A stretch of 58,916 nt of DNA from Planctomycetota bacterium (GTDB lineage Bacteria > Planctomycetota > B15-G4 > JADJEK01). Below are positions 1 to 58,916 of the stretch, piece after piece. Position 1 is the stretch's first letter; each line of letters starts with the position of its first letter. The stretch spans positions 1 to 58,916 of the forward strand of contig JACQZJ010000194.1 in NCBI GenBank assembly GCA_016213895.1, in the 5' to 3' direction. Below the pieces are notes generated by a model that worked only from the letters and a program-made list of their open reading frames with translations, searched no databases and was not told the origin of the DNA. Made by a program: the position numbers and the translations under genes.

Positions 1-10
1 AGCCGCGGCA

Positions 11-40
11 GCTGGCGCGGCGCGCAGCGTCCGCGCCAGC
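11..40 (-). terminator. Hairpin just after the DsrK-like gene
   Basis: A perfect 10-bp inverted repeat (GCTGGCGCGG at 11-20 and CCGCGCCAGC at 31-40) encloses a 10-nt loop and begins 4 nt beyond the stop codon of the gene ending at 45. This is the expected place for a transcription end or an mRNA 3' stabiliser. There is no obvious U-tract, so Rho-independent termination is only probable. Confidence 0.5.
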
Positions 41-44
41 GCTC

Positions 45-1646
45 CTAGTGCCATTCCCAGTCGATGAAGCCCGGCTTGGCGTCGACCATCGCGTTCACCA
101 TCAGCTCGACCAGGCCGCCGTAGGAGATCCCCGCCTTCTCCCAGGCGTCGTAGTACTTGATGATGTCGCGGATCTGGCCCTTGCAGTTGCTGCACGGCGC
201 GCACACGTACTTCGGGTGCTCCTTGTCCATCTCCTCGCCCTGGAAGGCCTCGAGGATCTGGCGGAACTTGCGCCGTCCCGTCAGGTGGTGGCGCCAATCG
301 GAGAAGTTGCGGCCCGACATGATGGCGAACCCGGACCCGCCGCCGCAGCAGTAGTTCTCGCAGCCGTGGGGCGCCATCTCGCGGAAGCGGTGCTCCGGAA
401 CGACCGCCTTGATGACCTCGCGCTGCGGCGTGACGATGCCCATCAAGCGCACCACGTTGCACGGATCGTGCAGCGTCACCGGGAAGTCGTTGCGGCTCTT
501 GTCGAACTTGATCTTGCCCGACTTGACGATCTCGTGCAGCACGGTGAACGCACTCTCCACCGGGATCTTGAGGCCGCCCGTCAGGACCTTGTCCGCGATC
601 ACGGTCAACGCCTTGTGCGCGTGCCCGCACTCGCCCAGGACGATGCGCTTCACGCCAAGGCGCGCCGCGGCCTGGGCGTGCTTGATCGCGACCCGGGCGA
701 ACTGGACGTCGTCGTACCAGACGCCGTAGTTGATGCCGTCGTAGGCGGCGTGGTCGCTCGACAGGGTCCAGCTCAGGCCTGCTGCCTGGAAGACGGTGGC
801 GAAGGCGCCGGGGTTCTCGGGCCAGGCCATGATCTCGCCGGCGTTGTGAATAAGCAGGATGTCCGCGCCCTCCACGTCCCAGGGCGTCTTGATGGGAATG
901 CCGGTGCGCTCCGCGGTGTCCTCGTCGATGAACTCGATGTTGTCCTTGACCACGATGTCGTTCATGCCGGTCGAGGAGCCGACCTTGAGCTGCAGCATCG
1001 ACCCGTCGTCGTGGATCTCGCGCGGGACGATCCCCATCTCCTGGCTCGCGACCTTGCGGATCTCGCGCGCGAGCAGGGCGTTGTCCACGCCGATGGGGCA
1101 GGTCTGGGCGCAGCGCCGGCACAGGTTGCAGCGATAGGCCAGCTCGATGAGCCGGGCGACCGTCTTCCAGTTGAGGTCGATGTCGCCGTGCACCCAGGTC
1201 GAGTGCTTCTTGATGTATTTGTGGTAGATGCGCCGCACGATCTCGGAGCGGAACGTTGGACGATAGAGCTCGTTGTGACCGCTCTCCTCGTAGATGTGGC
1301 ACGCCTCGTTGCATGTCTGGCACTTGGCGCAGTGCTCCATCGACATCATGAGCGGCTGCAGGAAGGTCCAGTTGTCCGCCGCGTTGAAGCACTTGCGCAG
1401 GCCGTCGAGGAAGCCGTTGACCAGCTTCTCCTCCTCCTCCTTGGTCTTCGGCTTGGGAATGCCCACGGCGATGGTGTCATCGACGACCACGAACTTCTCG
1501 CAGACGTCCTTGGCAAGCGGCCTGATCGCCGGTTCGTCCTCCAGCTTGTCGAACGGCGGCGGCAGCGGGATCTGATCGCGGATCTCGACCGAGCTGAGCG
1601 GGCCGTCGCCCCGGGAGATGTCCTTGACGTTTTTCGGCTGCTTCAT
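45..1646 (-). CDS. DsrK/TmcB-like (Fe-S) heterodisulfide-reductase-type protein
   Basis: The 533-aa protein looks like a cytoplasmic catalytic or electron-transfer subunit of a membrane redox complex of the HdrD/DsrK/TmcB family. It has two [4Fe-4S] motifs, CAKCQTCNEAC (about residue 107) and CNLCRRCAQTCP (about 173). The second half carries the cysteine-rich CCG-type cluster elements: GECGHA, HDPCN, CENYCCGGGSG and CAPCSNC. The GECGHA element is characteristic of the DsrK/TmcB branch. Its start overlaps the stop of the upstream membrane gene by 4 bp (ATGA), so the two are translationally coupled. No DsrJ, DsrO, DsrP or tetrahaem TmcA gene adjoins it, so the electron donor and acceptor are unknown. 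The family assignment is secure; the sulfur or thiol substrate is not. Confidence 0.85.
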   Translation of the reverse strand: MKQPKNVKDISRGDGPLSSVEIRDQIPLPPPFDKLEDEPAIRPLAKDVCEKFVVVDDTIAVGIPKPKTKEEEEKLVNGFLDGLRKCFNAADNWTFLQPLMMSMEHCAKCQTCNEACHIYEESGHNELYRPTFRSEIVRRIYHKYIKKHSTWVHGDIDLNWKTVARLIELAYRCNLCRRCAQTCPIGVDNALLAREIRKVASQEMGIVPREIHDDGSMLQLKVGSSTGMNDIVVKDNIEFIDEDTAERTGIPIKTPWDVEGADILLIHNAGEIMAWPENPGAFATVFQAAGLSWTLSSDHAAYDGINYGVWYDDVQFARVAIKHAQAAARLGVKRIVLGECGHAHKALTVIADKVLTGGLKIPVESAFTVLHEIVKSGKIKFDKSRNDFPVTLHDPCNVVRLMGIVTPQREVIKAVVPEHRFREMAPHGCENYCCGGGSGFAIMSGRNFSDWRHHLTGRRKFRQILEAFQGEEMDKEHPKYVCAPCSNCKGQIRDIIKYYDAWEKAGISYGGLVELMVNAMVDAKPGFIDWEWH

Positions 1647-2581
1647 TTCTTCTTGAACTCCTCGGTGGCGACGTCGACCCAGCTCTTCTTGCCTTCTCCC
1701 TTGATGTGCGGCGCGCTCCAGCTCACCTTCTGCGCCAGCAGCTTGTTGACCTCCACCTCCTCCTTGTCACCGCGCAGCATCGGCTTGTCGTTCCAGCGGA
1801 TGGCGTGGTAGGCGAAGTACTTGCCCACGAAGTGGGACATGTGCGTGAGCGGGATGTAGGCGAGAAGAGCGCTCAGCAGCACGACCGTGAGGACGGCCAG
1901 GAACGCTTCGCCTCCCGCGCCCGAGAGAGCCGCGAAGTCGCCCGTCACGAGGTTCGCCGTGAAGGCCGTGGTCCGCGAGAAGTCACGGTCGAAAAGCAGG
2001 AAGTTGCCGAGGGCGACGCCGAAGGCGACCACGAAGAACAGCAGGTTGAAGATGTCGGCGCCGCTGGCGAAGCTCCTCAGACCCGGCTCGGTGAGCCGCC
2101 GCTGCAGCACGCCCAGGGCGCCGAGGATGGCCAGGCACATCCCGCTGACGCCGGTCGCGACGATCGCGCCGCTCACGAACGTCCCGAACCCGCCGCCCAG
2201 GATCGACGTCGAGATGGCGCCGAGGACTCCCGTCCCCATCATGAGCACGGTGCAGGCGATGACCAAGTAGAGCCCAAAATGAAACGGCAGCGACCGGATC
2301 CATAGCTTCGGATTGTGCTCCTTCAAGGCCACGAGGAAGAGGATCTCGGGGACCATGACCTTGAGCTCGCCGAGCAGGGAGACCTCCCGGGGCTTGGTCC
2401 ACCACTTGCTCTCCTCGAAGTACGATCCGCCGTAGTGCGCCCGCTTGCCCTCGTGCGCCACCGGGTAGAGTTCCCAGCGCACATGGATCGGCATCCGTGC
2501 CCACATGAAGAACCGCGCGATCACCGCGGCCAGAAAGACCGCGATGCCCGCGTACGCCACGACGTACGGCAGCCACTGCAT
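1643..2581 (-). CDS. DsrM/TmcC/NarI-like membrane cytochrome b subunit
   Basis: This integral membrane protein of about 312 aa should anchor the Fe-S partner encoded immediately downstream and exchange electrons with the quinone pool. Visible features are an N-terminal membrane helix, a soluble loop with the WELYPVAHEGK and GGSYFEESKWW segments, and four further hydrophobic helices (FHFGLYLVIACTVLMMGTG and beyond) with histidines suited to haem b binding. I chose ATG at 2581 because AGGTG lies 6 nt upstream of it. A GTG at 2590 would add three residues. It is the first gene of a two-gene operon. The NarI-like gamma-subunit family is clear; assignment to DsrM rather than TmcC is not. Confidence 0.8.
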   Translation of the reverse strand: MQWLPYVVAYAGIAVFLAAVIARFFMWARMPIHVRWELYPVAHEGKRAHYGGSYFEESKWWTKPREVSLLGELKVMVPEILFLVALKEHNPKLWIRSLPFHFGLYLVIACTVLMMGTGVLGAISTSILGGGFGTFVSGAIVATGVSGMCLAILGALGVLQRRLTEPGLRSFASGADIFNLLFFVVAFGVALGNFLLFDRDFSRTTAFTANLVTGDFAALSGAGGEAFLAVLTVVLLSALLAYIPLTHMSHFVGKYFAYHAIRWNDKPMLRGDKEEVEVNKLLAQKVSWSAPHIKGEGKKSWVDVATEEFKKK

Positions 2582-2761
2582 CGTGCTCACCTCGTTCTCT
2601 GCTTCTCCGGGTGGAGAAGGGACTCTCGCACCGTTTCTGGAGGCGGAACCCTCACGGCCAAGATCGCGGCGGGCGCCGGATCCCGGAGGTTTCCACGGCC
2701 AGAGGGCAGTCCGGAGATCCTACGCCGCGACGAGCCCGATTTCCACGGCGACCGGCCGCAT

Positions 2762-2808
2762 GAAACGAAGTCGTTCCACCGCCGGCGCGCCGGCGGCCTG
2801 CTTCGTTC
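2762..2808. repeat. Inverted repeat with nested palindrome (A)
   Basis: Outer arms GAAACGAAG (2762-2770) and CTTCGTTC (2801-2808) pair with one bulged A. Between them lies a perfect 18-bp palindrome at 2779-2796 (half-site CCGCCGGCG). It abuts element B without a gap. It could be a repressor operator or a folded RNA in the leader of the ROK gene. Confidence 0.45.
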
Positions 2809-2861
2809 GCGGATGAAACTCGCTCGGCCCGTGCGCCGCCGGCCGGCGGTTTCAAGTCCGC
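2809..2861. repeat. Inverted repeat with nested palindrome (B)
   Basis: Outer arms GCGGATGAAAC (2809-2819) and GTTTCA-AG-TCCGC (2849-2861) form an 11-bp stem with a 2-nt bulge. A perfect 14-bp palindrome (half-site CCGCCGG, 2836-2849) sits inside and overlaps the right arm by one base. It shares its core half-site with element A, with the centres about 55 bp apart. Confidence 0.45.
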
Positions 2862-2909
2862 AACGGCCGGCAGGGCGGATCGTGGCGCCACGCACTTGAG
2901 GGCCCCGGC

Positions 2910-3815
2910 ATGAACGCGAGACGGCGCATCGGCATCGACCTCGGCGGCACCAAGATCGAGGCGGCCGCGGTCTCGGGAGAGGCCGGCAAGATCGAGATCG
3001 AGCGGCGCCGGCGCATCCCGACCGAGGCCGAGCAGGGTTACGCTCACATCCTCGCGCGCACCGCCGGCCTCATTCGCCAGACCGCGGCCGAAGCCCGGAT
3101 CGAGCCGCCCTTTCCCGTGGGCGTGGGCATGCCGGGCAGCGTGACGCACGCCGGCCTGGTGAAGAACTCCAACACCGTCTGCCTGAACGGCAGGCCGTTT
3201 CGCGCCGACCTCGCCGGCCTCCTGGGGCAGGAGGTCGCCTTCGCCAACGACGCCAACTGCTTCGCCCTGGCCGAGGCCATCCTCGGCGCGGGGCGCGGCC
3301 GCTCCCTGGTCTTCGGCGTGATCCTCGGCACGGGCGTGGGCGGCGGACTCGTGGTCGACGGCCGCGCGCGCGAAGGGCTGCAGTCGATCTGCGGCGAATG
3401 GGGCCACATGGTGCTCCGGCCGGACAGCGACCGCGCCTGCTACTGCGGCCGCCACGGGTGCGTCGAGACCTACCTCGCGGGGCCGTGGGTCGCCCGCCAC
3501 TACCAGCAGCTCGGCGGAGACGCCTGCGGCCTGCCCGAGATCCTGGCGCGGCGCGCCGCCGGCGAGGAGCGCGCGGTGCGCTGCATCGATGTTTGGCTCG
3601 AGCACTACGGCCGCGCCCTGGCCAACCTGATCAACGTCCTCGATCCGGACGCGGTCGTGCTCGGCGGCGGCGTCTCCCGCGCGGACTGCCTGTACGACGA
3701 GGGGCGCGAGCAGGTCGCGCGCTACGTCTTCACCGACGTCCTGGAGACGCCGATCCTGCGCCACGAGCTCGGCGACTCGGCGGGTGTCCTGGGCGCGGCC
3801 CTGCTGGTCGAGTAG
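2910..3815 (+). CDS. ROK-family sugar kinase
   Basis: This 301-aa cytoplasmic sugar kinase belongs to the ROK family (fructokinase, glucokinase, N-acetylglucosamine or N-acetylmannosamine kinases). The N-terminal phosphate-binding motif DLGGTK is at residues 9-14. The catalytic region GNDANCFALAE-type block is present as FANDANCFALAE near 112. The structural zinc site is intact: H in GEWGHM followed by CYCGRHGCVE. Length and architecture match the bacterial kinase branch and there is no DNA-binding domain, so it is an enzyme and not a ROK repressor. A GAGGG lies upstream of the ATG. It ends 8 bp from a convergent gene. The sugar cannot be named from sequence; a hexose or amino sugar released by the nearby glycosidases is plausible. 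Confidence 0.88.
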   Translation: MNARRRIGIDLGGTKIEAAAVSGEAGKIEIERRRRIPTEAEQGYAHILARTAGLIRQTAAEARIEPPFPVGVGMPGSVTHAGLVKNSNTVCLNGRPFRADLAGLLGQEVAFANDANCFALAEAILGAGRGRSLVFGVILGTGVGGGLVVDGRAREGLQSICGEWGHMVLRPDSDRACYCGRHGCVETYLAGPWVARHYQQLGGDACGLPEILARRAAGEERAVRCIDVWLEHYGRALANLINVLDPDAVVLGGGVSRADCLYDEGREQVARYVFTDVLETPILRHELGDSAGVLGAALLVE

Positions 3816-3823
3816 GAGCGGCT

Positions 3824-5443
3824 CTACCGCGCCAGGAACTGGTTCTCCTCGCTGCGCGCCTCCCCCACCGAGGTCACGCGCACGCCGGCCGCGTCCACGA
3901 TCGGGCAGACGTTCTCGCAGATGCCGCAGCCGATGCAGCGCTCCGGCACGATCTCGGGCACGTGGATGACGGCCTCCCCGCCCTCGGGCAGGAGCACGCG
4001 CTCGGCCCGCGTCACGATCGCCTTGGGCGCGGTCGGGCAGTGCTCCTCGCACACGGTGCACTCGCGCCCAAAGGCGTGCGGCAGGCAGCGGCTTTGGTCG
4101 AAGAAGGCCTGGCCGATCTTGCGCGCCTTCTTCTCTTCCACGGTGAGGCGTTCGATCGCACCGGTCGGACACGCCGCCGAGCAGAGCGTGCAGCCGTACA
4201 GGCAGTAGCCGAAGCGGTACTTCATCACCGGCGTCCAGAAGCCGTCGAGGCCGCCCTCGAGGACCGCCGGCTGCAGGACGTTCGTCGGGCAGGCGCGCAT
4301 GCACGCGCCGCAGCGCACGCAGCGCGACAGGAACTCCTGCTCGGCGCGCGCGCCGGGCGGCCGGATCAGCTCGGGCGCGACGCGCTTCGGCCGCCACGGC
4401 GACTTGACAAGCGGCAGGAAGAGCGCGCCGGCGGCCGCCCCGAGCACCAGGTCGCGTCGCGTGCGGTCCGGGACGGCGGGCGCGGCGCGCGCCCGGCCGA
4501 GTCCGGCCGCGAGCCCCTCCTCGGGACACCTCTCGGCGCAGGTGTAGCAGAAGACGCACTCCTCGACCCGGAAGCCCTCGAGCGACCCCGGCTCCGCCCC
4601 GGTCGGGCAATTCCTGGAGCAGGCATCGCAGGACGTGCACTTCTCGTCCGGCCGCATCCGCACCAGGCCGAGCCGCGCGAAGAGCGAGAGCAGGGCCCCG
4701 AGCGGGCAGAGGTAGCGGCAGAAGAAGCGCTCGCGCAGCCAGTTGAGCAGCATGAGGGCGAGGAAGACCACGCCGATCAGCACCCCCCCCTGGTGGAAGC
4801 GCTCGGCGATCTCGGCGCCCTCGTACGGCAAGTAGAGGACGCCGAGCGCGGTGTTCCCGACCTGGCCGAAGTCGAAGCGGCCGAGGAAGGAGTAGAGCGA
4901 GTCCGTGGCCCAGGCGAGCGCGGGCAAGAGCGCGGTGGTGACGGTGCGCGTGAGGAGCGCGATCGGGTCGAAGTAGCCCACGAGCTGCCCGCCAAAGAGC
5001 GCCGAGGCCAGCACCGCGCCGAGCACGAAGTGCTTCATGCCGAGGAGCCGCGAGTACCCGGAGCGCGCCTCGCGACTGCTGAGCCGCAGCTTGCGGCCGA
5101 GCCAGCCGGCGAAGGTCTGCAGCGCGCCCAGGGGACAGACCCAGCCGCAGTAGAAGCGCCCGAAGAGCGCGGTCAGGACCACGACGGCGAGCGACAGGAG
5201 AAGCGCCGGCTCGAGAGCGTGGGCGCTGAGGTAGGTGACGGCGAGCAGCAGCGGATCGAAGTCGAGGAACAGCGTGCCCGGATAGACCTGCACGCCCCCG
5301 GCCTGCTGGATCGAGAGGACGACCAGGAGGAGGAAGAGAGCGAGCGCGGCAACCTGCGAGAGGCGGCGCAGGTTCGCCGCCGAGAGGATCTCCCGGTCGA
5401 TGCGCTCCGCCAGGCCGCGGCCGTCGCTCTTCCTGCGCGCCAT
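3824..5443 (-). CDS. NapH/CcoG-like membrane polyferredoxin
   Basis: This 539-aa membrane iron-sulfur protein probably moves low-potential electrons across or along the membrane. The N-terminal half has about five membrane helices and two NapH-type CGWVCPLGA / CRYLCPLGA motifs. These are followed by ferredoxin motifs CTSCDACSRNCP and CVFCYTCAERCP. A hydrophobic stretch (LVLGAAAGALFLPL) precedes a second ferredoxin half with CVRCGACMRACP, CTLCSAACP, CTVCEEHCP and CIGCGICENVCP. It is effectively a NapH-like protein fused to a NapG-like or ferredoxin domain. The gene directly abuts the upstream DUF362 gene (TAG then ATG), so they are one transcription unit. The family is certain; the physiological partner is unknown. 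Confidence 0.85.
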   Translation of the reverse strand: MARRKSDGRGLAERIDREILSAANLRRLSQVAALALFLLLVVLSIQQAGGVQVYPGTLFLDFDPLLLAVTYLSAHALEPALLLSLAVVVLTALFGRFYCGWVCPLGALQTFAGWLGRKLRLSSREARSGYSRLLGMKHFVLGAVLASALFGGQLVGYFDPIALLTRTVTTALLPALAWATDSLYSFLGRFDFGQVGNTALGVLYLPYEGAEIAERFHQGGVLIGVVFLALMLLNWLRERFFCRYLCPLGALLSLFARLGLVRMRPDEKCTSCDACSRNCPTGAEPGSLEGFRVEECVFCYTCAERCPEEGLAAGLGRARAAPAVPDRTRRDLVLGAAAGALFLPLVKSPWRPKRVAPELIRPPGARAEQEFLSRCVRCGACMRACPTNVLQPAVLEGGLDGFWTPVMKYRFGYCLYGCTLCSAACPTGAIERLTVEEKKARKIGQAFFDQSRCLPHAFGRECTVCEEHCPTAPKAIVTRAERVLLPEGGEAVIHVPEIVPERCIGCGICENVCPIVDAAGVRVTSVGEARSEENQFLAR

Positions 5444-6457
5444 CTAGCCGCCGAACCCCTCGCAGCGGGACTTGGCCCTGGTCCAGTCGGCGAAGCCGAC
5501 GCCGTACTCCTCGGCCCGGGCCACGAAGCGCGGCAGCGCCGCGCTCCCGCCATAGCGCCCGCCGAACATGTGGCGCAGGGCGAAGGCGTCCACGGCCACC
5601 GGGTCGACGCCCGCCACGATGGCGAGCGGGTGCTCCACGTAGCTGAGCGACCCGCCCTGCGGGCCGTTGCTCGCCAGGGCGCGCAGACCGTCCACCAAGC
5701 AGAGCGTGGGCCGCAGCAGGAGCGCCAGCTCGGCGATGGATTCATGCACGCGCTGGTGCAGGCGGCTGCGTTCGCCGCCGACGGCGCCGAACAGGTTCTT
5801 CATGGCCAGCGTGGCGCCGGTGAGCGCGTGGTGCTTGGCGATGGCCGCGCTGATCACCTTGTCGGCCGCGAGGTAGTTGGCGTCGACCAGCCATTCGCGC
5901 GCGGGATCGAGCGGGCTCCGCACGCGCACGTACTCGCGCGGGAAGACCATGCGCCCGCCGGCGGCCTCGACCGCGGGCCCGATGCGGCTCTCCTCGTAGC
6001 ACTTCCTCGGCTCCTCGCAGCTGCGATCGCCAACCTGGACATCGCGCGCGCCCGCGGCCTTGGCGAGCCTGACGATCTCCCCGACCACGTCCGGGTTCGT
6101 GGTCGCCGCGTACTCCGGGCGCCTGGCCCAGCCGATGTTCGGCTTGACGTAGACCGTGTCGCCCGGGCTGACGAAGCGCCCCATCCCGCCGAGCGCCTCG
6201 ATGATCGTGCGCGTCATCTCCGCCGCGGCCGCGAAGTCCGCGGCCGCCGCCGGCCCGGCCACGGGAAGCCTGAGCGCGGCGAGGTCGACGGCCTCGGGCG
6301 GGGCCGGGTTGAGCGCGTCCCAGCGCCGCTCGAGGCGCACGCCGCCGCCGCGCCGGTAGCGCTTGACGCCGAGAAGAGAGGCCCAGAACGGCGAGGTGAA
6401 GGCCGCCCCGCCGGTGAGCCAGAGCGACTTCCTCAGGAACTCGCGGCGGCTCTTCAT
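5444..6457 (-). CDS. DUF362 protein with Tat signal
   Basis: A 337-aa protein of the DUF362 family, whose members occur next to iron-sulfur proteins and have no settled biochemical role. The N-terminus carries a twin-arginine-type sequence (SRREFLRKSLWLTGGAAF), predicting export of a folded, perhaps cofactor-loaded, protein. Family landmarks include VYVKPNIGW near residue 105, a GDRSCEEPRKCYEES segment, AMKNLFGAVGG, and the C-terminal GVDPVAVDAFAL block with about 50 further residues. The start overlaps the stop of the DUF6599-like gene by 4 bp, and the stop abuts the polyferredoxin gene. The arrangement suggests a joint role in an electron-transfer system outside the cytoplasm. Confidence 0.8.
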   Translation of the reverse strand: MKSRREFLRKSLWLTGGAAFTSPFWASLLGVKRYRRGGGVRLERRWDALNPAPPEAVDLAALRLPVAGPAAAADFAAAAEMTRTIIEALGGMGRFVSPGDTVYVKPNIGWARRPEYAATTNPDVVGEIVRLAKAAGARDVQVGDRSCEEPRKCYEESRIGPAVEAAGGRMVFPREYVRVRSPLDPAREWLVDANYLAADKVISAAIAKHHALTGATLAMKNLFGAVGGERSRLHQRVHESIAELALLLRPTLCLVDGLRALASNGPQGGSLSYVEHPLAIVAGVDPVAVDAFALRHMFGGRYGGSAALPRFVARAEEYGVGFADWTRAKSRCEGFGG

Positions 6458-7407
6458 TCGCGCACCGCCTTCAGGAAGTCAGCCAGCTCCTCGTCCGAGG
6501 CGATGAGGCAGCCGATGACGAGGTGGTCTCCGCGGCGCAGCACAGAGCAGCGCGCGCCTGCCGCTCCCGCCTCGAACTCCTCGCTTCCGGCGGGCGCGCC
6601 GAAGTGCAGGGCCAGGGCGCGCGCCCGCTCGGGGGTCGCCGCGAGCGCCAGCGCGGGCACGACGTCCGCGCCGCTCGGCACGGAGAAGAGCCACGCCGGG
6701 GAGCCGCGCGACAGGCCGAGCACCTCGGCGGGCACGGGCAGGCCCTGCGCGCCGTACGGCCCGAAAACCAGCTTTTCGCTGCCGGGAACGCGCGCCACGC
6801 CCGCGAGCGGAAACGCGGGAGCGGCCTCTGCCGGGCGCGAGTCGCGCAGCACCTCGGCCAGGCGGCTCACGAACTCCGCGAGCCGCGCCGTGTCGGCCAG
6901 GTTCTCGGCGCTGACCGCGAGGAAGCGGTCGGCGTGGCACAAGACGGCGCGATCCTCGCCCCCGGCCGCGAGCACCGGGCCGGGAAAGGGAGCGTCCGAC
7001 GGGCCGCGGTTCAGGCTCCAGATGCCGAAGGCCGCGGCGGCGTCCGCCATCGCGTATTCCTCGAGGTGCAGGCGCGCGCCGCCTTGCTCCTCCAGGGCGC
7101 GGGTGTGCAGGCGGCGGAAGCCGTACTCGTAGAAGAGCACGTCCCCGCCGTCGATGCGGTCGGCGAGCGGTGGGCGGCCCGGGCCGGCCTCGGCGTCTGG
7201 GTAGTAGGTCTGGACGGGCGAGGCCTGCCAGCCGGCGGCCAAGCGCCCGTCCGCGATCAGCGCCGCGCCCGCGCCCGCGCCACCTTCCGCGGAGAGCAGC
7301 GCGTCGAGCGGCCCGGCGTGGCGCCGGAGCGCGGTGAGCGGCAAGACGAACAGCCCCGCGATCGCGGCGAGGACGAGCGCCTTCAGCAGGATCCTCGAGC
7401 CGCCCAT
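6454..7407 (-). CDS. DUF6599-like exported hypothetical protein
   Basis: A 317-aa protein with an uncleaved or cleaved N-terminal hydrophobic segment (ILLKALVLAAIAGLFVLPLTAL) followed by a soluble extracytoplasmic domain. The segment GGDVLFYEYGFRRLHTRALEE followed by MADAAAAFGIWSLNRG is the pattern I associate with DUF6599 proteins, which sit beside DUF362 and polyferredoxin genes. No catalytic motif is visible. It is coupled to the DUF362 gene downstream and overlaps the 3' end of the truncated DUF362 gene upstream by 25 bp. Function unknown; the family name is moderately sure. Confidence 0.65.
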   Translation of the reverse strand: MGGSRILLKALVLAAIAGLFVLPLTALRRHAGPLDALLSAEGGAGAGAALIADGRLAAGWQASPVQTYYPDAEAGPGRPPLADRIDGGDVLFYEYGFRRLHTRALEEQGGARLHLEEYAMADAAAAFGIWSLNRGPSDAPFPGPVLAAGGEDRAVLCHADRFLAVSAENLADTARLAEFVSRLAEVLRDSRPAEAAPAFPLAGVARVPGSEKLVFGPYGAQGLPVPAEVLGLSRGSPAWLFSVPSGADVVPALALAATPERARALALHFGAPAGSEEFEAGAAGARCSVLRRGDHLVIGCLIASDEELADFLKAVRE

Positions 7408-8309
7408 GGAAGGGGAGCCCTACACCTAGCGACAGGATCGAGCGAGAAGTACAGGGCGTTGTTGACCTCCTTCTTGTCGTCGGTGCACTTCCCCGGGCCG
7501 CCGTCGAAGCCGCACAGGATGCCGTCGAGGATGCTGAGCGACCAGCGCTCCGTGACCAGCTTCTGCGAGCAGACGTCGGCGATGAAGGGCGCGCAGCAGT
7601 CGCTGTGGCAGGTGCCGCTCGTGGGATGCAGCAGGCCGAAGGCGATGTTCTTCAGGGAGAGCGTGACGCCCGAGATGCTGTGGTTCTTCATCACCGGCAG
7701 GTTGATGATGCGCGTGAGCCGTTTGGTCAGGATCTTGGGCCAGTGCGTGGTCGTCTGCCCGTCGGGCGTGGTGTAGGGCGCCTCCTCGTCCATGTCGTCA
7801 TCGAAGCCCAGGCAGTGGATCTTCCCCACCTCCTTGGTGCGCACGTAGCCCGCCTCGTCGAGCTGCTGGCCGTAGCGATCGAACACGAGGATGCGCTCGG
7901 CGGGCAGGCCGAGCTTGAGCAGGGCGCCGGACAGGACCTCCGGGATCTGCGTATGCGTCGAGAGGTGCCTGGTGCCCAGGCAGTTCACCTTGAGGCCGAC
8001 GACGTCCTCCTGGCGCACGAACACGCCGAGCGCCTCCTCCAACGTCTCCTTGCCGGTGAGCTTCTTCATCCCGGCCTCGATCATCTTCGCGACGACCTCC
8101 TTGTTGACCTTGGCGGTCACCTCCTTGCCGTCGAGCACCTTGTCGCTCACCACCTTGATGACGGCCGACTTGCCGTCCTGCCTGCTGGCCGCGGCCAAGC
8201 TGAGCGGCATGTTGGCGACCACGGCCGCCGAGCCGGCCGTCGCCACCGAGGAGCGGATGAACTCGCGGCGCGAGAGCCGCTCCGACTTCATGGTCTCGTC
8301 CTTGCTCAC
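7383..8309 (-). CDS. DUF362 protein, C-terminally truncated
   Basis: A 308-aa Tat-exported DUF362 protein (RRE-type signal RLSRREFIRSSVATAG). I start it at GTG 8309 because AGGAGG lies 7 nt upstream; an in-frame ATG lies 6 codons later at 8291. It shows VGLKVNCLGTRHLSTH, NLPVMKNHSISGVTLSLKN and a Cys pair in HSDCCAPFIADV. The conserved C-terminal SLDPVA element is reached, but then the sequence changes to an arginine/proline-rich 12-residue tail and stops inside the next gene. The intact neighbour has about 50 residues after the same DPVA motif. This looks like a 3' deletion that joined the two genes; it may be a degraded copy or a functional short form. Confidence 0.7.
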   Translation of the reverse strand: MSKDETMKSERLSRREFIRSSVATAGSAAVVANMPLSLAAASRQDGKSAVIKVVSDKVLDGKEVTAKVNKEVVAKMIEAGMKKLTGKETLEEALGVFVRQEDVVGLKVNCLGTRHLSTHTQIPEVLSGALLKLGLPAERILVFDRYGQQLDEAGYVRTKEVGKIHCLGFDDDMDEEAPYTTPDGQTTTHWPKILTKRLTRIINLPVMKNHSISGVTLSLKNIAFGLLHPTSGTCHSDCCAPFIADVCSQKLVTERWSLSILDGILCGFDGGPGKCTDDKKEVNNALYFSLDPVARCRAPLPWAARGSC

Positions 8310-8439
8310 TGTGCGTCCTCCTGGCCGGCGCGGGGCCGCGCGCGGGCCGGTGCGGATTCTACTGGAGGCGGCGGCGCGCGGCCAGCAGCCGCGCCCGAGC
8401 GCGGCGCCTCGACGCGCTCGGCGGAGTGCGCTGCACGTT

Positions 8440-9336
8440 TCAGGGGCGCAGCGGCACAGCGAGGTGGGTTTCGAGGAAGCGCAGCAAGCGCTCGCCGGCG
8501 GTCGCGCCGGGCGCCGCTTCGGTCGCGAACACGTCCAACCCATGCGCCGCTCCCGCCACGACGTGAAGCTCGCACGGGATGCCCGCCTCCTGCGCGCGCT
8601 GCGCCAGCTCCCTGGCGCGCGCGACCGGGATGACCGGATCGTCCTCGCCATGGACGATGAAGAGCGCGGCCTCGCCCCGTTCCAGGCAGTCCAGGAAGCC
8701 CTCGGCCGAGCCCCAGAGATCGAGCACCACGACGACCGGAAGGGGCGCGGCCACTCCCTGGTCATCCAGGCCGTACGCCAGCCCGAGCGCGGCAATAGCG
8801 CCGGCCGACGCTCCGCCCGCGGCGAAGCGCGCCGCGTCGAGGCGCAGCCGCGGCGCGTTCTGCCTGAGCCAGGAACAGGCCGCGAGCGCGTCTTCCAATG
8901 CAGCGGCCGCCGCGTTCTCGGTGCCGCGCCCGCCGCGCAAGGGCGCGCGGAACATGCCGGCGCAGGCCTCGCTCATGGCAGGCGACACCAGCGGCCGCTG
9001 GCCCGCAAGGCGGTAGTCGATCGCGGCCACGACGCAGCCGGCCGCGGCCAGCTCCTCGGCCAGCGAGGCGATCCTCTGCTCGCCGCGGCCGCCGCCGTGG
9101 AACCCCCCGCCGTGGATGAGGAGCACGGCCGGCCGGAGCTCCGCCGTGTCTGCTCTCGCCGGCTCGTAGAGGTCGAGGAGCAGCGGGAACTCGGCGCGCG
9201 GCGACTGGATGGGCGCCGCGCCGTAGACGATTCCCTCGGTGCGGCGGACGCGCGCGACGGAAGCGGAAAAGGGCCCGGGCGCGAGGCACCCGGGCAAGAG
9301 CAGGACGGCGATGAGCGCCAGCTTCCGCGCACGCAT
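8440..9336 (-). CDS. Alpha/beta-hydrolase lipoprotein (esterase-like)
   Basis: A 298-aa lipoprotein with signal and lipobox LLPGC (Cys at residue 17), so anchored on the outer face of a membrane. The catalytic core is the alpha/beta-hydrolase fold of the hormone-sensitive-lipase/carboxylesterase or acyl-peptidase type. It has an HGGGF oxyanion motif, nucleophile elbow GGASAG, acid in HGEDDPV and His in GAAHGLD. These fit a Ser-Asp-His triad. It is transcribed away from the glycosidase genes. The likely role is deacetylation or de-esterification of polysaccharide side chains or xenobiotic esters, inferred only from context. Confidence 0.82.
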   Translation of the reverse strand: MRARKLALIAVLLLPGCLAPGPFSASVARVRRTEGIVYGAAPIQSPRAEFPLLLDLYEPARADTAELRPAVLLIHGGGFHGGGRGEQRIASLAEELAAAGCVVAAIDYRLAGQRPLVSPAMSEACAGMFRAPLRGGRGTENAAAAALEDALAACSWLRQNAPRLRLDAARFAAGGASAGAIAALGLAYGLDDQGVAAPLPVVVVLDLWGSAEGFLDCLERGEAALFIVHGEDDPVIPVARARELAQRAQEAGIPCELHVVAGAAHGLDVFATEAAPGATAGERLLRFLETHLAVPLRP

Positions 9337-9373
9337 GGGGCCACGCTACGGCGCGGCGGGCCGCGTGTCGAGG

Positions 9374-9405
9374 CTGGCGCAAGGCGCCGCGCCAGGCGAT
9401 ATCAT
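9374..9405 (+). promoter_or_regulatory. Inverted repeat and -10-like box ahead of glycosidase operon
   Basis: CTGGCGC (9374-9380) and GCGCCAG (9389-9395) form a perfect inverted repeat, and TATCAT (one mismatch to the sigma-70 -10 consensus) follows at 9400-9405. No good -35 hexamer is seen, so the palindrome may be an operator overlapping the polymerase site. It lies in the 121-bp divergent region and would give a leader of about 46 nt. Confidence 0.35.
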
Positions 9406-9457
9406 CGTCCCGCTCCGCCTGGTCGTTGCCGTCACGCGAAGGAGCACCGCAGCCAGC

Positions 9458-11497
9458 ATGGACGTCGAGGAGCACCGCTACAGCGAGGACCCGTCGCGCG
9501 GCCCGGCCGACGCGCGCACCGACCTGCCCGGCGCGGACTACTTCTTCCTGGGCAACGGCCACGTCCTGGCCGCCGTGCAGGTCGATCCCTCGGGAACGGG
9601 GACGCCGCTCGGATTGCTGCTCATGCGGCCGGAGCGCTTCGGGCACAAGCGCGCCGCCTTGACTTTCGACCCGGAGGAAGGAATTGCGGGAACCGCGCTG
9701 TTGGTCGAGACCGGCGGCCGCGTGCACCAGGCGCGCCCCGGCGCAGTCCTGGCGCGCTGGACCGACAGCGGCGGCGTTCCAGCCGTGGCGGCCTCGTGGC
9801 AGGACGGCGGCGTGCAGGTGGAAGAGACCTTCTTCTGCCCGGATCGCGTCTCGCCGCGGCTCGTGCGCGAGATCCGCGTACGCGCACCAAAGCCCCTCGA
9901 CGCCGTCCTGACCAGCGGCCGCGGAGCCGCCGCCCTGCGCCGGCCCTTGCGGCTCGAGGGCGGCGGGCCGGCGTGCGCCGCGATCCGCTACGAAATCGAG
10001 TCGTCAGAGACGGGCGACACGGTGCGCGGCGCGTGGAGCGAGCCGGCCGCGCCCGCGGAGGACTCGCGCAGCTTCCACGCCGGCCTGGCGACGCTTTCCT
10101 TCTCTCCGGAACAGGCCGGCGCGCCGCTCGCCCACCTGCTCCGGGCAGCGCGCCACCAGCTTCCCGCGGTGATCGCCGCGTCCGGCGCCGTGGACGGGAG
10201 CATCTGGCAGTACAACCTGGAGTGGGCGCGCGATCAGGCGCTCGAAGCGCTCGCGCTCTGCCAGATCGGGGCGATCGGCCTGGCGCGGACCATGCTCGCG
10301 CGCCTGCTCGACCGGTTCGTCACGGCCGAGGGGGACACGGTCGACTCGGGCAGGACGCGCCCGCCGCAGGAGGTGGAGCTCGATCAGAACGGCATCCTGC
10401 TGCTGGCGCTCAAGGGGTACACGGACTGGTCCGGTGACCTCGAGCTGGCGCGCAGCCGCTGGGCGAGGATCCGCGCGCTGGCCGACTTCCCGCTGCGCCC
10501 GGTGTTTCGCCACGTTGCCTCGGGCCTGCTTCGCAATCGCCGCGAGTTCTGGGAGCGCCACGCGGCGTTCGGCATCGAGGAAGGGCTCGAGCTGGCGCAT
10601 CAGCTCTTCGTGTCCGTCGGCCTCTCCTGCGCCGCGGACCTGGCGCACGACCTCGGCCGCGAGGACGAGGCCGGCCGCTGGCGCGAGGCCGGAGCGAAGC
10701 TCAAGCGCGCCATGCTCCAGGACGCGCGCTTCTCGCTCGTGGAAGGCGGCCGCTTCATCAAGCGCCGCCGGCTCGACGGCACGGTGCAGGAGACGGCAAC
10801 GCTTCCGCCCGATTCGGGCCTGCCGCCCGAGCTGCCGATCTGCCGCCACCCCGGCCCGCACTTCCTTGACCCGGACACGTCGTGCGCCCTGCCCATCGCC
10901 TTGGAGTTCGTGGATCCGCGCGGCGAGCTGGCGCGGCGCACTCTGGACGGCATGGAGCTCCTCTGGAACCAGTCGTGGGAAGGAGGCGGCTACTGCCGCT
11001 ACAACGTGACGTCCGAGGCCGACTCGCCCGGCCCCTGGCCCTTCGCCTCGCTCTTCGTGGCGCGCGCCTGCCTGGAGGCCGGGGACGATGCGCGCGTGTG
11101 GCGCGTGCTGCGCTGGCTTTCTTCGCTTCCGGGCGGGGCGCGCGCGGGAGCCTGGCTCGAGTTCTACGGCCACAAGCCCGTGCCGCCCTGCCCGCCGGTC
11201 GGGGTCATCCCCTGGACCTGGGCGGAGATCCTGACCTTCTTCATCCATCACCTGCTCGGCGTGCGCCCGCGCCGCCATGGTCTGGAGCTGCGGCCGCGCC
11301 TGCTCGCCGGCCTGGATGAAGCATCGGCCGCGCTCGCGGTGCAAGGCAAACGCCTGCGCCTCAGCGTGCGCCGCGCGCGCGGCGCGGAAGGGCCCTCTGC
11401 GATGGTCAACGGCGCGCGGCAGGCGCTCACGAATGGCCGGCTGCTCTTGCCGCCGCCCGCCGGCGACCTGAGCGTGGAGATCGTGACGGGTTCCTGA
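9458..11497 (+). CDS. Six-hairpin glycosidase-like protein
   Basis: A protein of about 679 aa with an N-terminal beta-rich part (LGNGHVLAAVQVDPSGTGTP) and a C-terminal (alpha/alpha)6-barrel region typical of amylo-alpha-1,6-glucosidase/GH15-like enzymes. The segments YNLEWARDQALEAL, LDQNGILLLALKGYTDW and WNQSWEGGGYCRYN line up with the substrate-binding face of such barrels. I start at ATG 9458 with a GGAG 13 nt before it; the open frame extends further upstream but that stretch has no protein-like character. No signal peptide is visible, so it is probably cytoplasmic. It is followed after 46 bp by an alpha-mannosidase in the same direction. The exact GH family and substrate are unresolved. 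Confidence 0.7.
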   Translation: MDVEEHRYSEDPSRGPADARTDLPGADYFFLGNGHVLAAVQVDPSGTGTPLGLLLMRPERFGHKRAALTFDPEEGIAGTALLVETGGRVHQARPGAVLARWTDSGGVPAVAASWQDGGVQVEETFFCPDRVSPRLVREIRVRAPKPLDAVLTSGRGAAALRRPLRLEGGGPACAAIRYEIESSETGDTVRGAWSEPAAPAEDSRSFHAGLATLSFSPEQAGAPLAHLLRAARHQLPAVIAASGAVDGSIWQYNLEWARDQALEALALCQIGAIGLARTMLARLLDRFVTAEGDTVDSGRTRPPQEVELDQNGILLLALKGYTDWSGDLELARSRWARIRALADFPLRPVFRHVASGLLRNRREFWERHAAFGIEEGLELAHQLFVSVGLSCAADLAHDLGREDEAGRWREAGAKLKRAMLQDARFSLVEGGRFIKRRRLDGTVQETATLPPDSGLPPELPICRHPGPHFLDPDTSCALPIALEFVDPRGELARRTLDGMELLWNQSWEGGGYCRYNVTSEADSPGPWPFASLFVARACLEAGDDARVWRVLRWLSSLPGGARAGAWLEFYGHKPVPPCPPVGVIPWTWAEILTFFIHHLLGVRPRRHGLELRPRLLAGLDEASAALAVQGKRLRLSVRRARGAEGPSAMVNGARQALTNGRLLLPPPAGDLSVEIVTGS

Positions 11498-11543
11498 GCG
11501 CCGCGCCCGCGCCGCTCTTTGCTCGTCGAGGAGACGCAAGCAC

Positions 11544-14063
11544 ATGACGAAGGCAAGCGAGCGACCCACGGTCCACCTGGTGTGCAACTCCCACATCGAT
11601 CCGGTCTGGCTGTGGGAATGGGAGGAGGGCGCGGCCGAGGCCATGGCCACGTTCCGCGCGGCGGCCGACCTGTGCGAAGAGTTCGAAGCGTTCGTCTTCA
11701 ACCACAATGAAGCCGTCCTCTACCAGTGGGTCGAGCAGTACGAGCCGGCGCTCTTCGCGCGCATAAAGCGCCTGGTGCGGGCCGGCCGCTGGCACATCAT
11801 GGGCGGCTGGTTCCTGCAGCCCGACTGCAACATGCCGGCGGGCGAGTCGTTCGTCCGCCAGATCCTCCTCGGCAAGCGCTGGTTCAAAGAGCGCTTCGGT
11901 GTGGACGTCACTACCGCGATCAACTTCGATCCCTTCGGCCACAGCCGCGGCCTGGCGCAGATCCTCAGGCGCAGCGGCTACGACTCGTACGTCTTCTGCC
12001 GGCCCGGGCTCGCGGAAAGCCGCCTGCCCGCTCCGGTCTTCACCTGGGTCGGCTACGACGGCTCGGAGATCCTCGCCACGCTCGCCGTGGCGCACTACAA
12101 CTCCGCTCCCGGCCAGGCGCGCCAACGCGTCGAGGAGTGGCTCGCGAGAAGCCGCGGCGAGCGCGCCAGCCTGCTGCTCTGGGGCGTGGGGAACCACGGC
12201 GGCGGGCCGTCCCGCAAGGACCTGCGCGACCTGCGGCAGCTGATGCGCGCGACCGCGGACTGCGCGATCCTGCATTCCACGCCCGAGCGCTACGTGGCCG
12301 ACCTCCGCCGCACCAGGCCCGCCCTGCCGCGCCACGCCGGCGACCTCAATCCCTGGGCGGTCGGCTGCTACACCACGATGAGCCGCGTGAAGATGGGGCA
12401 CCGCCGCCTGGAAAACGACCTCTTCACCGCCGAGAAGCTGGCGTCCGCGGCCGCGGCGCAGGGCCTCCTCGCCTACCCGCGCTCCGAGCTCCGCGAGGCG
12501 GCGCGCGACCTGGCCTGGAGCGAGTTCCACGACAGCCTGCCCGGCACCTCGATCCAGGCGGTCGAGGAGTCCGCGGTGCGCTCCATCGACCACGGCCTCG
12601 AGATCCTGGCGCGCGTCAGGGCCAGGACCTTCTTCGCCCTGGCGGCGGGCCAGCGGCGCGCGCGCCCCGGCGAGTTCCCGTTGCTCGTGTTGAACCCCCA
12701 CCCCTTCCCGGTGGAGACCATCGTCGAGTGCGAGCTGCAGCCGCAGTGGCCGCACAAGACGCGCGGGTTCCTTGAGCCCGTGCTGCGCCAGGGCGGCCGG
12801 ACTCTCCTGGTCCAGCCCGAGAAGGAGCGCTGCAACATCGACGAGGACCACCGCAAGCGCGTGGCCTTCCGCGCGCGGCTCGAGGCCGGCCGCATGAACC
12901 GCTTCGACTGCCGCCTGGAGATGCGCCGCGGCGCGCCGCGCCGCGCACTCCGCGCGCGCGGCGGCCGCATCCTCTTCCGCGGCGCGGACCTCGAGGTCGT
13001 GATCAACGCGCGCACCGGGCTCATTGACCGCTGCCGTGCGCGCGGGAAAGACGTCCTGGGCAAGGGGGCGTTCCGCCCGCTGGTCATGCAGGACGACGCC
13101 GACCCCTGGGGCATGCGCGTCACCTCCTTCCGCAAGAGGGCCGGCGCCTTCCGCCTGCTCACGCGCGCGGAGGCGCGGCGCTTCTCGGGCCTTCCGGACG
13201 CAGCCCTCGCTGCGGTGCGCGTCATCGAGGACGGACCGGTGCAGAGCGTGGTCGAGGCGCTCTTTGGCTTCGGCGACTCGTTCCTCTGCCAGCAGTACAA
13301 GCTGCCGCGGCAGGGAACCGAGCTGGAGGTGGACACGCGCGTCTACTGGAACGAGAAGGACCGCCTGCTCAAGCTCTCCATCCCGACCCTCCTGCCCGAC
13401 GCGGCGTTTCGCGGCCAGACGGCGTACGGCGTGGCGGACTTGCCCGCGGACGGCAGCGAGGCCGTGGCTCAGCAGTGGGTCGCGCTCGTCTCGAAAAGCG
13501 CGAACCTGGCGCTCACCTGCATCAACAACGGGACCTACGGCTCGGACCTGGCGCGCGGGGAGCTGCGCCTCTCCCTATTGCGCTCGCCGGCCCACGCCGG
13601 GCACCCGACTGGGCCGGAATGCGGCATCGTGCGCCGCGACCGCTTCACCCCGCGCATCGACCAGGGGGAACGCGTCTTCCGCTTCTGGCTGAACGCCGGC
13701 CCGGTGGACGACCGCCTGGAGAGCATCGACCGCGAGGCGCTGGTGAAAAACGCGCCTCCTCTGGCGCTCGCCTTCTTCCCGCCCGGAACCGGGCGAAAGC
13801 CGCGGCCCGGCGCGCTGCTCCAGGACGGCGTGGTGCAGCTCGCCGCGTTCAAGATGGCGGAGCAGGACGACGACCTCATCCTGCGCCTGTTCGAGCCCAC
13901 CGGGAAGGCGCGCTCCACCACCCTGTCGCTGCCCTGCTGCGGAGCGCGCACGCGCGTCCGCCTCACTCCCTTCGAGATCAGGACCCTGCGCTTCTCGCGC
14001 AGGACGCGGCGCTTCGTCGAGACGGACCTCTTGGAAGAGCCGCTCGCCGCGGACACTCGCTGA
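11544..14063 (+). CDS. GH38 alpha-mannosidase
   Basis: An 839-aa glycoside hydrolase family 38 enzyme, a zinc-dependent retaining alpha-mannosidase. The zinc-binding NSHIDPVW motif gives His17 and Asp19. The catalytic nucleophile is the Asp of NFDPFGHS at about residue 128, a hallmark of the family. Further conserved parts are GGWFLQPDCNMP and the WSEFHDSLPGTSI block near residue 330 with another zinc-ligand His. The C-terminal half is the beta-sandwich region. No signal peptide is seen, suggesting cytoplasmic action on imported oligosaccharides. It forms a unit with the preceding glycosidase gene, and a mannose-containing glycan or N-glycan-like substrate is plausible. Confidence 0.9.
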   Translation: MTKASERPTVHLVCNSHIDPVWLWEWEEGAAEAMATFRAAADLCEEFEAFVFNHNEAVLYQWVEQYEPALFARIKRLVRAGRWHIMGGWFLQPDCNMPAGESFVRQILLGKRWFKERFGVDVTTAINFDPFGHSRGLAQILRRSGYDSYVFCRPGLAESRLPAPVFTWVGYDGSEILATLAVAHYNSAPGQARQRVEEWLARSRGERASLLLWGVGNHGGGPSRKDLRDLRQLMRATADCAILHSTPERYVADLRRTRPALPRHAGDLNPWAVGCYTTMSRVKMGHRRLENDLFTAEKLASAAAAQGLLAYPRSELREAARDLAWSEFHDSLPGTSIQAVEESAVRSIDHGLEILARVRARTFFALAAGQRRARPGEFPLLVLNPHPFPVETIVECELQPQWPHKTRGFLEPVLRQGGRTLLVQPEKERCNIDEDHRKRVAFRARLEAGRMNRFDCRLEMRRGAPRRALRARGGRILFRGADLEVVINARTGLIDRCRARGKDVLGKGAFRPLVMQDDADPWGMRVTSFRKRAGAFRLLTRAEARRFSGLPDAALAAVRVIEDGPVQSVVEALFGFGDSFLCQQYKLPRQGTELEVDTRVYWNEKDRLLKLSIPTLLPDAAFRGQTAYGVADLPADGSEAVAQQWVALVSKSANLALTCINNGTYGSDLARGELRLSLLRSPAHAGHPTGPECGIVRRDRFTPRIDQGERVFRFWLNAGPVDDRLESIDREALVKNAPPLALAFFPPGTGRKPRPGALLQDGVVQLAAFKMAEQDDDLILRLFEPTGKARSTTLSLPCCGARTRVRLTPFEIRTLRFSRRTRRFVETDLLEEPLAADTR

Positions 14064-14129
14064 AGACGCGGTGCGCCGTCAAGCCGGAGCGCAGCGCCGT
14101 CGGCTGGAGCAGCAGGCTCGGCGGCGCCT

Positions 14130-14576
14130 TCAGGGCGGGTTCCCCTCCAGCCATTCAGCGTCGGCGAGATCCTGCGTCCGTCCGGTCGCCTTCTTGTTTC
14201 GAAGGAGAAGCGTGCGAGAAAGAACGAACACAGGCTCGCCTTCGAACTCTGTGGCAACGCGCTCCCGCCAGGCCTCGTCGAAGTCGACGGCGTCCAGCGC
14301 CGTGATCACGTCGATGCGCACGGGAGACACGCCGATCTGAAACACGACGCCGGGTGTCGACAAGTCGTGTTGAGTGAGATCGTGCAGGGGAGCACCAAAG
14401 ACCCTGAGCGCGGCGAGAACGCGCTCTGCATTTTCCGGAGCTGGTCGGATCCAGACGTCGAGGTCCTTGGTCGCGCGAATCCGGCCGTGGGCTGCGAGCG
14501 CATGAGCGCCGACGACAAGATACTCAACGCGATGGGCGTTGAACTCGGCTAACAGTTCTCTGTAGTCGGAGGTCAT
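14130..14576 (-). CDS. Nucleotidyltransferase-like protein (DUF6036 / MNT type)
   Basis: A 148-aa protein with a minimal nucleotidyltransferase fold. YLVVGAHALAAHGRIRATKDLDVWI contains the G-A-H helix and the paired-acid T-K-D-L-D motif, and IDVITALD carries the third acidic position. Such proteins (DUF6036, MNT, AbiEii-like) act in toxin-antitoxin or regulatory modules, often AMPylating a partner. Its start lies 53 bp inside the 3' end of the upstream small gene, so the pair is tightly co-translated. Whether it is toxin or antitoxin cannot be told from sequence. Confidence 0.7.
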   Translation of the reverse strand: MTSDYRELLAEFNAHRVEYLVVGAHALAAHGRIRATKDLDVWIRPAPENAERVLAALRVFGAPLHDLTQHDLSTPGVVFQIGVSPVRIDVITALDAVDFDEAWRERVATEFEGEPVFVLSRTLLLRNKKATGRTQDLADAEWLEGNPP

Positions 14577-14736
14577 CGTCGGTGTATCGCCAATGGGCGG
14601 AGAGCCGCGTCAGCTTCCAGACTGTCGCGATCCGCTCGGCGGACGTCATTCTGCGCCAGTCCTCGTCGGCGGAGACAACATCGCCCGGGCGGACCACCCG
14701 GCCGGTCACGACGCGATGCTGGGGCTGCTCACTCAT
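14524..14736 (-). CDS. Small partner of the nucleotidyltransferase
   Basis: A 70-aa protein I do not recognise by name, beginning MSEQPQHRVVTGRVVRPGD. It has a helical middle (RRMTSAERIATVWKLTRLSAHW) and a basic C-terminus. Its last 53 bp overlap the start of the nucleotidyltransferase gene in another frame, a layout typical of two-gene modules. I chose ATG 14736; an upstream GTG at 14769 would add 11 residues but would lie before the probable -10 box. A role as cognate partner is inferred only from gene arrangement. Confidence 0.55.
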   Translation of the reverse strand: MSEQPQHRVVTGRVVRPGDVVSADEDWRRMTSAERIATVWKLTRLSAHWRYTDDDLRLQRTVSRVQRPSR

Positions 14737-14742
14737 GCTCGA

Positions 14743-14748
14743 AGTATA
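14743..14748 (-). promoter_or_regulatory. -10-like box for a leaderless small-gene transcript
   Basis: On the minus strand TATACT (five of six matches to TATAAT) stands only 6 nt before the ATG at 14736, so transcription would start at or next to the start codon. No strong -35 hexamer is visible. Confidence 0.35.
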
Positions 14749-14769
14749 CTCCCTGAAGGGCGAATTCAC

Positions 14770-15131
14770 ACCTCATGTCCGTACCGGACAGTGGATCCGG
14801 CGCTGTCTCCCGTGGAGAGCGTACGTCGAGAACGACTACCGCCGAACAGCGGAGGTGCTCGGCATCCGCCGATCCCCACGCACATGCCATCGTCGCGCGG
14901 GACCCAGCGCAGGACCGGAGCTTCTGGGGGGTCCCGGACGGCGGCGGCCAGAAGCCCAGCGTCAAGTCCTCGAGGTGCTGAGGCAGGTAGCCGGTACGCC
15001 TGGCCGTTTCCGCCAAAGCCCTGGGATTCGCCAGAAGAGTCCCGGGCGACGTGTTCGCATGCGCGCCAGAGGTTGGATGGGGAGAACCGCGGACTGGATG
15101 GACCTGTGATGCCGCGAGGGCTTCCGCCCCC
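14770..15131. other. Gene-poor intergenic stretch
   Basis: About 360 bp between the small nucleotidyltransferase module and the end of the symporter gene. Short open frames exist on both strands, but none resembles a protein I know and none has a convincing ribosome-binding site. A weak GAGGG/CCCTC repeat just beyond the symporter stop could help end transcription. Confidence 0.5.
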
Positions 15132-17240
15132 TCAGCGTCCCAGGTTGACCACCGCCCAGAGCAGGAAGACCAGAAGCCCGACGAGCAGCCAGCTCCCGCC
15201 GAAGCCCCACCAGTCGCTCTTGCTCGGCTTGTGGATCTCGAAGCTCGGCCAGGGCAGGAGCTTCGAGCCGACGAAGCGCTCGGGATGGCGCGCCGCGTCC
15301 TCGAGCGCGCGACGCTCCTCCTCGGGATCGGCCTGCACCGGGGTACGCAGCTTGCCGAAGAAGCGGTCGAGGTGAGTGCTGGCCACCGGCCGGGTGAATG
15401 CGCTGATCAGGAAGAGGAGCAGGAAGGGGAAGAAGGCGTCGAAGAAGAAGCGCATTGCCACGAGCTCTGCCTTCGACCAGCGGCTGAAGTCGATCCCCAG
15501 CCAGCTCAGCACCCAGATCTCGGCGTGGAAGCGGCCCTGGCCCTGGCGCGGCGAGGCCGGGTCCCGCGGATCGATGCGCACCACCTTCTCGAAGAAGACG
15601 CCCGCCGGCTCGAGCACGTGCTGCTTGCGGATGGTCTCCCCCACCGTCGTTGCGCGCCCCGCCGCCACGTCCTCGGCGAGCGCGCCGGCCGCGACGACCG
15701 TCACGCGCGGCGCGGTCTCGACCAAGAATGCGGCGCGGCCGCGCGTGCACTCGAGCACCTGGAACAGGTTGGGGATGACGGCATACAGCGTGAAGCAGAT
15801 CACGACCTGCGCGATCACCGCTGACTTGGTGAGGCGCCGCCAGACGAAGCCGAGCCAGATGGCGGCGCCGAACACCGCGGGCAGCGAAATGAAGTACTTG
15901 AACAGCTCCAGCAGGCTGTCCACGACCATCGCCGCCGCCACTCCGCCGAAGATCACCAACACGGTGACCACGCGCCCGACGTTCAGGTAGTGCCGCTCCG
16001 GCCTGCCCGGCCGGAGCGGCTGGTAGAGGTTCTTGATGAAGAGCGCCGAGTTCGTGACCGAGGTGGCGTCCAGCGTGGACATGTTCGCCGCCAGGACGCC
16101 CGCGAGCATCAAGCCGATCGCTCCCGGGAAGAGCAGGTCGTAGGTCATGTGGCCCCAGATGAGGTCGGGGTCATGCAGCTTGCCGCCGTACAGGCCGATC
16201 GCCAGCAGACCGGCCAGCGCCCAGAAGAGCATGATGAAGCGCTTGAAGAACATGCCGCCGAGCACGCCGACGCGCGCGGTCATCTCGTCCCGCGCCGAGC
16301 CGGCCGTGGCCATGAGCGGCGCGGAGGCCACGATCGAGACCAGGTTGGCGATGACCATGGCCAGGATCGTGTACCAGGCGTACTCGCTGGTGGCCGCCGA
16401 GCCGAAGAGCGCGAACATGTGCTCCGGAACCGCGGCGTGCAGGCCGGAGAAGCCGCCGATGCGGTTCAAGCCGATGGGGATCAGCATGATCGAGAAGCAG
16501 ATGATCAAGACCCCCTGGAAGGCGTCGGTGATGGCCGCCGCGGCGAAGCCGCCGAGCACGGTGTAGGCCGCGACGATCGCGGCGTAGGCCAGGTAGAAGA
16601 CCTCGGGGTCGGTGTGGGAGATCAGCGAGCGCAGCTCGCCGCGCTTGTGCCGCTCGTTCAACTCCTCGTAGCGCGCACTCTCCTCCGGCTCGAGCCCGTC
16701 CCCGAGCCGCTCCTTGAGCTGCTGGTACTCGCGGTACATCTCGACGCTGGCGTGCTCCGCCGCGCTGTACTCGCTTTCCGCCTTGGGAGTGAGCGCCATC
16801 ATCATCTTCGCCGCGACCGTGTAGCCCACTCCGCCCCCGACCAGCGCCAGCGCCAGGGTGAAGACAGCGAACGCGCCGCCGAGAAACGGGCTCTGGAAGC
16901 GCTCGGTGAAGTAGTCGCCGAGAGTGGTCAGCCGCGAGCGCCGGAACAACAAGCTGCTGAACCAGTAGAACGGCGTGAGGAACAGCACGAGGTACTGGAT
17001 CCACATGCCGCCGATTCCCTGGCGGTAGATCTCGCGGGACACGGCCACTGCCTGGTCGGCGTTCGTCGCGTTCCCGAAGTTGAGGAAGAACTGGTAGAAC
17101 TTGCCGAGGCGCCGGCCGGCGAGATAGAAGTCCTCGGTGTCCTTGGTGCGCCTTCCCACGCGCTGCCCGAGCCAGAGGATGACCAGCACGTAGAGAAGGA
17201 CGACGCCGGCATCCAGCGCATGCAGGCCGAAGAAGTTCAA
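15132..17240 (-). CDS. Sodium:solute symporter (SSS family)
   Basis: A membrane transporter of about 702 aa from the sodium:solute symporter family, with roughly 12-14 hydrophobic helices. The N-terminal signature RRTKDTEDFYLAGRRLGKFY and the TM1-like GNATNADQAVAVSREIYRQG are typical. A charged loop of about 60 residues (PKAESEYSAAEH to ISHTDPEVF) interrupts the early helices and is longer than usual. A second soluble loop of about 75 residues lies near residue 520-600. The likely start is TTG at 17240, with AGGAGG 5 nt upstream; no ATG is suitable. It lies 34 bp after the corrinoid/URO-D gene, so it probably imports the substrate of that operon, perhaps a sugar acid or methylated compound. 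Confidence 0.85.
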   Translation of the reverse strand: MNFFGLHALDAGVVLLYVLVILWLGQRVGRRTKDTEDFYLAGRRLGKFYQFFLNFGNATNADQAVAVSREIYRQGIGGMWIQYLVLFLTPFYWFSSLLFRRSRLTTLGDYFTERFQSPFLGGAFAVFTLALALVGGGVGYTVAAKMMMALTPKAESEYSAAEHASVEMYREYQQLKERLGDGLEPEESARYEELNERHKRGELRSLISHTDPEVFYLAYAAIVAAYTVLGGFAAAAITDAFQGVLIICFSIMLIPIGLNRIGGFSGLHAAVPEHMFALFGSAATSEYAWYTILAMVIANLVSIVASAPLMATAGSARDEMTARVGVLGGMFFKRFIMLFWALAGLLAIGLYGGKLHDPDLIWGHMTYDLLFPGAIGLMLAGVLAANMSTLDATSVTNSALFIKNLYQPLRPGRPERHYLNVGRVVTVLVIFGGVAAAMVVDSLLELFKYFISLPAVFGAAIWLGFVWRRLTKSAVIAQVVICFTLYAVIPNLFQVLECTRGRAAFLVETAPRVTVVAAGALAEDVAAGRATTVGETIRKQHVLEPAGVFFEKVVRIDPRDPASPRQGQGRFHAEIWVLSWLGIDFSRWSKAELVAMRFFFDAFFPFLLLFLISAFTRPVASTHLDRFFGKLRTPVQADPEEERRALEDAARHPERFVGSKLLPWPSFEIHKPSKSDWWGFGGSWLLVGLLVFLLWAVVNLGR

Positions 17241-17274
17241 CTCGTCCTCCTGGCCGCGCGGGCCAAGCCGCCGC

Positions 17275-19029
17275 TCAGCCGCCGGCCAAGGCCTCGAAGA
17301 AAGCCGCCACGTTGCACGGATCCGCGCCGACTCCGAACTCGCACTGCGCGATGAGTCCGCCCTGGCGATGGAACGCGCGCCGCAGGCGCGCCGCGGCCGC
17401 GAGGACCTCGGCCCGCGACCCACGCGGCAGCACGTGCTGGCGGTCCATCTCGCCCCAGAAGGTGATCCGGCCGCCGAAGCGCGCGCCGAGCAGATCGACG
17501 TCCATGCAGAACACCTGGCAGTTGATGGCGTCGAGGCCGAGATCGACCAGGTCCGGCAGGATGTCGAGGATGTACCCGTCCGAGTGCATGAACACCTTCT
17601 TGCCCCGAGCGTGCGCCACCTCGATGTAGTCGCGGTAGAGCGGCTTGAAGATCCGCCGCCAGAGGTCGGGAGAGACGAGCATGGCCTGCTGGCCGCCCCA
17701 GTCGTCCATGATCATCAGCGCGTCCACGTCGCTCCTCGCCCAGACCTCCAGCTCCTCGAGGTAGAAGGCGTGCATGCGCCTGAGCAGGTCGAAGAGCGCG
17801 GGCGGCTCCTCGGCCAGGTCGATCAGCAGGTTCTCGGTGCCGCGGATGAACTGGAGCTGCTCGAAGGGCCGCGGGAAGGCGCCGGCGATGATGAATCGAT
17901 CGGTGGCGCGGCAGAAGTCGTTCACGCGCTCGACGTCCACCGAGAGGCGTTCCACCGGAACATGCACCGCCCCGACCCGCCCCCAGTCGGGCACGAGCGG
18001 CTCCTTGACCTCGCCGATCACGCCGCGCCTGCGGTTCTCGAACACGCAGCCCCACTCGTCCACGTAGCGGCCGACGCCGTGGCGCTCGCCCTGGCAGGGC
18101 GGCGGCGTGCGGTAGCAGCCGGGCGCGGAGACGATGTCGTCCGGGAAGCGCCGCCGGATCTCCGCCACCGCGGCCGGGTGCTGCTCCTCGGCCCAGGGCA
18201 GGAGCCAGAGCTGGCGCGGGATGCGCGGCGGATCCGCGAAGGCGAGCGTGCGCCGCACGATCTCGCGCGGACTCATCGCTGCCTCCGCGCGGCGCGCGAC
18301 GCGCGCGGCCGGAACGGGCCGCTCGACGTCCGCGGCCGGCTGCGCGGCGGCAGCAGCCGGGCGCGTGGCGCCGCGGCGCGGCTCGCCACGGCCCACCTGT
18401 GCAACAAGCGCGCGCGCCAGGCCCGCGGCCGCAGCCGCATCCGCCGCGTAGCCGTCGGCGCCCATCTCCTCGGCCAGGCCCTGGGTGAGGGGCGCGCCTC
18501 CAACCATGACCCGCACGCGCTCGCGCAGGCCCGCTTTCTCGAGCGCAACAAGCACTGCCTGCATCTCCGGCAAGGCCGAGGAGAGCAGGCCGGAGAGGCC
18601 GAGGAGGTCGGGCCGGCCCTCCCGCACCGCGGCCACGAAGCGCTCCGCCGGCACGTCGATGCCCAAGTCCTCGACGAGGAAGCCGCTCCCCTCGAGCATG
18701 GCGGCCACGAGCTTCTTGCCAATGTCGTGCACGTCCCCGGCCACGGTGCCGAGCACGACCTTGCCGCGCAAGGGCTGGCCGCGGCCAGCGAGAGCCGGCC
18801 GCACCTGCTCCAGCGCCTCCTTCATGGCGCGCGCCGCGGTCAGGAGCTCGGGCAGGAAGACCTCGCGCGCGGCGAAGCGGCGCCCGACCTCGTCCATGGC
18901 CGGCGTCAGGTAGTCGAAGACCAGGCGCTCCGCCTCGATCCCGGCCGCGAGCGCGGCGCCGGCAAGCGCGGCCGCGGCTGCGGCGTCGCCGCGCGCCACC
19001 GCCTCGGTGAGCCGGCAGAGGTCGTCCAT
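17275..19029 (-). CDS. Corrinoid protein fused to URO-D-family methyltransferase
   Basis: A 584-aa fusion. Residues 1-212 form a methyltransferase corrinoid protein: a helical cap, then the cobalamin-binding DVHDIG signature (Asp99, His101, Gly104), SGLLSS and GGAPLT motifs. An Ala/Arg/Pro linker (213-251) leads to a uroporphyrinogen-decarboxylase-like domain (252-584) that in this setting transfers a methyl group to or from the corrinoid. The MtaA-type HxC zinc pair is not seen; the equivalent site reads MHSDG. GGAGG lies 5 nt upstream of the codon for Met252 (ATG at 18276), so the second domain may also be made alone. The start overlaps the preceding stop by one base (TGATG). The methyl donor is unknown. 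Confidence 0.82.
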   Translation of the reverse strand: MDDLCRLTEAVARGDAAAAAALAGAALAAGIEAERLVFDYLTPAMDEVGRRFAAREVFLPELLTAARAMKEALEQVRPALAGRGQPLRGKVVLGTVAGDVHDIGKKLVAAMLEGSGFLVEDLGIDVPAERFVAAVREGRPDLLGLSGLLSSALPEMQAVLVALEKAGLRERVRVMVGGAPLTQGLAEEMGADGYAADAAAAAGLARALVAQVGRGEPRRGATRPAAAAAQPAADVERPVPAARVARRAEAAMSPREIVRRTLAFADPPRIPRQLWLLPWAEEQHPAAVAEIRRRFPDDIVSAPGCYRTPPPCQGERHGVGRYVDEWGCVFENRRRGVIGEVKEPLVPDWGRVGAVHVPVERLSVDVERVNDFCRATDRFIIAGAFPRPFEQLQFIRGTENLLIDLAEEPPALFDLLRRMHAFYLEELEVWARSDVDALMIMDDWGGQQAMLVSPDLWRRIFKPLYRDYIEVAHARGKKVFMHSDGYILDILPDLVDLGLDAINCQVFCMDVDLLGARFGGRITFWGEMDRQHVLPRGSRAEVLAAAARLRRAFHRQGGLIAQCEFGVGADPCNVAAFFEALAGG

Positions 19030-20786
19030 CAGCGCACCACCCGCCCCGCTGCCTGCCCCCCGGCGAGCGCCTCCACCTCCGCGACCGAAGCGCAGTTGAA
19101 GTCTCCCTCGACCGTGTGCTTCAGGCAGGCCGCCGCCACCGCGAACTCGAGCGCCGCGGCGTCCTCCTTGCCGTCCAGGAGCGCGTGGATGAGCCCGGCG
19201 CAGAACGCGTCGCCCGCGCCCACGCGGTCGACCACGTGCACGCGGTGCTTCCTGCTCTGCAGGAAGTTCCCTCCGTGGTAGAGGCACGCCGACCAGTCGT
19301 TGTCCGAGGCGCTCAGGCTCTCGCGCAGCGTGATGGCCACGCGCTCTACTCCGCAGCGCTCGGCCAGGCGCCGCGCCACGTCGCGATATCCCGCCGCGTC
19401 GATGCGGCCGGCCTCGGCGTCGCTGCCCGCGGCGCTGATCCCGAACACGTCGGCCGCGTCCGACTCGTTCCCGACCGCGAGATCGACGTGCTCCATGAGC
19501 GGCGCCATCACCGCGCGCGCCTGCTCGCGCGTCCAGAGCCGCGAGCGGTAGTTGAGGTCGGCGCTCACCGTCAGACCAGCCGCCTTGGCAGCGCAGAGCG
19601 CCTCCTGCAAGGCCGCGGCGCAGCCCGGGGAGAGCGCAGGCGTGATCCCGGACCAGTGGAACCAGCGCGCGCCGCGGAACACCTCGGGCCAGTCGATGTC
19701 CCCCGCGCCGATCTCCGCGAGCGACGAGCCGGCGCGATCGTAGAGCACGCGCGACGGGCGCTGCGCCGCGCCGTGCTCGAGGAAGTAGATGCCGATGCGC
19801 TTCCCGCGCCGCACGACGTGCCCCGTGTCCACGCCGAGCGAGCGCAGGCGGTCGAGCGCGGCCTGCCCCAGGTCGTTTGCCGGGAGCGCGCTCACGAAGC
19901 GCGCCGGCCGGCCGAACTGCGCGAGCGACGCGGCCACGTTGGCCTCGGCGCCGCCGAAGCGCGCGTCCAGCGCGGCCGCCTGGCGCAGGCGCGTGCCGTG
20001 CGGCGGCGAGAGGCGCAGCATGATCTCGCCGAAGGCGACCACGGCGCCAGCTTGCTGCGCCTGCTGCTGCGGCGCGGCGGCGGGACGTGGCGACGCGGCG
20101 CGGCCGGCCTCCTCCCCGCGCAGCACGGCCAGCCAGACGCGCGCCTCGCGCCGCATACGCTCCGGGTCGGCAGCGTGCGCCGCCAGGGCCGAGGCGCAGA
20201 TGATGCCCTGCGGATCAGCGCGCGCCACGCGCTCCAGGTTGTCCGCGGTCACGCCGCCGGTGTAGATCACGACCAGGTCGCGGTACACCGCGCGCCAGGC
20301 CTGGGCCATCCCCAGGTTGACGGCCGCGCCGGCCACGGCGGGGAAGAGCTTGTAGAGCCACTGGTGCGGGTGCTTCTCCCTGAGTTCGGCGAGCGAGCAG
20401 CCGTACAGCTCGGCCTTCTGCACGAGCTGCTTGCCCGCGTCGGCGAGCCCGCCCGGCACGCACATCACGTCGCGGCGCACGCACTCCTCGACCACCGCGG
20501 GGATGTAGTCGGCGGAGACCACGCCCGCGGCGCCGGCCTCGAGGGCGGCGCGCGCCTGCTCGCGCGTCATCACGGTTCCGGCGAGGACGAGCGCGCCGGG
20601 ACGCTCGCGGCGGAGCGCGGCGATCCCCGCGAGCGCAGAGTCGCTGCGCAGCGCGATTTCGAGCACGACGCCGAGGGGATCGAGCACGTCGTACGCCGCG
20701 AGGCACTGACCGGCGCTCTCGGGCGCGAGCAGGGCGATCAGCCGGCCGCGCCGCATCTTCTCGAACATCGACCGCGTTGCGCTCAC
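19029..20786 (-). CDS. Fused KDPG aldolase and PfkB-type KDG kinase
   Basis: A 585-aa fusion catalysing two consecutive steps in reverse gene order. Residues 1-225 are a 2-dehydro-3-deoxyphosphogluconate aldolase: Glu43 in VLEIALR and the Schiff-base Lys146 in YKLFPA are present. A Gln/Ala/Pro linker follows (228-247). Residues 248-585 are a PfkB carbohydrate kinase of the 2-dehydro-3-deoxygluconokinase type (VAFGEIMLRLSPP, GGAEANVAASLAQFG, and DRVGAGDAFCAGL with the catalytic Asp). Together they would turn KDG into KDPG, then pyruvate and glyceraldehyde 3-phosphate. GTG at 20786 is the likely start, with GGGAGG upstream. It is the first gene of a three-gene operon with the corrinoid fusion and the symporter. 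Confidence 0.88.
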   Translation of the reverse strand: MSATRSMFEKMRRGRLIALLAPESAGQCLAAYDVLDPLGVVLEIALRSDSALAGIAALRRERPGALVLAGTVMTREQARAALEAGAAGVVSADYIPAVVEECVRRDVMCVPGGLADAGKQLVQKAELYGCSLAELREKHPHQWLYKLFPAVAGAAVNLGMAQAWRAVYRDLVVIYTGGVTADNLERVARADPQGIICASALAAHAADPERMRREARVWLAVLRGEEAGRAASPRPAAAPQQQAQQAGAVVAFGEIMLRLSPPHGTRLRQAAALDARFGGAEANVAASLAQFGRPARFVSALPANDLGQAALDRLRSLGVDTGHVVRRGKRIGIYFLEHGAAQRPSRVLYDRAGSSLAEIGAGDIDWPEVFRGARWFHWSGITPALSPGCAAALQEALCAAKAAGLTVSADLNYRSRLWTREQARAVMAPLMEHVDLAVGNESDAADVFGISAAGSDAEAGRIDAAGYRDVARRLAERCGVERVAITLRESLSASDNDWSACLYHGGNFLQSRKHRVHVVDRVGAGDAFCAGLIHALLDGKEDAAALEFAVAAACLKHTVEGDFNCASVAEVEALAGGQAAGRVVR

Positions 20787-20933
20787 CGATCACACCTCCC
20801 ACGGGCGCGGCCGGAGTCTTCCATCACAACCGGGCGCAGGACCGGAACTTAGAGCGGAGCATATCGAACGCCATCAGAAACGCCAGCACTCGACCGCGCT
20901 TTGCTGCCGGGGCGCCCGGGCCCGCGGCGCCGA

Positions 20934-21761
20934 TCACAGGTCGAGGAGCGGCGGGATCTCGAGCCGGAGATCGAGATCTTCCCGTGCGCAGGCCGCGGCG
21001 ACCACCTCGAGCGCCTCCCCGGTGGCGGTCAGGGTTGAACTCAGCGCCGCGTCGTCGTGCGCGTAGCTCGGCAGCATGACGCCGTTGTACGTGGTCACGC
21101 CGCGCTCCAACATCCGCGCCACGTCCATCTCGAGCGGGTGCGGGAAGGGGACCAACGCCGCGGTCTCCAGCGCGTCGCGCACCGCCTGCTGGACGCGGGG
21201 CTCGGCGTAGCCGAGCAGGGTGCCGCCCCAGCCCATCACGTAGTCGATGTATTCCCGGCCGTCCTGATCCCAGAGACGGCAGCCAGACGCGCGCGGCGCG
21301 AAGACCGGCAGCGAACGCCCGTCCGCGGCGCGGCGGACGTCGCGGGTCGGCTGGTAGTGCCACGGATCGACAGTGAAGAAGGCGCGGAACCAGTCGGTCT
21401 GCGGCTCGGCGCCGGCCGGCTGGCGCGCGATCTCGACCCGAGTCACAGGACGGAACCCGAGCGCCCAGCCCCCCACCTCCACGCCGCCCGCGCCGGCGCA
21501 TGCTCCATCGAGCGGCAGGTCTACGTGACCAATGGGCGCCTCGAACTGGGCCTCCAGCTCCCGGGGCCGCACGTAAGGCGGGTCATTGACGCTGCGGTTG
21601 ACGAAGTCTGGACACGCGGCGCAGACCGCGGGCGGGCGCCGCGCGAGGATCGCCGCCCGCAAGGTCAGGAACGGCTTGCCGTACCAGACCTCCGCGAAGG
21701 AGCGGCCGTCCGCGAGGTTCCCGAGCGGGGCGATCATCTGACAGTCCGGATACGGATACAC
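20934..21761 (-). pseudogene. Mosaic remnant: SPASM fragment plus gutted class-III aminotransferase
   Basis: An open frame of 275 codons made of pieces. Residues 1-60 resemble the C-terminal SPASM region of a radical SAM protein (PDCQMIAPLGNL, SFAEVWYGKPFLTLR, CAACPDF) but the SAM-binding domain is missing. Residues about 78-112 resemble a beta-sandwich segment (VGGWALGFRPVTRVEI). Residues about 150-205 match the N-terminus of glutamate-1-semialdehyde-type aminotransferases (GCRLWDQDGREYIDYVMGWG, PHPLEMDVARML). The sequence then jumps to that family's C-terminus (NGVMLPSYAHDDAAL), omitting about 300 residues including the PLP lysine. There is no good ribosome-binding site at the GTG start. 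Either gene decay by deletion or an assembly join explains it. Confidence 0.6.
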
Positions 21762-21788
21762 GTTGGCGCGGGCGGCGCCCGCAGGCCG

Positions 21789-22616
21789 TCACACCCGGCG
21801 GATGTCCATGCCGCCGCTCACCTCGAAGATCATGCCGGTGGAGTAGGCGAAGTCCCCGCGCGCCAGGGCCGCGACCGCCCGGCCCACGTCCTCGGGCAAG
21901 CCCCACCGCCCCTGGGGAACGAGGCCGGCGGCGATGCGCGCCTCGTACTGCTCGGCGACCGGCGCCGTCATGTCGGTGCGGATGATGCCGGGACGCACCT
22001 CGAACACGCTGATGCCGTGCGGGGCGAGGCGCTCGGCGAAGACGCGCGCCGCCTGGCCGAGCGCGGCCTTGGAGATGCAGTACTCGGCGCGCGCGGGCGA
22101 CGAGGCCACGGCGGAGATCGACGTGATGAAGACGATGGCCGGGCGCCACGGCGGCGCGCCGCGCGCGGCGCCGGCCGCGTCCGCTCGCGCGATCATCCAA
22201 CGCGCGACGCGCTGGGTGAGGAAGAAGGCGCCGCGCGTGTTCACGGCCAGCACGCGGTCGAAGCTCTCTGGCGTGGCCTCGAGGACATCGAAGCGCGGCG
22301 CGGGCGCGATGCCGGCGTTGTTGACCAGCAGGTCCACGCGGCCGAAACGGTGCAGCACGGCCTCCAGCATGGACTCGTGGCCTTCCAGGAGCGCGATGTC
22401 TCCGCGCACGGGCAGAAAGGAAGCTCCCAGCTCCTCGCAGCGGACCTGCACCTCGGCCAGCCCGGCCTGGCGCTCGCTGGGATCGAAACGCGTGGCGTTC
22501 CCCGCCACGTCGAAGCCCGAACGCGCCAGCTCGAGCGCGATGCCGCGGCCGATGCCGCGGCTGGCGCCGGTGACGAAGGCGACCGGCCGGCCGGCCGCGC
22601 CAGGTTCGAACTTCAA
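21789..22616 (-). CDS. Short-chain dehydrogenase/reductase (SDR)
   Basis: A 275-aa classical SDR oxidoreductase using NAD(P). Cofactor motif TGASRGIG is near residue 16, NNAG near 100, the catalytic Ser in ITSISA, and YCISK supplies the Tyr and Lys. The C-terminal EVSGGMDIRRV end is typical of 3-ketoacyl-ACP reductase-like members. The frame is open further upstream, but TTG 22616 preceded by GGAGG at 7 nt gives the right family length. It is 28 bp upstream of the mosaic remnant and follows the glycosyltransferase in the same direction. Its substrate cannot be named; the annotation as a 3-oxoacyl-ACP reductase-like or sugar reductase is equally possible. Confidence 0.85.
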   Translation of the reverse strand: MKFEPGAAGRPVAFVTGASRGIGRGIALELARSGFDVAGNATRFDPSERQAGLAEVQVRCEELGASFLPVRGDIALLEGHESMLEAVLHRFGRVDLLVNNAGIAPAPRFDVLEATPESFDRVLAVNTRGAFFLTQRVARWMIARADAAGAARGAPPWRPAIVFITSISAVASSPARAEYCISKAALGQAARVFAERLAPHGISVFEVRPGIIRTDMTAPVAEQYEARIAAGLVPQGRWGLPEDVGRAVAALARGDFAYSTGMIFEVSGGMDIRRV

Positions 22617-22728
22617 CGTCGCGCCTCCACTGGGTCCCGTGGTCCGAGGCGGATCCGTCCCGGGCCATCCCGGGGCGGCCATCGTAGGCGCAAGGCGCCC
22701 GCCTGTCGACGAGCCGGAGGCGCTCGCC

Positions 22729-24276
22729 TCAGCGCCCGTCCCGCACCGGCAGGATCCCCCACCTCCGCGCCAACTCCGCCGGCGCCACGACCAGGCGCGG
22801 CAGGGGCCAGTTGGTGTAGTACTCGAAGTTCCGGTCCAAGGGGCCGAACACGGCGAGCGTGCTGCCTGGGACATTCGATTCGAGCAGGTCGAAGTTCGGC
22901 GTGTCCTTGGGGTAGAAAGCGGCCGCGTCGACTTCAGCGCCCGGATCGAGGACCAGGTTCGGCCGCTCAGACAGCCCGGCCGCGGTCCATTCGTTCGCGA
23001 CCGCCGGCGAGAGATAGACCGCCGTCTCCGGGTGAGCCGCGATCCATCCGCAGAGATCGACCACGCATGAGGCGCGCTCGCGGTCGCGGATGCTCGCCGC
23101 GGAGTGCCAGAGCCAGACGCCGTTCAAGGCGATCCCGGCGGTGAGCACGCCGGCCAGGATGAGGCGCAGCGCCCTGCCGGGCAGGATGCTCCACAGCCGC
23201 CAGGCGCCGTGCGCCGCAGAGATCGCGAGGAAGGGGAGCACGACGAGATCGTTGCGCACGAAGAGCACGACCTGGCGGCTCATCCACGCGAGATAGAGCA
23301 CGGGCAGCGACAGAAAGACCAGCGCCAGGCGCCGCTCGGCGCGCAGCATGGCAAAGGCGCCGGCCGCGGCCAGAAGCACGCTCGCGAGCGAGATCACGCC
23401 GAAGGGAGAAGGCAGATCCAGGAGGACGTAGCGCAGCGTCAGGCGCGCGTTCTCGAGCCACGAGTCCACCGTGTACCCGTAGTGACCGAGCTGCCCGTAA
23501 TGGAGCATCTCGAAACGGACGTCGAAGTAGAAGGAGACCGGATTAAGGAGCGTGCCGGGCGTGATCACGAGGTAGGTCGCGGCGAAACAGAGCGCGGTGC
23601 GCGCCAGGCGCGGCCCGAGGCGCTCCACGCGCAGGGCGGCAATGCGGCCGGCAGCGAGGAGAACCGGCAGCAGGAGGAGCCCACCGGTGTACTTCGTGCT
23701 GCAGGCCAGTCCGGCGCCGATTGTGGCCAGGCGCAATCCCGTCAATGATCCCCTGCGCCAGGCCCAGACCACGCCGAGCATGGCCAGCGCTCCGAACTGG
23801 GCCATGACCGCGTCCGGCGCCACCCAGCGCGAGTGATAGGCGAACTCCCACGAACCAGCGACGCAGCTGGCCGCGAGCAGCGCCTCCGTGACCCGGCTGC
23901 GCCACAGAAGCACGAGCAGGTAGACCCAGAGGATCGCCAGGCTGCTGGCGACCACGAACACGCGCCGCAGCCGCAGCTTGAACGGCTGGGTCTTGGTCGC
24001 CTCGCTCACGGCTTCGCGCGAGGAATCGTAGTCCTCCTTCTCCTCCAGGCGCAGGCCAGAGATCTCCGGTGCGAGCGCGGCCATGCCGAGCCAGAAGCAC
24101 ATCGAGGGGTAGTTGTACCAGTGCGGCAGCAGCGTCTCGTGGGAGAGCGCGCTGCGCAGGCACTGGAGCTGCTGCGGCTCGTCCCAGTGCCCGCCGAACT
24201 CAGCGCCCATGAAGCCGGTGACGTTGAACCAGAAGAGCGGCAGGAGGACCGGCGCGATCCGCAGAAGCGTCCTCAT
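22729..24276 (-). CDS. GT39/ArnT-like membrane glycosyltransferase
   Basis: A 515-aa polytopic membrane protein resembling the glycosyltransferase GT-C superfamily (PMT_2/ArnT type), which transfers sugars from polyprenyl-phosphate donors on the outer face of the membrane. The N-terminal first loop holds the acidic HWDEPQQ motif expected for the catalytic Asp. About 10 helices follow, with the STKYTGGLLLLP segment that matches the family's conserved middle. The C-terminal 150 residues form a soluble domain ending in a Tyr/Trp-rich FEYYTNWPLP stretch. It starts 21 bp after the secreted hydrolase gene. The acceptor is unknown. Confidence 0.75.
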   Translation of the reverse strand: MRTLLRIAPVLLPLFWFNVTGFMGAEFGGHWDEPQQLQCLRSALSHETLLPHWYNYPSMCFWLGMAALAPEISGLRLEEKEDYDSSREAVSEATKTQPFKLRLRRVFVVASSLAILWVYLLVLLWRSRVTEALLAASCVAGSWEFAYHSRWVAPDAVMAQFGALAMLGVVWAWRRGSLTGLRLATIGAGLACSTKYTGGLLLLPVLLAAGRIAALRVERLGPRLARTALCFAATYLVITPGTLLNPVSFYFDVRFEMLHYGQLGHYGYTVDSWLENARLTLRYVLLDLPSPFGVISLASVLLAAAGAFAMLRAERRLALVFLSLPVLYLAWMSRQVVLFVRNDLVVLPFLAISAAHGAWRLWSILPGRALRLILAGVLTAGIALNGVWLWHSAASIRDRERASCVVDLCGWIAAHPETAVYLSPAVANEWTAAGLSERPNLVLDPGAEVDAAAFYPKDTPNFDLLESNVPGSTLAVFGPLDRNFEYYTNWPLPRLVVAPAELARRWGILPVRDGR

Positions 24277-24297
24277 CGCGCGCCTGCAGCCGGGCCG

Positions 24298-26070
24298 TCA
24301 CGGCCCGGGGAGCACATCGACGTCCAGGCGGTTCGAAATCTCGTCCACGATCGTGGCGCCGCCGGGGAAGGTCAGGAACTGGCAGTAGAGCGTGCTCCCG
24401 GCCAGGCCGGCGGGCACGAGGCCCACGTCGAGCGCGGCTTCGGCCGCGGCGTCGAGCACCAGCGGCGGCAGGATCACGGGCAGCGGGTTCAAGGAGAGCA
24501 GCAGATCGCGCTGGTCTCCCGGGTCGAAGAGGCTGAGCGGCACCACGCCGGCCGCCTGGCCGATGAGCAGGAGGTACGGCTTGTAGGGCGTGGACGCGGC
24601 CAGGTCGAAGTGCAGGTTCGAGCCGGCCGCGATGCTCGCCGGACCCACGAGCAGCCCGGTGTAGTCGCCAAACACGACGCTCAGCGCGGTCACTCCCGGC
24701 GGCAACTCCAGCGCCAGCTCGCCATCCGCCGCGTTGAACTCCCAGTTCGTGAACGGCAGGCTGCCCTGCAGCACCTCGCTCGGCCGCCCCGGCACGTCTT
24801 CGATGACCAGGTCGATCGGCACCGCGTTCGCGGCGGTGAAGGTAAGCGTGAAGTCGACCGCCGAATTGAACTGTGAAGCGGGCGGATCAAGCCGCAGCTC
24901 CGTCAGGTTCGACACGCCGCCGATCTCCAGGTGGTTCGCCACCTGGTCCGGCGTGCAGAGGAGCGTGCCGAACGTGATCGGGCTGAGGAGCGTGAGCTTC
25001 GCCCAGTAGTACCAGCCACTGCGGTCCGCGCTGAGCGAGAGCGCGGGCGGCTCGCGCTCCAGGGTATGGGTGTCGAACCAGCTCAGCGTGGCCGGGCCGG
25101 GCAGAAGGTCCCAGGTGTGCGGATCCGGCAGGCCGCTGAACGTCTGGCCAGTGTAGTCCGCCCCGTGCGTCGTCATGTACTGGGCAAGGAGCGCGCTCTG
25201 ATTGGGGAGGTAGACGATCGTGTCGTCCGTGGAGTAGACGTGGTAGATCGGGGTGTTCAGCAGGTTCCGCATCTGCGACTGGATCTCGATCACGTTGCCG
25301 GTGGCGATGTTCTTGGTCTCGGTCTGCGTGCGCAGGTAGTTCCACAGGGTCGCGCCCGTGGGCGGCCCCTGGAACAGGTTCGGATGCTCGAAGATCGCCT
25401 TGCCGGCCGAGTCCGAGTTGTCGTACACGTCCACCAGGTCGTAGCTGCCGGCGTTGGTCGCGATCGCCGCGAGCATGGGCGCGGCCGGATCGAGGTGGCG
25501 CGCGGCATAGGAGGCGATGGAGCCGCCGCCGGCCGACCAGCCCACGCCGTAGACGCGGTCCTCGTCCACCGGGTAGTGCGCGCTCACGTACTTGAGCGCC
25601 ACCTCCACCCCGATCTGCCCCACGATCCAGCCGTACGACTTGTCGTCGAGGCAAGTCACCGCGACCACGAGCCAGCCGCGGGCGTTCGCCTCGTCCGGGA
25701 TGTCGCTCATGCCGTTGAAGAAGGAGAAGGCCGACAAGCCCCAGCCGTTGAACACCAGGATGAGCGGCAGGTCCGGCCCCGCGGGATCGAAGCCGTACGG
25801 GGTCATGATCTGGATGATCTCGACGAAGTTGGTGCCGGTGTAGAAGCCAGAGCCGTCGTCGGTCTTGGGGATGATGACCTGGGTCACGGTGTACGGCCCG
25901 GCGCCGCTGTAGATGATCCCGCGCCGGCGCCGCTCGTCGTTTCTGAGGCGCGAACGCTCCGAAGACAGCCGATCCACGTCGCCCATGCCGGTCACGGGTG
26001 GCTGCGCGCTCAGGTCAGCCGGGATCGTGAAGACCAGAAGCAGGGCGGCCAGGACTCGTCCGGCGCTCAT
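24298..26070 (-). CDS. Secreted alpha/beta hydrolase with C-terminal beta domain
   Basis: A 590-aa exported protein: signal peptide MSAGRVLAALLLVFTIPADLSAQ, then an alpha/beta-hydrolase (residues about 50-350) of the poly(3-hydroxybutyrate)-depolymerase/feruloyl-esterase-like kind. The nucleophile elbow is GVGWSAGGGS, the acid probably Asp in STDDTI and the base His in DPHTWD. Residues about 360-590 form a beta-rich tail ending STLYCQFLTFPGG and ISNRLDVDVL, a style of C-terminus seen in secreted planctomycete-like proteins and possibly a surface-attachment module. ATG 26070 has AGAGG upstream. It heads a unit with the glycosyltransferase and the SDR. Confidence 0.75.
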   Translation of the reverse strand: MSAGRVLAALLLVFTIPADLSAQPPVTGMGDVDRLSSERSRLRNDERRRRGIIYSGAGPYTVTQVIIPKTDDGSGFYTGTNFVEIIQIMTPYGFDPAGPDLPLILVFNGWGLSAFSFFNGMSDIPDEANARGWLVVAVTCLDDKSYGWIVGQIGVEVALKYVSAHYPVDEDRVYGVGWSAGGGSIASYAARHLDPAAPMLAAIATNAGSYDLVDVYDNSDSAGKAIFEHPNLFQGPPTGATLWNYLRTQTETKNIATGNVIEIQSQMRNLLNTPIYHVYSTDDTIVYLPNQSALLAQYMTTHGADYTGQTFSGLPDPHTWDLLPGPATLSWFDTHTLEREPPALSLSADRSGWYYWAKLTLLSPITFGTLLCTPDQVANHLEIGGVSNLTELRLDPPASQFNSAVDFTLTFTAANAVPIDLVIEDVPGRPSEVLQGSLPFTNWEFNAADGELALELPPGVTALSVVFGDYTGLLVGPASIAAGSNLHFDLAASTPYKPYLLLIGQAAGVVPLSLFDPGDQRDLLLSLNPLPVILPPLVLDAAAEAALDVGLVPAGLAGSTLYCQFLTFPGGATIVDEISNRLDVDVLPGP

Positions 26071-26212
26071 GCGGAAGACCTCTGGACGGCGGGCGGATCG
26101 ACGTCCACTCGCGACCGGCAAGCGCCGGCGCCCTGCAAGAATACCCGCGCCCGCCGGAGCGGTCAAACCGCCGCGAGGGCCGTGGCCGAGACAACGAGCG
26201 TTCGCACGTTCC

Positions 26213-26533
26213 TCAGCGGCGCCCCGCTGCGCGCGCCGGCCGCCGAGTCCCCGAGCGGCGCGCCTTCCCCACACGCCGTTCCTCAGGCGCCTCCGGCAGC
26301 CCGCGCAGGTACTCCGGGGCAAAGTCCGCGCCGTTCGGCCACACGACCGTGCCCGCGACCGGATCGAGCGTCACTCGGGAGAAGAACTCCGGGTCGCGCA
26401 GCGGCTGGAACACGGGTCCGGTCAGCACGGGCAGCAGGTCGACCCGCCGCGTGGCGCCGTCGTTGAATCCGAGAAGCAGGGCGTGGGCACCCACCAGCTT
26501 GGCGGACTCGATTCTCAGAATGCGGCGGCGCAT
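26213..26533 (-). CDS. DUF2442 protein
   Basis: A 106-aa small protein. LVGAHALLLGFNDGATRRVDLLPVL and FFSRVTLDPVAGTVVWPNGADFAPEYLR are the DUF2442 signature. The last 25 residues are basic and low complexity and extend beyond the usual domain. GGAG lies 6 nt before the ATG. It begins 9 bp after the DUF4160 gene; the two families are frequent neighbours and are thought to form toxin-antitoxin-like modules. Confidence 0.8.
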   Translation of the reverse strand: MRRRILRIESAKLVGAHALLLGFNDGATRRVDLLPVLTGPVFQPLRDPEFFSRVTLDPVAGTVVWPNGADFAPEYLRGLPEAPEERRVGKARRSGTRRPARAAGRR

Positions 26534-26542
26534 GTTGACTCC

Positions 26543-26803
26543 TCACTTGAGCGGCGGAATTGGTCGCAGATGGCCTTCGCTCGCTGCGTTCGCCCAGGCG
26601 TCAAGCAACTCCGCCTCGTGTATTCTAGCCCACTCACGAACCAGGGTCAGCGCGCGGGTCGGAAGTCCACCCTGCAGCACGCGACGGGATAGGATCCCGA
26701 TCACGCCTTCCCAGCCGGCGTAGATGGCGTAGAAGTGCTGCGGAGCATGGTCCCGGAAGTACATGTAGACCGCAATCCCGTAGAAGTACGAGAGTCTCGG
26801 CAT
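26543..26803 (-). CDS. DUF4160 protein
   Basis: An 86-aa protein of the DUF4160 family: MPRLSYFYGIAVYMYFRDH, PQHFYAIYAGWEGVIGI and the C-terminal LVREWARIHEAELLDAW are diagnostic. GAGGG stands just before the ATG. It is the first gene of the pair with DUF2442. The role (toxin-antitoxin-like or regulatory) is known only from family association. Confidence 0.82.
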   Translation of the reverse strand: MPRLSYFYGIAVYMYFRDHAPQHFYAIYAGWEGVIGILSRRVLQGGLPTRALTLVREWARIHEAELLDAWANAASEGHLRPIPPLK

Positions 26804-27253
26804 TCTGCCCTCACCTTGCAGGTCGATGCCCGCAGCTCGTACCCGCTGTCCTTCGGATGACGGCTTCGCGTCCTCCGACCACCGCTCCTCGTCTCTTCAC
26901 GCCCGCACACGCGGGCACGAGTCGGATTCTATCCGCAGGCACTTCGCTCCGGCCGCCCTGGCTTCGCCCCATCGCGGCGGCGCCACCGCGAGTTCGAAGT
27001 CTGAAGTCCGGAGTCGGAAGCAGTAAGACGGTTCGGCCCGCAGCTGTTTCCCGCCACCCTGCGTGGCGTAGCTGGCGCAGCGAGGATCTGCCATCCCTCG
27101 GGAGCCGACCTTCCGCAGCATCCTCGCGGTTCTGCCCGCTCGCGACGCGTCCCCGGGCTCCCTCAGCGCAGGCTGCCGCCCGCAACCCAACTTCAGGAAG
27201 GACGCCGTGCCCAGGTGCTCATCCCGTCACGCCGGCGGAGTCACAGGTGTCGC
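26804..27253. other. Gene-poor stretch with degenerate short repeats
   Basis: About 450 bp upstream of the DUF4160 gene and beyond the end of the SGNH gene. No open frame resembles a known protein. A degenerate 7-bp tandem array lies at 26992-27026 and is listed separately. The rest looks like decayed, low-constraint intergenic DNA. Confidence 0.5.
26992..27026. repeat. Degenerate heptamer tandem repeat
   Basis: Successive 7-mers GTTCGAA, GTCTGAA, GTCCGGA, GTCGGAA and GCAGTAA follow one another without gaps; the first four are near-copies of GTCNGAA. The arrangement resembles short-unit intergenic repeats found in several large-genome environmental bacteria. Confidence 0.5.
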
Positions 27254-27315
27254 GAGTTCAGACGATTCGCCTGAAAGTCGTGAACTCCAGATGAGCCTCT
27301 CCTGCGGAGAGGCTC
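27254..27315 (-). terminator. Two hairpins at the end of the SGNH gene
   Basis: A perfect 10-bp stem with a 3-nt loop (GAGCCTCTCC at 27293-27302, GGAGAGGCTC at 27306-27315) includes part of the stop codon. A second repeat (GAGTTCA at 27254-27260 with TGAACTC at 27281-27287) follows downstream on the minus strand. They probably mark the 3' end of the operon, though a U-tract is absent. Confidence 0.5.
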
Positions 27316-28897
27316 AACGCACGCGCTTGGCCGGGATCTCCTGGCCGCCCGCGGCCAGGACCAGTCCGCTGACCTCGTTGTCCGCGTTGCGCTCGAAGGC
27401 GATGGTCACCTCGCCGACCGTGCGGATGAAGAACCTCGCGTCCGACTCGGCGTACAGCCGCACCCGCTGGCCCCGGTCGACCAGGAAGAGCCGGTCCCCT
27501 TCGCGCGCGATCTCCATGCGGTCCCCGGGAGCGATCTCGTACTTGCCGGCGTAGGCCTCCAGCACCGATGGATCGACCGCGACCTCCGGCTTCTCCTCGG
27601 CCACGAACTCGTGCTCCCGCGCTGCACGAGCCTCCTCGATCCGGGCCGCAAGACGGCTCAGATCCTCGCCCGCACCGCGGGGCAAAGCCCGCGCGACCGC
27701 GGTGCTCCACGCGCGATTCTCGAGGTCGGCGCCAGCGGCGAGCTTCTCCTCGCGAAGCGGTGCGTAGAGTTCCAGACTGGCCCGCAGCAGGGAGCCCTGC
27801 TGCAGGGCCGCCGCCTCGTCCGCGCAGAGCGCGGCCCGATCTACCAGCCAGTCGCGATAATCCGCCTCCGCGGGGCAGGGGAAGTCGTCCTGGCCGGAGT
27901 CGCCGAGCACGAAGCACAGGGGCTCCAGCCTCTCCTCGACCTCGCCGGCGAGTTCGCCGTCGACAAAGAGCCGCGTCCTGCCCAGAAGGTGCCCGTGGGA
28001 GGCGAGCACGCCGTGCCACTCGCCGTTCGCCGCCCCGGCTGGCCCGAGGATCGTCTCGCCATCCACCCCGGTGTAGACCACGCGTCCTTCCAGACCGATG
28101 TCGAGCGTCGCGAAGCCGCCGCCCGTCTGGATGGCGGCGATCGCGCCCTCCTGCTCGGCACGGAAGCTCAAGCCGAACGCGAAGGAGTGCATCTCGTCCG
28201 CCGGCACGAAGCTGAGAGCAGCGGGATCCTCGCCCTGCCGGAGGGTGACGTGGCCGCTGGCCGCGGGTCTCTCGGGCAGGGGCTTCTTGGCGAGCAGCGC
28301 GTCGAACAGGGAAGGAACGACGGCGAAGAACAGCTCCTCGTGGCCGCGGTTGTCGGGGTGGCCCTCGTCGAAGGTGCAACCCTGGACGAAGTGTCCGGCG
28401 CCGTCGTCCAGCGCGCCGAGGAAGTTGACGGCCGGGACGCCCCAGCTCTCGATCAGAGAATTCATGCGCTTCAGCGCCGCGTAGTCCTCGGCGTCGTACT
28501 CGTCGCAGGGATAGCAGAGACCCACGACCGGTATGCGCCCACCCTCGCGGCAGCGCTCGATGATGCGCGGCAGCTTCGCCGCATAGGCCGCCATGCCGGC
28601 GTCCCGGTCCTCCGTCAAGCGCTCGTTGCCCAGGGACAGGCCGATCAGGACGATGCCTGCGCCGGTCGGCTCCAGATCCTGGTCCATGCGCGCCAGCACG
28701 TCCGCCGTGCTGTTCCCGGGCACGGAGACGTTGACCACGCGATAGCCCCGACTCTCGAGAAGCCGTCCGAGGCGCGCTGCATAGCCGTTTTCCAGGTCGT
28801 GCCTCGCCTGATAGCTGGTCACCCACCCCGCCGCCACCGAGGATCCGAGGACCGCGATGGTGCGCCGCGGCTCCTCCGCTTCGGCTCGGCGAGGCAC
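27314..28897 (-). CDS. SGNH/GDSL hydrolase with LamG-like domain
   Basis: A 527-aa protein. Residues 12-200 are an SGNH hydrolase: block I IAVLGSSVAAGW with the nucleophile Ser, Asn in GLSLGNE, and the Asp/His pair in FDEGHPDNRGH. Residues about 215-370 look like a concanavalin/LamG-like sandwich (SFAFGLSFRAEQEGAIAA, ANGEWHGVLA, RLFVDGEL). The C-terminal 100 residues (LEAYAGKYEIAPGDRMEI) resemble the DUF3471 beta domain. GTG 28897 is the first usable start. The frame is open for 26 more codons up to the TAG that ends the preceding gene, which lies in the same frame. A carbohydrate esterase role is likely; no signal peptide is evident. Confidence 0.72.
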   Translation of the reverse strand: MPRRAEAEEPRRTIAVLGSSVAAGWVTSYQARHDLENGYAARLGRLLESRGYRVVNVSVPGNSTADVLARMDQDLEPTGAGIVLIGLSLGNERLTEDRDAGMAAYAAKLPRIIERCREGGRIPVVGLCYPCDEYDAEDYAALKRMNSLIESWGVPAVNFLGALDDGAGHFVQGCTFDEGHPDNRGHEELFFAVVPSLFDALLAKKPLPERPAASGHVTLRQGEDPAALSFVPADEMHSFAFGLSFRAEQEGAIAAIQTGGGFATLDIGLEGRVVYTGVDGETILGPAGAANGEWHGVLASHGHLLGRTRLFVDGELAGEVEERLEPLCFVLGDSGQDDFPCPAEADYRDWLVDRAALCADEAAALQQGSLLRASLELYAPLREEKLAAGADLENRAWSTAVARALPRGAGEDLSRLAARIEEARAAREHEFVAEEKPEVAVDPSVLEAYAGKYEIAPGDRMEIAREGDRLFLVDRGQRVRLYAESDARFFIRTVGEVTIAFERNADNEVSGLVLAAGGQEIPAKRVR

Positions 28898-28975
28898 CGC
28901 TCGGGTCGCCTGCAGCGCCCCATCGGCTCCCCGGTATACGAAGCGCGCCCCCTCGAGTTGGCCCGAGCGGCCCCG

Positions 28976-30991
28976 CTACCACACGACCTGGTCCCTGGAA
29001 TACGCGTCCCAGACGGTCTCGAACCACTCGTCGCAGCACGGGATCGGGCGGATGTCGACCCAGCGCGCGTGCGGCTCCATGCCCTCGTCCAGGAAGACCT
29101 CCTGGATCTTCTGCTGCACGAAGGCGTCCGCAGCGCTCGGCTGGAAACGCCACTCGTCGCCGAAGCCCGCGCACGGCCGCGCGCCCTGCGGGGCGAGCAC
29201 CAGGCTCGAGCCGCGCGAGCCGCCGCCGTGCTCGAGGAAGTCCTTGATGGCGAAGAGGACGACGCGGTGCGTCAGGCAGAGGTCGCGGGCGATGAAGGCC
29301 GCGAGCAGGGCGTGCGGCCCGGACACGCGCATGTCCGCCGCGAGCTTATCCCAGAGCCGCTCCGCGCCCGTGAGCGCCGCGGCCACGCGCGCCGGCCCGC
29401 GCGCAATGGCGGCGACCTCGGACATGCGCGCCTGGATCTCGGCGATGACCTCGTTCGGCGTGGGCTCGGCCCCGCTCCCGGCGCGCGTGACGCGGCGCGC
29501 GAACTCCAGGCAGCGCTCCACGCGCGGCGCGCTCCACTCGAGGAACTCCTGGAGCGGCGGAGCCGGCTCCGGACAGCGCCGCGCGATGTACTCGGCGGCG
29601 CGCGCCGCCCCCACCTGGCCAGCGTTCAGCGCCGCTCCGCCCGGCCGTTTCACGCCGTGCGTGCCGTTCACCTCGCCCACGGGGAAGAGGCGCCCCACGC
29701 TCGACTGCCACCACACGTCCCCCCTGAGGCCGCCGTTCATGTGCTGCGCGCACACCGCTATCTCCAGCCGCTCGCGCTCCAAATCGATGCCCTTGCCGCG
29801 GAACAGGTCCACGGCCGCCGGGTTCATGGCCAGCAGGCGCTCGATGGGCCGCGCCTGCGTGGCGCGGCTTCGCGCCAGGTACGCGGCCGCTTCCGCGTCG
29901 AGCAGGTCGAGCGAAAACGCGGCCCACCCCTCCTTGCCGGCTGGGTTCGCGGTGAAGTCGAGGAACACGCGCCGCCCGCGCTCCCCCGTCTCGCGATAGA
30001 CCAGGAGGTCGATGAGCGACGAGCCGAAGCCAGCGATCTTGTCGGCGTCGAACGGCCACTGATATCCCTTGCGGAAGATCGCGTTGGCCAATGTCGCCAT
30101 GTCCGGGAAACACTCGCACAGGAAATCCCGCTCCTCGCCGCCTTCGGCGCCGGTGGAGACATAGCGCGGGATGACCTGCTGGTAGCTGCCGGACATGTTC
30201 CAGCGCAGGCCGATCGAGGCCAGTCCGAACTGCATCTCGGTGAGGTTGTTGGCCACGGCGCCGATCTCGAGCCCCAAGCCGAGCGAGCAGATCTGGCTCC
30301 CCGGATAGACGGAAGCCGCGTACAGCCCGCCCGGGCCGCCCGTGGCCAGGACGACGTTCGTGGCGTTGAACACCTCGAAGCCGAACGACGGGCCGCCGAG
30401 CGCCTCGCGGTTGAGCACGATCGCGCCGCAGGCGCTCCTCCCGCCCGCGTCGTCGCGCGTGAGCAGAGCCACGACCTGGTGACAATCGAACACCTCGATG
30501 CCGCGCACGTGCACCTCGCGCCCAAGACACCCGCACATCTGGCGCGAGGTGAGCGGCCCCGCGGACGTGGCGCGCGCGCTCGCGTCGTGGTCCGTGCGAT
30601 ACCCAGGGAAGCCGCCGTGGCGCTCGTGCGGGAAGGGCACGCCCAGGCTGACCAGGTTGAAGAAGGCCGCGGGCGAGCAGAGCGCCTCGACCAGGGCGAT
30701 GTCGCCGTGCACGCAGCCGCCGGCGAAGAGGTCGCGCGCCATGCGCAGCGGCGAGTCCTCGCGCCCGGCGGCGAGCGAGAGCTTGTAGTAGGTCTGCTTG
30801 TCCGAGCCGGCGTTCGCCGACGTGCCCGCGCCCCAACGCTCGGTCACGAGCGCGAGGTCGCGCAGGCCGCGGCGGTGCAGCTCGAGCGCCGCGCACAGCC
30901 CGGCCGCGCCGCTGCCAATGACCAGCGTGTTCCCGGAATACACGGGCAGCTCCACCCCGCCGAACCTCGCCGTCGTTTTCGACAAGCCCAC
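28976..30991 (-). CDS. Fumarate-reductase-like FAD flavoprotein
   Basis: A 671-aa FAD-dependent oxidoreductase of the fumarate reductase/succinate dehydrogenase flavoprotein superfamily (also L-aspartate oxidase and adenylyl-sulfate reductase). The dinucleotide-binding GSGAAGLCAALE is near residue 28, TNVVLATGGPGGLY is the second FAD contact, and HMNGGL with VGEVNGTHGVKRPGGAALNAGQVGAARAAEYI is the C-terminal flavin-binding stretch. GTG 30991 follows AAGGAG at 9 nt. It begins 19 bp after the OYE-like gene, so the two probably form one redox enzyme system. The substrate is unknown; the usual succinate-binding residues cannot be confirmed by eye. Confidence 0.8.
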   Translation of the reverse strand: MGLSKTTARFGGVELPVYSGNTLVIGSGAAGLCAALELHRRGLRDLALVTERWGAGTSANAGSDKQTYYKLSLAAGREDSPLRMARDLFAGGCVHGDIALVEALCSPAAFFNLVSLGVPFPHERHGGFPGYRTDHDASARATSAGPLTSRQMCGCLGREVHVRGIEVFDCHQVVALLTRDDAGGRSACGAIVLNREALGGPSFGFEVFNATNVVLATGGPGGLYAASVYPGSQICSLGLGLEIGAVANNLTEMQFGLASIGLRWNMSGSYQQVIPRYVSTGAEGGEERDFLCECFPDMATLANAIFRKGYQWPFDADKIAGFGSSLIDLLVYRETGERGRRVFLDFTANPAGKEGWAAFSLDLLDAEAAAYLARSRATQARPIERLLAMNPAAVDLFRGKGIDLERERLEIAVCAQHMNGGLRGDVWWQSSVGRLFPVGEVNGTHGVKRPGGAALNAGQVGAARAAEYIARRCPEPAPPLQEFLEWSAPRVERCLEFARRVTRAGSGAEPTPNEVIAEIQARMSEVAAIARGPARVAAALTGAERLWDKLAADMRVSGPHALLAAFIARDLCLTHRVVLFAIKDFLEHGGGSRGSSLVLAPQGARPCAGFGDEWRFQPSAADAFVQQKIQEVFLDEGMEPHARWVDIRPIPCCDEWFETVWDAYSRDQVVW

Positions 30992-31010
30992 GGCCGCTCT
31001 CTCCTTTCGA

Positions 31011-32366
31011 TCAGCCTCGAGCGCCTTTCGCCCGCCTGCGCCCGGCGCGCAGCTCCGGCAGGTAGACCTCCCGGTCGCGCACCACGCAGCCGGCCTTGCC
31101 TCCGTCCCGCATGATCTGCGAGCAGCGCGAGCAGGCGATGCACAGCTCGCCCTCCTCGAGGCGGCCGCGGCGCGCGAGGCGGCGCGGGAAGTCCGGACAG
31201 GCGAAGGCGTTTCGCCCCGCGCCGACGAGCGCCGCCCCGCCCTGCTCCACGACCCCGGCTCCCACGTGCGGGAAGTGCTGGCGCAGCCAGCTGTAGCCCG
31301 TGCCGACCACGGGCACATAGGACACGGCGCGCTGCACGCGCGCGCCAGCGCCGATCAGGCGCGCGACACCGGCGAGCGGATGCTCCGGCGGCGCAGCCGC
31401 GCCCGCGAGCGCCGCGCCGTACGGCCGGCCAAGGTGCGGCAGGACGCGCGGATGGCCGAGCGTCACGTTGAGCAGCCCGCAGCCCAGCGCGCCGAGCCGG
31501 CGCGCCAGCTCCTCGGCCTCGGCGAGGTCCGGCTCTTCCGGCCTCTCGCGATCGGCGCCGAAGCCGAAGGGATAGGGGAAGCCGTCCCAGGCGTTCATGC
31601 GGCACGCGAGGAGCAGATGCGGAAGGCGCGCGCCGATGCGCTCGATCGTCTCGCACAGGAAGCGCGTGCGGTTCTCGAAGGAGCCGCCGTAGCGCGAATC
31701 CGGGCGCGCGTGCGCGCCGAGCAGCTCGGAGAGCAAGTAGCCGTGGCACGCTTTCACGTCCACGCCGTCGAAGCCGGCGGCCGCGGCGCATTCCGCCGCC
31801 ATCAAGAAGTCGTCCTGCAGCCGGTCCAGCTCCTCGTCCGTGACGAGCGCGCGGCCGGGAGGAAGGCCGAGCGCCTCATCCAGCAGCGGATGGTGCCGCG
31901 CGATGACTGGCGCCGGCCGGCCGGCTGCGTCGCGCCGCCAGCGCCCGGCGTGCGTGAGCTGCAGGATGAGCAGCACTTCCTGCGGGCCGCCCTGCGGCGC
32001 GCGCGCCGCGCAGCGCGTCTCCTCCACGAGCTGGCGGAAGCGGCCAACGGTCTCCTGGCCGATGCAGAGCTGGCGCGGATTCGAGCGCGCGTCCGGCCGC
32101 ACCGCGGTCGCCTCGAACCAGATGAGAGCAGAGCCTCCGGCGGCGAAGCGGGCGTAGCGGCGCGTGGTGAGTTCCCCCGGCGATCCGCAAGGCTCGCCGT
32201 CGCAGCCCTCCATGGGCGGGAGGGCGCAGCGGTTGGCGAAGCGCCGCCCGCTGGCCACGAACGGCTCGAGCAAAACTTGGGCCCCGGCGGCATACGGGAT
32301 CTCGACCTCGAGACGCGAGGCCTCGGCGAGCAGCGCGTCCCGGTCGGCATAGGGAAAGGACTTCAT
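31011..32366 (-). CDS. OYE-like flavin oxidoreductase with Fe-S motif
   Basis: A 451-aa old-yellow-enzyme-type NADH:flavin oxidoreductase, the FMN half of enoate/2,4-dienoyl-CoA reductases. The TIM-barrel landmarks are LQLTHAGRW, the active-site ACHGYLLSELLGAHARPD and RYGGSFENRTRF. The C-terminus has CIACSRCSQIM with a further Cys in GCVVRD, matching the [4Fe-4S] site of dienoyl-CoA reductases. The FAD/NAD domain normally fused in about 650-aa enzymes is absent. The next gene encodes a separate flavoprotein that could supply electrons. I start at ATG 32366; TTG 32375 is an alternative. It is 16 bp downstream of rarA. Confidence 0.82.
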   Translation of the reverse strand: MKSFPYADRDALLAEASRLEVEIPYAAGAQVLLEPFVASGRRFANRCALPPMEGCDGEPCGSPGELTTRRYARFAAGGSALIWFEATAVRPDARSNPRQLCIGQETVGRFRQLVEETRCAARAPQGGPQEVLLILQLTHAGRWRRDAAGRPAPVIARHHPLLDEALGLPPGRALVTDEELDRLQDDFLMAAECAAAAGFDGVDVKACHGYLLSELLGAHARPDSRYGGSFENRTRFLCETIERIGARLPHLLLACRMNAWDGFPYPFGFGADRERPEEPDLAEAEELARRLGALGCGLLNVTLGHPRVLPHLGRPYGAALAGAAAPPEHPLAGVARLIGAGARVQRAVSYVPVVGTGYSWLRQHFPHVGAGVVEQGGAALVGAGRNAFACPDFPRRLARRGRLEEGELCIACSRCSQIMRDGGKAGCVVRDREVYLPELRAGRRRAKGARG

Positions 32367-32382
32367 CGCGGGCAAAGCACAA

Positions 32383-33714
32383 TCAGGGCGGCGCCGGCGG
32401 CGCGCCGCGCTCCTTCAGCCAGGCGAGGAACTTGCGTATCCACTGCTCGTGGCCGCGGTCGCTCGGCTCATAGTAGGTCTTCTCGACCCCGAGATAGTCC
32501 TGGTCGACCCAGCCGCGCGGCGCGTCGTGCGCGTAGCGGTAGCCCTCGCCGTGGCCGAGCTGGCGCGCGCCGCCGTAATGGCCGTCGCGCAGGTGCTTCG
32601 GCACCGGCACGGTGCGCTGGTTCTTCACGTCGTCCATGGCCTGCCACACGGCGCGCGCCGAGGCGTTCGACTTGGGAGAGCACGCCATGTAGATCGCGGC
32701 CTGGGCGAGGGTGAGCTGGCACTCGGGCAGGCCGACGCGCTCGGTGATCTCGCACGCCGCGGCCGCCACCGAGAGCGCGCGCGGATCGGCGTTGCCGATG
32801 TCCTCGGAGGCGAGGATGGCGATGCGCCGCGCGATGAAGCGCGGGTCCTCCCCGGCGACGAGCATGCGCGCCAGCCAGTAGACCGCGGCGTCCGGATCGC
32901 TGCCGCGCATGGACTTGATGAAGGCCGAGGCCGCGTCGTAGTGGTCGTCGCCCGTGGCGTCGTAGCGCAGCGCCTTCCTCTGGATCGACTCCTCGGCAGT
33001 CGCCAGGTCGATGACCGCCTTGCCGCCGGCCGCGGTGCTGGAGAGCACCGCGATCTCGAGCGCCGTGAGCGCGCGCCGCGCGTCGCCGTCGCACAGGCGC
33101 GCCCAGTGCGCGAGCGCGTCCGCCGCGACCTCGACCTCGAGGCGGCCGTAGCCGCGCTCCGGGTCGGCGAGCGCGCGGCGCATGAGCACGAGCACGTCCT
33201 CTTCCGCGAGCGGCTCGAACTGGAAAATCTGCGAGCGGCTCACGAGAGCGCTGTTCACCGCGAAGAACGGGTTCTCGGTGGTGGCGCCGATGAGAGTGAT
33301 CACGCCGCGCTCCACGTCGCCAAGCAGCACGTCCTGCTGGTTCCTGGTGAAGCGGTGGATCTCGTCGAGAAAGAGGATGGTGCCGCGCCCCTTCGCCCCG
33401 AGGCGGCCTGCCGCCTCGTCGAGGATGGCGCGGATCTCCTTCACGCCGATCGAGGCGGCGTTGGCGCGCTCGAAGTGGCGCTGGGTGGCGCCGGCGATCA
33501 CCTCGGCAAGCGCGGTCTTGCCCGTGCCAGGCGGCCCGTAGAAGATGACGCTGGTGATGCGGTCGGCCTCGAGCATGCGGCGCAAGAGCTTGCCAGGCCC
33601 GAGGAAGTGCTCTTGGCCCACGAACTCGGCCAGCGCACGCGGCCGCATGCGCAGCGCCAGCGGCTCGGCGCGGCCGAGGTTCTGCTCGCGGCTCTCGGCG
33701 AAGAGATCCTCCAT
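32383..33714 (-). CDS. rarA: Replication-associated recombination protein A
   Basis: A 443-aa AAA+ ATPase of the RarA/MgsA family, acting at stalled replication forks. Walker A GPPGTGKTALAEVIA is near residue 62, Walker B FLDEIHRF near 115, sensor 1 ATTENPFF, and the family-specific C-terminal tetramerisation region (AFIKSMRGSDPDAAVYWLARML, EDIGNADP, HYGGARQLGHGEGYRYAHD). Length and motifs match the family well. It is the first gene of a possible operon with the OYE-like and flavoprotein genes. This is the most securely named gene in the region. Confidence 0.95.
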   Translation of the reverse strand: MEDLFAESREQNLGRAEPLALRMRPRALAEFVGQEHFLGPGKLLRRMLEADRITSVIFYGPPGTGKTALAEVIAGATQRHFERANAASIGVKEIRAILDEAAGRLGAKGRGTILFLDEIHRFTRNQQDVLLGDVERGVITLIGATTENPFFAVNSALVSRSQIFQFEPLAEEDVLVLMRRALADPERGYGRLEVEVAADALAHWARLCDGDARRALTALEIAVLSSTAAGGKAVIDLATAEESIQRKALRYDATGDDHYDAASAFIKSMRGSDPDAAVYWLARMLVAGEDPRFIARRIAILASEDIGNADPRALSVAAAACEITERVGLPECQLTLAQAAIYMACSPKSNASARAVWQAMDDVKNQRTVPVPKHLRDGHYGGARQLGHGEGYRYAHDAPRGWVDQDYLGVEKTYYEPSDRGHEQWIRKFLAWLKERGAPPAPP

Positions 33715-33830
33715 CGGAGAAGACCACCCGCGGCGGCGTTCCGCGCCGTTTCGGCTGGAACGTACCTGGACGCGTTTCGCTTAGAGTGTACCGGCCGCGC
33801 GCGGCCCGGAAGACCCGGAGTCCTGTTCCG

Positions 33831-34640
33831 ATGAGATACGCCCTTCTCCTCGTCCTGGCGGCCTGCACTCTCTTGCCGCGGCACGCGCCGCAGCGGTCCC
33901 CGCTGCCCGATTCCCTCGCGGTCTTCCTCATGAACGAGCACCATCCGGCCATGTCGCCCGTGCTCTACACGCACGCGCGGCACGTGGATCCGGCGGTGAT
34001 GGGCAGGCAAATGGCCTGCGCCGAGTGCCACCACACGCTGAAGGAGCGCCCGGACGAAATCCCGGCAAGCTGCGGCGACTGCCATCCGCAAGCTCTCGAA
34101 GCCGGGGAGCACGACGAGAGCCTGCCGCATGACGAGGCCCAGCCGCCCGACCTCTGAGCGGCGATCCATAAGGTGTGCAGGTCCTGCCACACCATCCCCG
34201 CCAACCCTGACCAGGACGGCGTGATGACGGATTGCGCCGAGTGTCACCTGCCCAAGCGCGGCGCTCCGTCCGTCCGCGCGCTCCTTCCGGCCGGCCGCAT
34301 TCGCCCCACCTATGTGTTCGACTCGTCGGTGCCCGAAACCGAGAAGAGCGCCTGGATCGAGGCGTTCCGCGCGGGCCTCGACGTGTACCAGGTCGCCGCG
34401 GTCGAGCTGCCGGGGGGAGGAGCGGTCCCGGCGAGGATCGAGGTGTCGCTCGACATGGGCGAGGGGCAGACCGACACGGGCGCCGCCTTCCTCGCGGCGC
34501 GCGCCCGCGCCGTGCTTCACCTTCACCGGGTCCGCGTCGAGGTCGAGAGCCCTCCGGTGGTGGGAACGGAACGGGGGGAGGTCGCGCGCTCCGCCCTGGC
34601 CGACGTGGCCGAGCGGCTGTCCGACGCGATCGGCCCGTAG
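33831..34640 (+). CDS. Four-haem cytochrome c lipoprotein interrupted by an in-frame TGA
   Basis: A single reading frame runs from ATG 33831 to the stop ending at 34640 but contains TGA at 34155-34157 (codon 109). The N-terminus has a short lipobox-type signal (LVLAAC, Cys12). Haem motifs are CAECH (63-67) and CGDCH (81-85) before the TGA, and CRSCH (116-120) and CAECH (135-139) after it. A further 125 residues form an unknown C-terminal domain (TYVFDSSVPETEKSAWIEAF). Motif spacing is of the class III cytochrome c type. Because frame and haem pattern continue across the TGA, this is one gene. It carries a nonsense mutation, a recoded codon or a base error. A hairpin begins 14 nt after the TGA. 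Confidence 0.75.
34172..34193 (+). other. Hairpin just after the in-frame TGA (bSECIS-like geometry)
   Basis: GGTGTGCAG (34172-34180) pairs with CTG (34184-34186) and CACACC (34188-34193) around a GTC loop, with one bulged C: nine base pairs. The loop begins 23 nt after the TGA and its first base is G, which agrees with the loose bacterial SECIS consensus. The stem lies over a CxxCH codon stretch and could be fortuitous. Confidence 0.4.
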
Positions 34641-34734
34641 CGCGCCCGCGCCGTTCGTCCATCTTCTGGACTGCGGCCTGCGGCGAGCACTCCGGCCGCG
34701 GCGCGGTTCCGGCCGACCAACGCAAGAAACTGCG

Positions 34735-34764
34735 TCAACATTGGCCGGGGTCCGTGCGTAGAAT
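34735..34764 (+). promoter_or_regulatory. Sigma-70-like promoter for the ABC operon
   Basis: TCAACA (34735-34740, four of six matches to TTGACA) and TAGAAT (34759-34764, five of six matches to TATAAT) are separated by 18 nt. They lie in the 289-bp gap before the ABC transporter genes and would give a leader of about 160 nt. Confidence 0.4.
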
Positions 34765-34929
34765 GCGGAGCTTTGTCGTACCCGGCGGCAGCGCGCAGCC
34801 CCAAGTCGTTTCAGCGCAAGGGCGGCGAAACCGCTTCAGGCGGCATGCACGTTGCTTGACCGGGTCGAGACTGGAAGGAAACATCCGGCAGCGTCGGGTC
34901 TGGCGTTGTCGCTTTCCAAGGGTCAGCAC

Positions 34930-35661
34930 ATGTCCACTTCGCAACCCATGATCGAGGCTGCGGGGCTCACGAAGTACTTCGGGGGCTTCCTGGCCATAGA
35001 GAACGTCTCGTTCAAGGTAGGCGCGGGCGAGGTGGTCGCCTTCCTCGGCCCGAACGGCGCCGGGAAGTCGACCACGATGAGGATCCTCGCCGGCTACCTG
35101 GCGCCGAGCGCGGGCACGGCCCGGATCGCGGGCCTGGACGTGTTCCAGCACCGCCTGGCCACGAGCCGCAAGGTCGGCTTCCTCCCGGAGAACGGGCCGC
35201 TCTACCCGGAGATGACGCCGCGCGAGCTGCTCGGCTTCTTCGCCGAGGCGCGGGCCCTGCAGGGCGCGCACGCGCGCCAACGGCTCGGCGCGGTGGTCGA
35301 GCAGTGCGCGCTCCAGGGCGTGCTCGACAAGCCGATCCGCAAGCTCTCGCGCGGCTACCGCCAGCGCGTCGGCATGGCGCACGTGCTGCTGCATGAGCCC
35401 GAGGTGCTCATCATGGACGAGCCGACCTCGGGCCTCGACCCCAACCAGATCCTGCACGTGCGCGACACCATCCGCCGGATCGGCGAGACCAAGACGATCC
35501 TCCTCTCGACGCACATCCTGCAGGAGGTGGAAGCCGTCGCCAGCCGCGTCATCCTCATCAGCGGCGGCAGGATCGTGTTCGACGGCACGCCGGGCGAGCT
35601 GCGCCAGAAGGGCGGCGGGAACCTGGACTCCGCTTTCCACACGTTGACGGGAGCCGCATGA
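34930..35661 (+). CDS. GldA-like ABC transporter ATPase
   Basis: A 243-aa ABC ATPase of the ABC-2/GldA class. Walker A GPNGAGKST is near residue 38, the signature reads LSRGYRQRVG, Walker B is VLIMDEPTSGLD, and the H-loop is STHIL. I start at ATG 34930 (AAGG upstream); the frame is open 26 codons earlier but that part is not protein-like for this family. Its stop overlaps the start of the permease gene by 4 bp (ATGA). It energises the fused GldF/GldG protein next door; in Bacteroidetes such ABC systems assist gliding, elsewhere their cargo is unknown. Confidence 0.9.
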   Translation: MSTSQPMIEAAGLTKYFGGFLAIENVSFKVGAGEVVAFLGPNGAGKSTTMRILAGYLAPSAGTARIAGLDVFQHRLATSRKVGFLPENGPLYPEMTPRELLGFFAEARALQGAHARQRLGAVVEQCALQGVLDKPIRKLSRGYRQRVGMAHVLLHEPEVLIMDEPTSGLDPNQILHVRDTIRRIGETKTILLSTHILQEVEAVASRVILISGGRIVFDGTPGELRQKGGGNLDSAFHTLTGAA

Positions 35662-38348
35662 CGATGTTCAACCCCGTTGCGCGCGCCATCTTCAAGCGCG
35701 ATCTCCAGCGCTGGTTCGGCAACCCGACCGGCTACGTCTTCATCACGCTCTTCGTCCTCCTGGCCACGGCAGCGCTCTTCTGGCCCAACCACTTCTTCCA
35801 GAAGAACCTCGCCAACCTGGACACGCTGAACAGCTGGTTCCCGCTGCTCCTGCTGTTCTTCATCCCGGCCGTGACCATGAGCGTCTGGGCGGGAGAACGC
35901 AGCGAGGGGACCGACGAGCTGCTCTTCACCCTGCCCGCGACCGACACGCAGATCGTGCTCGGCAAGTTCCTGGCGGCAGCCGGCATCTACACCGTGGCCC
36001 TGGCCTTCACCCTGCCTCTCCTCGTCCTGCTCGAGTACCTCGGCGACCCGGACTGGGGGTTGATGCTCGCCAACTACTTCGGCTTCTGGCTCTTCGGCCT
36101 CGTGCTCATCAGCGCCGGCATGGTCGGGTCGCAGCTCTCCGACAACCTCACCGTGGCCTTCATCCTCGGGGCCATCCTCTGCGGGCTGGTGGTGATGGCC
36201 GAGACGTTCATCCAGGGAATCCTGCCGGATCTGGGACGCGCCCTCGCCGGCCTCGGCCCGGTGGCGCAGTTCCACGAGATCGCGCGCGGCGTCTGCTCCC
36301 TCTCGTCCCTGCTGCTCTTCGCCGGGCTGATCCTCGCCTTCCTCTACCTTAATCTGCTGCTCCTGTCGCGGCGCCTGTGGCGGCGCGGCGAGCTGCAGGG
36401 ACCGCACCGCAGCGCGCGCCTCGCCTGCATCCTGGTCTCGACGATCGCGATCACCGCCCTCGGGGCGAACTTTGGCGCGCGCGCCGACCTGACCAGCGAG
36501 CAGGTCCACTCCCTCTCGGACGAGACCGCCGCTCTGATCGAAGCGCTGCCCGCGGACCGCACGGTGAACATCACCGCCTATGTCTCGCCCGACGTTCCCG
36601 CCTCGTACGTGCGCACGCGCCGCACCCTGCTCGACCTCTTGCGCCAGTACGACATCCTCGGCGGCGACCGCGTGCGCACGCGCGTGGTCGAGACCGAGCG
36701 CTTCTCCGACGCGGCGCGCGAGGCCGAGAAGAACTTCGGCATCAACTTCGAGACGCGCTTCATCGAGGAGGAAGGGCGCACGCGCAGCGAGGACCTCTAC
36801 CTGGGGCTGGCCTTCACCTGCGGCATCGAGGAGGTCGTGATTCCCTTCCTCGACATCGGGCTGCCGGTCGAGTACGAGCTGACGCGTTCGCTGCGCGTCG
36901 TGGGCAGCGCCCAGCGCCGGAAGGTCGGCATCCTCGACAACGACGCCAAGGTGTTCGGCGGCTTCGACTTCCAGGCCAGGCGCCAGGACGCCCAGTGGGA
37001 GGTGGTGCGCGAGCTGGAGCTGCAGTACGACGTCGAGCGCGTCGATCCCAAGTCCGACTACCCGTCCGGCCTGGACGTGCTCATCGCGGTCATGCCCTCG
37101 TCCCTGGTGCAGGAAGAGCTGGACCGCTTGGCCCAGTACGTCGGCGCCGGCCACCCGGCGCTCCTCATCGACGACCCCTTCCCGGCGTTCGACCCGAGCC
37201 TCGGTCCGGGCGAGCCCAAGGGCGGGCAGCGCAACCCCTTCATGCAGGATCAGCCGCCGCCCGAGCCCAAGGGCGACATCCGCCGCTTCCTGCGCAACCT
37301 GGACATCGAGTGGAGCTACTCGATGGGCGGCGCCATGGGCGGCATGTTCGGCGGCCAGGCCGGGCCCGCGCCCATGATCGCCTGGGACATGTACAACCCG
37401 CATCCGCAGTTCCAGTGGGAGCCCGAGATGGTATTCATCTCGGCCGCCACCGGCCCGACCGCGTTCAACTCGGACGAGCTCGTCACCTCCGGCCTGCAGG
37501 AGATCGTCGCGATCTTCGGCGGCTGCGTGGAGGAGGGCGCGCAGCCGGACGTGGCCTTCACGCCGCTCCTCAGGACGAGCAAGATCTCCGGCGTGATCGC
37601 GCCGCACGAGGTCTTCATGGTCGACCCCTTCTTCGGCGCGCGCTCGCTCAACCCGCGCCGCCTGCACCGCCCGCTGCCGCGCGAGAAGACCGTCGCCTGC
37701 CGCGTGCGCGGCAAGGCGTCGGCCACGGCGGAGCGCGGCTTCGACGTCATCTTCCTCGCGGACGCGGACATGGTCTCCAGCCAGTTCTTCGAGATCCGGC
37801 GCCGCGGCATCGAGAACCTCTCCCTGGACAACGTCGCCTTCCTCTTGAACTGCGTGGACGAGCTGGCCGGGGACGATAGCTTCATCGAGCTGCGCAAGCG
37901 CCGGCCGGTGCACCGCACCCTCACGCACATCGAGGACCAGGAGGAGCAGTTCGACGAGAAGTGGCTCGCCGAGAAGGAGAAGGCCGAAGGCGAGGCCGAC
38001 GCGCGCCTGGCCGAGGCGCAGCAGCGGCTCGACGAGCGCGTGGCCGAGGTCGAGAACCGCGCCGACCTGGACGAGCAGTCCAAGGAGATCCAAAAGGAGA
38101 GCATCCGCGAGGTCGAGCAGCGCCGCCTCGACGTGCAGAAGGCGGCCATCGAGGACCAGAAGAGCCGCTCGCTCGAGGTCGCGCTCGCGGACAAGATGCG
38201 CTCCGAGGACAAGATCCGCGACTTCTACCGCGTGGGTTCGGTGATCATCACGCCGCTGCCGGCCGTGCTGGTCGGGATCCTCACTTTGTTGCGCCGCAGG
38301 AGGCGCGAGAGCGAGACGACTCGAACCGCCCAAGGAGGTGCGGCATGA
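35658..38348 (+). CDS. GldF-GldG fusion ABC permease/auxiliary protein
   Basis: An 896-aa membrane protein fusing two normally separate parts. Residues 1-245 are an ABC-2 permease with six helices (FFIPAVTMSVWAGERSEGTDELL is the GldF-type core). After a seventh helix (about 255-275), residues 280-720 form the GldG/ABC_transp_aux extracytoplasmic domain (SDETAALIEALPADRTVNITAY, VGILDNDAKVFGGFDFQ, LDVLIAVMP). A Glu/Arg/Lys-rich coiled coil of about 90 residues (near 760-855) precedes the final helix (VIITPLPAVLVGILTLL). A Gly/Met-rich stretch (GGAMGGMFGG) occurs near 560. It overlaps the next gene by 4 bp. Confidence 0.88.
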   Translation: MTMFNPVARAIFKRDLQRWFGNPTGYVFITLFVLLATAALFWPNHFFQKNLANLDTLNSWFPLLLLFFIPAVTMSVWAGERSEGTDELLFTLPATDTQIVLGKFLAAAGIYTVALAFTLPLLVLLEYLGDPDWGLMLANYFGFWLFGLVLISAGMVGSQLSDNLTVAFILGAILCGLVVMAETFIQGILPDLGRALAGLGPVAQFHEIARGVCSLSSLLLFAGLILAFLYLNLLLLSRRLWRRGELQGPHRSARLACILVSTIAITALGANFGARADLTSEQVHSLSDETAALIEALPADRTVNITAYVSPDVPASYVRTRRTLLDLLRQYDILGGDRVRTRVVETERFSDAAREAEKNFGINFETRFIEEEGRTRSEDLYLGLAFTCGIEEVVIPFLDIGLPVEYELTRSLRVVGSAQRRKVGILDNDAKVFGGFDFQARRQDAQWEVVRELELQYDVERVDPKSDYPSGLDVLIAVMPSSLVQEELDRLAQYVGAGHPALLIDDPFPAFDPSLGPGEPKGGQRNPFMQDQPPPEPKGDIRRFLRNLDIEWSYSMGGAMGGMFGGQAGPAPMIAWDMYNPHPQFQWEPEMVFISAATGPTAFNSDELVTSGLQEIVAIFGGCVEEGAQPDVAFTPLLRTSKISGVIAPHEVFMVDPFFGARSLNPRRLHRPLPREKTVACRVRGKASATAERGFDVIFLADADMVSSQFFEIRRRGIENLSLDNVAFLLNCVDELAGDDSFIELRKRRPVHRTLTHIEDQEEQFDEKWLAEKEKAEGEADARLAEAQQRLDERVAEVENRADLDEQSKEIQKESIREVEQRRLDVQKAAIEDQKSRSLEVALADKMRSEDKIRDFYRVGSVIITPLPAVLVGILTLLRRRRRESETTRTAQGGAA

Positions 38349-40180
38349 ACAGCATCGTCAAGAGCGGAGTCTACGCCGCGGTCACGATCGTGCTGGTCCT
38401 GGCCGCGGTCCTGACCGTGCCCGGCCTCAACGAGCCGGAGTTCTACAGCGACCAGGGCGAGGAGTTCTTCCCCGAGTTCACCGAGCCCGGCGCGGCCACC
38501 GCCCTCGAGGTGGTCGCGTTCGAGGAGGCCACGGCCGAGCTCAAGCCCTTCCGCGTCGAGTTCAAGGAGAACCGCTGGACCATCCCCTCGCACCACGGCT
38601 ACCCGGCGGACGCCAAGGAGCGCATGGCGGAGTCGGCGGGCATGCTCATCGGCCTCCGCAAGGCGTCGGTGCGCTCGGACGACTCGGCCGACCACGCTCT
38701 CTTCGGAGTGCTCGATCCGAGCGAGAGCGGCCTGGAGGAGAAGGGCTACGGCACGCTCATCAAGTTCGAGGACAAGGGCGGGAACGCGCTCGCCGCGCTC
38801 ATCGTCGGCAAGGAGGTCGAGGGCAAGACCAACACGCGCTACGTGCGCGTGCCGGACAAGAAGCGCACCTACACGGCCGAGCTGCCCATCATGCCGTCGA
38901 CCAAGTTCGAGGACTGGATCGAGACCGACCTGCTGGACGTCTCCTCGTACGACGTCGAGCGGCTCGTGTTCGACAACTACTCGATCGACGAGGTCAACGG
39001 CACGCGCGTCCCCGGGGAGCTCATCGTCGCGAGCAAGAAGGACTACAAGTGGTCGGTCGAGGGGCTCGCCGAGAATGAAGAGGTCGACGAGACCGGGCTG
39101 AGCGACGTGACGACCTCCCTTGGCAGCCTCGCTATCGTCGGCGTCCGGCCCAAGCCGGCCGGCCTCTCGCGCGACCTGACGCGCGCCGAAGGGATCGAGC
39201 TGACCGCGCAGTCCATTCTGTCGCTGCGTTCGCGCGGCTTCTTCGTCGCGAGCGACGGGCACCTCTACTCCAACGAGGGCGACCTGGAGGTGTGCGGCAA
39301 GGACGGCGTGCGCCACACGCTGCGCTTCGGCGAGATCCTCTACGGAGCGGGTGAGGAGGTCACCGCGGGCACGGCGGAGGAGGAAGAGAAGACGGAGGAG
39401 CCTGCGCCGGAAGGCGCCGGCCAGGCGGAAGGCGCCGCGCCGGAAGGCGGCGCGGAAGGCGCGGCGGAGGGCGACAAGGCATCGCTCGCGGCGCACCGCT
39501 ACCTGATGGTCACCGCCGCGTTCGACGAGAGCCTGCTCGCCAAGCCCGAAGGCGAGCCGCTGCCCCAGGAGGAGCTGGACAAGCGCCGCCAGGCGCGCGA
39601 TGCCATCGAGAAGGTCGCGGCCGCGGTCACCTCTTTCCGCGAGAAGAACGAGCAGAAGCTGCCCGAGTCGCTGGCCCTGCTCACACAAGGCGAGACGCCG
39701 CTCCTCGAGGCGCTGCCGCAGGACCCGTGGCAGCACGACCTGGTCCTCGTTCCCAAGGACGACGGCTTCGCGGTGAAGAGCCTCGGCGCCGACGGCCAGG
39801 AAGGCGGCGAGGGCGCAAACCACGACGTCAGCTCCGACGACTGGAAGCACGAGGACGACCTGAAGAAGCTCGCCAGCGACATGGAGCAGCACGACAAGAA
39901 GGTCGAGGACGGCCAAAAGGCGGCCAAGAAGCTCATGGAGCGCTTCGCGCCCTGGTACTACGTCATCGACGACGCGTCGTTCAAGAAGCTGCACAAGGCC
40001 CGCGCCGAGCTGGTCAAGGAGAAGACGCCCGTCGAGGAGGAGAAGGCCGGCGAGCCCGAAGAGGGCGAGGTTCACGAGGACGCCGGAGAGGGCGATGACG
40101 CTGAAGGCACGGACGAGGAGGACAAGGAAGAGGACGGCGCGAGCGGCGGCGATCCGGTGAAGGAGGACGGCGGGCGCTGA
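38345..40180 (+). CDS. DUF4340 protein with GspG-like insert
   Basis: A 611-aa protein with one N-terminal membrane helix (residues 6-24) and a large extracytoplasmic part. Residues 25-360 are the DUF4340 domain that accompanies GldF/GldG systems. An Ala/Gly/Glu-rich linker (about 343-378) follows. Residues about 412-500 resemble the C-terminal half of the type II secretion major pseudopilin GspG: LPESLALL, PQDPWQHDLVLV, and SLGADGQEGGEGANHDV, where acids of the calcium loop are kept. The C-terminus is a long Glu/Asp-rich tail. ATG 38345 has AAGGAGG at 6 nt. It completes the three-gene ABC operon. Function unknown; the GspG resemblance is my reading of the motif. Confidence 0.78.
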   Translation: MNSIVKSGVYAAVTIVLVLAAVLTVPGLNEPEFYSDQGEEFFPEFTEPGAATALEVVAFEEATAELKPFRVEFKENRWTIPSHHGYPADAKERMAESAGMLIGLRKASVRSDDSADHALFGVLDPSESGLEEKGYGTLIKFEDKGGNALAALIVGKEVEGKTNTRYVRVPDKKRTYTAELPIMPSTKFEDWIETDLLDVSSYDVERLVFDNYSIDEVNGTRVPGELIVASKKDYKWSVEGLAENEEVDETGLSDVTTSLGSLAIVGVRPKPAGLSRDLTRAEGIELTAQSILSLRSRGFFVASDGHLYSNEGDLEVCGKDGVRHTLRFGEILYGAGEEVTAGTAEEEEKTEEPAPEGAGQAEGAAPEGGAEGAAEGDKASLAAHRYLMVTAAFDESLLAKPEGEPLPQEELDKRRQARDAIEKVAAAVTSFREKNEQKLPESLALLTQGETPLLEALPQDPWQHDLVLVPKDDGFAVKSLGADGQEGGEGANHDVSSDDWKHEDDLKKLASDMEQHDKKVEDGQKAAKKLMERFAPWYYVIDDASFKKLHKARAELVKEKTPVEEEKAGEPEEGEVHEDAGEGDDAEGTDEEDKEEDGASGGDPVKEDGGR

Positions 40181-40280
40181 CGAGCGGCCGAGAGAGCGCG
40201 CGGCCGCAAGAGGCAGGAACCAGAGGCGGCGCGCGCTCGTAGAAAGGGCATGGACCGTGTTCCCGCGGCCCGTGCCGGGG

Positions 40281-40289
40281 TGCTATCCT
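40281..40289 (+). promoter_or_regulatory. Extended -10 box ahead of the metal-efflux operon
   Basis: TGCTATCCT matches the TGnTATAAT extended -10 form with two mismatches in the hexamer and lies 8 nt before the ATG of the Cys-rich protein, so the leader would be very short or absent. No -35 box is evident. Confidence 0.35.
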
Positions 40290-40297
40290 GCGTGACA

Positions 40298-40699
40298 ATG
40301 CTCATGCGCTGGCTCTTGATCCTGGTCGCATTGCTGACCCCTGCCGCGCCGGTCGCGCCGGCGTGGGCGGCGCGCCGCGCGGAAAGCTGCTGCGGCGGCG
40401 GGGGCGCGATCTGCCGCTGTTGCGCGAGCGCGCATTTGGCGCCGGGCGCGCACCCGATCGCCCGGAAGCCGCACCGCTGCCCATGCACCGAGCCGGCCGA
40501 GGCCCCGCCCTTTCACCCCTTCACGGCGCTGATCGCGCCCGAGGCCCCGCACGGGCCTGATTTCGGCCTGCCGCCGCATCCTCCGGTCGTCGAGCGGGTT
40601 TCGGCCGGCGCTCCCGGCCTCGACCTGATTCCCGCGTTCGGCCTGCCGCCGCCTCCGCCGGCCGGCCTGCCCGTCCTCTACTGCTCCTTCCTCTGCTGA
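40298..40699 (+). CDS. Exported Cys-rich, Pro-rich small protein
   Basis: A 133-aa protein I do not recognise as a named family. A signal peptide (LMRWLLILVALLTPAAPVAPAWA) precedes a short Cys/His segment ESCCGGGGAICRCCASAH with five Cys, then HRCPCTEP with two more. The remaining 75 residues are Pro/Leu-rich (GLPPHPPVV, GLPPPPPAGLP) and end LYCSFLC. It stands 91 bp before the TolC-like gene of a Cus-like efflux operon, so periplasmic metal binding or sensing is a reasonable inference. Alternative start GTG/ATG at 40250 has no signal-like sequence. Confidence 0.6.
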   Translation: MLMRWLLILVALLTPAAPVAPAWAARRAESCCGGGGAICRCCASAHLAPGAHPIARKPHRCPCTEPAEAPPFHPFTALIAPEAPHGPDFGLPPHPPVVERVSAGAPGLDLIPAFGLPPPPPAGLPVLYCSFLC

Positions 40700-40790
40700 G
40701 ACCTCGCGCTCGGTGTGAGGGCCGCCACGCTCCGCGCCCGCGGACAGACGGCGGCCTTGTCCCATTCCGCAGTCAGCGAGGTCTTCTTCC

Positions 40791-42227
40791 ATGCAACAGA
40801 CACTCTTGGGGCGGCCGCCCCTTGCGGCCGCCGTGCTGCTCGCCTTGACGCTCGCCGCGTGCACCAGCATTCCCGATGACGAGCTGGCGCGGCTTCAGGC
40901 CTTCGAGCGCGACCTGCGCGACGCGCCGCAGGTGGACGCGGAGCGCGCCTATGCGCTGGCGGAGGTGCAGGAGATCGCCATCCGGCGCCAGCCCGGCCTG
41001 CACGCCCTCTTCCACCGCTATAAGGCGGCCCTGCAGGAGATCATCCTGGCGGGCGCGCTCGACGATCCCCAGGTCCAGTTCGGCTACTTCGTCGAGGGCA
41101 TCGACGACTGGAAAGGCGGGATCGCGCAGACCTTCCCCTTCTGGGGCAAGCGCGGCCTGCGCGCCGAGGTCGCCCTGCACGAGGCGCAGGAATTGCGCGA
41201 GAGCCTGGTGGAGCAGCGCCTGGCCGTGGCGCGCGACGCGGCGCGCGCCTACTGGGACCTCTTCTATATCGATCGAGCGCGCGGCGTCATCGCCCGGCAG
41301 ATCGAGCTCTTGGAGCAGCTCGCCGGCTCGATCGAGGCGCGGCTCGCCACGGGCCGGGCGTCGCGCGCCGACCTCCTGACGGTGCTGATGGACCTGGCTC
41401 GGCAGAGCACGGAGGCGAAGAACCTCGACAAGCACGAGTGCGAGGCGCGCGGCCGCCTGAACGCCCTGCTCGACCGCGGCGCGGCCGAGCCGTGCCGTTT
41501 CTCCTTCCCGGGCGCGGGCGCCCTCGAGCTGTCGGCCAGCGCGGCGATCGAGTTGATCCAGCGCGCCCGGGAGTTCGGCCCGGTGCGCGTGAGCGCGCAC
41601 CGCGTACTGCGCCGCGAGTCGTCGGTCAGCCTGGCGCGGCTCGGCTACTTCCCGGACTTCAGCGTGGGCTACGAGTACATCGACATCGAGCAGCCGGACA
41701 GCCCGGCGGGCATGCCCGAGCCGGACAAGCCCGAGGATCCGCAGATCCTGGGCGTGGGCTTCAACCTGCCGCTCTGGTGGAACAAGAACAAGGCGCGCGT
41801 GGAGCAGGCAAAGGGCCTGCTCGAGGCGGAGCGGGCGTCGCGGCGCCAGCTCATCCGCGACGCGGAAGCGGCGGCGCTCGGGGCCATCTCGCGGGCCTTC
41901 GAGGCCGAGGAGAACCGCGTCCTCTACGAGGAGCGGCTCCTTCCCCAGGCGCAGGAGCGGCTGCGGCTCTCCGAGCAGGAGTACGTCACCGGGCGCGTCG
42001 ATCTCGACCGGCTGATCGACGCCGAGCGCGACGTGCTCGCGCTCGACCTGATGAGGGCGCGGGCCGTCGCCGATCGCGAGAGCGCCCTCGCCGAGCTGGA
42101 CTACCTCACGGCCGGGGGACTGGGGCGCCTGCCGCGCGCGCGGCCGGCCGGCGCGGAGGACACGGCCGAGGCCAACGCGCTGGACGGCGCGCCTGCCCAA
42201 GAAGAGAAGCCTGGAGTCGAGCCATGA
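40791..42227 (+). CDS. TolC-family outer-membrane efflux lipoprotein (CusC-like)
   Basis: A 478-aa outer-membrane channel component. The signal has a lipobox LAAC (Cys24). The two long-helix TolC repeats are visible: AEVQEIAIRRQPGLHALFHRYKAALQEI and AQTFPFWGKRGLRAEVALHEA in the first half, and VSLARLGYFPDFSVGYEY with LPLWWNKNKARVEQAKGLLEAER in the second. These match the metal-efflux (CusC/CzcC-like) branch. It is followed with a 4-bp overlap by the adaptor gene. Together with the adaptor and the RND pump it would span the envelope and expel metal ions to the outside. Confidence 0.87.
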   Translation: MQQTLLGRPPLAAAVLLALTLAACTSIPDDELARLQAFERDLRDAPQVDAERAYALAEVQEIAIRRQPGLHALFHRYKAALQEIILAGALDDPQVQFGYFVEGIDDWKGGIAQTFPFWGKRGLRAEVALHEAQELRESLVEQRLAVARDAARAYWDLFYIDRARGVIARQIELLEQLAGSIEARLATGRASRADLLTVLMDLARQSTEAKNLDKHECEARGRLNALLDRGAAEPCRFSFPGAGALELSASAAIELIQRAREFGPVRVSAHRVLRRESSVSLARLGYFPDFSVGYEYIDIEQPDSPAGMPEPDKPEDPQILGVGFNLPLWWNKNKARVEQAKGLLEAERASRRQLIRDAEAAALGAISRAFEAEENRVLYEERLLPQAQERLRLSEQEYVTGRVDLDRLIDAERDVLALDLMRARAVADRESALAELDYLTAGGLGRLPRARPAGAEDTAEANALDGAPAQEEKPGVEP

Positions 42228-44110
42228 AGACGCTGAAGAACTTCCTTTCCCTCGTGCTCGTGGCGGCGGCCTTCTGGGCCGGCTGGAAGTTCGGGCCCGA
42301 TCGCGCCGGCAGCGCGGCGCGCCCCGAGGCCGCGCCGGCCGCGGGCGAGCCGCTCTTCACCTGCTCCATGCATCCCACGGTGCGCCTGCCCAAGGGCAGC
42401 AAGTGCCCGATCTGCTTCATGGACCTCATCCCGGTCGAGAGCAGCGGCGACTCGGACGAGGCTCCGCGCCGGCTCACCATGACCGCGGCCGGCCGCGCGC
42501 TCGCCGAGATCGAGACCGCGCTCGTGGAGCGGAGGAACGTGGCGCTCGAGGTGCGCATGGTCGGCAAGGTGGACTTCGACGAGACGCGCGTCAGCTCCAT
42601 CACCGCCTGGGTGCCGGGGCGTCTCGTGCGCCTCTTCGTCGACTACACCGGCGTGCCGGTGATCGCGGGCGACCACATGGTCGAGATCTACAGCCCGGCG
42701 CTCTTGACCGCCCAGCAGGAACTGCTGCAGGCGCTGCGCGCGCTCGCGGAACGGCCGGATGACCGCTTCGCCGGCCTGGCGCTCCAGGCGGCGCGCGAGA
42801 AGCTGACCCTCTGGGGCTTAAGCGCGGCGCAACTGCAGGAGATCGAGGGCAAGGCCGAGCCTTCCAACACCATCACCATCCTCGCGCCCGCGAGCGGCAT
42901 CGTCGTGAAGAAGAACGGCCTCGAGGGCATGTACGTCGAGGAGGGCACCGAGATCTACACCATCGCGGACGTGAGCCGCGTCTGGGTCAAGCTCGACGCC
43001 TACGAGTCGGACCTCGCCTGGCTCAGGCTCGGCCAGCAAGTGGAGTTCGAGGCCGAGGCCTACCCGGGCGAGCCGTTCATTGGGCGCATCGGCTTCATCG
43101 ACCCGTTGCTCGACCAGCGCACGCGCTCGGTGAAAGTGCGCGTCAACGTGCCGAACGAGGCCGGGCGCCTCAAGCCGGGCATGTTCGTGCGTGCGCTGGC
43201 GCGCGCCGAGCTGACCGCGAGCGGAGGAGTGCGCGGCTCCTTTCTCGCGGGCAAGTGGATCTGCCCCATGCACCCGGATGACATCGCGGAACAGGCCGGA
43301 GCATGCAGCCAGTGCGGCATGCCGCTCGTCACCGCCGCCTCGCTCGGCTACGCGGGCGATGCGGAAGGCGCCGAGCCGCCGCTCGTCGTCCCGGCAAGCG
43401 CGCCGCTCTTCACCGGCAGGCGCGCCGTGGTCTACGTCGAGGTCGCGGGCGAGCGGCCGGCGTACGAAGGGAGGGTCGTGGTCCTCGGCCCGCGCGCGGG
43501 CGACGACTACCTGGTGCACGAGGGCCTGCGCGCCGGGGAACGCGTGGTGGTCCACGGCGCCTTCAAGATCGACAGCGAGCTGCAGATCAGGGCCAAGCCA
43601 TCGATGATGTCGCTCGCGGAGGGCGAGCCGGTGAAGACGCCGGCCGTCGCGCTCGAGGTGCCGGGCGCTTTCCGCGAGAGCCTCGTCGCGGCGCTCGAAC
43701 ACTACCTGCTGCTCTCGGACGCCCTGGCCGCGGATGACGCGGCCGCCGCGGCGCGCGCCGCCTCCGCCCTGCAGCAGGCGCTCGCGGCGCTCGACGCCGC
43801 GGCACTCGCGGGCGAGGCGCGCGCCGCGTGGGCCAAGGACCTTGCGACCCTGGCGGCCGGAGCCGCCCAGACCGTGGCCGCGGGGCAGGAGATCGAGGAG
43901 CAGCGCAAGGGCTACTTGGTGCTCTCCGAAGCGTTGCCGGACGTGTTCACGCGCTACCAGCCGGTTCTCGCGGGCGAGATCCACCACTTCTTCTGTCCCA
44001 TGGCTTTCGCCAACCGCGGCGCCGCCTGGTACCAGCGCCCCGCGCAGCTTGCGAACCCATACTTCGGCGCGGCCATGCTGCGCTGCGGCAGCGAGATCAA
44101 GGAGCCGTGA
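42224..44110 (+). CDS. CusB-like RND adaptor with three metal-binding modules
   Basis: A 628-aa periplasmic adaptor (membrane fusion protein). After a membrane anchor (residues 5-22) comes a heavy-metal-binding domain, FTCSMHP...KCPICFMDL (46-68). The HlyD/CusB core (about 95-330) shows VGKVDFDETRVSSITAWVPG, PASGIVVKKNGLEGMYVEEG and TRSVKVRVNVPN. A second metal-binding domain, WICPMHPDD...CSQCGMPLV, is at about 345-370. The C-terminal 145 residues are a DUF3347-type domain (VAALEHYLLLSDALA, FFCPMAFANRGAAWYQ, NPYFGAAMLRCG). Such triple load suggests capture and delivery of copper or silver. The ATG overlaps the TolC-like stop and sits in a continuous operon. Confidence 0.88.
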   Translation: MKTLKNFLSLVLVAAAFWAGWKFGPDRAGSAARPEAAPAAGEPLFTCSMHPTVRLPKGSKCPICFMDLIPVESSGDSDEAPRRLTMTAAGRALAEIETALVERRNVALEVRMVGKVDFDETRVSSITAWVPGRLVRLFVDYTGVPVIAGDHMVEIYSPALLTAQQELLQALRALAERPDDRFAGLALQAAREKLTLWGLSAAQLQEIEGKAEPSNTITILAPASGIVVKKNGLEGMYVEEGTEIYTIADVSRVWVKLDAYESDLAWLRLGQQVEFEAEAYPGEPFIGRIGFIDPLLDQRTRSVKVRVNVPNEAGRLKPGMFVRALARAELTASGGVRGSFLAGKWICPMHPDDIAEQAGACSQCGMPLVTAASLGYAGDAEGAEPPLVVPASAPLFTGRRAVVYVEVAGERPAYEGRVVVLGPRAGDDYLVHEGLRAGERVVVHGAFKIDSELQIRAKPSMMSLAEGEPVKTPAVALEVPGAFRESLVAALEHYLLLSDALAADDAAAAARAASALQQALAALDAAALAGEARAAWAKDLATLAAGAAQTVAAGQEIEEQRKGYLVLSEALPDVFTRYQPVLAGEIHHFFCPMAFANRGAAWYQRPAQLANPYFGAAMLRCGSEIKEP

Positions 44111-44111
44111 C

Positions 44112-47100
44112 ATGAGCGAGCCGCGCTCCTTGCTCGACCGCGCCATGCGCTTCTGCCTGGAGAACAAGTTCGTCGCCGTTCTCCTCACGCTCTTCACCGT
44201 GCTCGGCGGTCTGGTCGTCGCGCCGTTCGATTGGGACCTCGGCCACTTGCCGCGCGCGCCGGTCGCGGTCGACGCCATCCCCGACACCGGCGACAACCAG
44301 CAGATCGTGTTCTCCGCCTGGCCGGGACGCTCGCCGCAGGACGTCGAGAACCAGGTCACCTATCCGCTGACCGCCGCGCTGCTCGGCGTGCCCGGCGTCC
44401 ATTCGGTGCGCAGCACCTCGATGCTCGGCTTCTCCACGATCTTCATCATCTTCGCCGAGGACATCGAGTTCTACTGGTCGCGCTCGCGCATCCTGGAGAA
44501 GCTCAACAGCCTGCCCGCGGGCACGCTGCCCGAGGGCGTACAGCCGGCGCTCGGCCCGGACGCCACGGTGCTGGGGCAGGTCTTCTGGTACACGCTCGAG
44601 GGGCGCGACGAGCAGGGGGAGCCGGCGCCGGGCTTCGGGCCGGAGGAGCTGCGCTCCATCCAGGACTGGCAGGTGCGCTACGCGCTCGCCGCGGCGGAGG
44701 GGGTGAGCGAAGTGGCGCCGGTGGGCGGCTTCGTGCGCGAGTACCAGGTCGACGTCGACCCGGACGCCATGCGCGCCTACGGCGTGACGCTCGCCGAGGT
44801 GTACGAGGCCGTGCGCCTCTCCAACATCGACGTCGGTGCACGCACGATCGAGATCAACCAGGTCGAGTACGTGGTGCGCGGCCTCGGCTTTTTGAAGAGC
44901 GTCGCGGACCTGGAGAACGCCGTCATCAAGTCGCGGGACGACGTGCCGGTGTACGTGAAGAACGTGGCGCGCGTGTCGACCGGACCGGCGCTGCGCCGCG
45001 GCGCGCTCGACAAGGACGGCGCCGAGGCGGTGGGCGGCGTGGTCGTGGTGCGCTTCGGCGCCAACCCGCTGCAGGTCATCAAGAACGTGCGGGCCAAGAT
45101 CGCGGAGGTCGCGCCCGGACTGCCGAAGAAGGTCCTGCCGGACGGCCGCGTCTCGCAGGTGACGATCGTACCCTTCTACGACCGCACCGGCCTCATCCAC
45201 GAGACGCTGGACACGCTGAACGAGGCCATCGAGCAGCAGATCATTGTCACCGTGATCGTCGTGCTGGTCATGGTCGCGCACCTGCGCAGTTCCCTGCTCA
45301 TCTCGGCGCTCTTTCCATTGACGGTGCTGCTCTGCTTCATCGGCATGAAGTGGCTCGGCATCGACGCCAACATCGTCTCCCTGTCGGGCATCGCCATCGC
45401 CATTGGCACCATAGACGACGTCGGCATCGTGCTCTGCGAGAACATGCTGCGCCACCTGGATGACCGCAGGAAGAAGGGGGGGGCGCTCACCTACCGGGAT
45501 GCCCTCGAGGTCGTCGCGCGCGGCTCGTCCGAGGTCGGCGGCGCGGTGCTCACGGCCATCGCGACCACGGTCGTCAGCTTCCTGCCGGTCTTCGCCATGA
45601 CCGGCGCCGAGGGCAAGCTGTTCAAGCCGCTGGCCTGGACCAAGACGCTGACGCTGCTCGGCTCGGTGGTCATCGGCCTGGCGCTCATCCCGCCGTTCGC
45701 CCACGTGCTCTTTGCCGGGCGCATCCGCTGGAGCGTGCTGCGCCGCGCCGTTGCCGTCTTGTTCGTGGCCGCGGGCGTCTGGTGCGGCTTCCGGCTCGAG
45801 GCCTGGGTCGGCGTGGCCGTGCTCGTCGCCGGCGTCTGGATGCTGGCCGCGCCGCTCCTGCCCGAAGCAGCGCGCAGGGCCGTGTCGTTCGGGGCCAACT
45901 ACGCGGTCGCCGCCCTGGTCGCCGTGTTCCTGGCCAAGGACTGGGCGCCGCTCGGCCACGAGGCCGGCGTGGCCAGGAACCTCCTGTTCGCGGCCGTGCT
46001 CATCGTTGGCATCCTCCTCTTCTTCCGCCTCTTCCTCCTGGTCTACGAGCCGGTGCTGCGCTGGGCGCTCAACCACAAGCTGCTCTTCCTGCTCCTGCCC
46101 GCTTCGATCCTCCTCTTCGGCGCGACGGCCTGGCTGGGCTACGACACGCTCTTCGGCTTCCTGCCGCGGCGCGTGCACGAGACCCGAGCCGCGGTCTGGG
46201 CGCGCCACGCCCTGCCCGGGCTCGGCCGCGAGTTCATGCCGCCGCTCGAGGAGGGTTCGTTCCTGTGGATGCCGACCACGATGCCGCACGCGTCGCTCGG
46301 CGAAGCCCTGGACGCGCTGCAGAAGCAGGACATGGCGTTCTCGGCCATTCCCGAGGTGGAGACCGTGGTCGGCAAGATCGGCCGCGTGGAAAGCGCCATC
46401 GACCCGGCGCCCGTGTCCATGGTCGAGACGCTGATCACCTACAAGCCGGAATACGTCATCGGGGAGGACGGCAAGCGCGTGCGCCAGTGGCGCGACGAGA
46501 TCCGAAGCCCACGCGACATCTGGGACGAGATCGTGAAGGCCGGCGCGATCCCGGGCAGCACCAGCGCGCCCTACCTGCAGCCCATCGAGACGCGGCGCAT
46601 CATGCTTCAGTCCGGCATGCGCGCCGTCATGGGAGTGAAGGTCCGCGGCCAGGACCTCGCGGCGGTCGAGAAGGCCTGCCTCGACATCGAGCGGCTCTTG
46701 AAGGAGGTCCCGTCGGTCGACGCCCGCACCGTCCTCCCCGACCGCCTCGTCGGCAAGCCGTACCTCGAGATCGACATCGACCGCGCCGCGATCGCGCGCT
46801 ACGGCGTGCACCTGCAGATGGTCCAAGACGTCATCGAGGTCGCCATCGGCGGCAAACCCGTCACCATGACGGTCGAGGGGCGCGAGCGCTATCCAGTGCG
46901 CGTGCGCTATCAGCGCGAGCTGCGCGACTCGGTCGAGGCCCTGGAGCGCATCCTGGTGCCGGCCAACGAGGACGCGCAGATCCCCCTCGCGCAGCTCGCC
47001 GAGATCCGCTACGTGCGCGGGCCGGAGATGATCAAGAGCGAGGACACATTCCTCGTGGGCTACGTCACCTTCGACAAGAGGCCCGGATTCGCCGAGGTCG

Positions 47101-47810
47101 ATGTCGTCGAGCACTGCGCCCAGCACCTGAAGACGGCACGCGAGCGCGGGGACCTCGACTTGCCCGCCGGAATGTCGTACGCCTTCGCCGGCTCTTACGA
47201 GAACCAGGTGCACGCGAGCCGCACTCTCTCCGTGGTCCTGCCGGCGGCGCTGTTCATCATCCTCTTCATCCTCTACCTGCACTTCCGCTCGCTGGCGCAC
47301 GCCTGCCTCGTCTTCTCCAGCGTCTTCGTGGCCTGGGCCGGCGGCTTCATCCTGCTCTGGCTCTACGGCCGCGAGGGCTTCCTCGACTTCGACGTGCTCG
47401 GTGTCAACATGGCCGAGCTCTTCCAGGTGCATCCGATCAACCTGAGCGTCGCGGTCTGGGTCGGCTTCCTCGCGCTGTTTGGCATCTGCACCGACGACAA
47501 CGTGCTGATGTCGACCTACCTGCAGCAGAGCTTCGCCGAGAGCCGGCCCACGACCCGGGAGGAGATCCGCGAGGCGGTCGTCGCCGCGGGCAAGCGCCGC
47601 ATCCGCCCCTGCCTCATGACCACGGCGACCACCCTGCTCGCGCTGCTGCCGGTGATGACCTCTCAGGGCCGTGGCTCCGACGTGATGGTGCCGATGGCGC
47701 TTCCATCGTTCGGAGGCTTGACCATCGAGACGATCACGCTCTTCGTCGTGCCGGTGGTCTACTGCCTGGTGATGGAGCTGCGCGCCGGCCGCGCGGCCCG
47801 GGCACCCTGA
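44112..47810 (+). CDS. CusA/CzcA-like heavy-metal RND pump, enlarged
   Basis: A 1232-aa RND transporter, about 190 residues longer than typical CusA. The N-terminus (IPDTGDNQQIVFSAWPGRSPQDVENQVTYP) is the HME-RND signature. TM4 keeps the proton-relay Asp pair (GTIDDVGIVLCEN, near 433). Residues about 536-640 form an extra hydrophobic block of about four helices not found in the standard 12-helix plan. In TM10 the CusA Glu position reads Asp (ICTDDNVLM), and in TM11 the usual RPK lysine is Cys (RIRPCLMTTAT). It starts one base after the adaptor stop. The metal specificity (probably Cu/Ag by adaptor type) is inferred. Confidence 0.88.
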   Translation: MSEPRSLLDRAMRFCLENKFVAVLLTLFTVLGGLVVAPFDWDLGHLPRAPVAVDAIPDTGDNQQIVFSAWPGRSPQDVENQVTYPLTAALLGVPGVHSVRSTSMLGFSTIFIIFAEDIEFYWSRSRILEKLNSLPAGTLPEGVQPALGPDATVLGQVFWYTLEGRDEQGEPAPGFGPEELRSIQDWQVRYALAAAEGVSEVAPVGGFVREYQVDVDPDAMRAYGVTLAEVYEAVRLSNIDVGARTIEINQVEYVVRGLGFLKSVADLENAVIKSRDDVPVYVKNVARVSTGPALRRGALDKDGAEAVGGVVVVRFGANPLQVIKNVRAKIAEVAPGLPKKVLPDGRVSQVTIVPFYDRTGLIHETLDTLNEAIEQQIIVTVIVVLVMVAHLRSSLLISALFPLTVLLCFIGMKWLGIDANIVSLSGIAIAIGTIDDVGIVLCENMLRHLDDRRKKGGALTYRDALEVVARGSSEVGGAVLTAIATTVVSFLPVFAMTGAEGKLFKPLAWTKTLTLLGSVVIGLALIPPFAHVLFAGRIRWSVLRRAVAVLFVAAGVWCGFRLEAWVGVAVLVAGVWMLAAPLLPEAARRAVSFGANYAVAALVAVFLAKDWAPLGHEAGVARNLLFAAVLIVGILLFFRLFLLVYEPVLRWALNHKLLFLLLPASILLFGATAWLGYDTLFGFLPRRVHETRAAVWARHALPGLGREFMPPLEEGSFLWMPTTMPHASLGEALDALQKQDMAFSAIPEVETVVGKIGRVESAIDPAPVSMVETLITYKPEYVIGEDGKRVRQWRDEIRSPRDIWDEIVKAGAIPGSTSAPYLQPIETRRIMLQSGMRAVMGVKVRGQDLAAVEKACLDIERLLKEVPSVDARTVLPDRLVGKPYLEIDIDRAAIARYGVHLQMVQDVIEVAIGGKPVTMTVEGRERYPVRVRYQRELRDSVEALERILVPANEDAQIPLAQLAEIRYVRGPEMIKSEDTFLVGYVTFDKRPGFAEVDVVEHCAQHLKTARERGDLDLPAGMSYAFAGSYENQVHASRTLSVVLPAALFIILFILYLHFRSLAHACLVFSSVFVAWAGGFILLWLYGREGFLDFDVLGVNMAELFQVHPINLSVAVWVGFLALFGICTDDNVLMSTYLQQSFAESRPTTREEIREAVVAAGKRRIRPCLMTTATTLLALLPVMTSQGRGSDVMVPMALPSFGGLTIETITLFVVPVVYCLVMELRAGRAARAP

Positions 47811-47812
47811 TC

Positions 47813-48694
47813 ATGCGCGTGCTGGAGCTGTACTGCGGCATCGGCGGGTGCGCCGCCGCGCTCGACGGCGTGGCGGACGTGACGCTCGCGGTGGACACGA
47901 ACCGCCGGGCGCTCGCGGTCTACGGCAGGAACTTCGCCCATCCGGCCGCGGCGCGGTCCATCGAGGGCGTGGGCGCGGAGGAGCTGCTTCGCCTGAACGC
48001 GGACCTGTGGTGGATGTCGCCGCCCTGCCAGCCCTACACGCGCCGCGGCCTCCGGCGCGATCTCGACGATCCGCGCGCCGCGTCGTTCGTCGCCCTGCTC
48101 GAGCGCATCCGCGAGGTGGGGCCCCGCTACGTGGCGCTCGAGAACGTGCCCGAGTTCGCGGACTCGCGCGCCTGCGCGCGCCTCCGCGGCGTCCTCGAGC
48201 AGTGCGGCTATCAGGCGCGCACCCTGCTGCTCTGCCCGAGCGAGCTCGGCATGCCGAACCGCAGGCGGCGCTTCTATCTCGTGGCTGGCCTCGAGCCGCT
48301 TCTGCCCTGGCCGGCCTTGACCGGCGAGAAGCGCCTGCGCCTCGTGGACGCCCTCGATCCGCACCCGGATCCCTCGCTCTGGCTCGCGCCCGACATCGTG
48401 CGGCGCTACGAGCACGCCCTCGACCGCGTCGACCCTTCCGACCCGGCCGCGCGCACGAGCTGCTTCACCGCCTCCTACGGCCGTGCCATCATCCGCAGCG
48501 GCTCCTACCTGCTCACTCCCCGCGGACTCCGGCGCTTCTCGCCCGCCGAGATCCTCCGCCTCCTGGGCTTTCCCTCCAGGTACACCCTGCCCCCAGACCT
48601 CACGGACGAGCAAGCCTGGCCGCTCGCCGGCAACAGCCTCTCGGTCCCGGCCGTGCGCTATGTCCTGTCGGCCCTGCCGCCCGCGGCTACTTGA
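47813..48694 (+). CDS. Dnmt2-like cytosine-5 methyltransferase
   Basis: A 293-aa C5-cytosine methyltransferase that by motif looks like Dnmt2 (TRDMT1), which methylates C38 of tRNA rather than DNA. SAM-binding ELYCGIGGCAAAL is at residues 5-17. The catalytic loop is PPCQPYTRRG (Cys72), close to the Dnmt2 form PPCQPFTRIG. ENV is at 110-112 and RRRRFYLVA at 150-158. The CFT tripeptide with SYGR at 217-224 is the Dnmt2 target-recognition hallmark. The C-terminal RRFSPAEILRLLGFP and GNSLSVPAV complete the fold. Bacterial homologues are known mainly from Geobacter relatives. It starts 2 bp after the RND pump stop and overlaps the convergent kinase gene by 8 bp. Confidence 0.8.
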   Translation: MRVLELYCGIGGCAAALDGVADVTLAVDTNRRALAVYGRNFAHPAAARSIEGVGAEELLRLNADLWWMSPPCQPYTRRGLRRDLDDPRAASFVALLERIREVGPRYVALENVPEFADSRACARLRGVLEQCGYQARTLLLCPSELGMPNRRRRFYLVAGLEPLLPWPALTGEKRLRLVDALDPHPDPSLWLAPDIVRRYEHALDRVDPSDPAARTSCFTASYGRAIIRSGSYLLTPRGLRRFSPAEILRLLGFPSRYTLPPDLTDEQAWPLAGNSLSVPAVRYVLSALPPAAT

Positions 48695-51482
48695 TCACCT
48701 CCCTCGCTCGCGCCCGCAGGCCATCGACGATGTCCAGGTACTCCACCAATCCTCCCTTTTCGACCACCATCTCGCGGATCATGTCTCCACTGTCCAGTGA
48801 CTCCCTCGCCTTCTCCGCTTCGCCGAGCCCCTGGTAGGCCCTGGCAAGAACGTACCGATCCATCGCCTCGTAGACCAGGCCCCACCTGTCGTTCCGCAGG
48901 ATGCGTTCACTCCTGAGCGCCCGCCGAACGCGGCTCCGCTCCTCCAGCGCCTGCTGCGCCGAGTCCCGCGCTTCCCCTGGCCTGCCGCGCACCAAGCAGG
49001 CGGCTCCTCTTGCGCTGAGGACGACCGGAGGCCGAGGTCCCAGCGAGTATGAGCCATTGGCTGCAGCGTAGAGGTCCCATTGCGTCCTCTCTAGATCCCC
49101 GCTCGACACCGCGGCCGGAAGCGCGGCGACGAGCACGCAACCCATGGCCAGGTCATGTGGATGGACCACCGCACCAACCAGCCGACACAGGTGATCTGCC
49201 AGCCCCCTCCAATCCTCCTCCCGCGCTGCAATGCGCGCGAGCATCAACTGCGCGGAGGCAAACCTCTGGTCGTGCTCCAGCGCACCAGCGCCGCTCCCCT
49301 TCGCCCTTGCGGCATGATCTCTCGCTTCGTCCAACCGATTCAGGGCGAGAGACATCTCGGCAAGGGCAAGGTGAACGTAGACGTCGTCCGGCCGGAGCTT
49401 CTCCGCCTCCACGAGATACGACCGACTTTGCTCCCAATCCCCCGCACGTGCCTCCAGAGTGCCCAGGGCGCAGTAGACGTTCTGCGTCCTGCCGTCGCCC
49501 GGCCTCGCCAGGGCCTTCCCCAGCGCGCTGCGCGCCTGCGCGTCGTTGTGCAGCAGAAGCTGCACCTGGCCCAGGGTCGTGAAGAAGATCTGCGGTGCCT
49601 CGTGGTTGAAGCACTGCCCAGCTTGATTCAGGAAGCCCAGCGCGTCCACCAGAGATAAGGCGTCGCCGTAGGATCGAGCGTAGAAGAACTTGACACGACC
49701 GCACAGGAGCAGCGCGACGGCTCCCGTGGCGCTCCTTTCAGTGAATCGTCCAAGGTCGTGCAGAGCCAGTGCGTAGTCCGCCCGCTCGCCCCCCTTGTAC
49801 AGGCTTCCGGCCGACCCGATGACCGTCGCGAAGCGCGCCAGGGGATGGAGGAGATTGAATCGGATCCCCCCGGGCGACACATCGTACCCCACGTCGTGGT
49901 CCAGGAGCACTTCTTCTCCGTTCGTCGCCGGCGCGCGCGCCTGGCTCAGGTGCTCCTTTGCCTCGCGCAACAATGCTTCCCGCTCCTCGCGGTCATCTTC
50001 GCCCGTCATCCGCATCGCCCGCTGCGCCTTGAGGTAACCCAGGATCCATGAAGCGTCCTTCCCCAGTGTGTCGGCAGACCGCCCGCTATCTCGCAGACCC
50101 GCCTCGAGGTCCTCGATGACCCCGTCCACCTGGCTCGGATCCTCCTCCATCTGCCTCGCGGCGCACACGGCCCGGAGGACTCGCCGTGCCAAGAGGTTCT
50201 CCAGGAGTCCGAGCCAACTCTCCACGACCGATGCGGACACGGCCCAGCACTCGAGACCAAGGAACTCGGCCTTCTGCGCGTGAGGCGGCGCCCGGAGCAT
50301 CACGAGCGCCACGGAGCTGATCGCAAGCATGGCAATGATCAAGGCGGCGTGCAGGTGGGTGACGCGTGGGGCGAGGAACCGGCGCAGATCGGCGGCGAGT
50401 TCCTCCATCGACCCGTAGCAGCGCTTCCGATCCCTTCTGAGGGCCCGCTGGCAGATGCATCTCAAACGGCGGTCCAGGCGCCGCCTCGCGTCCGGCCCGG
50501 GGGACAGGTCGCCTCGCTCGATGGACGAGAGGACGGAGTTCCGGTCCTGGCCGCGAAAGGGCCGGCAACCGTGAAGAGCCTCGTACAGGCAGACACCGAG
50601 GGACCAGATGGCGGTCCGGTGGTCGATCTCGCCGCCCCGAAGCTGTTCGGGCGACATGTACTCGGGCGTGCCGGAACGGCGCGAGATCCGTTGTTCCCGA
50701 GCAGCTGGCCTGCCGTGCAGCGCGAGGCCGAAGTCGGTGATCTTGGGGTTGTCCTGGGCGTCCAGCAGGATGTTGGCCGGCTTCACGTCCCGATGCACGA
50801 CGCCGTTCTGGTGTGCGTAGGCCAGGGCCCCCGCCACTTTCTCGAAGATGGAGGCCAGACGACGCACGGCCGCACGGCCTACCGGCCCGCTTCGACCAGA
50901 CTCGTCGATCAGCTCGGCCAAGGTCCGCCCGGAGGGGACTAGCTCCTCGGCGATCCACCAGGTGCCCCCGTGCTCGAAAACGTCGTAGACCGTGACGACG
51001 CACGGATGCGGATGTTCGAGGCGCGCCAGGGCGCGAGCCTCGTCAAGCACGCGTTCCTCCCGATCGCCGGACATGACGCTGGGGCCACGCGGAGTCTTGA
51101 GCGCCACCGGGCGGCGCAAGTCCATGTCCTCCGCCTCGAAGACGCATCCCATGCCGCCTTCACCGACGAGCCGCACGACGCGGTACTTGCCCACGACTCG
51201 CCGCGGGTCGAGGCCACCAGGAGCCGCGTCCCCGAGCGCGGAGCCGCTCGCGCCCCCTTCCGCCAGGGAATCAAGAAGGTGCCTCAGGAACGGCCCGCAT
51301 GCGGCGAGGCGCGGAGTCGTCTCCGGGTCTGCGACGAGGGAGCCCCCCTCGTCGATGCTGGCCAAGAGTTCCTCTCGCAGCGACGGCTCCAGACTCAGGA
51401 GGAAGCGATCGCGCTCCGCGCCCTCAAGTTCCAGCGCACGGACCAGGGCCTCCGTCGTCTCGCCGTCCCTTTCGCCAGCCAT
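48687..51482 (-). CDS. Membrane Ser/Thr protein kinase with TPR-like sensor
   Basis: A 931-aa Hanks-type kinase. The kinase domain (about 97-370) has GEGGMGCVF, Lys129 in VALK, the catalytic loop HRDVKPANILL (Asp232) and DFG (250-252). The usual TDIWSLG sequence reads TAIWSLG, so the structurally conserved Asp of helix F is Ala291. One membrane helix (about 377-397) follows, then a 530-residue extracytoplasmic helical region with TPR-like pairs (ALGTLEARAGDWEQSRSYLVEAEKLRP). The kinase is coupled to the ECF sigma gene: its ATG follows that gene's TGA by one base. Phosphorylation control of the sigma factor is a reasonable inference. Confidence 0.87.
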   Translation of the reverse strand: MAGERDGETTEALVRALELEGAERDRFLLSLEPSLREELLASIDEGGSLVADPETTPRLAACGPFLRHLLDSLAEGGASGSALGDAAPGGLDPRRVVGKYRVVRLVGEGGMGCVFEAEDMDLRRPVALKTPRGPSVMSGDREERVLDEARALARLEHPHPCVVTVYDVFEHGGTWWIAEELVPSGRTLAELIDESGRSGPVGRAAVRRLASIFEKVAGALAYAHQNGVVHRDVKPANILLDAQDNPKITDFGLALHGRPAAREQRISRRSGTPEYMSPEQLRGGEIDHRTAIWSLGVCLYEALHGCRPFRGQDRNSVLSSIERGDLSPGPDARRRLDRRLRCICQRALRRDRKRCYGSMEELAADLRRFLAPRVTHLHAALIIAMLAISSVALVMLRAPPHAQKAEFLGLECWAVSASVVESWLGLLENLLARRVLRAVCAARQMEEDPSQVDGVIEDLEAGLRDSGRSADTLGKDASWILGYLKAQRAMRMTGEDDREEREALLREAKEHLSQARAPATNGEEVLLDHDVGYDVSPGGIRFNLLHPLARFATVIGSAGSLYKGGERADYALALHDLGRFTERSATGAVALLLCGRVKFFYARSYGDALSLVDALGFLNQAGQCFNHEAPQIFFTTLGQVQLLLHNDAQARSALGKALARPGDGRTQNVYCALGTLEARAGDWEQSRSYLVEAEKLRPDDVYVHLALAEMSLALNRLDEARDHAARAKGSGAGALEHDQRFASAQLMLARIAAREEDWRGLADHLCRLVGAVVHPHDLAMGCVLVAALPAAVSSGDLERTQWDLYAAANGSYSLGPRPPVVLSARGAACLVRGRPGEARDSAQQALEERSRVRRALRSERILRNDRWGLVYEAMDRYVLARAYQGLGEAEKARESLDSGDMIREMVVEKGGLVEYLDIVDGLRARAREVIK

Positions 51483-51483
51483 G

Positions 51484-52011
51484 TCATCTCTGCCCGCCGA
51501 ACGACCGCAGCTCGCGCTGCAGGCGACCCTCCGCCTTGACGATGTAGCCCTTCACCGTGCTCTCGGCGACGCTCAAGTCGCCCGCGATCTCGGGAATGGT
51601 CCAACCGGCCAGTCGGAGCATGATCGCCTTGAAATGCCGCGGCCGCGCCTCCTCCAGTCGCTCAAGGGCCTGTCGAACCGCGAGCAGGTCCACGGGCTCG
51701 GGCCGCCTCTCCGGGAAGCTCGAACTCAGCGGGACCCTCGCCAAGAGCCTGCGGCTCCTGTCGTAGTCGTAGATGACTCCCCGAACCGTCAGCATGGCGT
51801 GGGCGACGAAGTGGCTCTTGTCGCGCCAAGAGGGGTTCCTGCGGCGCTTCAGCCTCACGTACACAGACTGGACGACGTCCTCGCCCGACAGGGTATGCCC
51901 GCGCCGCCCGCCGCGCATCCGCTCGCGCGCCACGCGAAGAACGTCGTTCCAGATTCCGGGGAACCACTTGTCGACGAGATCGCCGCACTCGTCAACAGCT
52001 CGGGCGGACAT
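51484..52011 (-). CDS. ECF-type RNA polymerase sigma factor
   Basis: A 175-aa ECF sigma factor. Region 2 is DLVDKWFPGIWNDVLRVARER to HFVAHAMLTVRGVIYDYDR. Region 4 is RQALERLEEARPRHFKAIMLRLAGWTIPEIAGDLSVAESTVKGYIVKAEGRLQ with its helix-turn-helix. The ATG at 52011 has AAGGAG 4 nt upstream. No anti-sigma gene is present; instead a large Ser/Thr kinase follows immediately, as in the planctomycete/acidobacterial ECF groups controlled by kinases. Targets are unknown. Confidence 0.85.
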   Translation of the reverse strand: MSARAVDECGDLVDKWFPGIWNDVLRVARERMRGGRRGHTLSGEDVVQSVYVRLKRRRNPSWRDKSHFVAHAMLTVRGVIYDYDRSRRLLARVPLSSSFPERRPEPVDLLAVRQALERLEEARPRHFKAIMLRLAGWTIPEIAGDLSVAESTVKGYIVKAEGRLQRELRSFGGQR

Positions 52012-52485
52012 GGATCTCCTTCCTATCGGACGCGCAAATCCCTGCCATTCACTGGATAACATCCGTCCAGAGAGGCACCTCAATAGTGCACGCCGCAGAC
52101 CCTCTTGTCAAGGTCCGCCGCGCCGGCGCAGCGCCCCCGTAGGCGCCTGCCGCAGCGGCTCCACTCCGGCCTGCCCCCAGCCTCCCGTCCCCTCGAGACT
52201 CCGAGCCTCGGCCCTTCGGCGAGTCCGCATGCCGGGGATGCCGGGTCGATCCAGGTCCGCGCAAGTCCTTCCGACCGGGGTTGCTCCGGTGTCCGGGCCT
52301 TCTCCCGTGGGGAAGCTCGCCAGAATCACTCGGCCGTGCGCGGCTTCCCCTTCGCTTATGCAAGCGGTGGCCTCTGAAGCACATTCGCGCGGAGCAGTGC
52401 CATACCGGAAGACCGGCGGCGAATCGTGACGCCGCTCGGCGTGGACCCGGTCCGCGGCAGACCCATCCGTCGTAAGGAGAAGATC
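52012..52485. other. Divergent intergenic stretch, hairpin-rich
   Basis: About 470 bp between the sigma factor and the beta-helix gene. I see no supportable gene. It contains short hairpins (GCGCC/GGCGC at 52131-52146; CGCTT/AAGCG at 52353-52366). The promoters of both divergent units must lie here but no strong hexamers are visible. Confidence 0.45.
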
Positions 52486-53826
52486 ATGAAAGCTGCGCCG
52501 ACTCTGTTTGCCCTCGCCCTCGTGTCGTCCATTGCTCGGGGCGGCGTGTGGTACGTCGACCACGACAACTGCCCGGGTCCCGGCAGCGGCTCGAAAGAGG
52601 ACCCGTTCTGCAGCATCGGTCAGGCCATTAGCGTCGCTGCCTACCGGGATCTGGTTCTTGTCGCACCGGGCCTGTATCACGAATCGCTGGTCATCGAGAA
52701 CGTCACGCTCCGGAGCGATCGAGACTTGGATCCCGCCACCGTCGACACTTCGCCGTACGACACGATCATCGACGGCAGCACGACCGCCCTGTCGCCCACA
52801 CTCTGGTGCCTGGGCAGCCGCAGCACCGTTCTGGAGGGGTTCACGATCCGCGGCGGGACGGGCATGTGGCTGCTGAGCCACCCATACCTGGAAGCACTCG
52901 GCCGGGGCGGCGGGATCCTCTCCTTCGGGTCTCCGACGATTCGAGGCAACATCATCCGCGACAACGACCTCAGGCAGAACGTGGGATCCGTCAACAGAGC
53001 TTGGGGCGCAGGCATCTTCTGCAACGCGGGCTCTCCCCTGATTCAGAACAACGTCTTCTACCGCAACACCACCGCGTACGATCCCTCTGCCGGAGGCATG
53101 GGGTACGGCGGAGGCCTCTGCTGCGACGCGGGCGCGGCGCCGACGATCATCAACAACACCTTCTGCGAGAACGCGGCCACCTCCGGCGGCGGCATCTGGT
53201 GCGAGGCAGGTGCCTCCCCGGTGATCGTGAACACGATCCTCTGGAAGAACGACGCGGCCAACGGCCCGGAGATCGAGGATCCCTTCCTCTGCTCCTCCGT
53301 GACCTTCTGCAACGTGCGCGGCGGCTGGCCAGGGCGAGGCAACATCCACGCTCTGCCGGCGTTCGTCGAGCCTGCGGCCGGCGACTTCCACCTGCTCAGC
53401 TTCTCGCCCTGCCGCGACGCTGGTCTGGATCTCGGTGGACCGGCCCCGCCGAGCACCGACTTCGAAGGCGATCCGCGCTCCGCGACCGACATCGGAGCGG
53501 ACGAGTTCCACGCGCACCTCTACTTCACCGGCGACCCGTCTCCGGGCGCCACGCTGGCCGCGAAGATCACCGGAACTCCAGGAGCTTCGCCTGTGCTGCT
53601 CGCCATGGGCTCAGGCGTGCTGCAGCAGCCAACGGCCCTGCCTCCCTACCTCGGCTCCTGGTGGCTCGACGGACCTTACGTGTTCATCGTGCTCGGGCCC
53701 ATGCCGGCCGCAGGGTGCACCACCCTTGGCCTGCTGCTGCCCGTGAGTCCGCCGAGCTACTGCGTACCGCTGCAGGCGATCGTCCGCGAGCAGATCACGA
53801 ATCCTTGCATCATCCACGCGAAGTAG
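52486..53826 (+). CDS. Secreted right-handed beta-helix protein
   Basis: A 446-aa secreted protein. A signal peptide (MKAAPTLFALALVSSIARGG) precedes a right-handed parallel beta-helix (about 40-330) with repeats of the form GAGIFCNAGSPLIQNNVFYRN, GGGLCCDAGAAPTIINNTFCEN and GGGIWCEAGASPVIVNTILWKN, and a terminal TDIGADEF seal typical of such proteins. The last 100 residues (YFTGDPSPGATLAAKITGTP, VFIVLGPMPAAGCTTL) form a separate beta domain, perhaps for surface attachment. AAGGAG precedes ATG 52486 by 6 nt. Such folds bind or cleave polysaccharides, but no catalytic acids could be assigned. Confidence 0.8.
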   Translation: MKAAPTLFALALVSSIARGGVWYVDHDNCPGPGSGSKEDPFCSIGQAISVAAYRDLVLVAPGLYHESLVIENVTLRSDRDLDPATVDTSPYDTIIDGSTTALSPTLWCLGSRSTVLEGFTIRGGTGMWLLSHPYLEALGRGGGILSFGSPTIRGNIIRDNDLRQNVGSVNRAWGAGIFCNAGSPLIQNNVFYRNTTAYDPSAGGMGYGGGLCCDAGAAPTIINNTFCENAATSGGGIWCEAGASPVIVNTILWKNDAANGPEIEDPFLCSSVTFCNVRGGWPGRGNIHALPAFVEPAAGDFHLLSFSPCRDAGLDLGGPAPPSTDFEGDPRSATDIGADEFHAHLYFTGDPSPGATLAAKITGTPGASPVLLAMGSGVLQQPTALPPYLGSWWLDGPYVFIVLGPMPAAGCTTLGLLLPVSPPSYCVPLQAIVREQITNPCIIHAK

Positions 53827-53857
53827 CCGGCCTCGAGCACGCCGCCGCCTGGGACGC

Positions 53858-54781
53858 TCACTCCCAGAGAACACGCCCCGCGACCGTGACGCCGCGGGAG
53901 GTCATCTCGGCCACGGCCGAGGCGACGGGCGATCGGCCGCCGAAGGCGGCGGAACGTGCGTAGTTCGAGGCGCGTGCGCCGCACAGGCTGAGGTCCACGA
54001 CCATGCGCAGGCCGCTCTCGCCGAAGCAACGGAGCACGTCGATCGCGGACACGCGCACGCAGCTATTGAGCGTGCATCCCCCGAGCACGAGCGTCTGGCG
54101 GCCGCGCCGCAGAAGCCCCTCCACCCACTCCGCGAAGCCGTTGGTTGGCGGCCAGAGCACGCTGTTCCCGGGCTTGACGAAGTAGGACTGATCCGAGCAG
54201 AGGACGCGAGCGACGGCCTCGTCCCACTCGTAGCTGTCCGGCGGGAAAGGACAGCGGGTGAACATCACCTCGGTTGGGGGCGCACGGCTGCCGAGCAGCC
54301 TTGCGCAGTTCGCGAAGGCTCTGCGAAGCGGCAGAACCTCGGCCTCGGCCTCCGCGCCGATCGAGCGCATCCACGCTCCGCGCGTGAACGAGACCTGCGG
54401 ATCGATGAGCAGGAGCGCGGCCTGATCGCGCGAGACGCGCTCGTGCCCCGCGGATTCCTCCACGCTCCGCGCCAGCGAGGCGAGGCCGTCCTCCTCCGGT
54501 TCGTTGGGAAAGAACGCCGCCCTGCGCAGGACGCTCTCCGGCGCAACGCCGCGCAGCACCTCGCCGAACGGACCATGCGGGTCGCGCGCCATGCGCTCGA
54601 GAGCTGCGCCAAAGGCATCCCGCGGCAGCGGCGCGCGGCTGGTCAGGAAGTCCAGAACGGCGTAGAGCTGCGCTTCCGGCCAGTCCCATCCCAGGCGCCG
54701 CGCCGCTGCGCCGAGATCGGCCCGCGACAGCCGGCCGTCCGCGTCGAGGTCGAGCGCGTCGAAGAGTGCATCAACGGTCAT
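53858..54781 (-). CDS. EF-hand fused to isochorismatase-like cysteine hydrolase
   Basis: A 307-aa protein. Residues 4-30 form one canonical EF-hand loop (DLDADGRLSRAD, acids at 11, 13, 15 and 22); a second is not apparent. Residues about 120-307 are an isochorismatase-family amidohydrolase with the Asp in ALLLIDPQVSFT, the Lys in FVKPGNSVLW and the nucleophile Cys in GGCTLNSCVRVSA, which together form the family triad. ATG 54781 has AAGGA at 5 nt. A calcium-regulated nicotinamidase or amide hydrolase is possible. It is divergent from the HAD gene. The order of modules is unusual; the substrate is not known. Confidence 0.8.
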   Translation of the reverse strand: MTVDALFDALDLDADGRLSRADLGAAARRLGWDWPEAQLYAVLDFLTSRAPLPRDAFGAALERMARDPHGPFGEVLRGVAPESVLRRAAFFPNEPEEDGLASLARSVEESAGHERVSRDQAALLLIDPQVSFTRGAWMRSIGAEAEAEVLPLRRAFANCARLLGSRAPPTEVMFTRCPFPPDSYEWDEAVARVLCSDQSYFVKPGNSVLWPPTNGFAEWVEGLLRRGRQTLVLGGCTLNSCVRVSAIDVLRCFGESGLRMVVDLSLCGARASNYARSAAFGGRSPVASAVAEMTSRGVTVAGRVLWE

Positions 54782-54856
54782 GCGAGTCCTTACGAGCATC
54801 GCCAGTCGGGGCTGCCCTGTCAATTGCGCCCGCGGCCCGGCGGCGCGCGCGCCCGC

Positions 54857-54865
54857 TGATAGGAT
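54857..54865 (+). promoter_or_regulatory. Extended -10 box ahead of the HAD gene
   Basis: TGATAGGAT matches the extended -10 pattern TGnTATAAT with two mismatches. It lies about 50 nt before the apparent ATC start of the HAD gene, in the 134-bp divergent gap. No clear -35 is seen. Confidence 0.35.
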
Positions 54866-54915
54866 GGCACGCTCCCCGGCGCGGAACCCGAACAGCCCGG
54901 ACGGAGGCGCACGCC

Positions 54916-55602
54916 ATCCTCATCCTCTTCGACATCGACGAGACGCTCCTCTCCTGCCTCGACGCCGTGCGCCCGGCGATCCTCCAGGCCGCGGCGCAGG
55001 CCATGGGTGCAGAAGTGCGTCTCATCTCGCAGCCGTGGCGCTTCGCCGGATCGCTCGACCCTCTCATCTGGCGCGCGCTCTGCGAGGAGAACGGCTTCGC
55101 GGACGCGGACGCGCGCGAGGAGTCCTTCCGTCTCGGCTATTGCGAGCGCCTCGCCATCCACCTGAGCCGGCCCGGCGCCGCGCGCCTCCTTCCCGGCGTC
55201 CCGGACTTGCTCTCGACGCTCGAGCAGGACCCGCGGGTGGTGCTCGGCCTTCTCACCGGGAACTTCCCCGAGGTCGCGCGGCTCAAGCTTCGCGCCGCGG
55301 GCCTCGACCCGGAGCGCTTCCCGGTGGGCGCCTTCGGCACGGACGGCGCCACGCGCCGCGACCTGCCCGTTGCGGCGCTGCGGAAGTACGTCGAGCGCGC
55401 CGGCGCGGCTCTCCCTCCCGGGAGCGTCGTGATCGTCGGCGACACGCCGCGCGACGTGGACTGCGCCCGCGCGAACGGCTGCCGCTCGCTCGCGGTGGCC
55501 ACGGGCAGCTCGTCCCTCGCGGACCTGGCCGCGGCCGGGGCCGACCTGGCGGTGCCGGATCTCCGCGACACCCAGTCCCTCGCGGCCTGGCTCCTACGCT
55601 GA
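54916..55602 (+). CDS. HAD-superfamily phosphatase, apparent ATC start
   Basis: A 228-aa HAD hydrolase of the phosphoglycolate-phosphatase type. Motif I is LFDIDETLL (nucleophile Asp), motif II LLTGN, and motif IV GDTPRDVDCA. The family begins with a hydrophobic strand right before motif I; here the codons are ATC CTC ATC CTC TTC, with GGAGG 8 nt before the first ATC. No ATG, GTG or TTG lies near in frame; the nearest ATG (54766) would add 50 residues of unfamiliar sequence reaching into the divergent gene. The simplest reading is an ATC start or an ATG-to-ATC change. It is followed by the protease gene after 95 bp. Confidence 0.72.
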   Translation: MLILFDIDETLLSCLDAVRPAILQAAAQAMGAEVRLISQPWRFAGSLDPLIWRALCEENGFADADAREESFRLGYCERLAIHLSRPGAARLLPGVPDLLSTLEQDPRVVLGLLTGNFPEVARLKLRAAGLDPERFPVGAFGTDGATRRDLPVAALRKYVERAGAALPPGSVVIVGDTPRDVDCARANGCRSLAVATGSSSLADLAAAGADLAVPDLRDTQSLAAWLLR

Positions 55603-55697
55603 GCCGGCCGCGCGCTTCTCCGCCGCAGCGGCCCCCGCAAGGCAGTGCATCGGTTAGCATGTCGTTTCCGCCTGGCGCCTACCGAGGAGGCCTACCC

Positions 55698-58600
55698 ATG
55701 CCGCACCGCCGGCTTGTCGCACTGCCCCTGCTGTCCCTTCTCGCTTTCGCCGCCCTGCACGCGCTCGCCGCCGCACAGCCGGCCGAGGAGGCCACGCCAC
55801 CGGCGCCGGCCGACGACCTCACCAAGGCCCCGGCGGAGGTGGTCATCAAGCGGGAGCTCAAGGTCTATGAGCAGGTCTTCCAGCGCCGCCTGGCCATGCA
55901 CTTCCTGCGCGACGACGCCGCCGCGCGTGACGCGCTTCTCGCCGACCTCGACCCCTCGTCGGCTTCCTCGATCCGCCAGCTCGCCGCGGACGAGTCGTCC
56001 TTCAGGAACCTCGACTACCACTTCGTGGAGAAGCGGCGCAACTGCGAGCAGCGCGTCCTCGCCCGGCTGCGCACCGACGGCTTCGAGGGAATCGAGGACC
56101 TGCTCGAGGTGGTCAAGGACAAGAAGTTCCCCGAGTCGGCCGCGTTCGCCGACCTCCTCAACATCGTCGAGATGAACTTCCGCTACGCCCTGCGCAAGGG
56201 GCTGATCAGCGACGCGGAGTTCGCCAAGGACGCGGCGGCGCGCTTCACCAGCGAGACGGTGCGGGTCAACGGCACGGCCGGCCACGCGCTCGGCGAGCTG
56301 GCGCGCGAGATGTGGAAGGACAAGAAGGGGGAGGACTTCCCGGTGTGGTGGTTCGATCCTTCCTCCGGCCCCATCTCCTACGAGTTCGGCGCCGTGCCTG
56401 AGGCGCCGGGCTGGCCTCTCGTCGACCTGAACTCGGCGAGCCTCGAGGATCTCGGCGGCATCCCCAACGTCGAGAGCGAGATCGCCGAGGCCATCGTCAA
56501 GTACGCGCAGAAGGACGGCTTCCAGGGGCCCGAGGAGCTGCGCCTGGTGAAGGAGGTGCCGGCCCACCTCGTCCTGCCGCTCAAGACCCTGACGCTCGCC
56601 TCGCACGCCGCGAAGCGCAAGCGCTGGACGGTCATGGTCTACCTGGACGCCGCCAACAACCTGGAGCCGATGGGCATCAAGGACCTGAACGAGATGGAGA
56701 AGGTCGGCTCGACGCGCGACGTGAACATCGTCGTCGAGATGGTCCGCTACCAGGGCCGCGAGGAGAAGCCGCGCGTCAACGACGCGTACTTCCACAATCC
56801 CTACACCGAACGCGAGCGCGAGTTCTACATCGGCCTGAGCAACGAACCGGGCACCGAGCGCTACTACGTGCTCAAGGACGACGACATGACGCTGGTGCAG
56901 TCGGTCCTCAAGAACAATGCCGGCGAGACCGACGCGGGCCGGCCCGAGCACCTCACCAACTTCGGGCGCTGGGCCGTCGAGCACTACCCCGCTGACCACT
57001 ACGCGCTGGTCATCTGGGACCACGGCGCGGGGTGGACGGGCGTCTCCTATGACGACAACACGCGCCACGGCCTCGACCTGCCCGACGTGCGCACGGCGCT
57101 CGAGGGCATCACCGCGGCGCTCGCGCCGGACGGCAAGCAGCGCATCGACATCCTCGACTTCGACGCCTGCCTGATGGCGACGCTCGAGGTCGCCTACGAG
57201 CTGAAGGACACCGTCGACTTCCTGCTCGCCTCGCAGGAGAGCGAGCCCGGAGACGGCATGCCCTACGACGACTACCTGGAATGGCTGGTGACCTACCCCG
57301 AGGCGCCGCCGGTCTCCTTCGCCAAGGCCATGGTCGACCGCTACGTGCGCTCCTATGCCCCGCGCGGCTCCCAGGCCTTCGGCGACTGGTCCGGCTTCGG
57401 CGAGACCAAGTCGGCGCTGCGCCTCGCGAAAGCCGGCGAAATGAAGACCGCGGTGGAGGAGGTCGCCGCGCTCTTGCTCAAGCGCGAGGACCTGCTCGGC
57501 GCGGCGACCGAGGAGGTGCTCGGCGACGCGCGGCGCTTCGGCCGCCTGGTCGACATCCAGGACTTCTTCACCAAGCTCGCCGAGCGCGAGAAGGCAGACC
57601 TGGAGCTGAAGGCCGCGGTCGAGAAGGCGAACGACCTGATCGGTTACCCGACCACCTCCTACAAGCTCGTGAACGAGGTGATCATCAAGCGCCGCTCCCC
57701 GGGCAGCGTCATCTGGGGGTACAACGGCTGGCAGAGCCCCGGCCGCGGCGCGGCGCCGTACGTGCATCGTTCCCGCTTCGCGAAGACGCCCTTGACCGGC
57801 CCGGACGAGCGCGGCAACTACGTGGCGCACATCACCTTCCCGCCCATGCTGGCCAACCCGAAGACCGGACAGGCGGAGGCGGTCAAGGAGATCAACTACC
57901 GCTTCGAGGACGAGACGGAGAAGCGCACCATCAAGGACTTCGAGAACGTCTTCGTCACGACCGACTTCCCCGGCGACGGCCTGGTCGTGGCGGAAGGACA
58001 CATGGTGAGCAACAACCGCTCGCACGGCATCTCGCTCTACTTCCCCGCCTACCTGGGCTTCGACAAGGAGTACCTCAAGCTGCGCTTCGCCGCGGACTCG
58101 AACTGGACGAGGCTCTGCGAGAAGTTCCCCCTCAAGAAGATCGAGGAACCCAAGGAGGTGGCGCTCCTCGGCGTCCACCACGCCACGAAGAAGGACCGCG
58201 ACGCGCTGGGGGCGGTCGACGTCAGGGAGGAGTTCCGGAAGCGCGTGCGCACGCACGACTTCTCCTTGCTGCTGCGCCAGGACCTGGAGAAGCTCGGGAT
58301 CGCCTGCGACGTCGTGCCGGACCCGCAGCCCTACGGCGAGGACTGGCCGGGGATGATCCGCCTCTGGCAGGACGGCGTCGTCATTGCCGACAATCACGCG
58401 GGCATCTCCCCTGGCGGCATCAACCCCTACTCGTACCTCTCCTCCTCGTACTCCCGGGGGCCGTCCATCTCCGGCCCTGACGGCCGCACGCTGCTGCGCT
58501 ACCTGAGGAGCGGCGGCCGCCTGCTGCTCGGCTGCCCGGACGCGGCCGCGCGGATCTGGGACACGCCGCTGTACCGCGACACGCTCGGCCTCGAGTACGG

Positions 58601-58916
58601 CATGAGGTGGAACCGCTCCCTGCGCTTCCGCGTGCTCGGCGAGCGCGGCCAGGACGGGCCCGTGCTCGAAATCGAGCCCGCGTACAAGGGCGGCTCGATC
58701 GTCACCTTCACCGGCGGTCCGGACGTTCGGCCGCTGTGCGTGCTGGAGGAAAGCGGGCAGATGATCGGGGCGCGTATCGAGCGCACCGACGCGGAGACGG
58801 GCGCGACCTACCGTGCCGTGGTGCTCGGCTTCTACCTGGCCGACGTCAAGGGGGACGAGGAGCGCCTGGCGCTCCTGAAGGAGGCCATGGCCTTCCTCAG
58901 GCCCGCTGAGAGCCCG
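55698..58916 (+). CDS. Secreted clostripain (C11) protease with helix-hairpin-helix, partial
   Basis: The frame runs from ATG 55698 (GGAGG 8 nt upstream) to the window edge with no stop: at least 1073 residues. A signal peptide (MPHRRLVALPLLSLLAFAALHALAAAQ) is followed by a 200-residue N-terminal region. A ComEA/T2SK-like helix-hairpin-helix (about 238-290) reads LVDLNSASLEDLGGIPNVESEIAEA. Then comes the peptidase C11 domain with catalytic His in VIWDHGAGW (about 439) and Cys in DFDACLMA (about 489). A long C-terminal part (AGISPGGINPYSY, GGRLLLGCPDAAARIW) is unassigned. C11 enzymes cleave after basic residues and self-activate. The 3' end is outside the window. Confidence 0.83.
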   Translation, partial: MPHRRLVALPLLSLLAFAALHALAAAQPAEEATPPAPADDLTKAPAEVVIKRELKVYEQVFQRRLAMHFLRDDAAARDALLADLDPSSASSIRQLAADESSFRNLDYHFVEKRRNCEQRVLARLRTDGFEGIEDLLEVVKDKKFPESAAFADLLNIVEMNFRYALRKGLISDAEFAKDAAARFTSETVRVNGTAGHALGELAREMWKDKKGEDFPVWWFDPSSGPISYEFGAVPEAPGWPLVDLNSASLEDLGGIPNVESEIAEAIVKYAQKDGFQGPEELRLVKEVPAHLVLPLKTLTLASHAAKRKRWTVMVYLDAANNLEPMGIKDLNEMEKVGSTRDVNIVVEMVRYQGREEKPRVNDAYFHNPYTEREREFYIGLSNEPGTERYYVLKDDDMTLVQSVLKNNAGETDAGRPEHLTNFGRWAVEHYPADHYALVIWDHGAGWTGVSYDDNTRHGLDLPDVRTALEGITAALAPDGKQRIDILDFDACLMATLEVAYELKDTVDFLLASQESEPGDGMPYDDYLEWLVTYPEAPPVSFAKAMVDRYVRSYAPRGSQAFGDWSGFGETKSALRLAKAGEMKTAVEEVAALLLKREDLLGAATEEVLGDARRFGRLVDIQDFFTKLAEREKADLELKAAVEKANDLIGYPTTSYKLVNEVIIKRRSPGSVIWGYNGWQSPGRGAAPYVHRSRFAKTPLTGPDERGNYVAHITFPPMLANPKTGQAEAVKEINYRFEDETEKRTIKDFENVFVTTDFPGDGLVVAEGHMVSNNRSHGISLYFPAYLGFDKEYLKLRFAADSNWTRLCEKFPLKKIEEPKEVALLGVHHATKKDRDALGAVDVREEFRKRVRTHDFSLLLRQDLEKLGIACDVVPDPQPYGEDWPGMIRLWQDGVVIADNHAGISPGGINPYSYLSSSYSRGPSISGPDGRTLLRYLRSGGRLLLGCPDAAARIWDTPLYRDTLGLEYGMRWNRSLRFRVLGERGQDGPVLEIEPAYKGGSIVTFTGGPDVRPLCVLEESGQMIGARIERTDAETGATYRAVVLGFYLADVKGDEERLALLKEAMAFLRPAESP

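Follow-up and report, generated by a model that had tools for sequence, protein, structure and literature searches.

Within the window, by which we mean the whole 58,916-nucleotide stretch of DNA that was analyzed, a gene on the forward strand at 33831-34640 very probably encodes a selenocysteine (Sec)-containing tetrahaem cytochrome, a judgment that we make with high confidence and that leaves the chemistry of the Sec residue aside. At the level of sequence, we demonstrate a conserved in-frame TGA, a putative bSECIS hairpin behind it, the machinery for Sec insertion, purifying selection downstream of the TGA, and a coherent domain make-up for the predicted protein. This adds a selenoprotein family in which a tetrahaem domain is joined to an LptE-like domain, and it is one that automatic gene callers split into two proteins.

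Gene and protein architecture

The reading frame is interrupted only by a TGA at 34155-34157, which is codon 109, and it terminates at a TAG. Two CxxCH motifs are encoded upstream of the TGA (codons 63-67 and 81-85) and two downstream of it (codons 116-120 and 135-139). Across the window there is a single match to TGA-N9-CAY-N6-TGY-N6-TGYCAY, and 100 shuffles contain no match at all. The features of the gene are as follows.

33831-34640, + strand: coding sequence of the putative Sec-containing tetrahaem cytochrome lipoprotein; 269 residues, Sec at 109, stop codon TAG at 34638-34640; the sister-species orthologue has equal length
33831-33866, + strand: signal peptide, predicted from sequence, ending in a lipobox-like LAAC (Cys12); Cys12 is invariant in 9/9 members
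33972-33983, + strand: His48 and His51, candidate distal haem ligands; a cytochrome c3-like HxxH ahead of the first CxxCH, invariant in 9/9 members
34017-34034, + strand: haem motif 1, CAECH, with His68 directly after it as a candidate distal ligand; His68 occurs in 8/9 members
34071-34085, + strand: haem motif 2, CGDCH, from sequence and the nine-member alignment
34155-34157, + strand: in-frame TGA, codon 109, probably read as Sec; TGA at this column in 9/9 members from 7 genomes
34167-34169, + strand: His113, candidate distal ligand; invariant, 4 residues after Sec and 3 before haem motif 3, with an equivalent His in c3 and HmcA domains
34172-34193, + strand: bSECIS-like hairpin with loop GUC at 34181-34183, 23 nt from TGA to loop
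34176-34190, + strand: haem motif 3, CRSCH, coded within the hairpin, its Arg by the rare codon AGG
34233-34247, + strand: haem motif 4, CAECH, from sequence and the nine-member alignment
34293-34631, + strand: C-terminal domain with a predicted LptE/PelC/CsgG-like fold; AlphaFold pLDDT mostly 75-95, with Foldseek matches in the PDB

Residues 37-139 match the class III cytochrome c family PF02085, with scores of 29.9 and 28.3 bits that exceed its cut-off of 22.9, and among PDB structures the best relatives are HmcA and the cytochromes c3. A first-pass annotation of this DNA had placed the TGA inside a four-haem class III cytochrome; the open frame, the two CxxCH motifs on either side and the PF02085 match confirm that placement. 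The four CxxCH motifs are accompanied by four candidate distal histidines (H48, H51, H68 and H113), which we take to stand at the positions of the distal ligands of cytochrome c3, the alignments to HmcA and to c3 being in agreement on this. Since these four candidate ligands are intact, the Sec is probably not itself a haem ligand. It precedes His113 by four residues. AlphaFold predicts, at low confidence, that this segment is helical, and the haem domain as a whole is modelled at low confidence with either 7 or 9 sequences. The region from about residue 155 to 267 is well modelled and resembles LptE, PelC and CsgG, which are outer-membrane lipoproteins, with Foldseek matches of this domain to LptE in the PDB reaching an E value of 8e-6. 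The lipobox-like motif suggests lipidation at Cys12, and the protein may be an outer-membrane lipoprotein that faces the periplasm.

The gene lies beside genes for a RarA/MgsA ATPase and an ABC transporter, both here and in the sister species. Its neighbors in the other carrier genomes are unrelated to these, and the neighborhood therefore gives no functional clue. Elsewhere in the window, the product of the gene at 52426-53826 has the stretch YVDHDNCPGPGSGSKEDP, which strikes us as presumably reminiscent of Planctomycete surface proteins.

Conservation of the TGA and of the hairpin behind it

Profile searches across 392 genomes of the phylum, in which only six candidates per genome were scored so that weak relatives may escape, yielded seven further genes in five further genomes (one each in G099, G131 and G082, and two each in G045 and G024). 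Each of these genes has a single in-frame TGA, and it falls at the same column. Together with the window gene and its orthologue in a sister species, this places the TGA at one common column in nine homologous genes from seven genomes, which represent six family-level groups of one phylum and whose proteins are 20-84% identical to that of the window. The sister-species orthologue is 84% identical and carries the TGA at the same codon, and third positions account for 70 of the 128 nucleotide differences between the two genes. None of the nine genes contains any additional stop or frameshift. The comparison with the sister species gives a dN/dS of 0.32 up to the TGA and 0.22 beyond it, with a value of 0.09 in the stretch of haem domain that immediately follows the TGA. 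Had translation ended at this codon, such constraint would not persist downstream.

The family motif around the Sec is U-x3-H-x2-CxxCH. Across the nine aligned members, the columns that never vary are Met1, the lipobox Cys, His48, His51, the residues of the CxxCH motifs, Pro78, the UGA column and His113; the one member that is missing His68 is L081. All conserved cysteines in this alignment belong to haem motifs or to the lipobox, and thus there is no conserved resolving thiol. Two of the genomes each hold two divergent Sec-cytochrome paralogues (L027 and L029 in G045, L081 and L083 in G024), and the TGA is kept in both copies.

Profile matches that lack the TGA were found in G051, in G145 and as a third gene in G024, and these have Glu, Tyr and Ser at the Sec column; the LptE-like extension was absent from the stretches of them that were read. 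A match to L022, from a member of the Prevotellaceae, is a short one, with 36% identity over 36 residues, and we set it aside. In relatives from the PDB, the Sec column is occupied by Lys, Arg, Asp, Gln, Met or Ala, and a Cys was found at this column in none of the PDB relatives and genomes examined from this one phylum. These alignments agree with the expectation in the first-pass annotation that Lys, for example, and not Cys would occupy this position in relatives. The same annotation had proposed aligning codon 109 with its homologues, on the reasoning that Cys there would support Sec and that its absence would refute it. No Cys appeared, and the homologues instead supplied the TGA itself in 9/9 members. 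The refutation does not follow, because selenoproteins without Cys counterparts are on record: GrdA is among the few selenoproteins that lack Cys homologues (PMC12013277), ExtKL has been proposed as another (PMC1914089), and the homologues found here keep the TGA. Sec seems to have arisen here at a position that was not Cys. A pipeline that screens for Cys/TGA pairs would overlook this family, given that no form with Cys turned up.

The hairpin, GGUGUGCAG-GUC-CUG(C)CACACC, occupies 34172-34193 and begins 14 nt past the TGA. A hairpin is present in 9/9 members, with a G within the first two loop positions and a loop that lies 20-23 nt from the TGA. The published rules for bSECIS elements specify a loop of 3-9 nt, a stem of at least 4 bp, a G in the first two loop positions, a spacing of 16-37 nt, and a minimum free energy of -7.5 kcal/mol or lower (PMC13188914). 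The loop, stem and spacing rules hold in 9/9 members, which makes plausible the first-pass description of this hairpin as bSECIS-like. The calculated energy is -10.3 kcal/mol here, and the energy threshold is reached by 7/9 members, the weaker core hairpins being those of L024 (-6.8) and L083 (-5.3).

When the window gene was considered alone, dinucleotide shuffling left the hairpin unremarkable (z about -1), and the caution of the first-pass annotation was fair on such single-gene evidence. Under synonymous recoding, an equally good fold arose in 1.2% of trials for the window gene, and in a set of seven genes, four beat the null (about 0.01-0.03) and three did not. The Sec-site hairpin is stronger than control hairpins placed equally far from the remaining three CxxCH motifs of the same genes when the mean of these controls is taken (p = 0.002, paired Wilcoxon); against the strongest control of each gene, its advantage is not significant (p = 0.06). 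Both p-values are generous, since the genes compared are related. Lower-stem pairs vary on both sides in some members, and among seven sequences two of the pairs show compensatory change. The Arg of the Sec-site CRSCH is encoded by AGG in all five members that have this motif, which are the five closest, and AGG makes up 8% of the Arg codons of the window. L024 codes CRSCH twice, using AGG with a hairpin at the Sec site, and CGG without a hairpin at haem 2. We regard the hairpin evidence as supportive, and it is the conserved TGA that carries the case for Sec. The apical part of the hairpin, UGCAGGUC..GC, is one that we take to resemble the E. coli fdhF hairpin UGCAGGUCUGCA; compared with the fdhF bSECIS, the window hairpin has a three-base loop and a bulged C on its 3' side.

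Selenocysteine machinery and alternative readings of the TGA

The first-pass annotation had also suggested a search for selA, selB, selC and selD, and all of them are present in the genome, which encodes two SelA and two SelB proteins (above the curated cut-off), two tRNA-Sec with anticodon UCA, and one selD. The genes of one Sec system are clustered as selC1-selA1-selB1 at G000:C97:39338-42868 (L050). Those of the other are on separate contigs, with selA2-selD(Sec) on C64 (L051), selB2 on C82 (L052) and selC2 on C214 (L053). The two SelA copies are 38% identical to each other, and the two SelB copies are 37% identical. The selD gene (L051:11070-12143) directly follows selA2 and has an in-frame TGA of its own at 11145, within the motif SSCAG(U)AAK, after which comes the hairpin GGACCUC-GUC-GAGGUCC. 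Likewise, a TGA-containing selD adjoins selA in the sister species and in eight other members of the order. The conserved selD TGA points independently to UGA being read as Sec in this lineage. SelA was present in 6/6 of the TGA-cytochrome genomes tested, a set that left out G024.

Among 14 genomes of the order that were searched, only those of the two species of the genus have two SelA proteins, and the Sec cytochrome is likewise found only there. In a SelA tree, SelA2 groups with the order, and SelA1 falls outside it, with classes that include other carriers of the cytochrome; support is 100/99 for the split and 97/94 for the placement of SelA1, on a long branch and from one gene only. SelA1 is the copy held in the selC-selA-selB cluster in both species of the genus, and the cytochrome tree puts the genus with G131, G099 and G082. 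These placements fit a history in which the cytochrome may have been acquired together with the second Sec set. Two different complete Sec operons have been reported in Photobacterium profundum 3TCK (PMC5330540), and thus an arrangement of two Sec systems has a precedent.

The first-pass annotation had judged a nonsense mutation or a base error, which would make the gene a pseudogene or a mis-sequenced one, to be at least as likely as Sec. The genomes are indeed draft assemblies, and the hairpin of the single gene is not significant by shuffling. However, the same TGA is found in the separate assemblies of seven genomes, the nine genes are free of other stops and frameshifts, a full set of Sec machinery is present, and selection continues downstream at a dN/dS of 0.22. 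That estimate does not stand; with homologues that keep the TGA, we consider mutation or error ruled out for practical purposes. The TGA might instead be a real stop that is followed by re-initiation, such that a two-gene operon yields two proteins. In line with this, a GTG (34173) lies 15 nt past the TGA, some members have an ATG there (MCDTCH in L027), and the same alternative was raised for GSU2937/2936 (PMC1914089). Yet the residues from the TGA to the candidate start are conserved, including the invariant His113, which precedes the possible restart, and no member has a TAA or TAG, a gap or a change of frame at this column. Moreover, the downstream piece would consist of haems 3 and 4 without a signal peptide, and c-type haem attachment is periplasmic. 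A two-gene operon is therefore rejected as very improbable. The lack of Cys among relatives at this column would also suit a UGA that stands for an amino acid other than Sec, or one that ribosomes read through without specificity. Set against this are the many ordinary genes here that TGA terminates, the bSECIS-type hairpin in 9/9 members, and the two UCA tRNAs, which were picked up by the Sec model or from their proximity to Sec genes and which both that model and ARAGORN classify as tRNA-Sec; we give such recoding very little credence.

Proposed function and relation to known multihaem selenoproteins

If the gene encodes a Sec-containing tetrahaem cytochrome, as we favor, SelB and Sec-tRNA(Sec) would decode UGA 109 under the direction of the hairpin that starts 14 nt downstream. 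The product would be a full-length, exported lipoprotein of 269 residues that carries its four c-type haems in a bis-His domain of the c3 kind and ends in an LptE-like domain, and following export it may be anchored in the outer membrane through its lipid and the LptE-like domain. As to the chemistry, we tentatively propose, as the likeliest option, that the selenol near the haem could be a redox-active site that passes electrons from the haem chain to a small oxidant in the periplasm, for example a peroxide, a disulfide, a metal or a metalloid. Because there is no conserved resolving thiol, either haem or a partner protein would need to return oxidized Sec to its reduced state. A different view, which concerns function only, is that the Sec is structural or binds metal, capturing mercury, silver or a metalloid, rather than taking part in catalytic redox chemistry. 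The lack of a conserved partner Cys is compatible with this, as are the intact candidate haem ligands, which leave the Sec unneeded as a ligand; however, Sec is usually redox-active (PMC12013277, PMC13188914), and its location close to a haem ligand is in keeping with such chemistry. None of these arguments is decisive, and we consider a structural or metal-binding role the less likely of the two, though a serious alternative.

Bolder, and doubtful when all of its parts are taken jointly, is the proposal of an outer-membrane tetrahaem selenoprotein family in which a Sec without a Cys counterpart adjoins a haem and draws from haem the electrons that recharge it, the gene having arrived in this genus with a second, divergent selC-selA-selB set, and the two Sec systems perhaps recognizing different SECIS hairpins. 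If this were true, selenol chemistry would be wired directly to a haem chain. Both the role of a selenol next to a haem and the reason why the genus keeps two divergent Sec insertion systems can now be tested.

A search of open-access papers on selenoproteins and tetraheme proteins returned nothing relevant, and none of the curated models used here describes the window family. Among the closest known systems is ExtKL (GSU2937/GSU2936, NCBIfam NF040886), which is likewise a multihaem c-type cytochrome, from Geobacter, with Sec predicted from an in-frame TGA, and for which no homologues without Sec were known at the time (PMC1914089). In contrast to the window protein, ExtKL has five N-terminal haems (PMC1914089), a conserved ext gene cluster and a size of about 50 kDa, and a SECIS element was not found for it in that study (PMC1914089). 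Among the seven members of the window family that were scanned, there was no match to NF040886 at E values up to 10, and no ext-type genes occurred among the neighbors scanned; membership of the ExtKL family was rejected on these grounds. Selenite reduction is a context in which ExtKL has been discussed (PMC5877670); this may serve as a lead for the window family and is not evidence about it. ExtKL is listed with Sec-containing members alongside the octahaem cytochromes of the tetrathionate reductase family (TIGR04315) and the GSU2204 family (NF041027) (PMC13188914). The latter two likewise have Sec in proteins with haem motifs but differ in architecture; in the same seven members, one alone touched TIGR04315 (E = 0.036), and NF041027 gave no match at E values up to 10. 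The c3-like domains of c3, TmcA and HmcA (PF02085) share with the window protein the arrangement HxxH...CxxCHH...CxxCH...H-CxxCH...CxxCH, whereas at the Sec position they have the residues given above for the PDB relatives, and they have no LptE-like domain. Sec-containing multihaem cytochromes are already known, and the window family adds one with a tetrahaem and an LptE-like domain.
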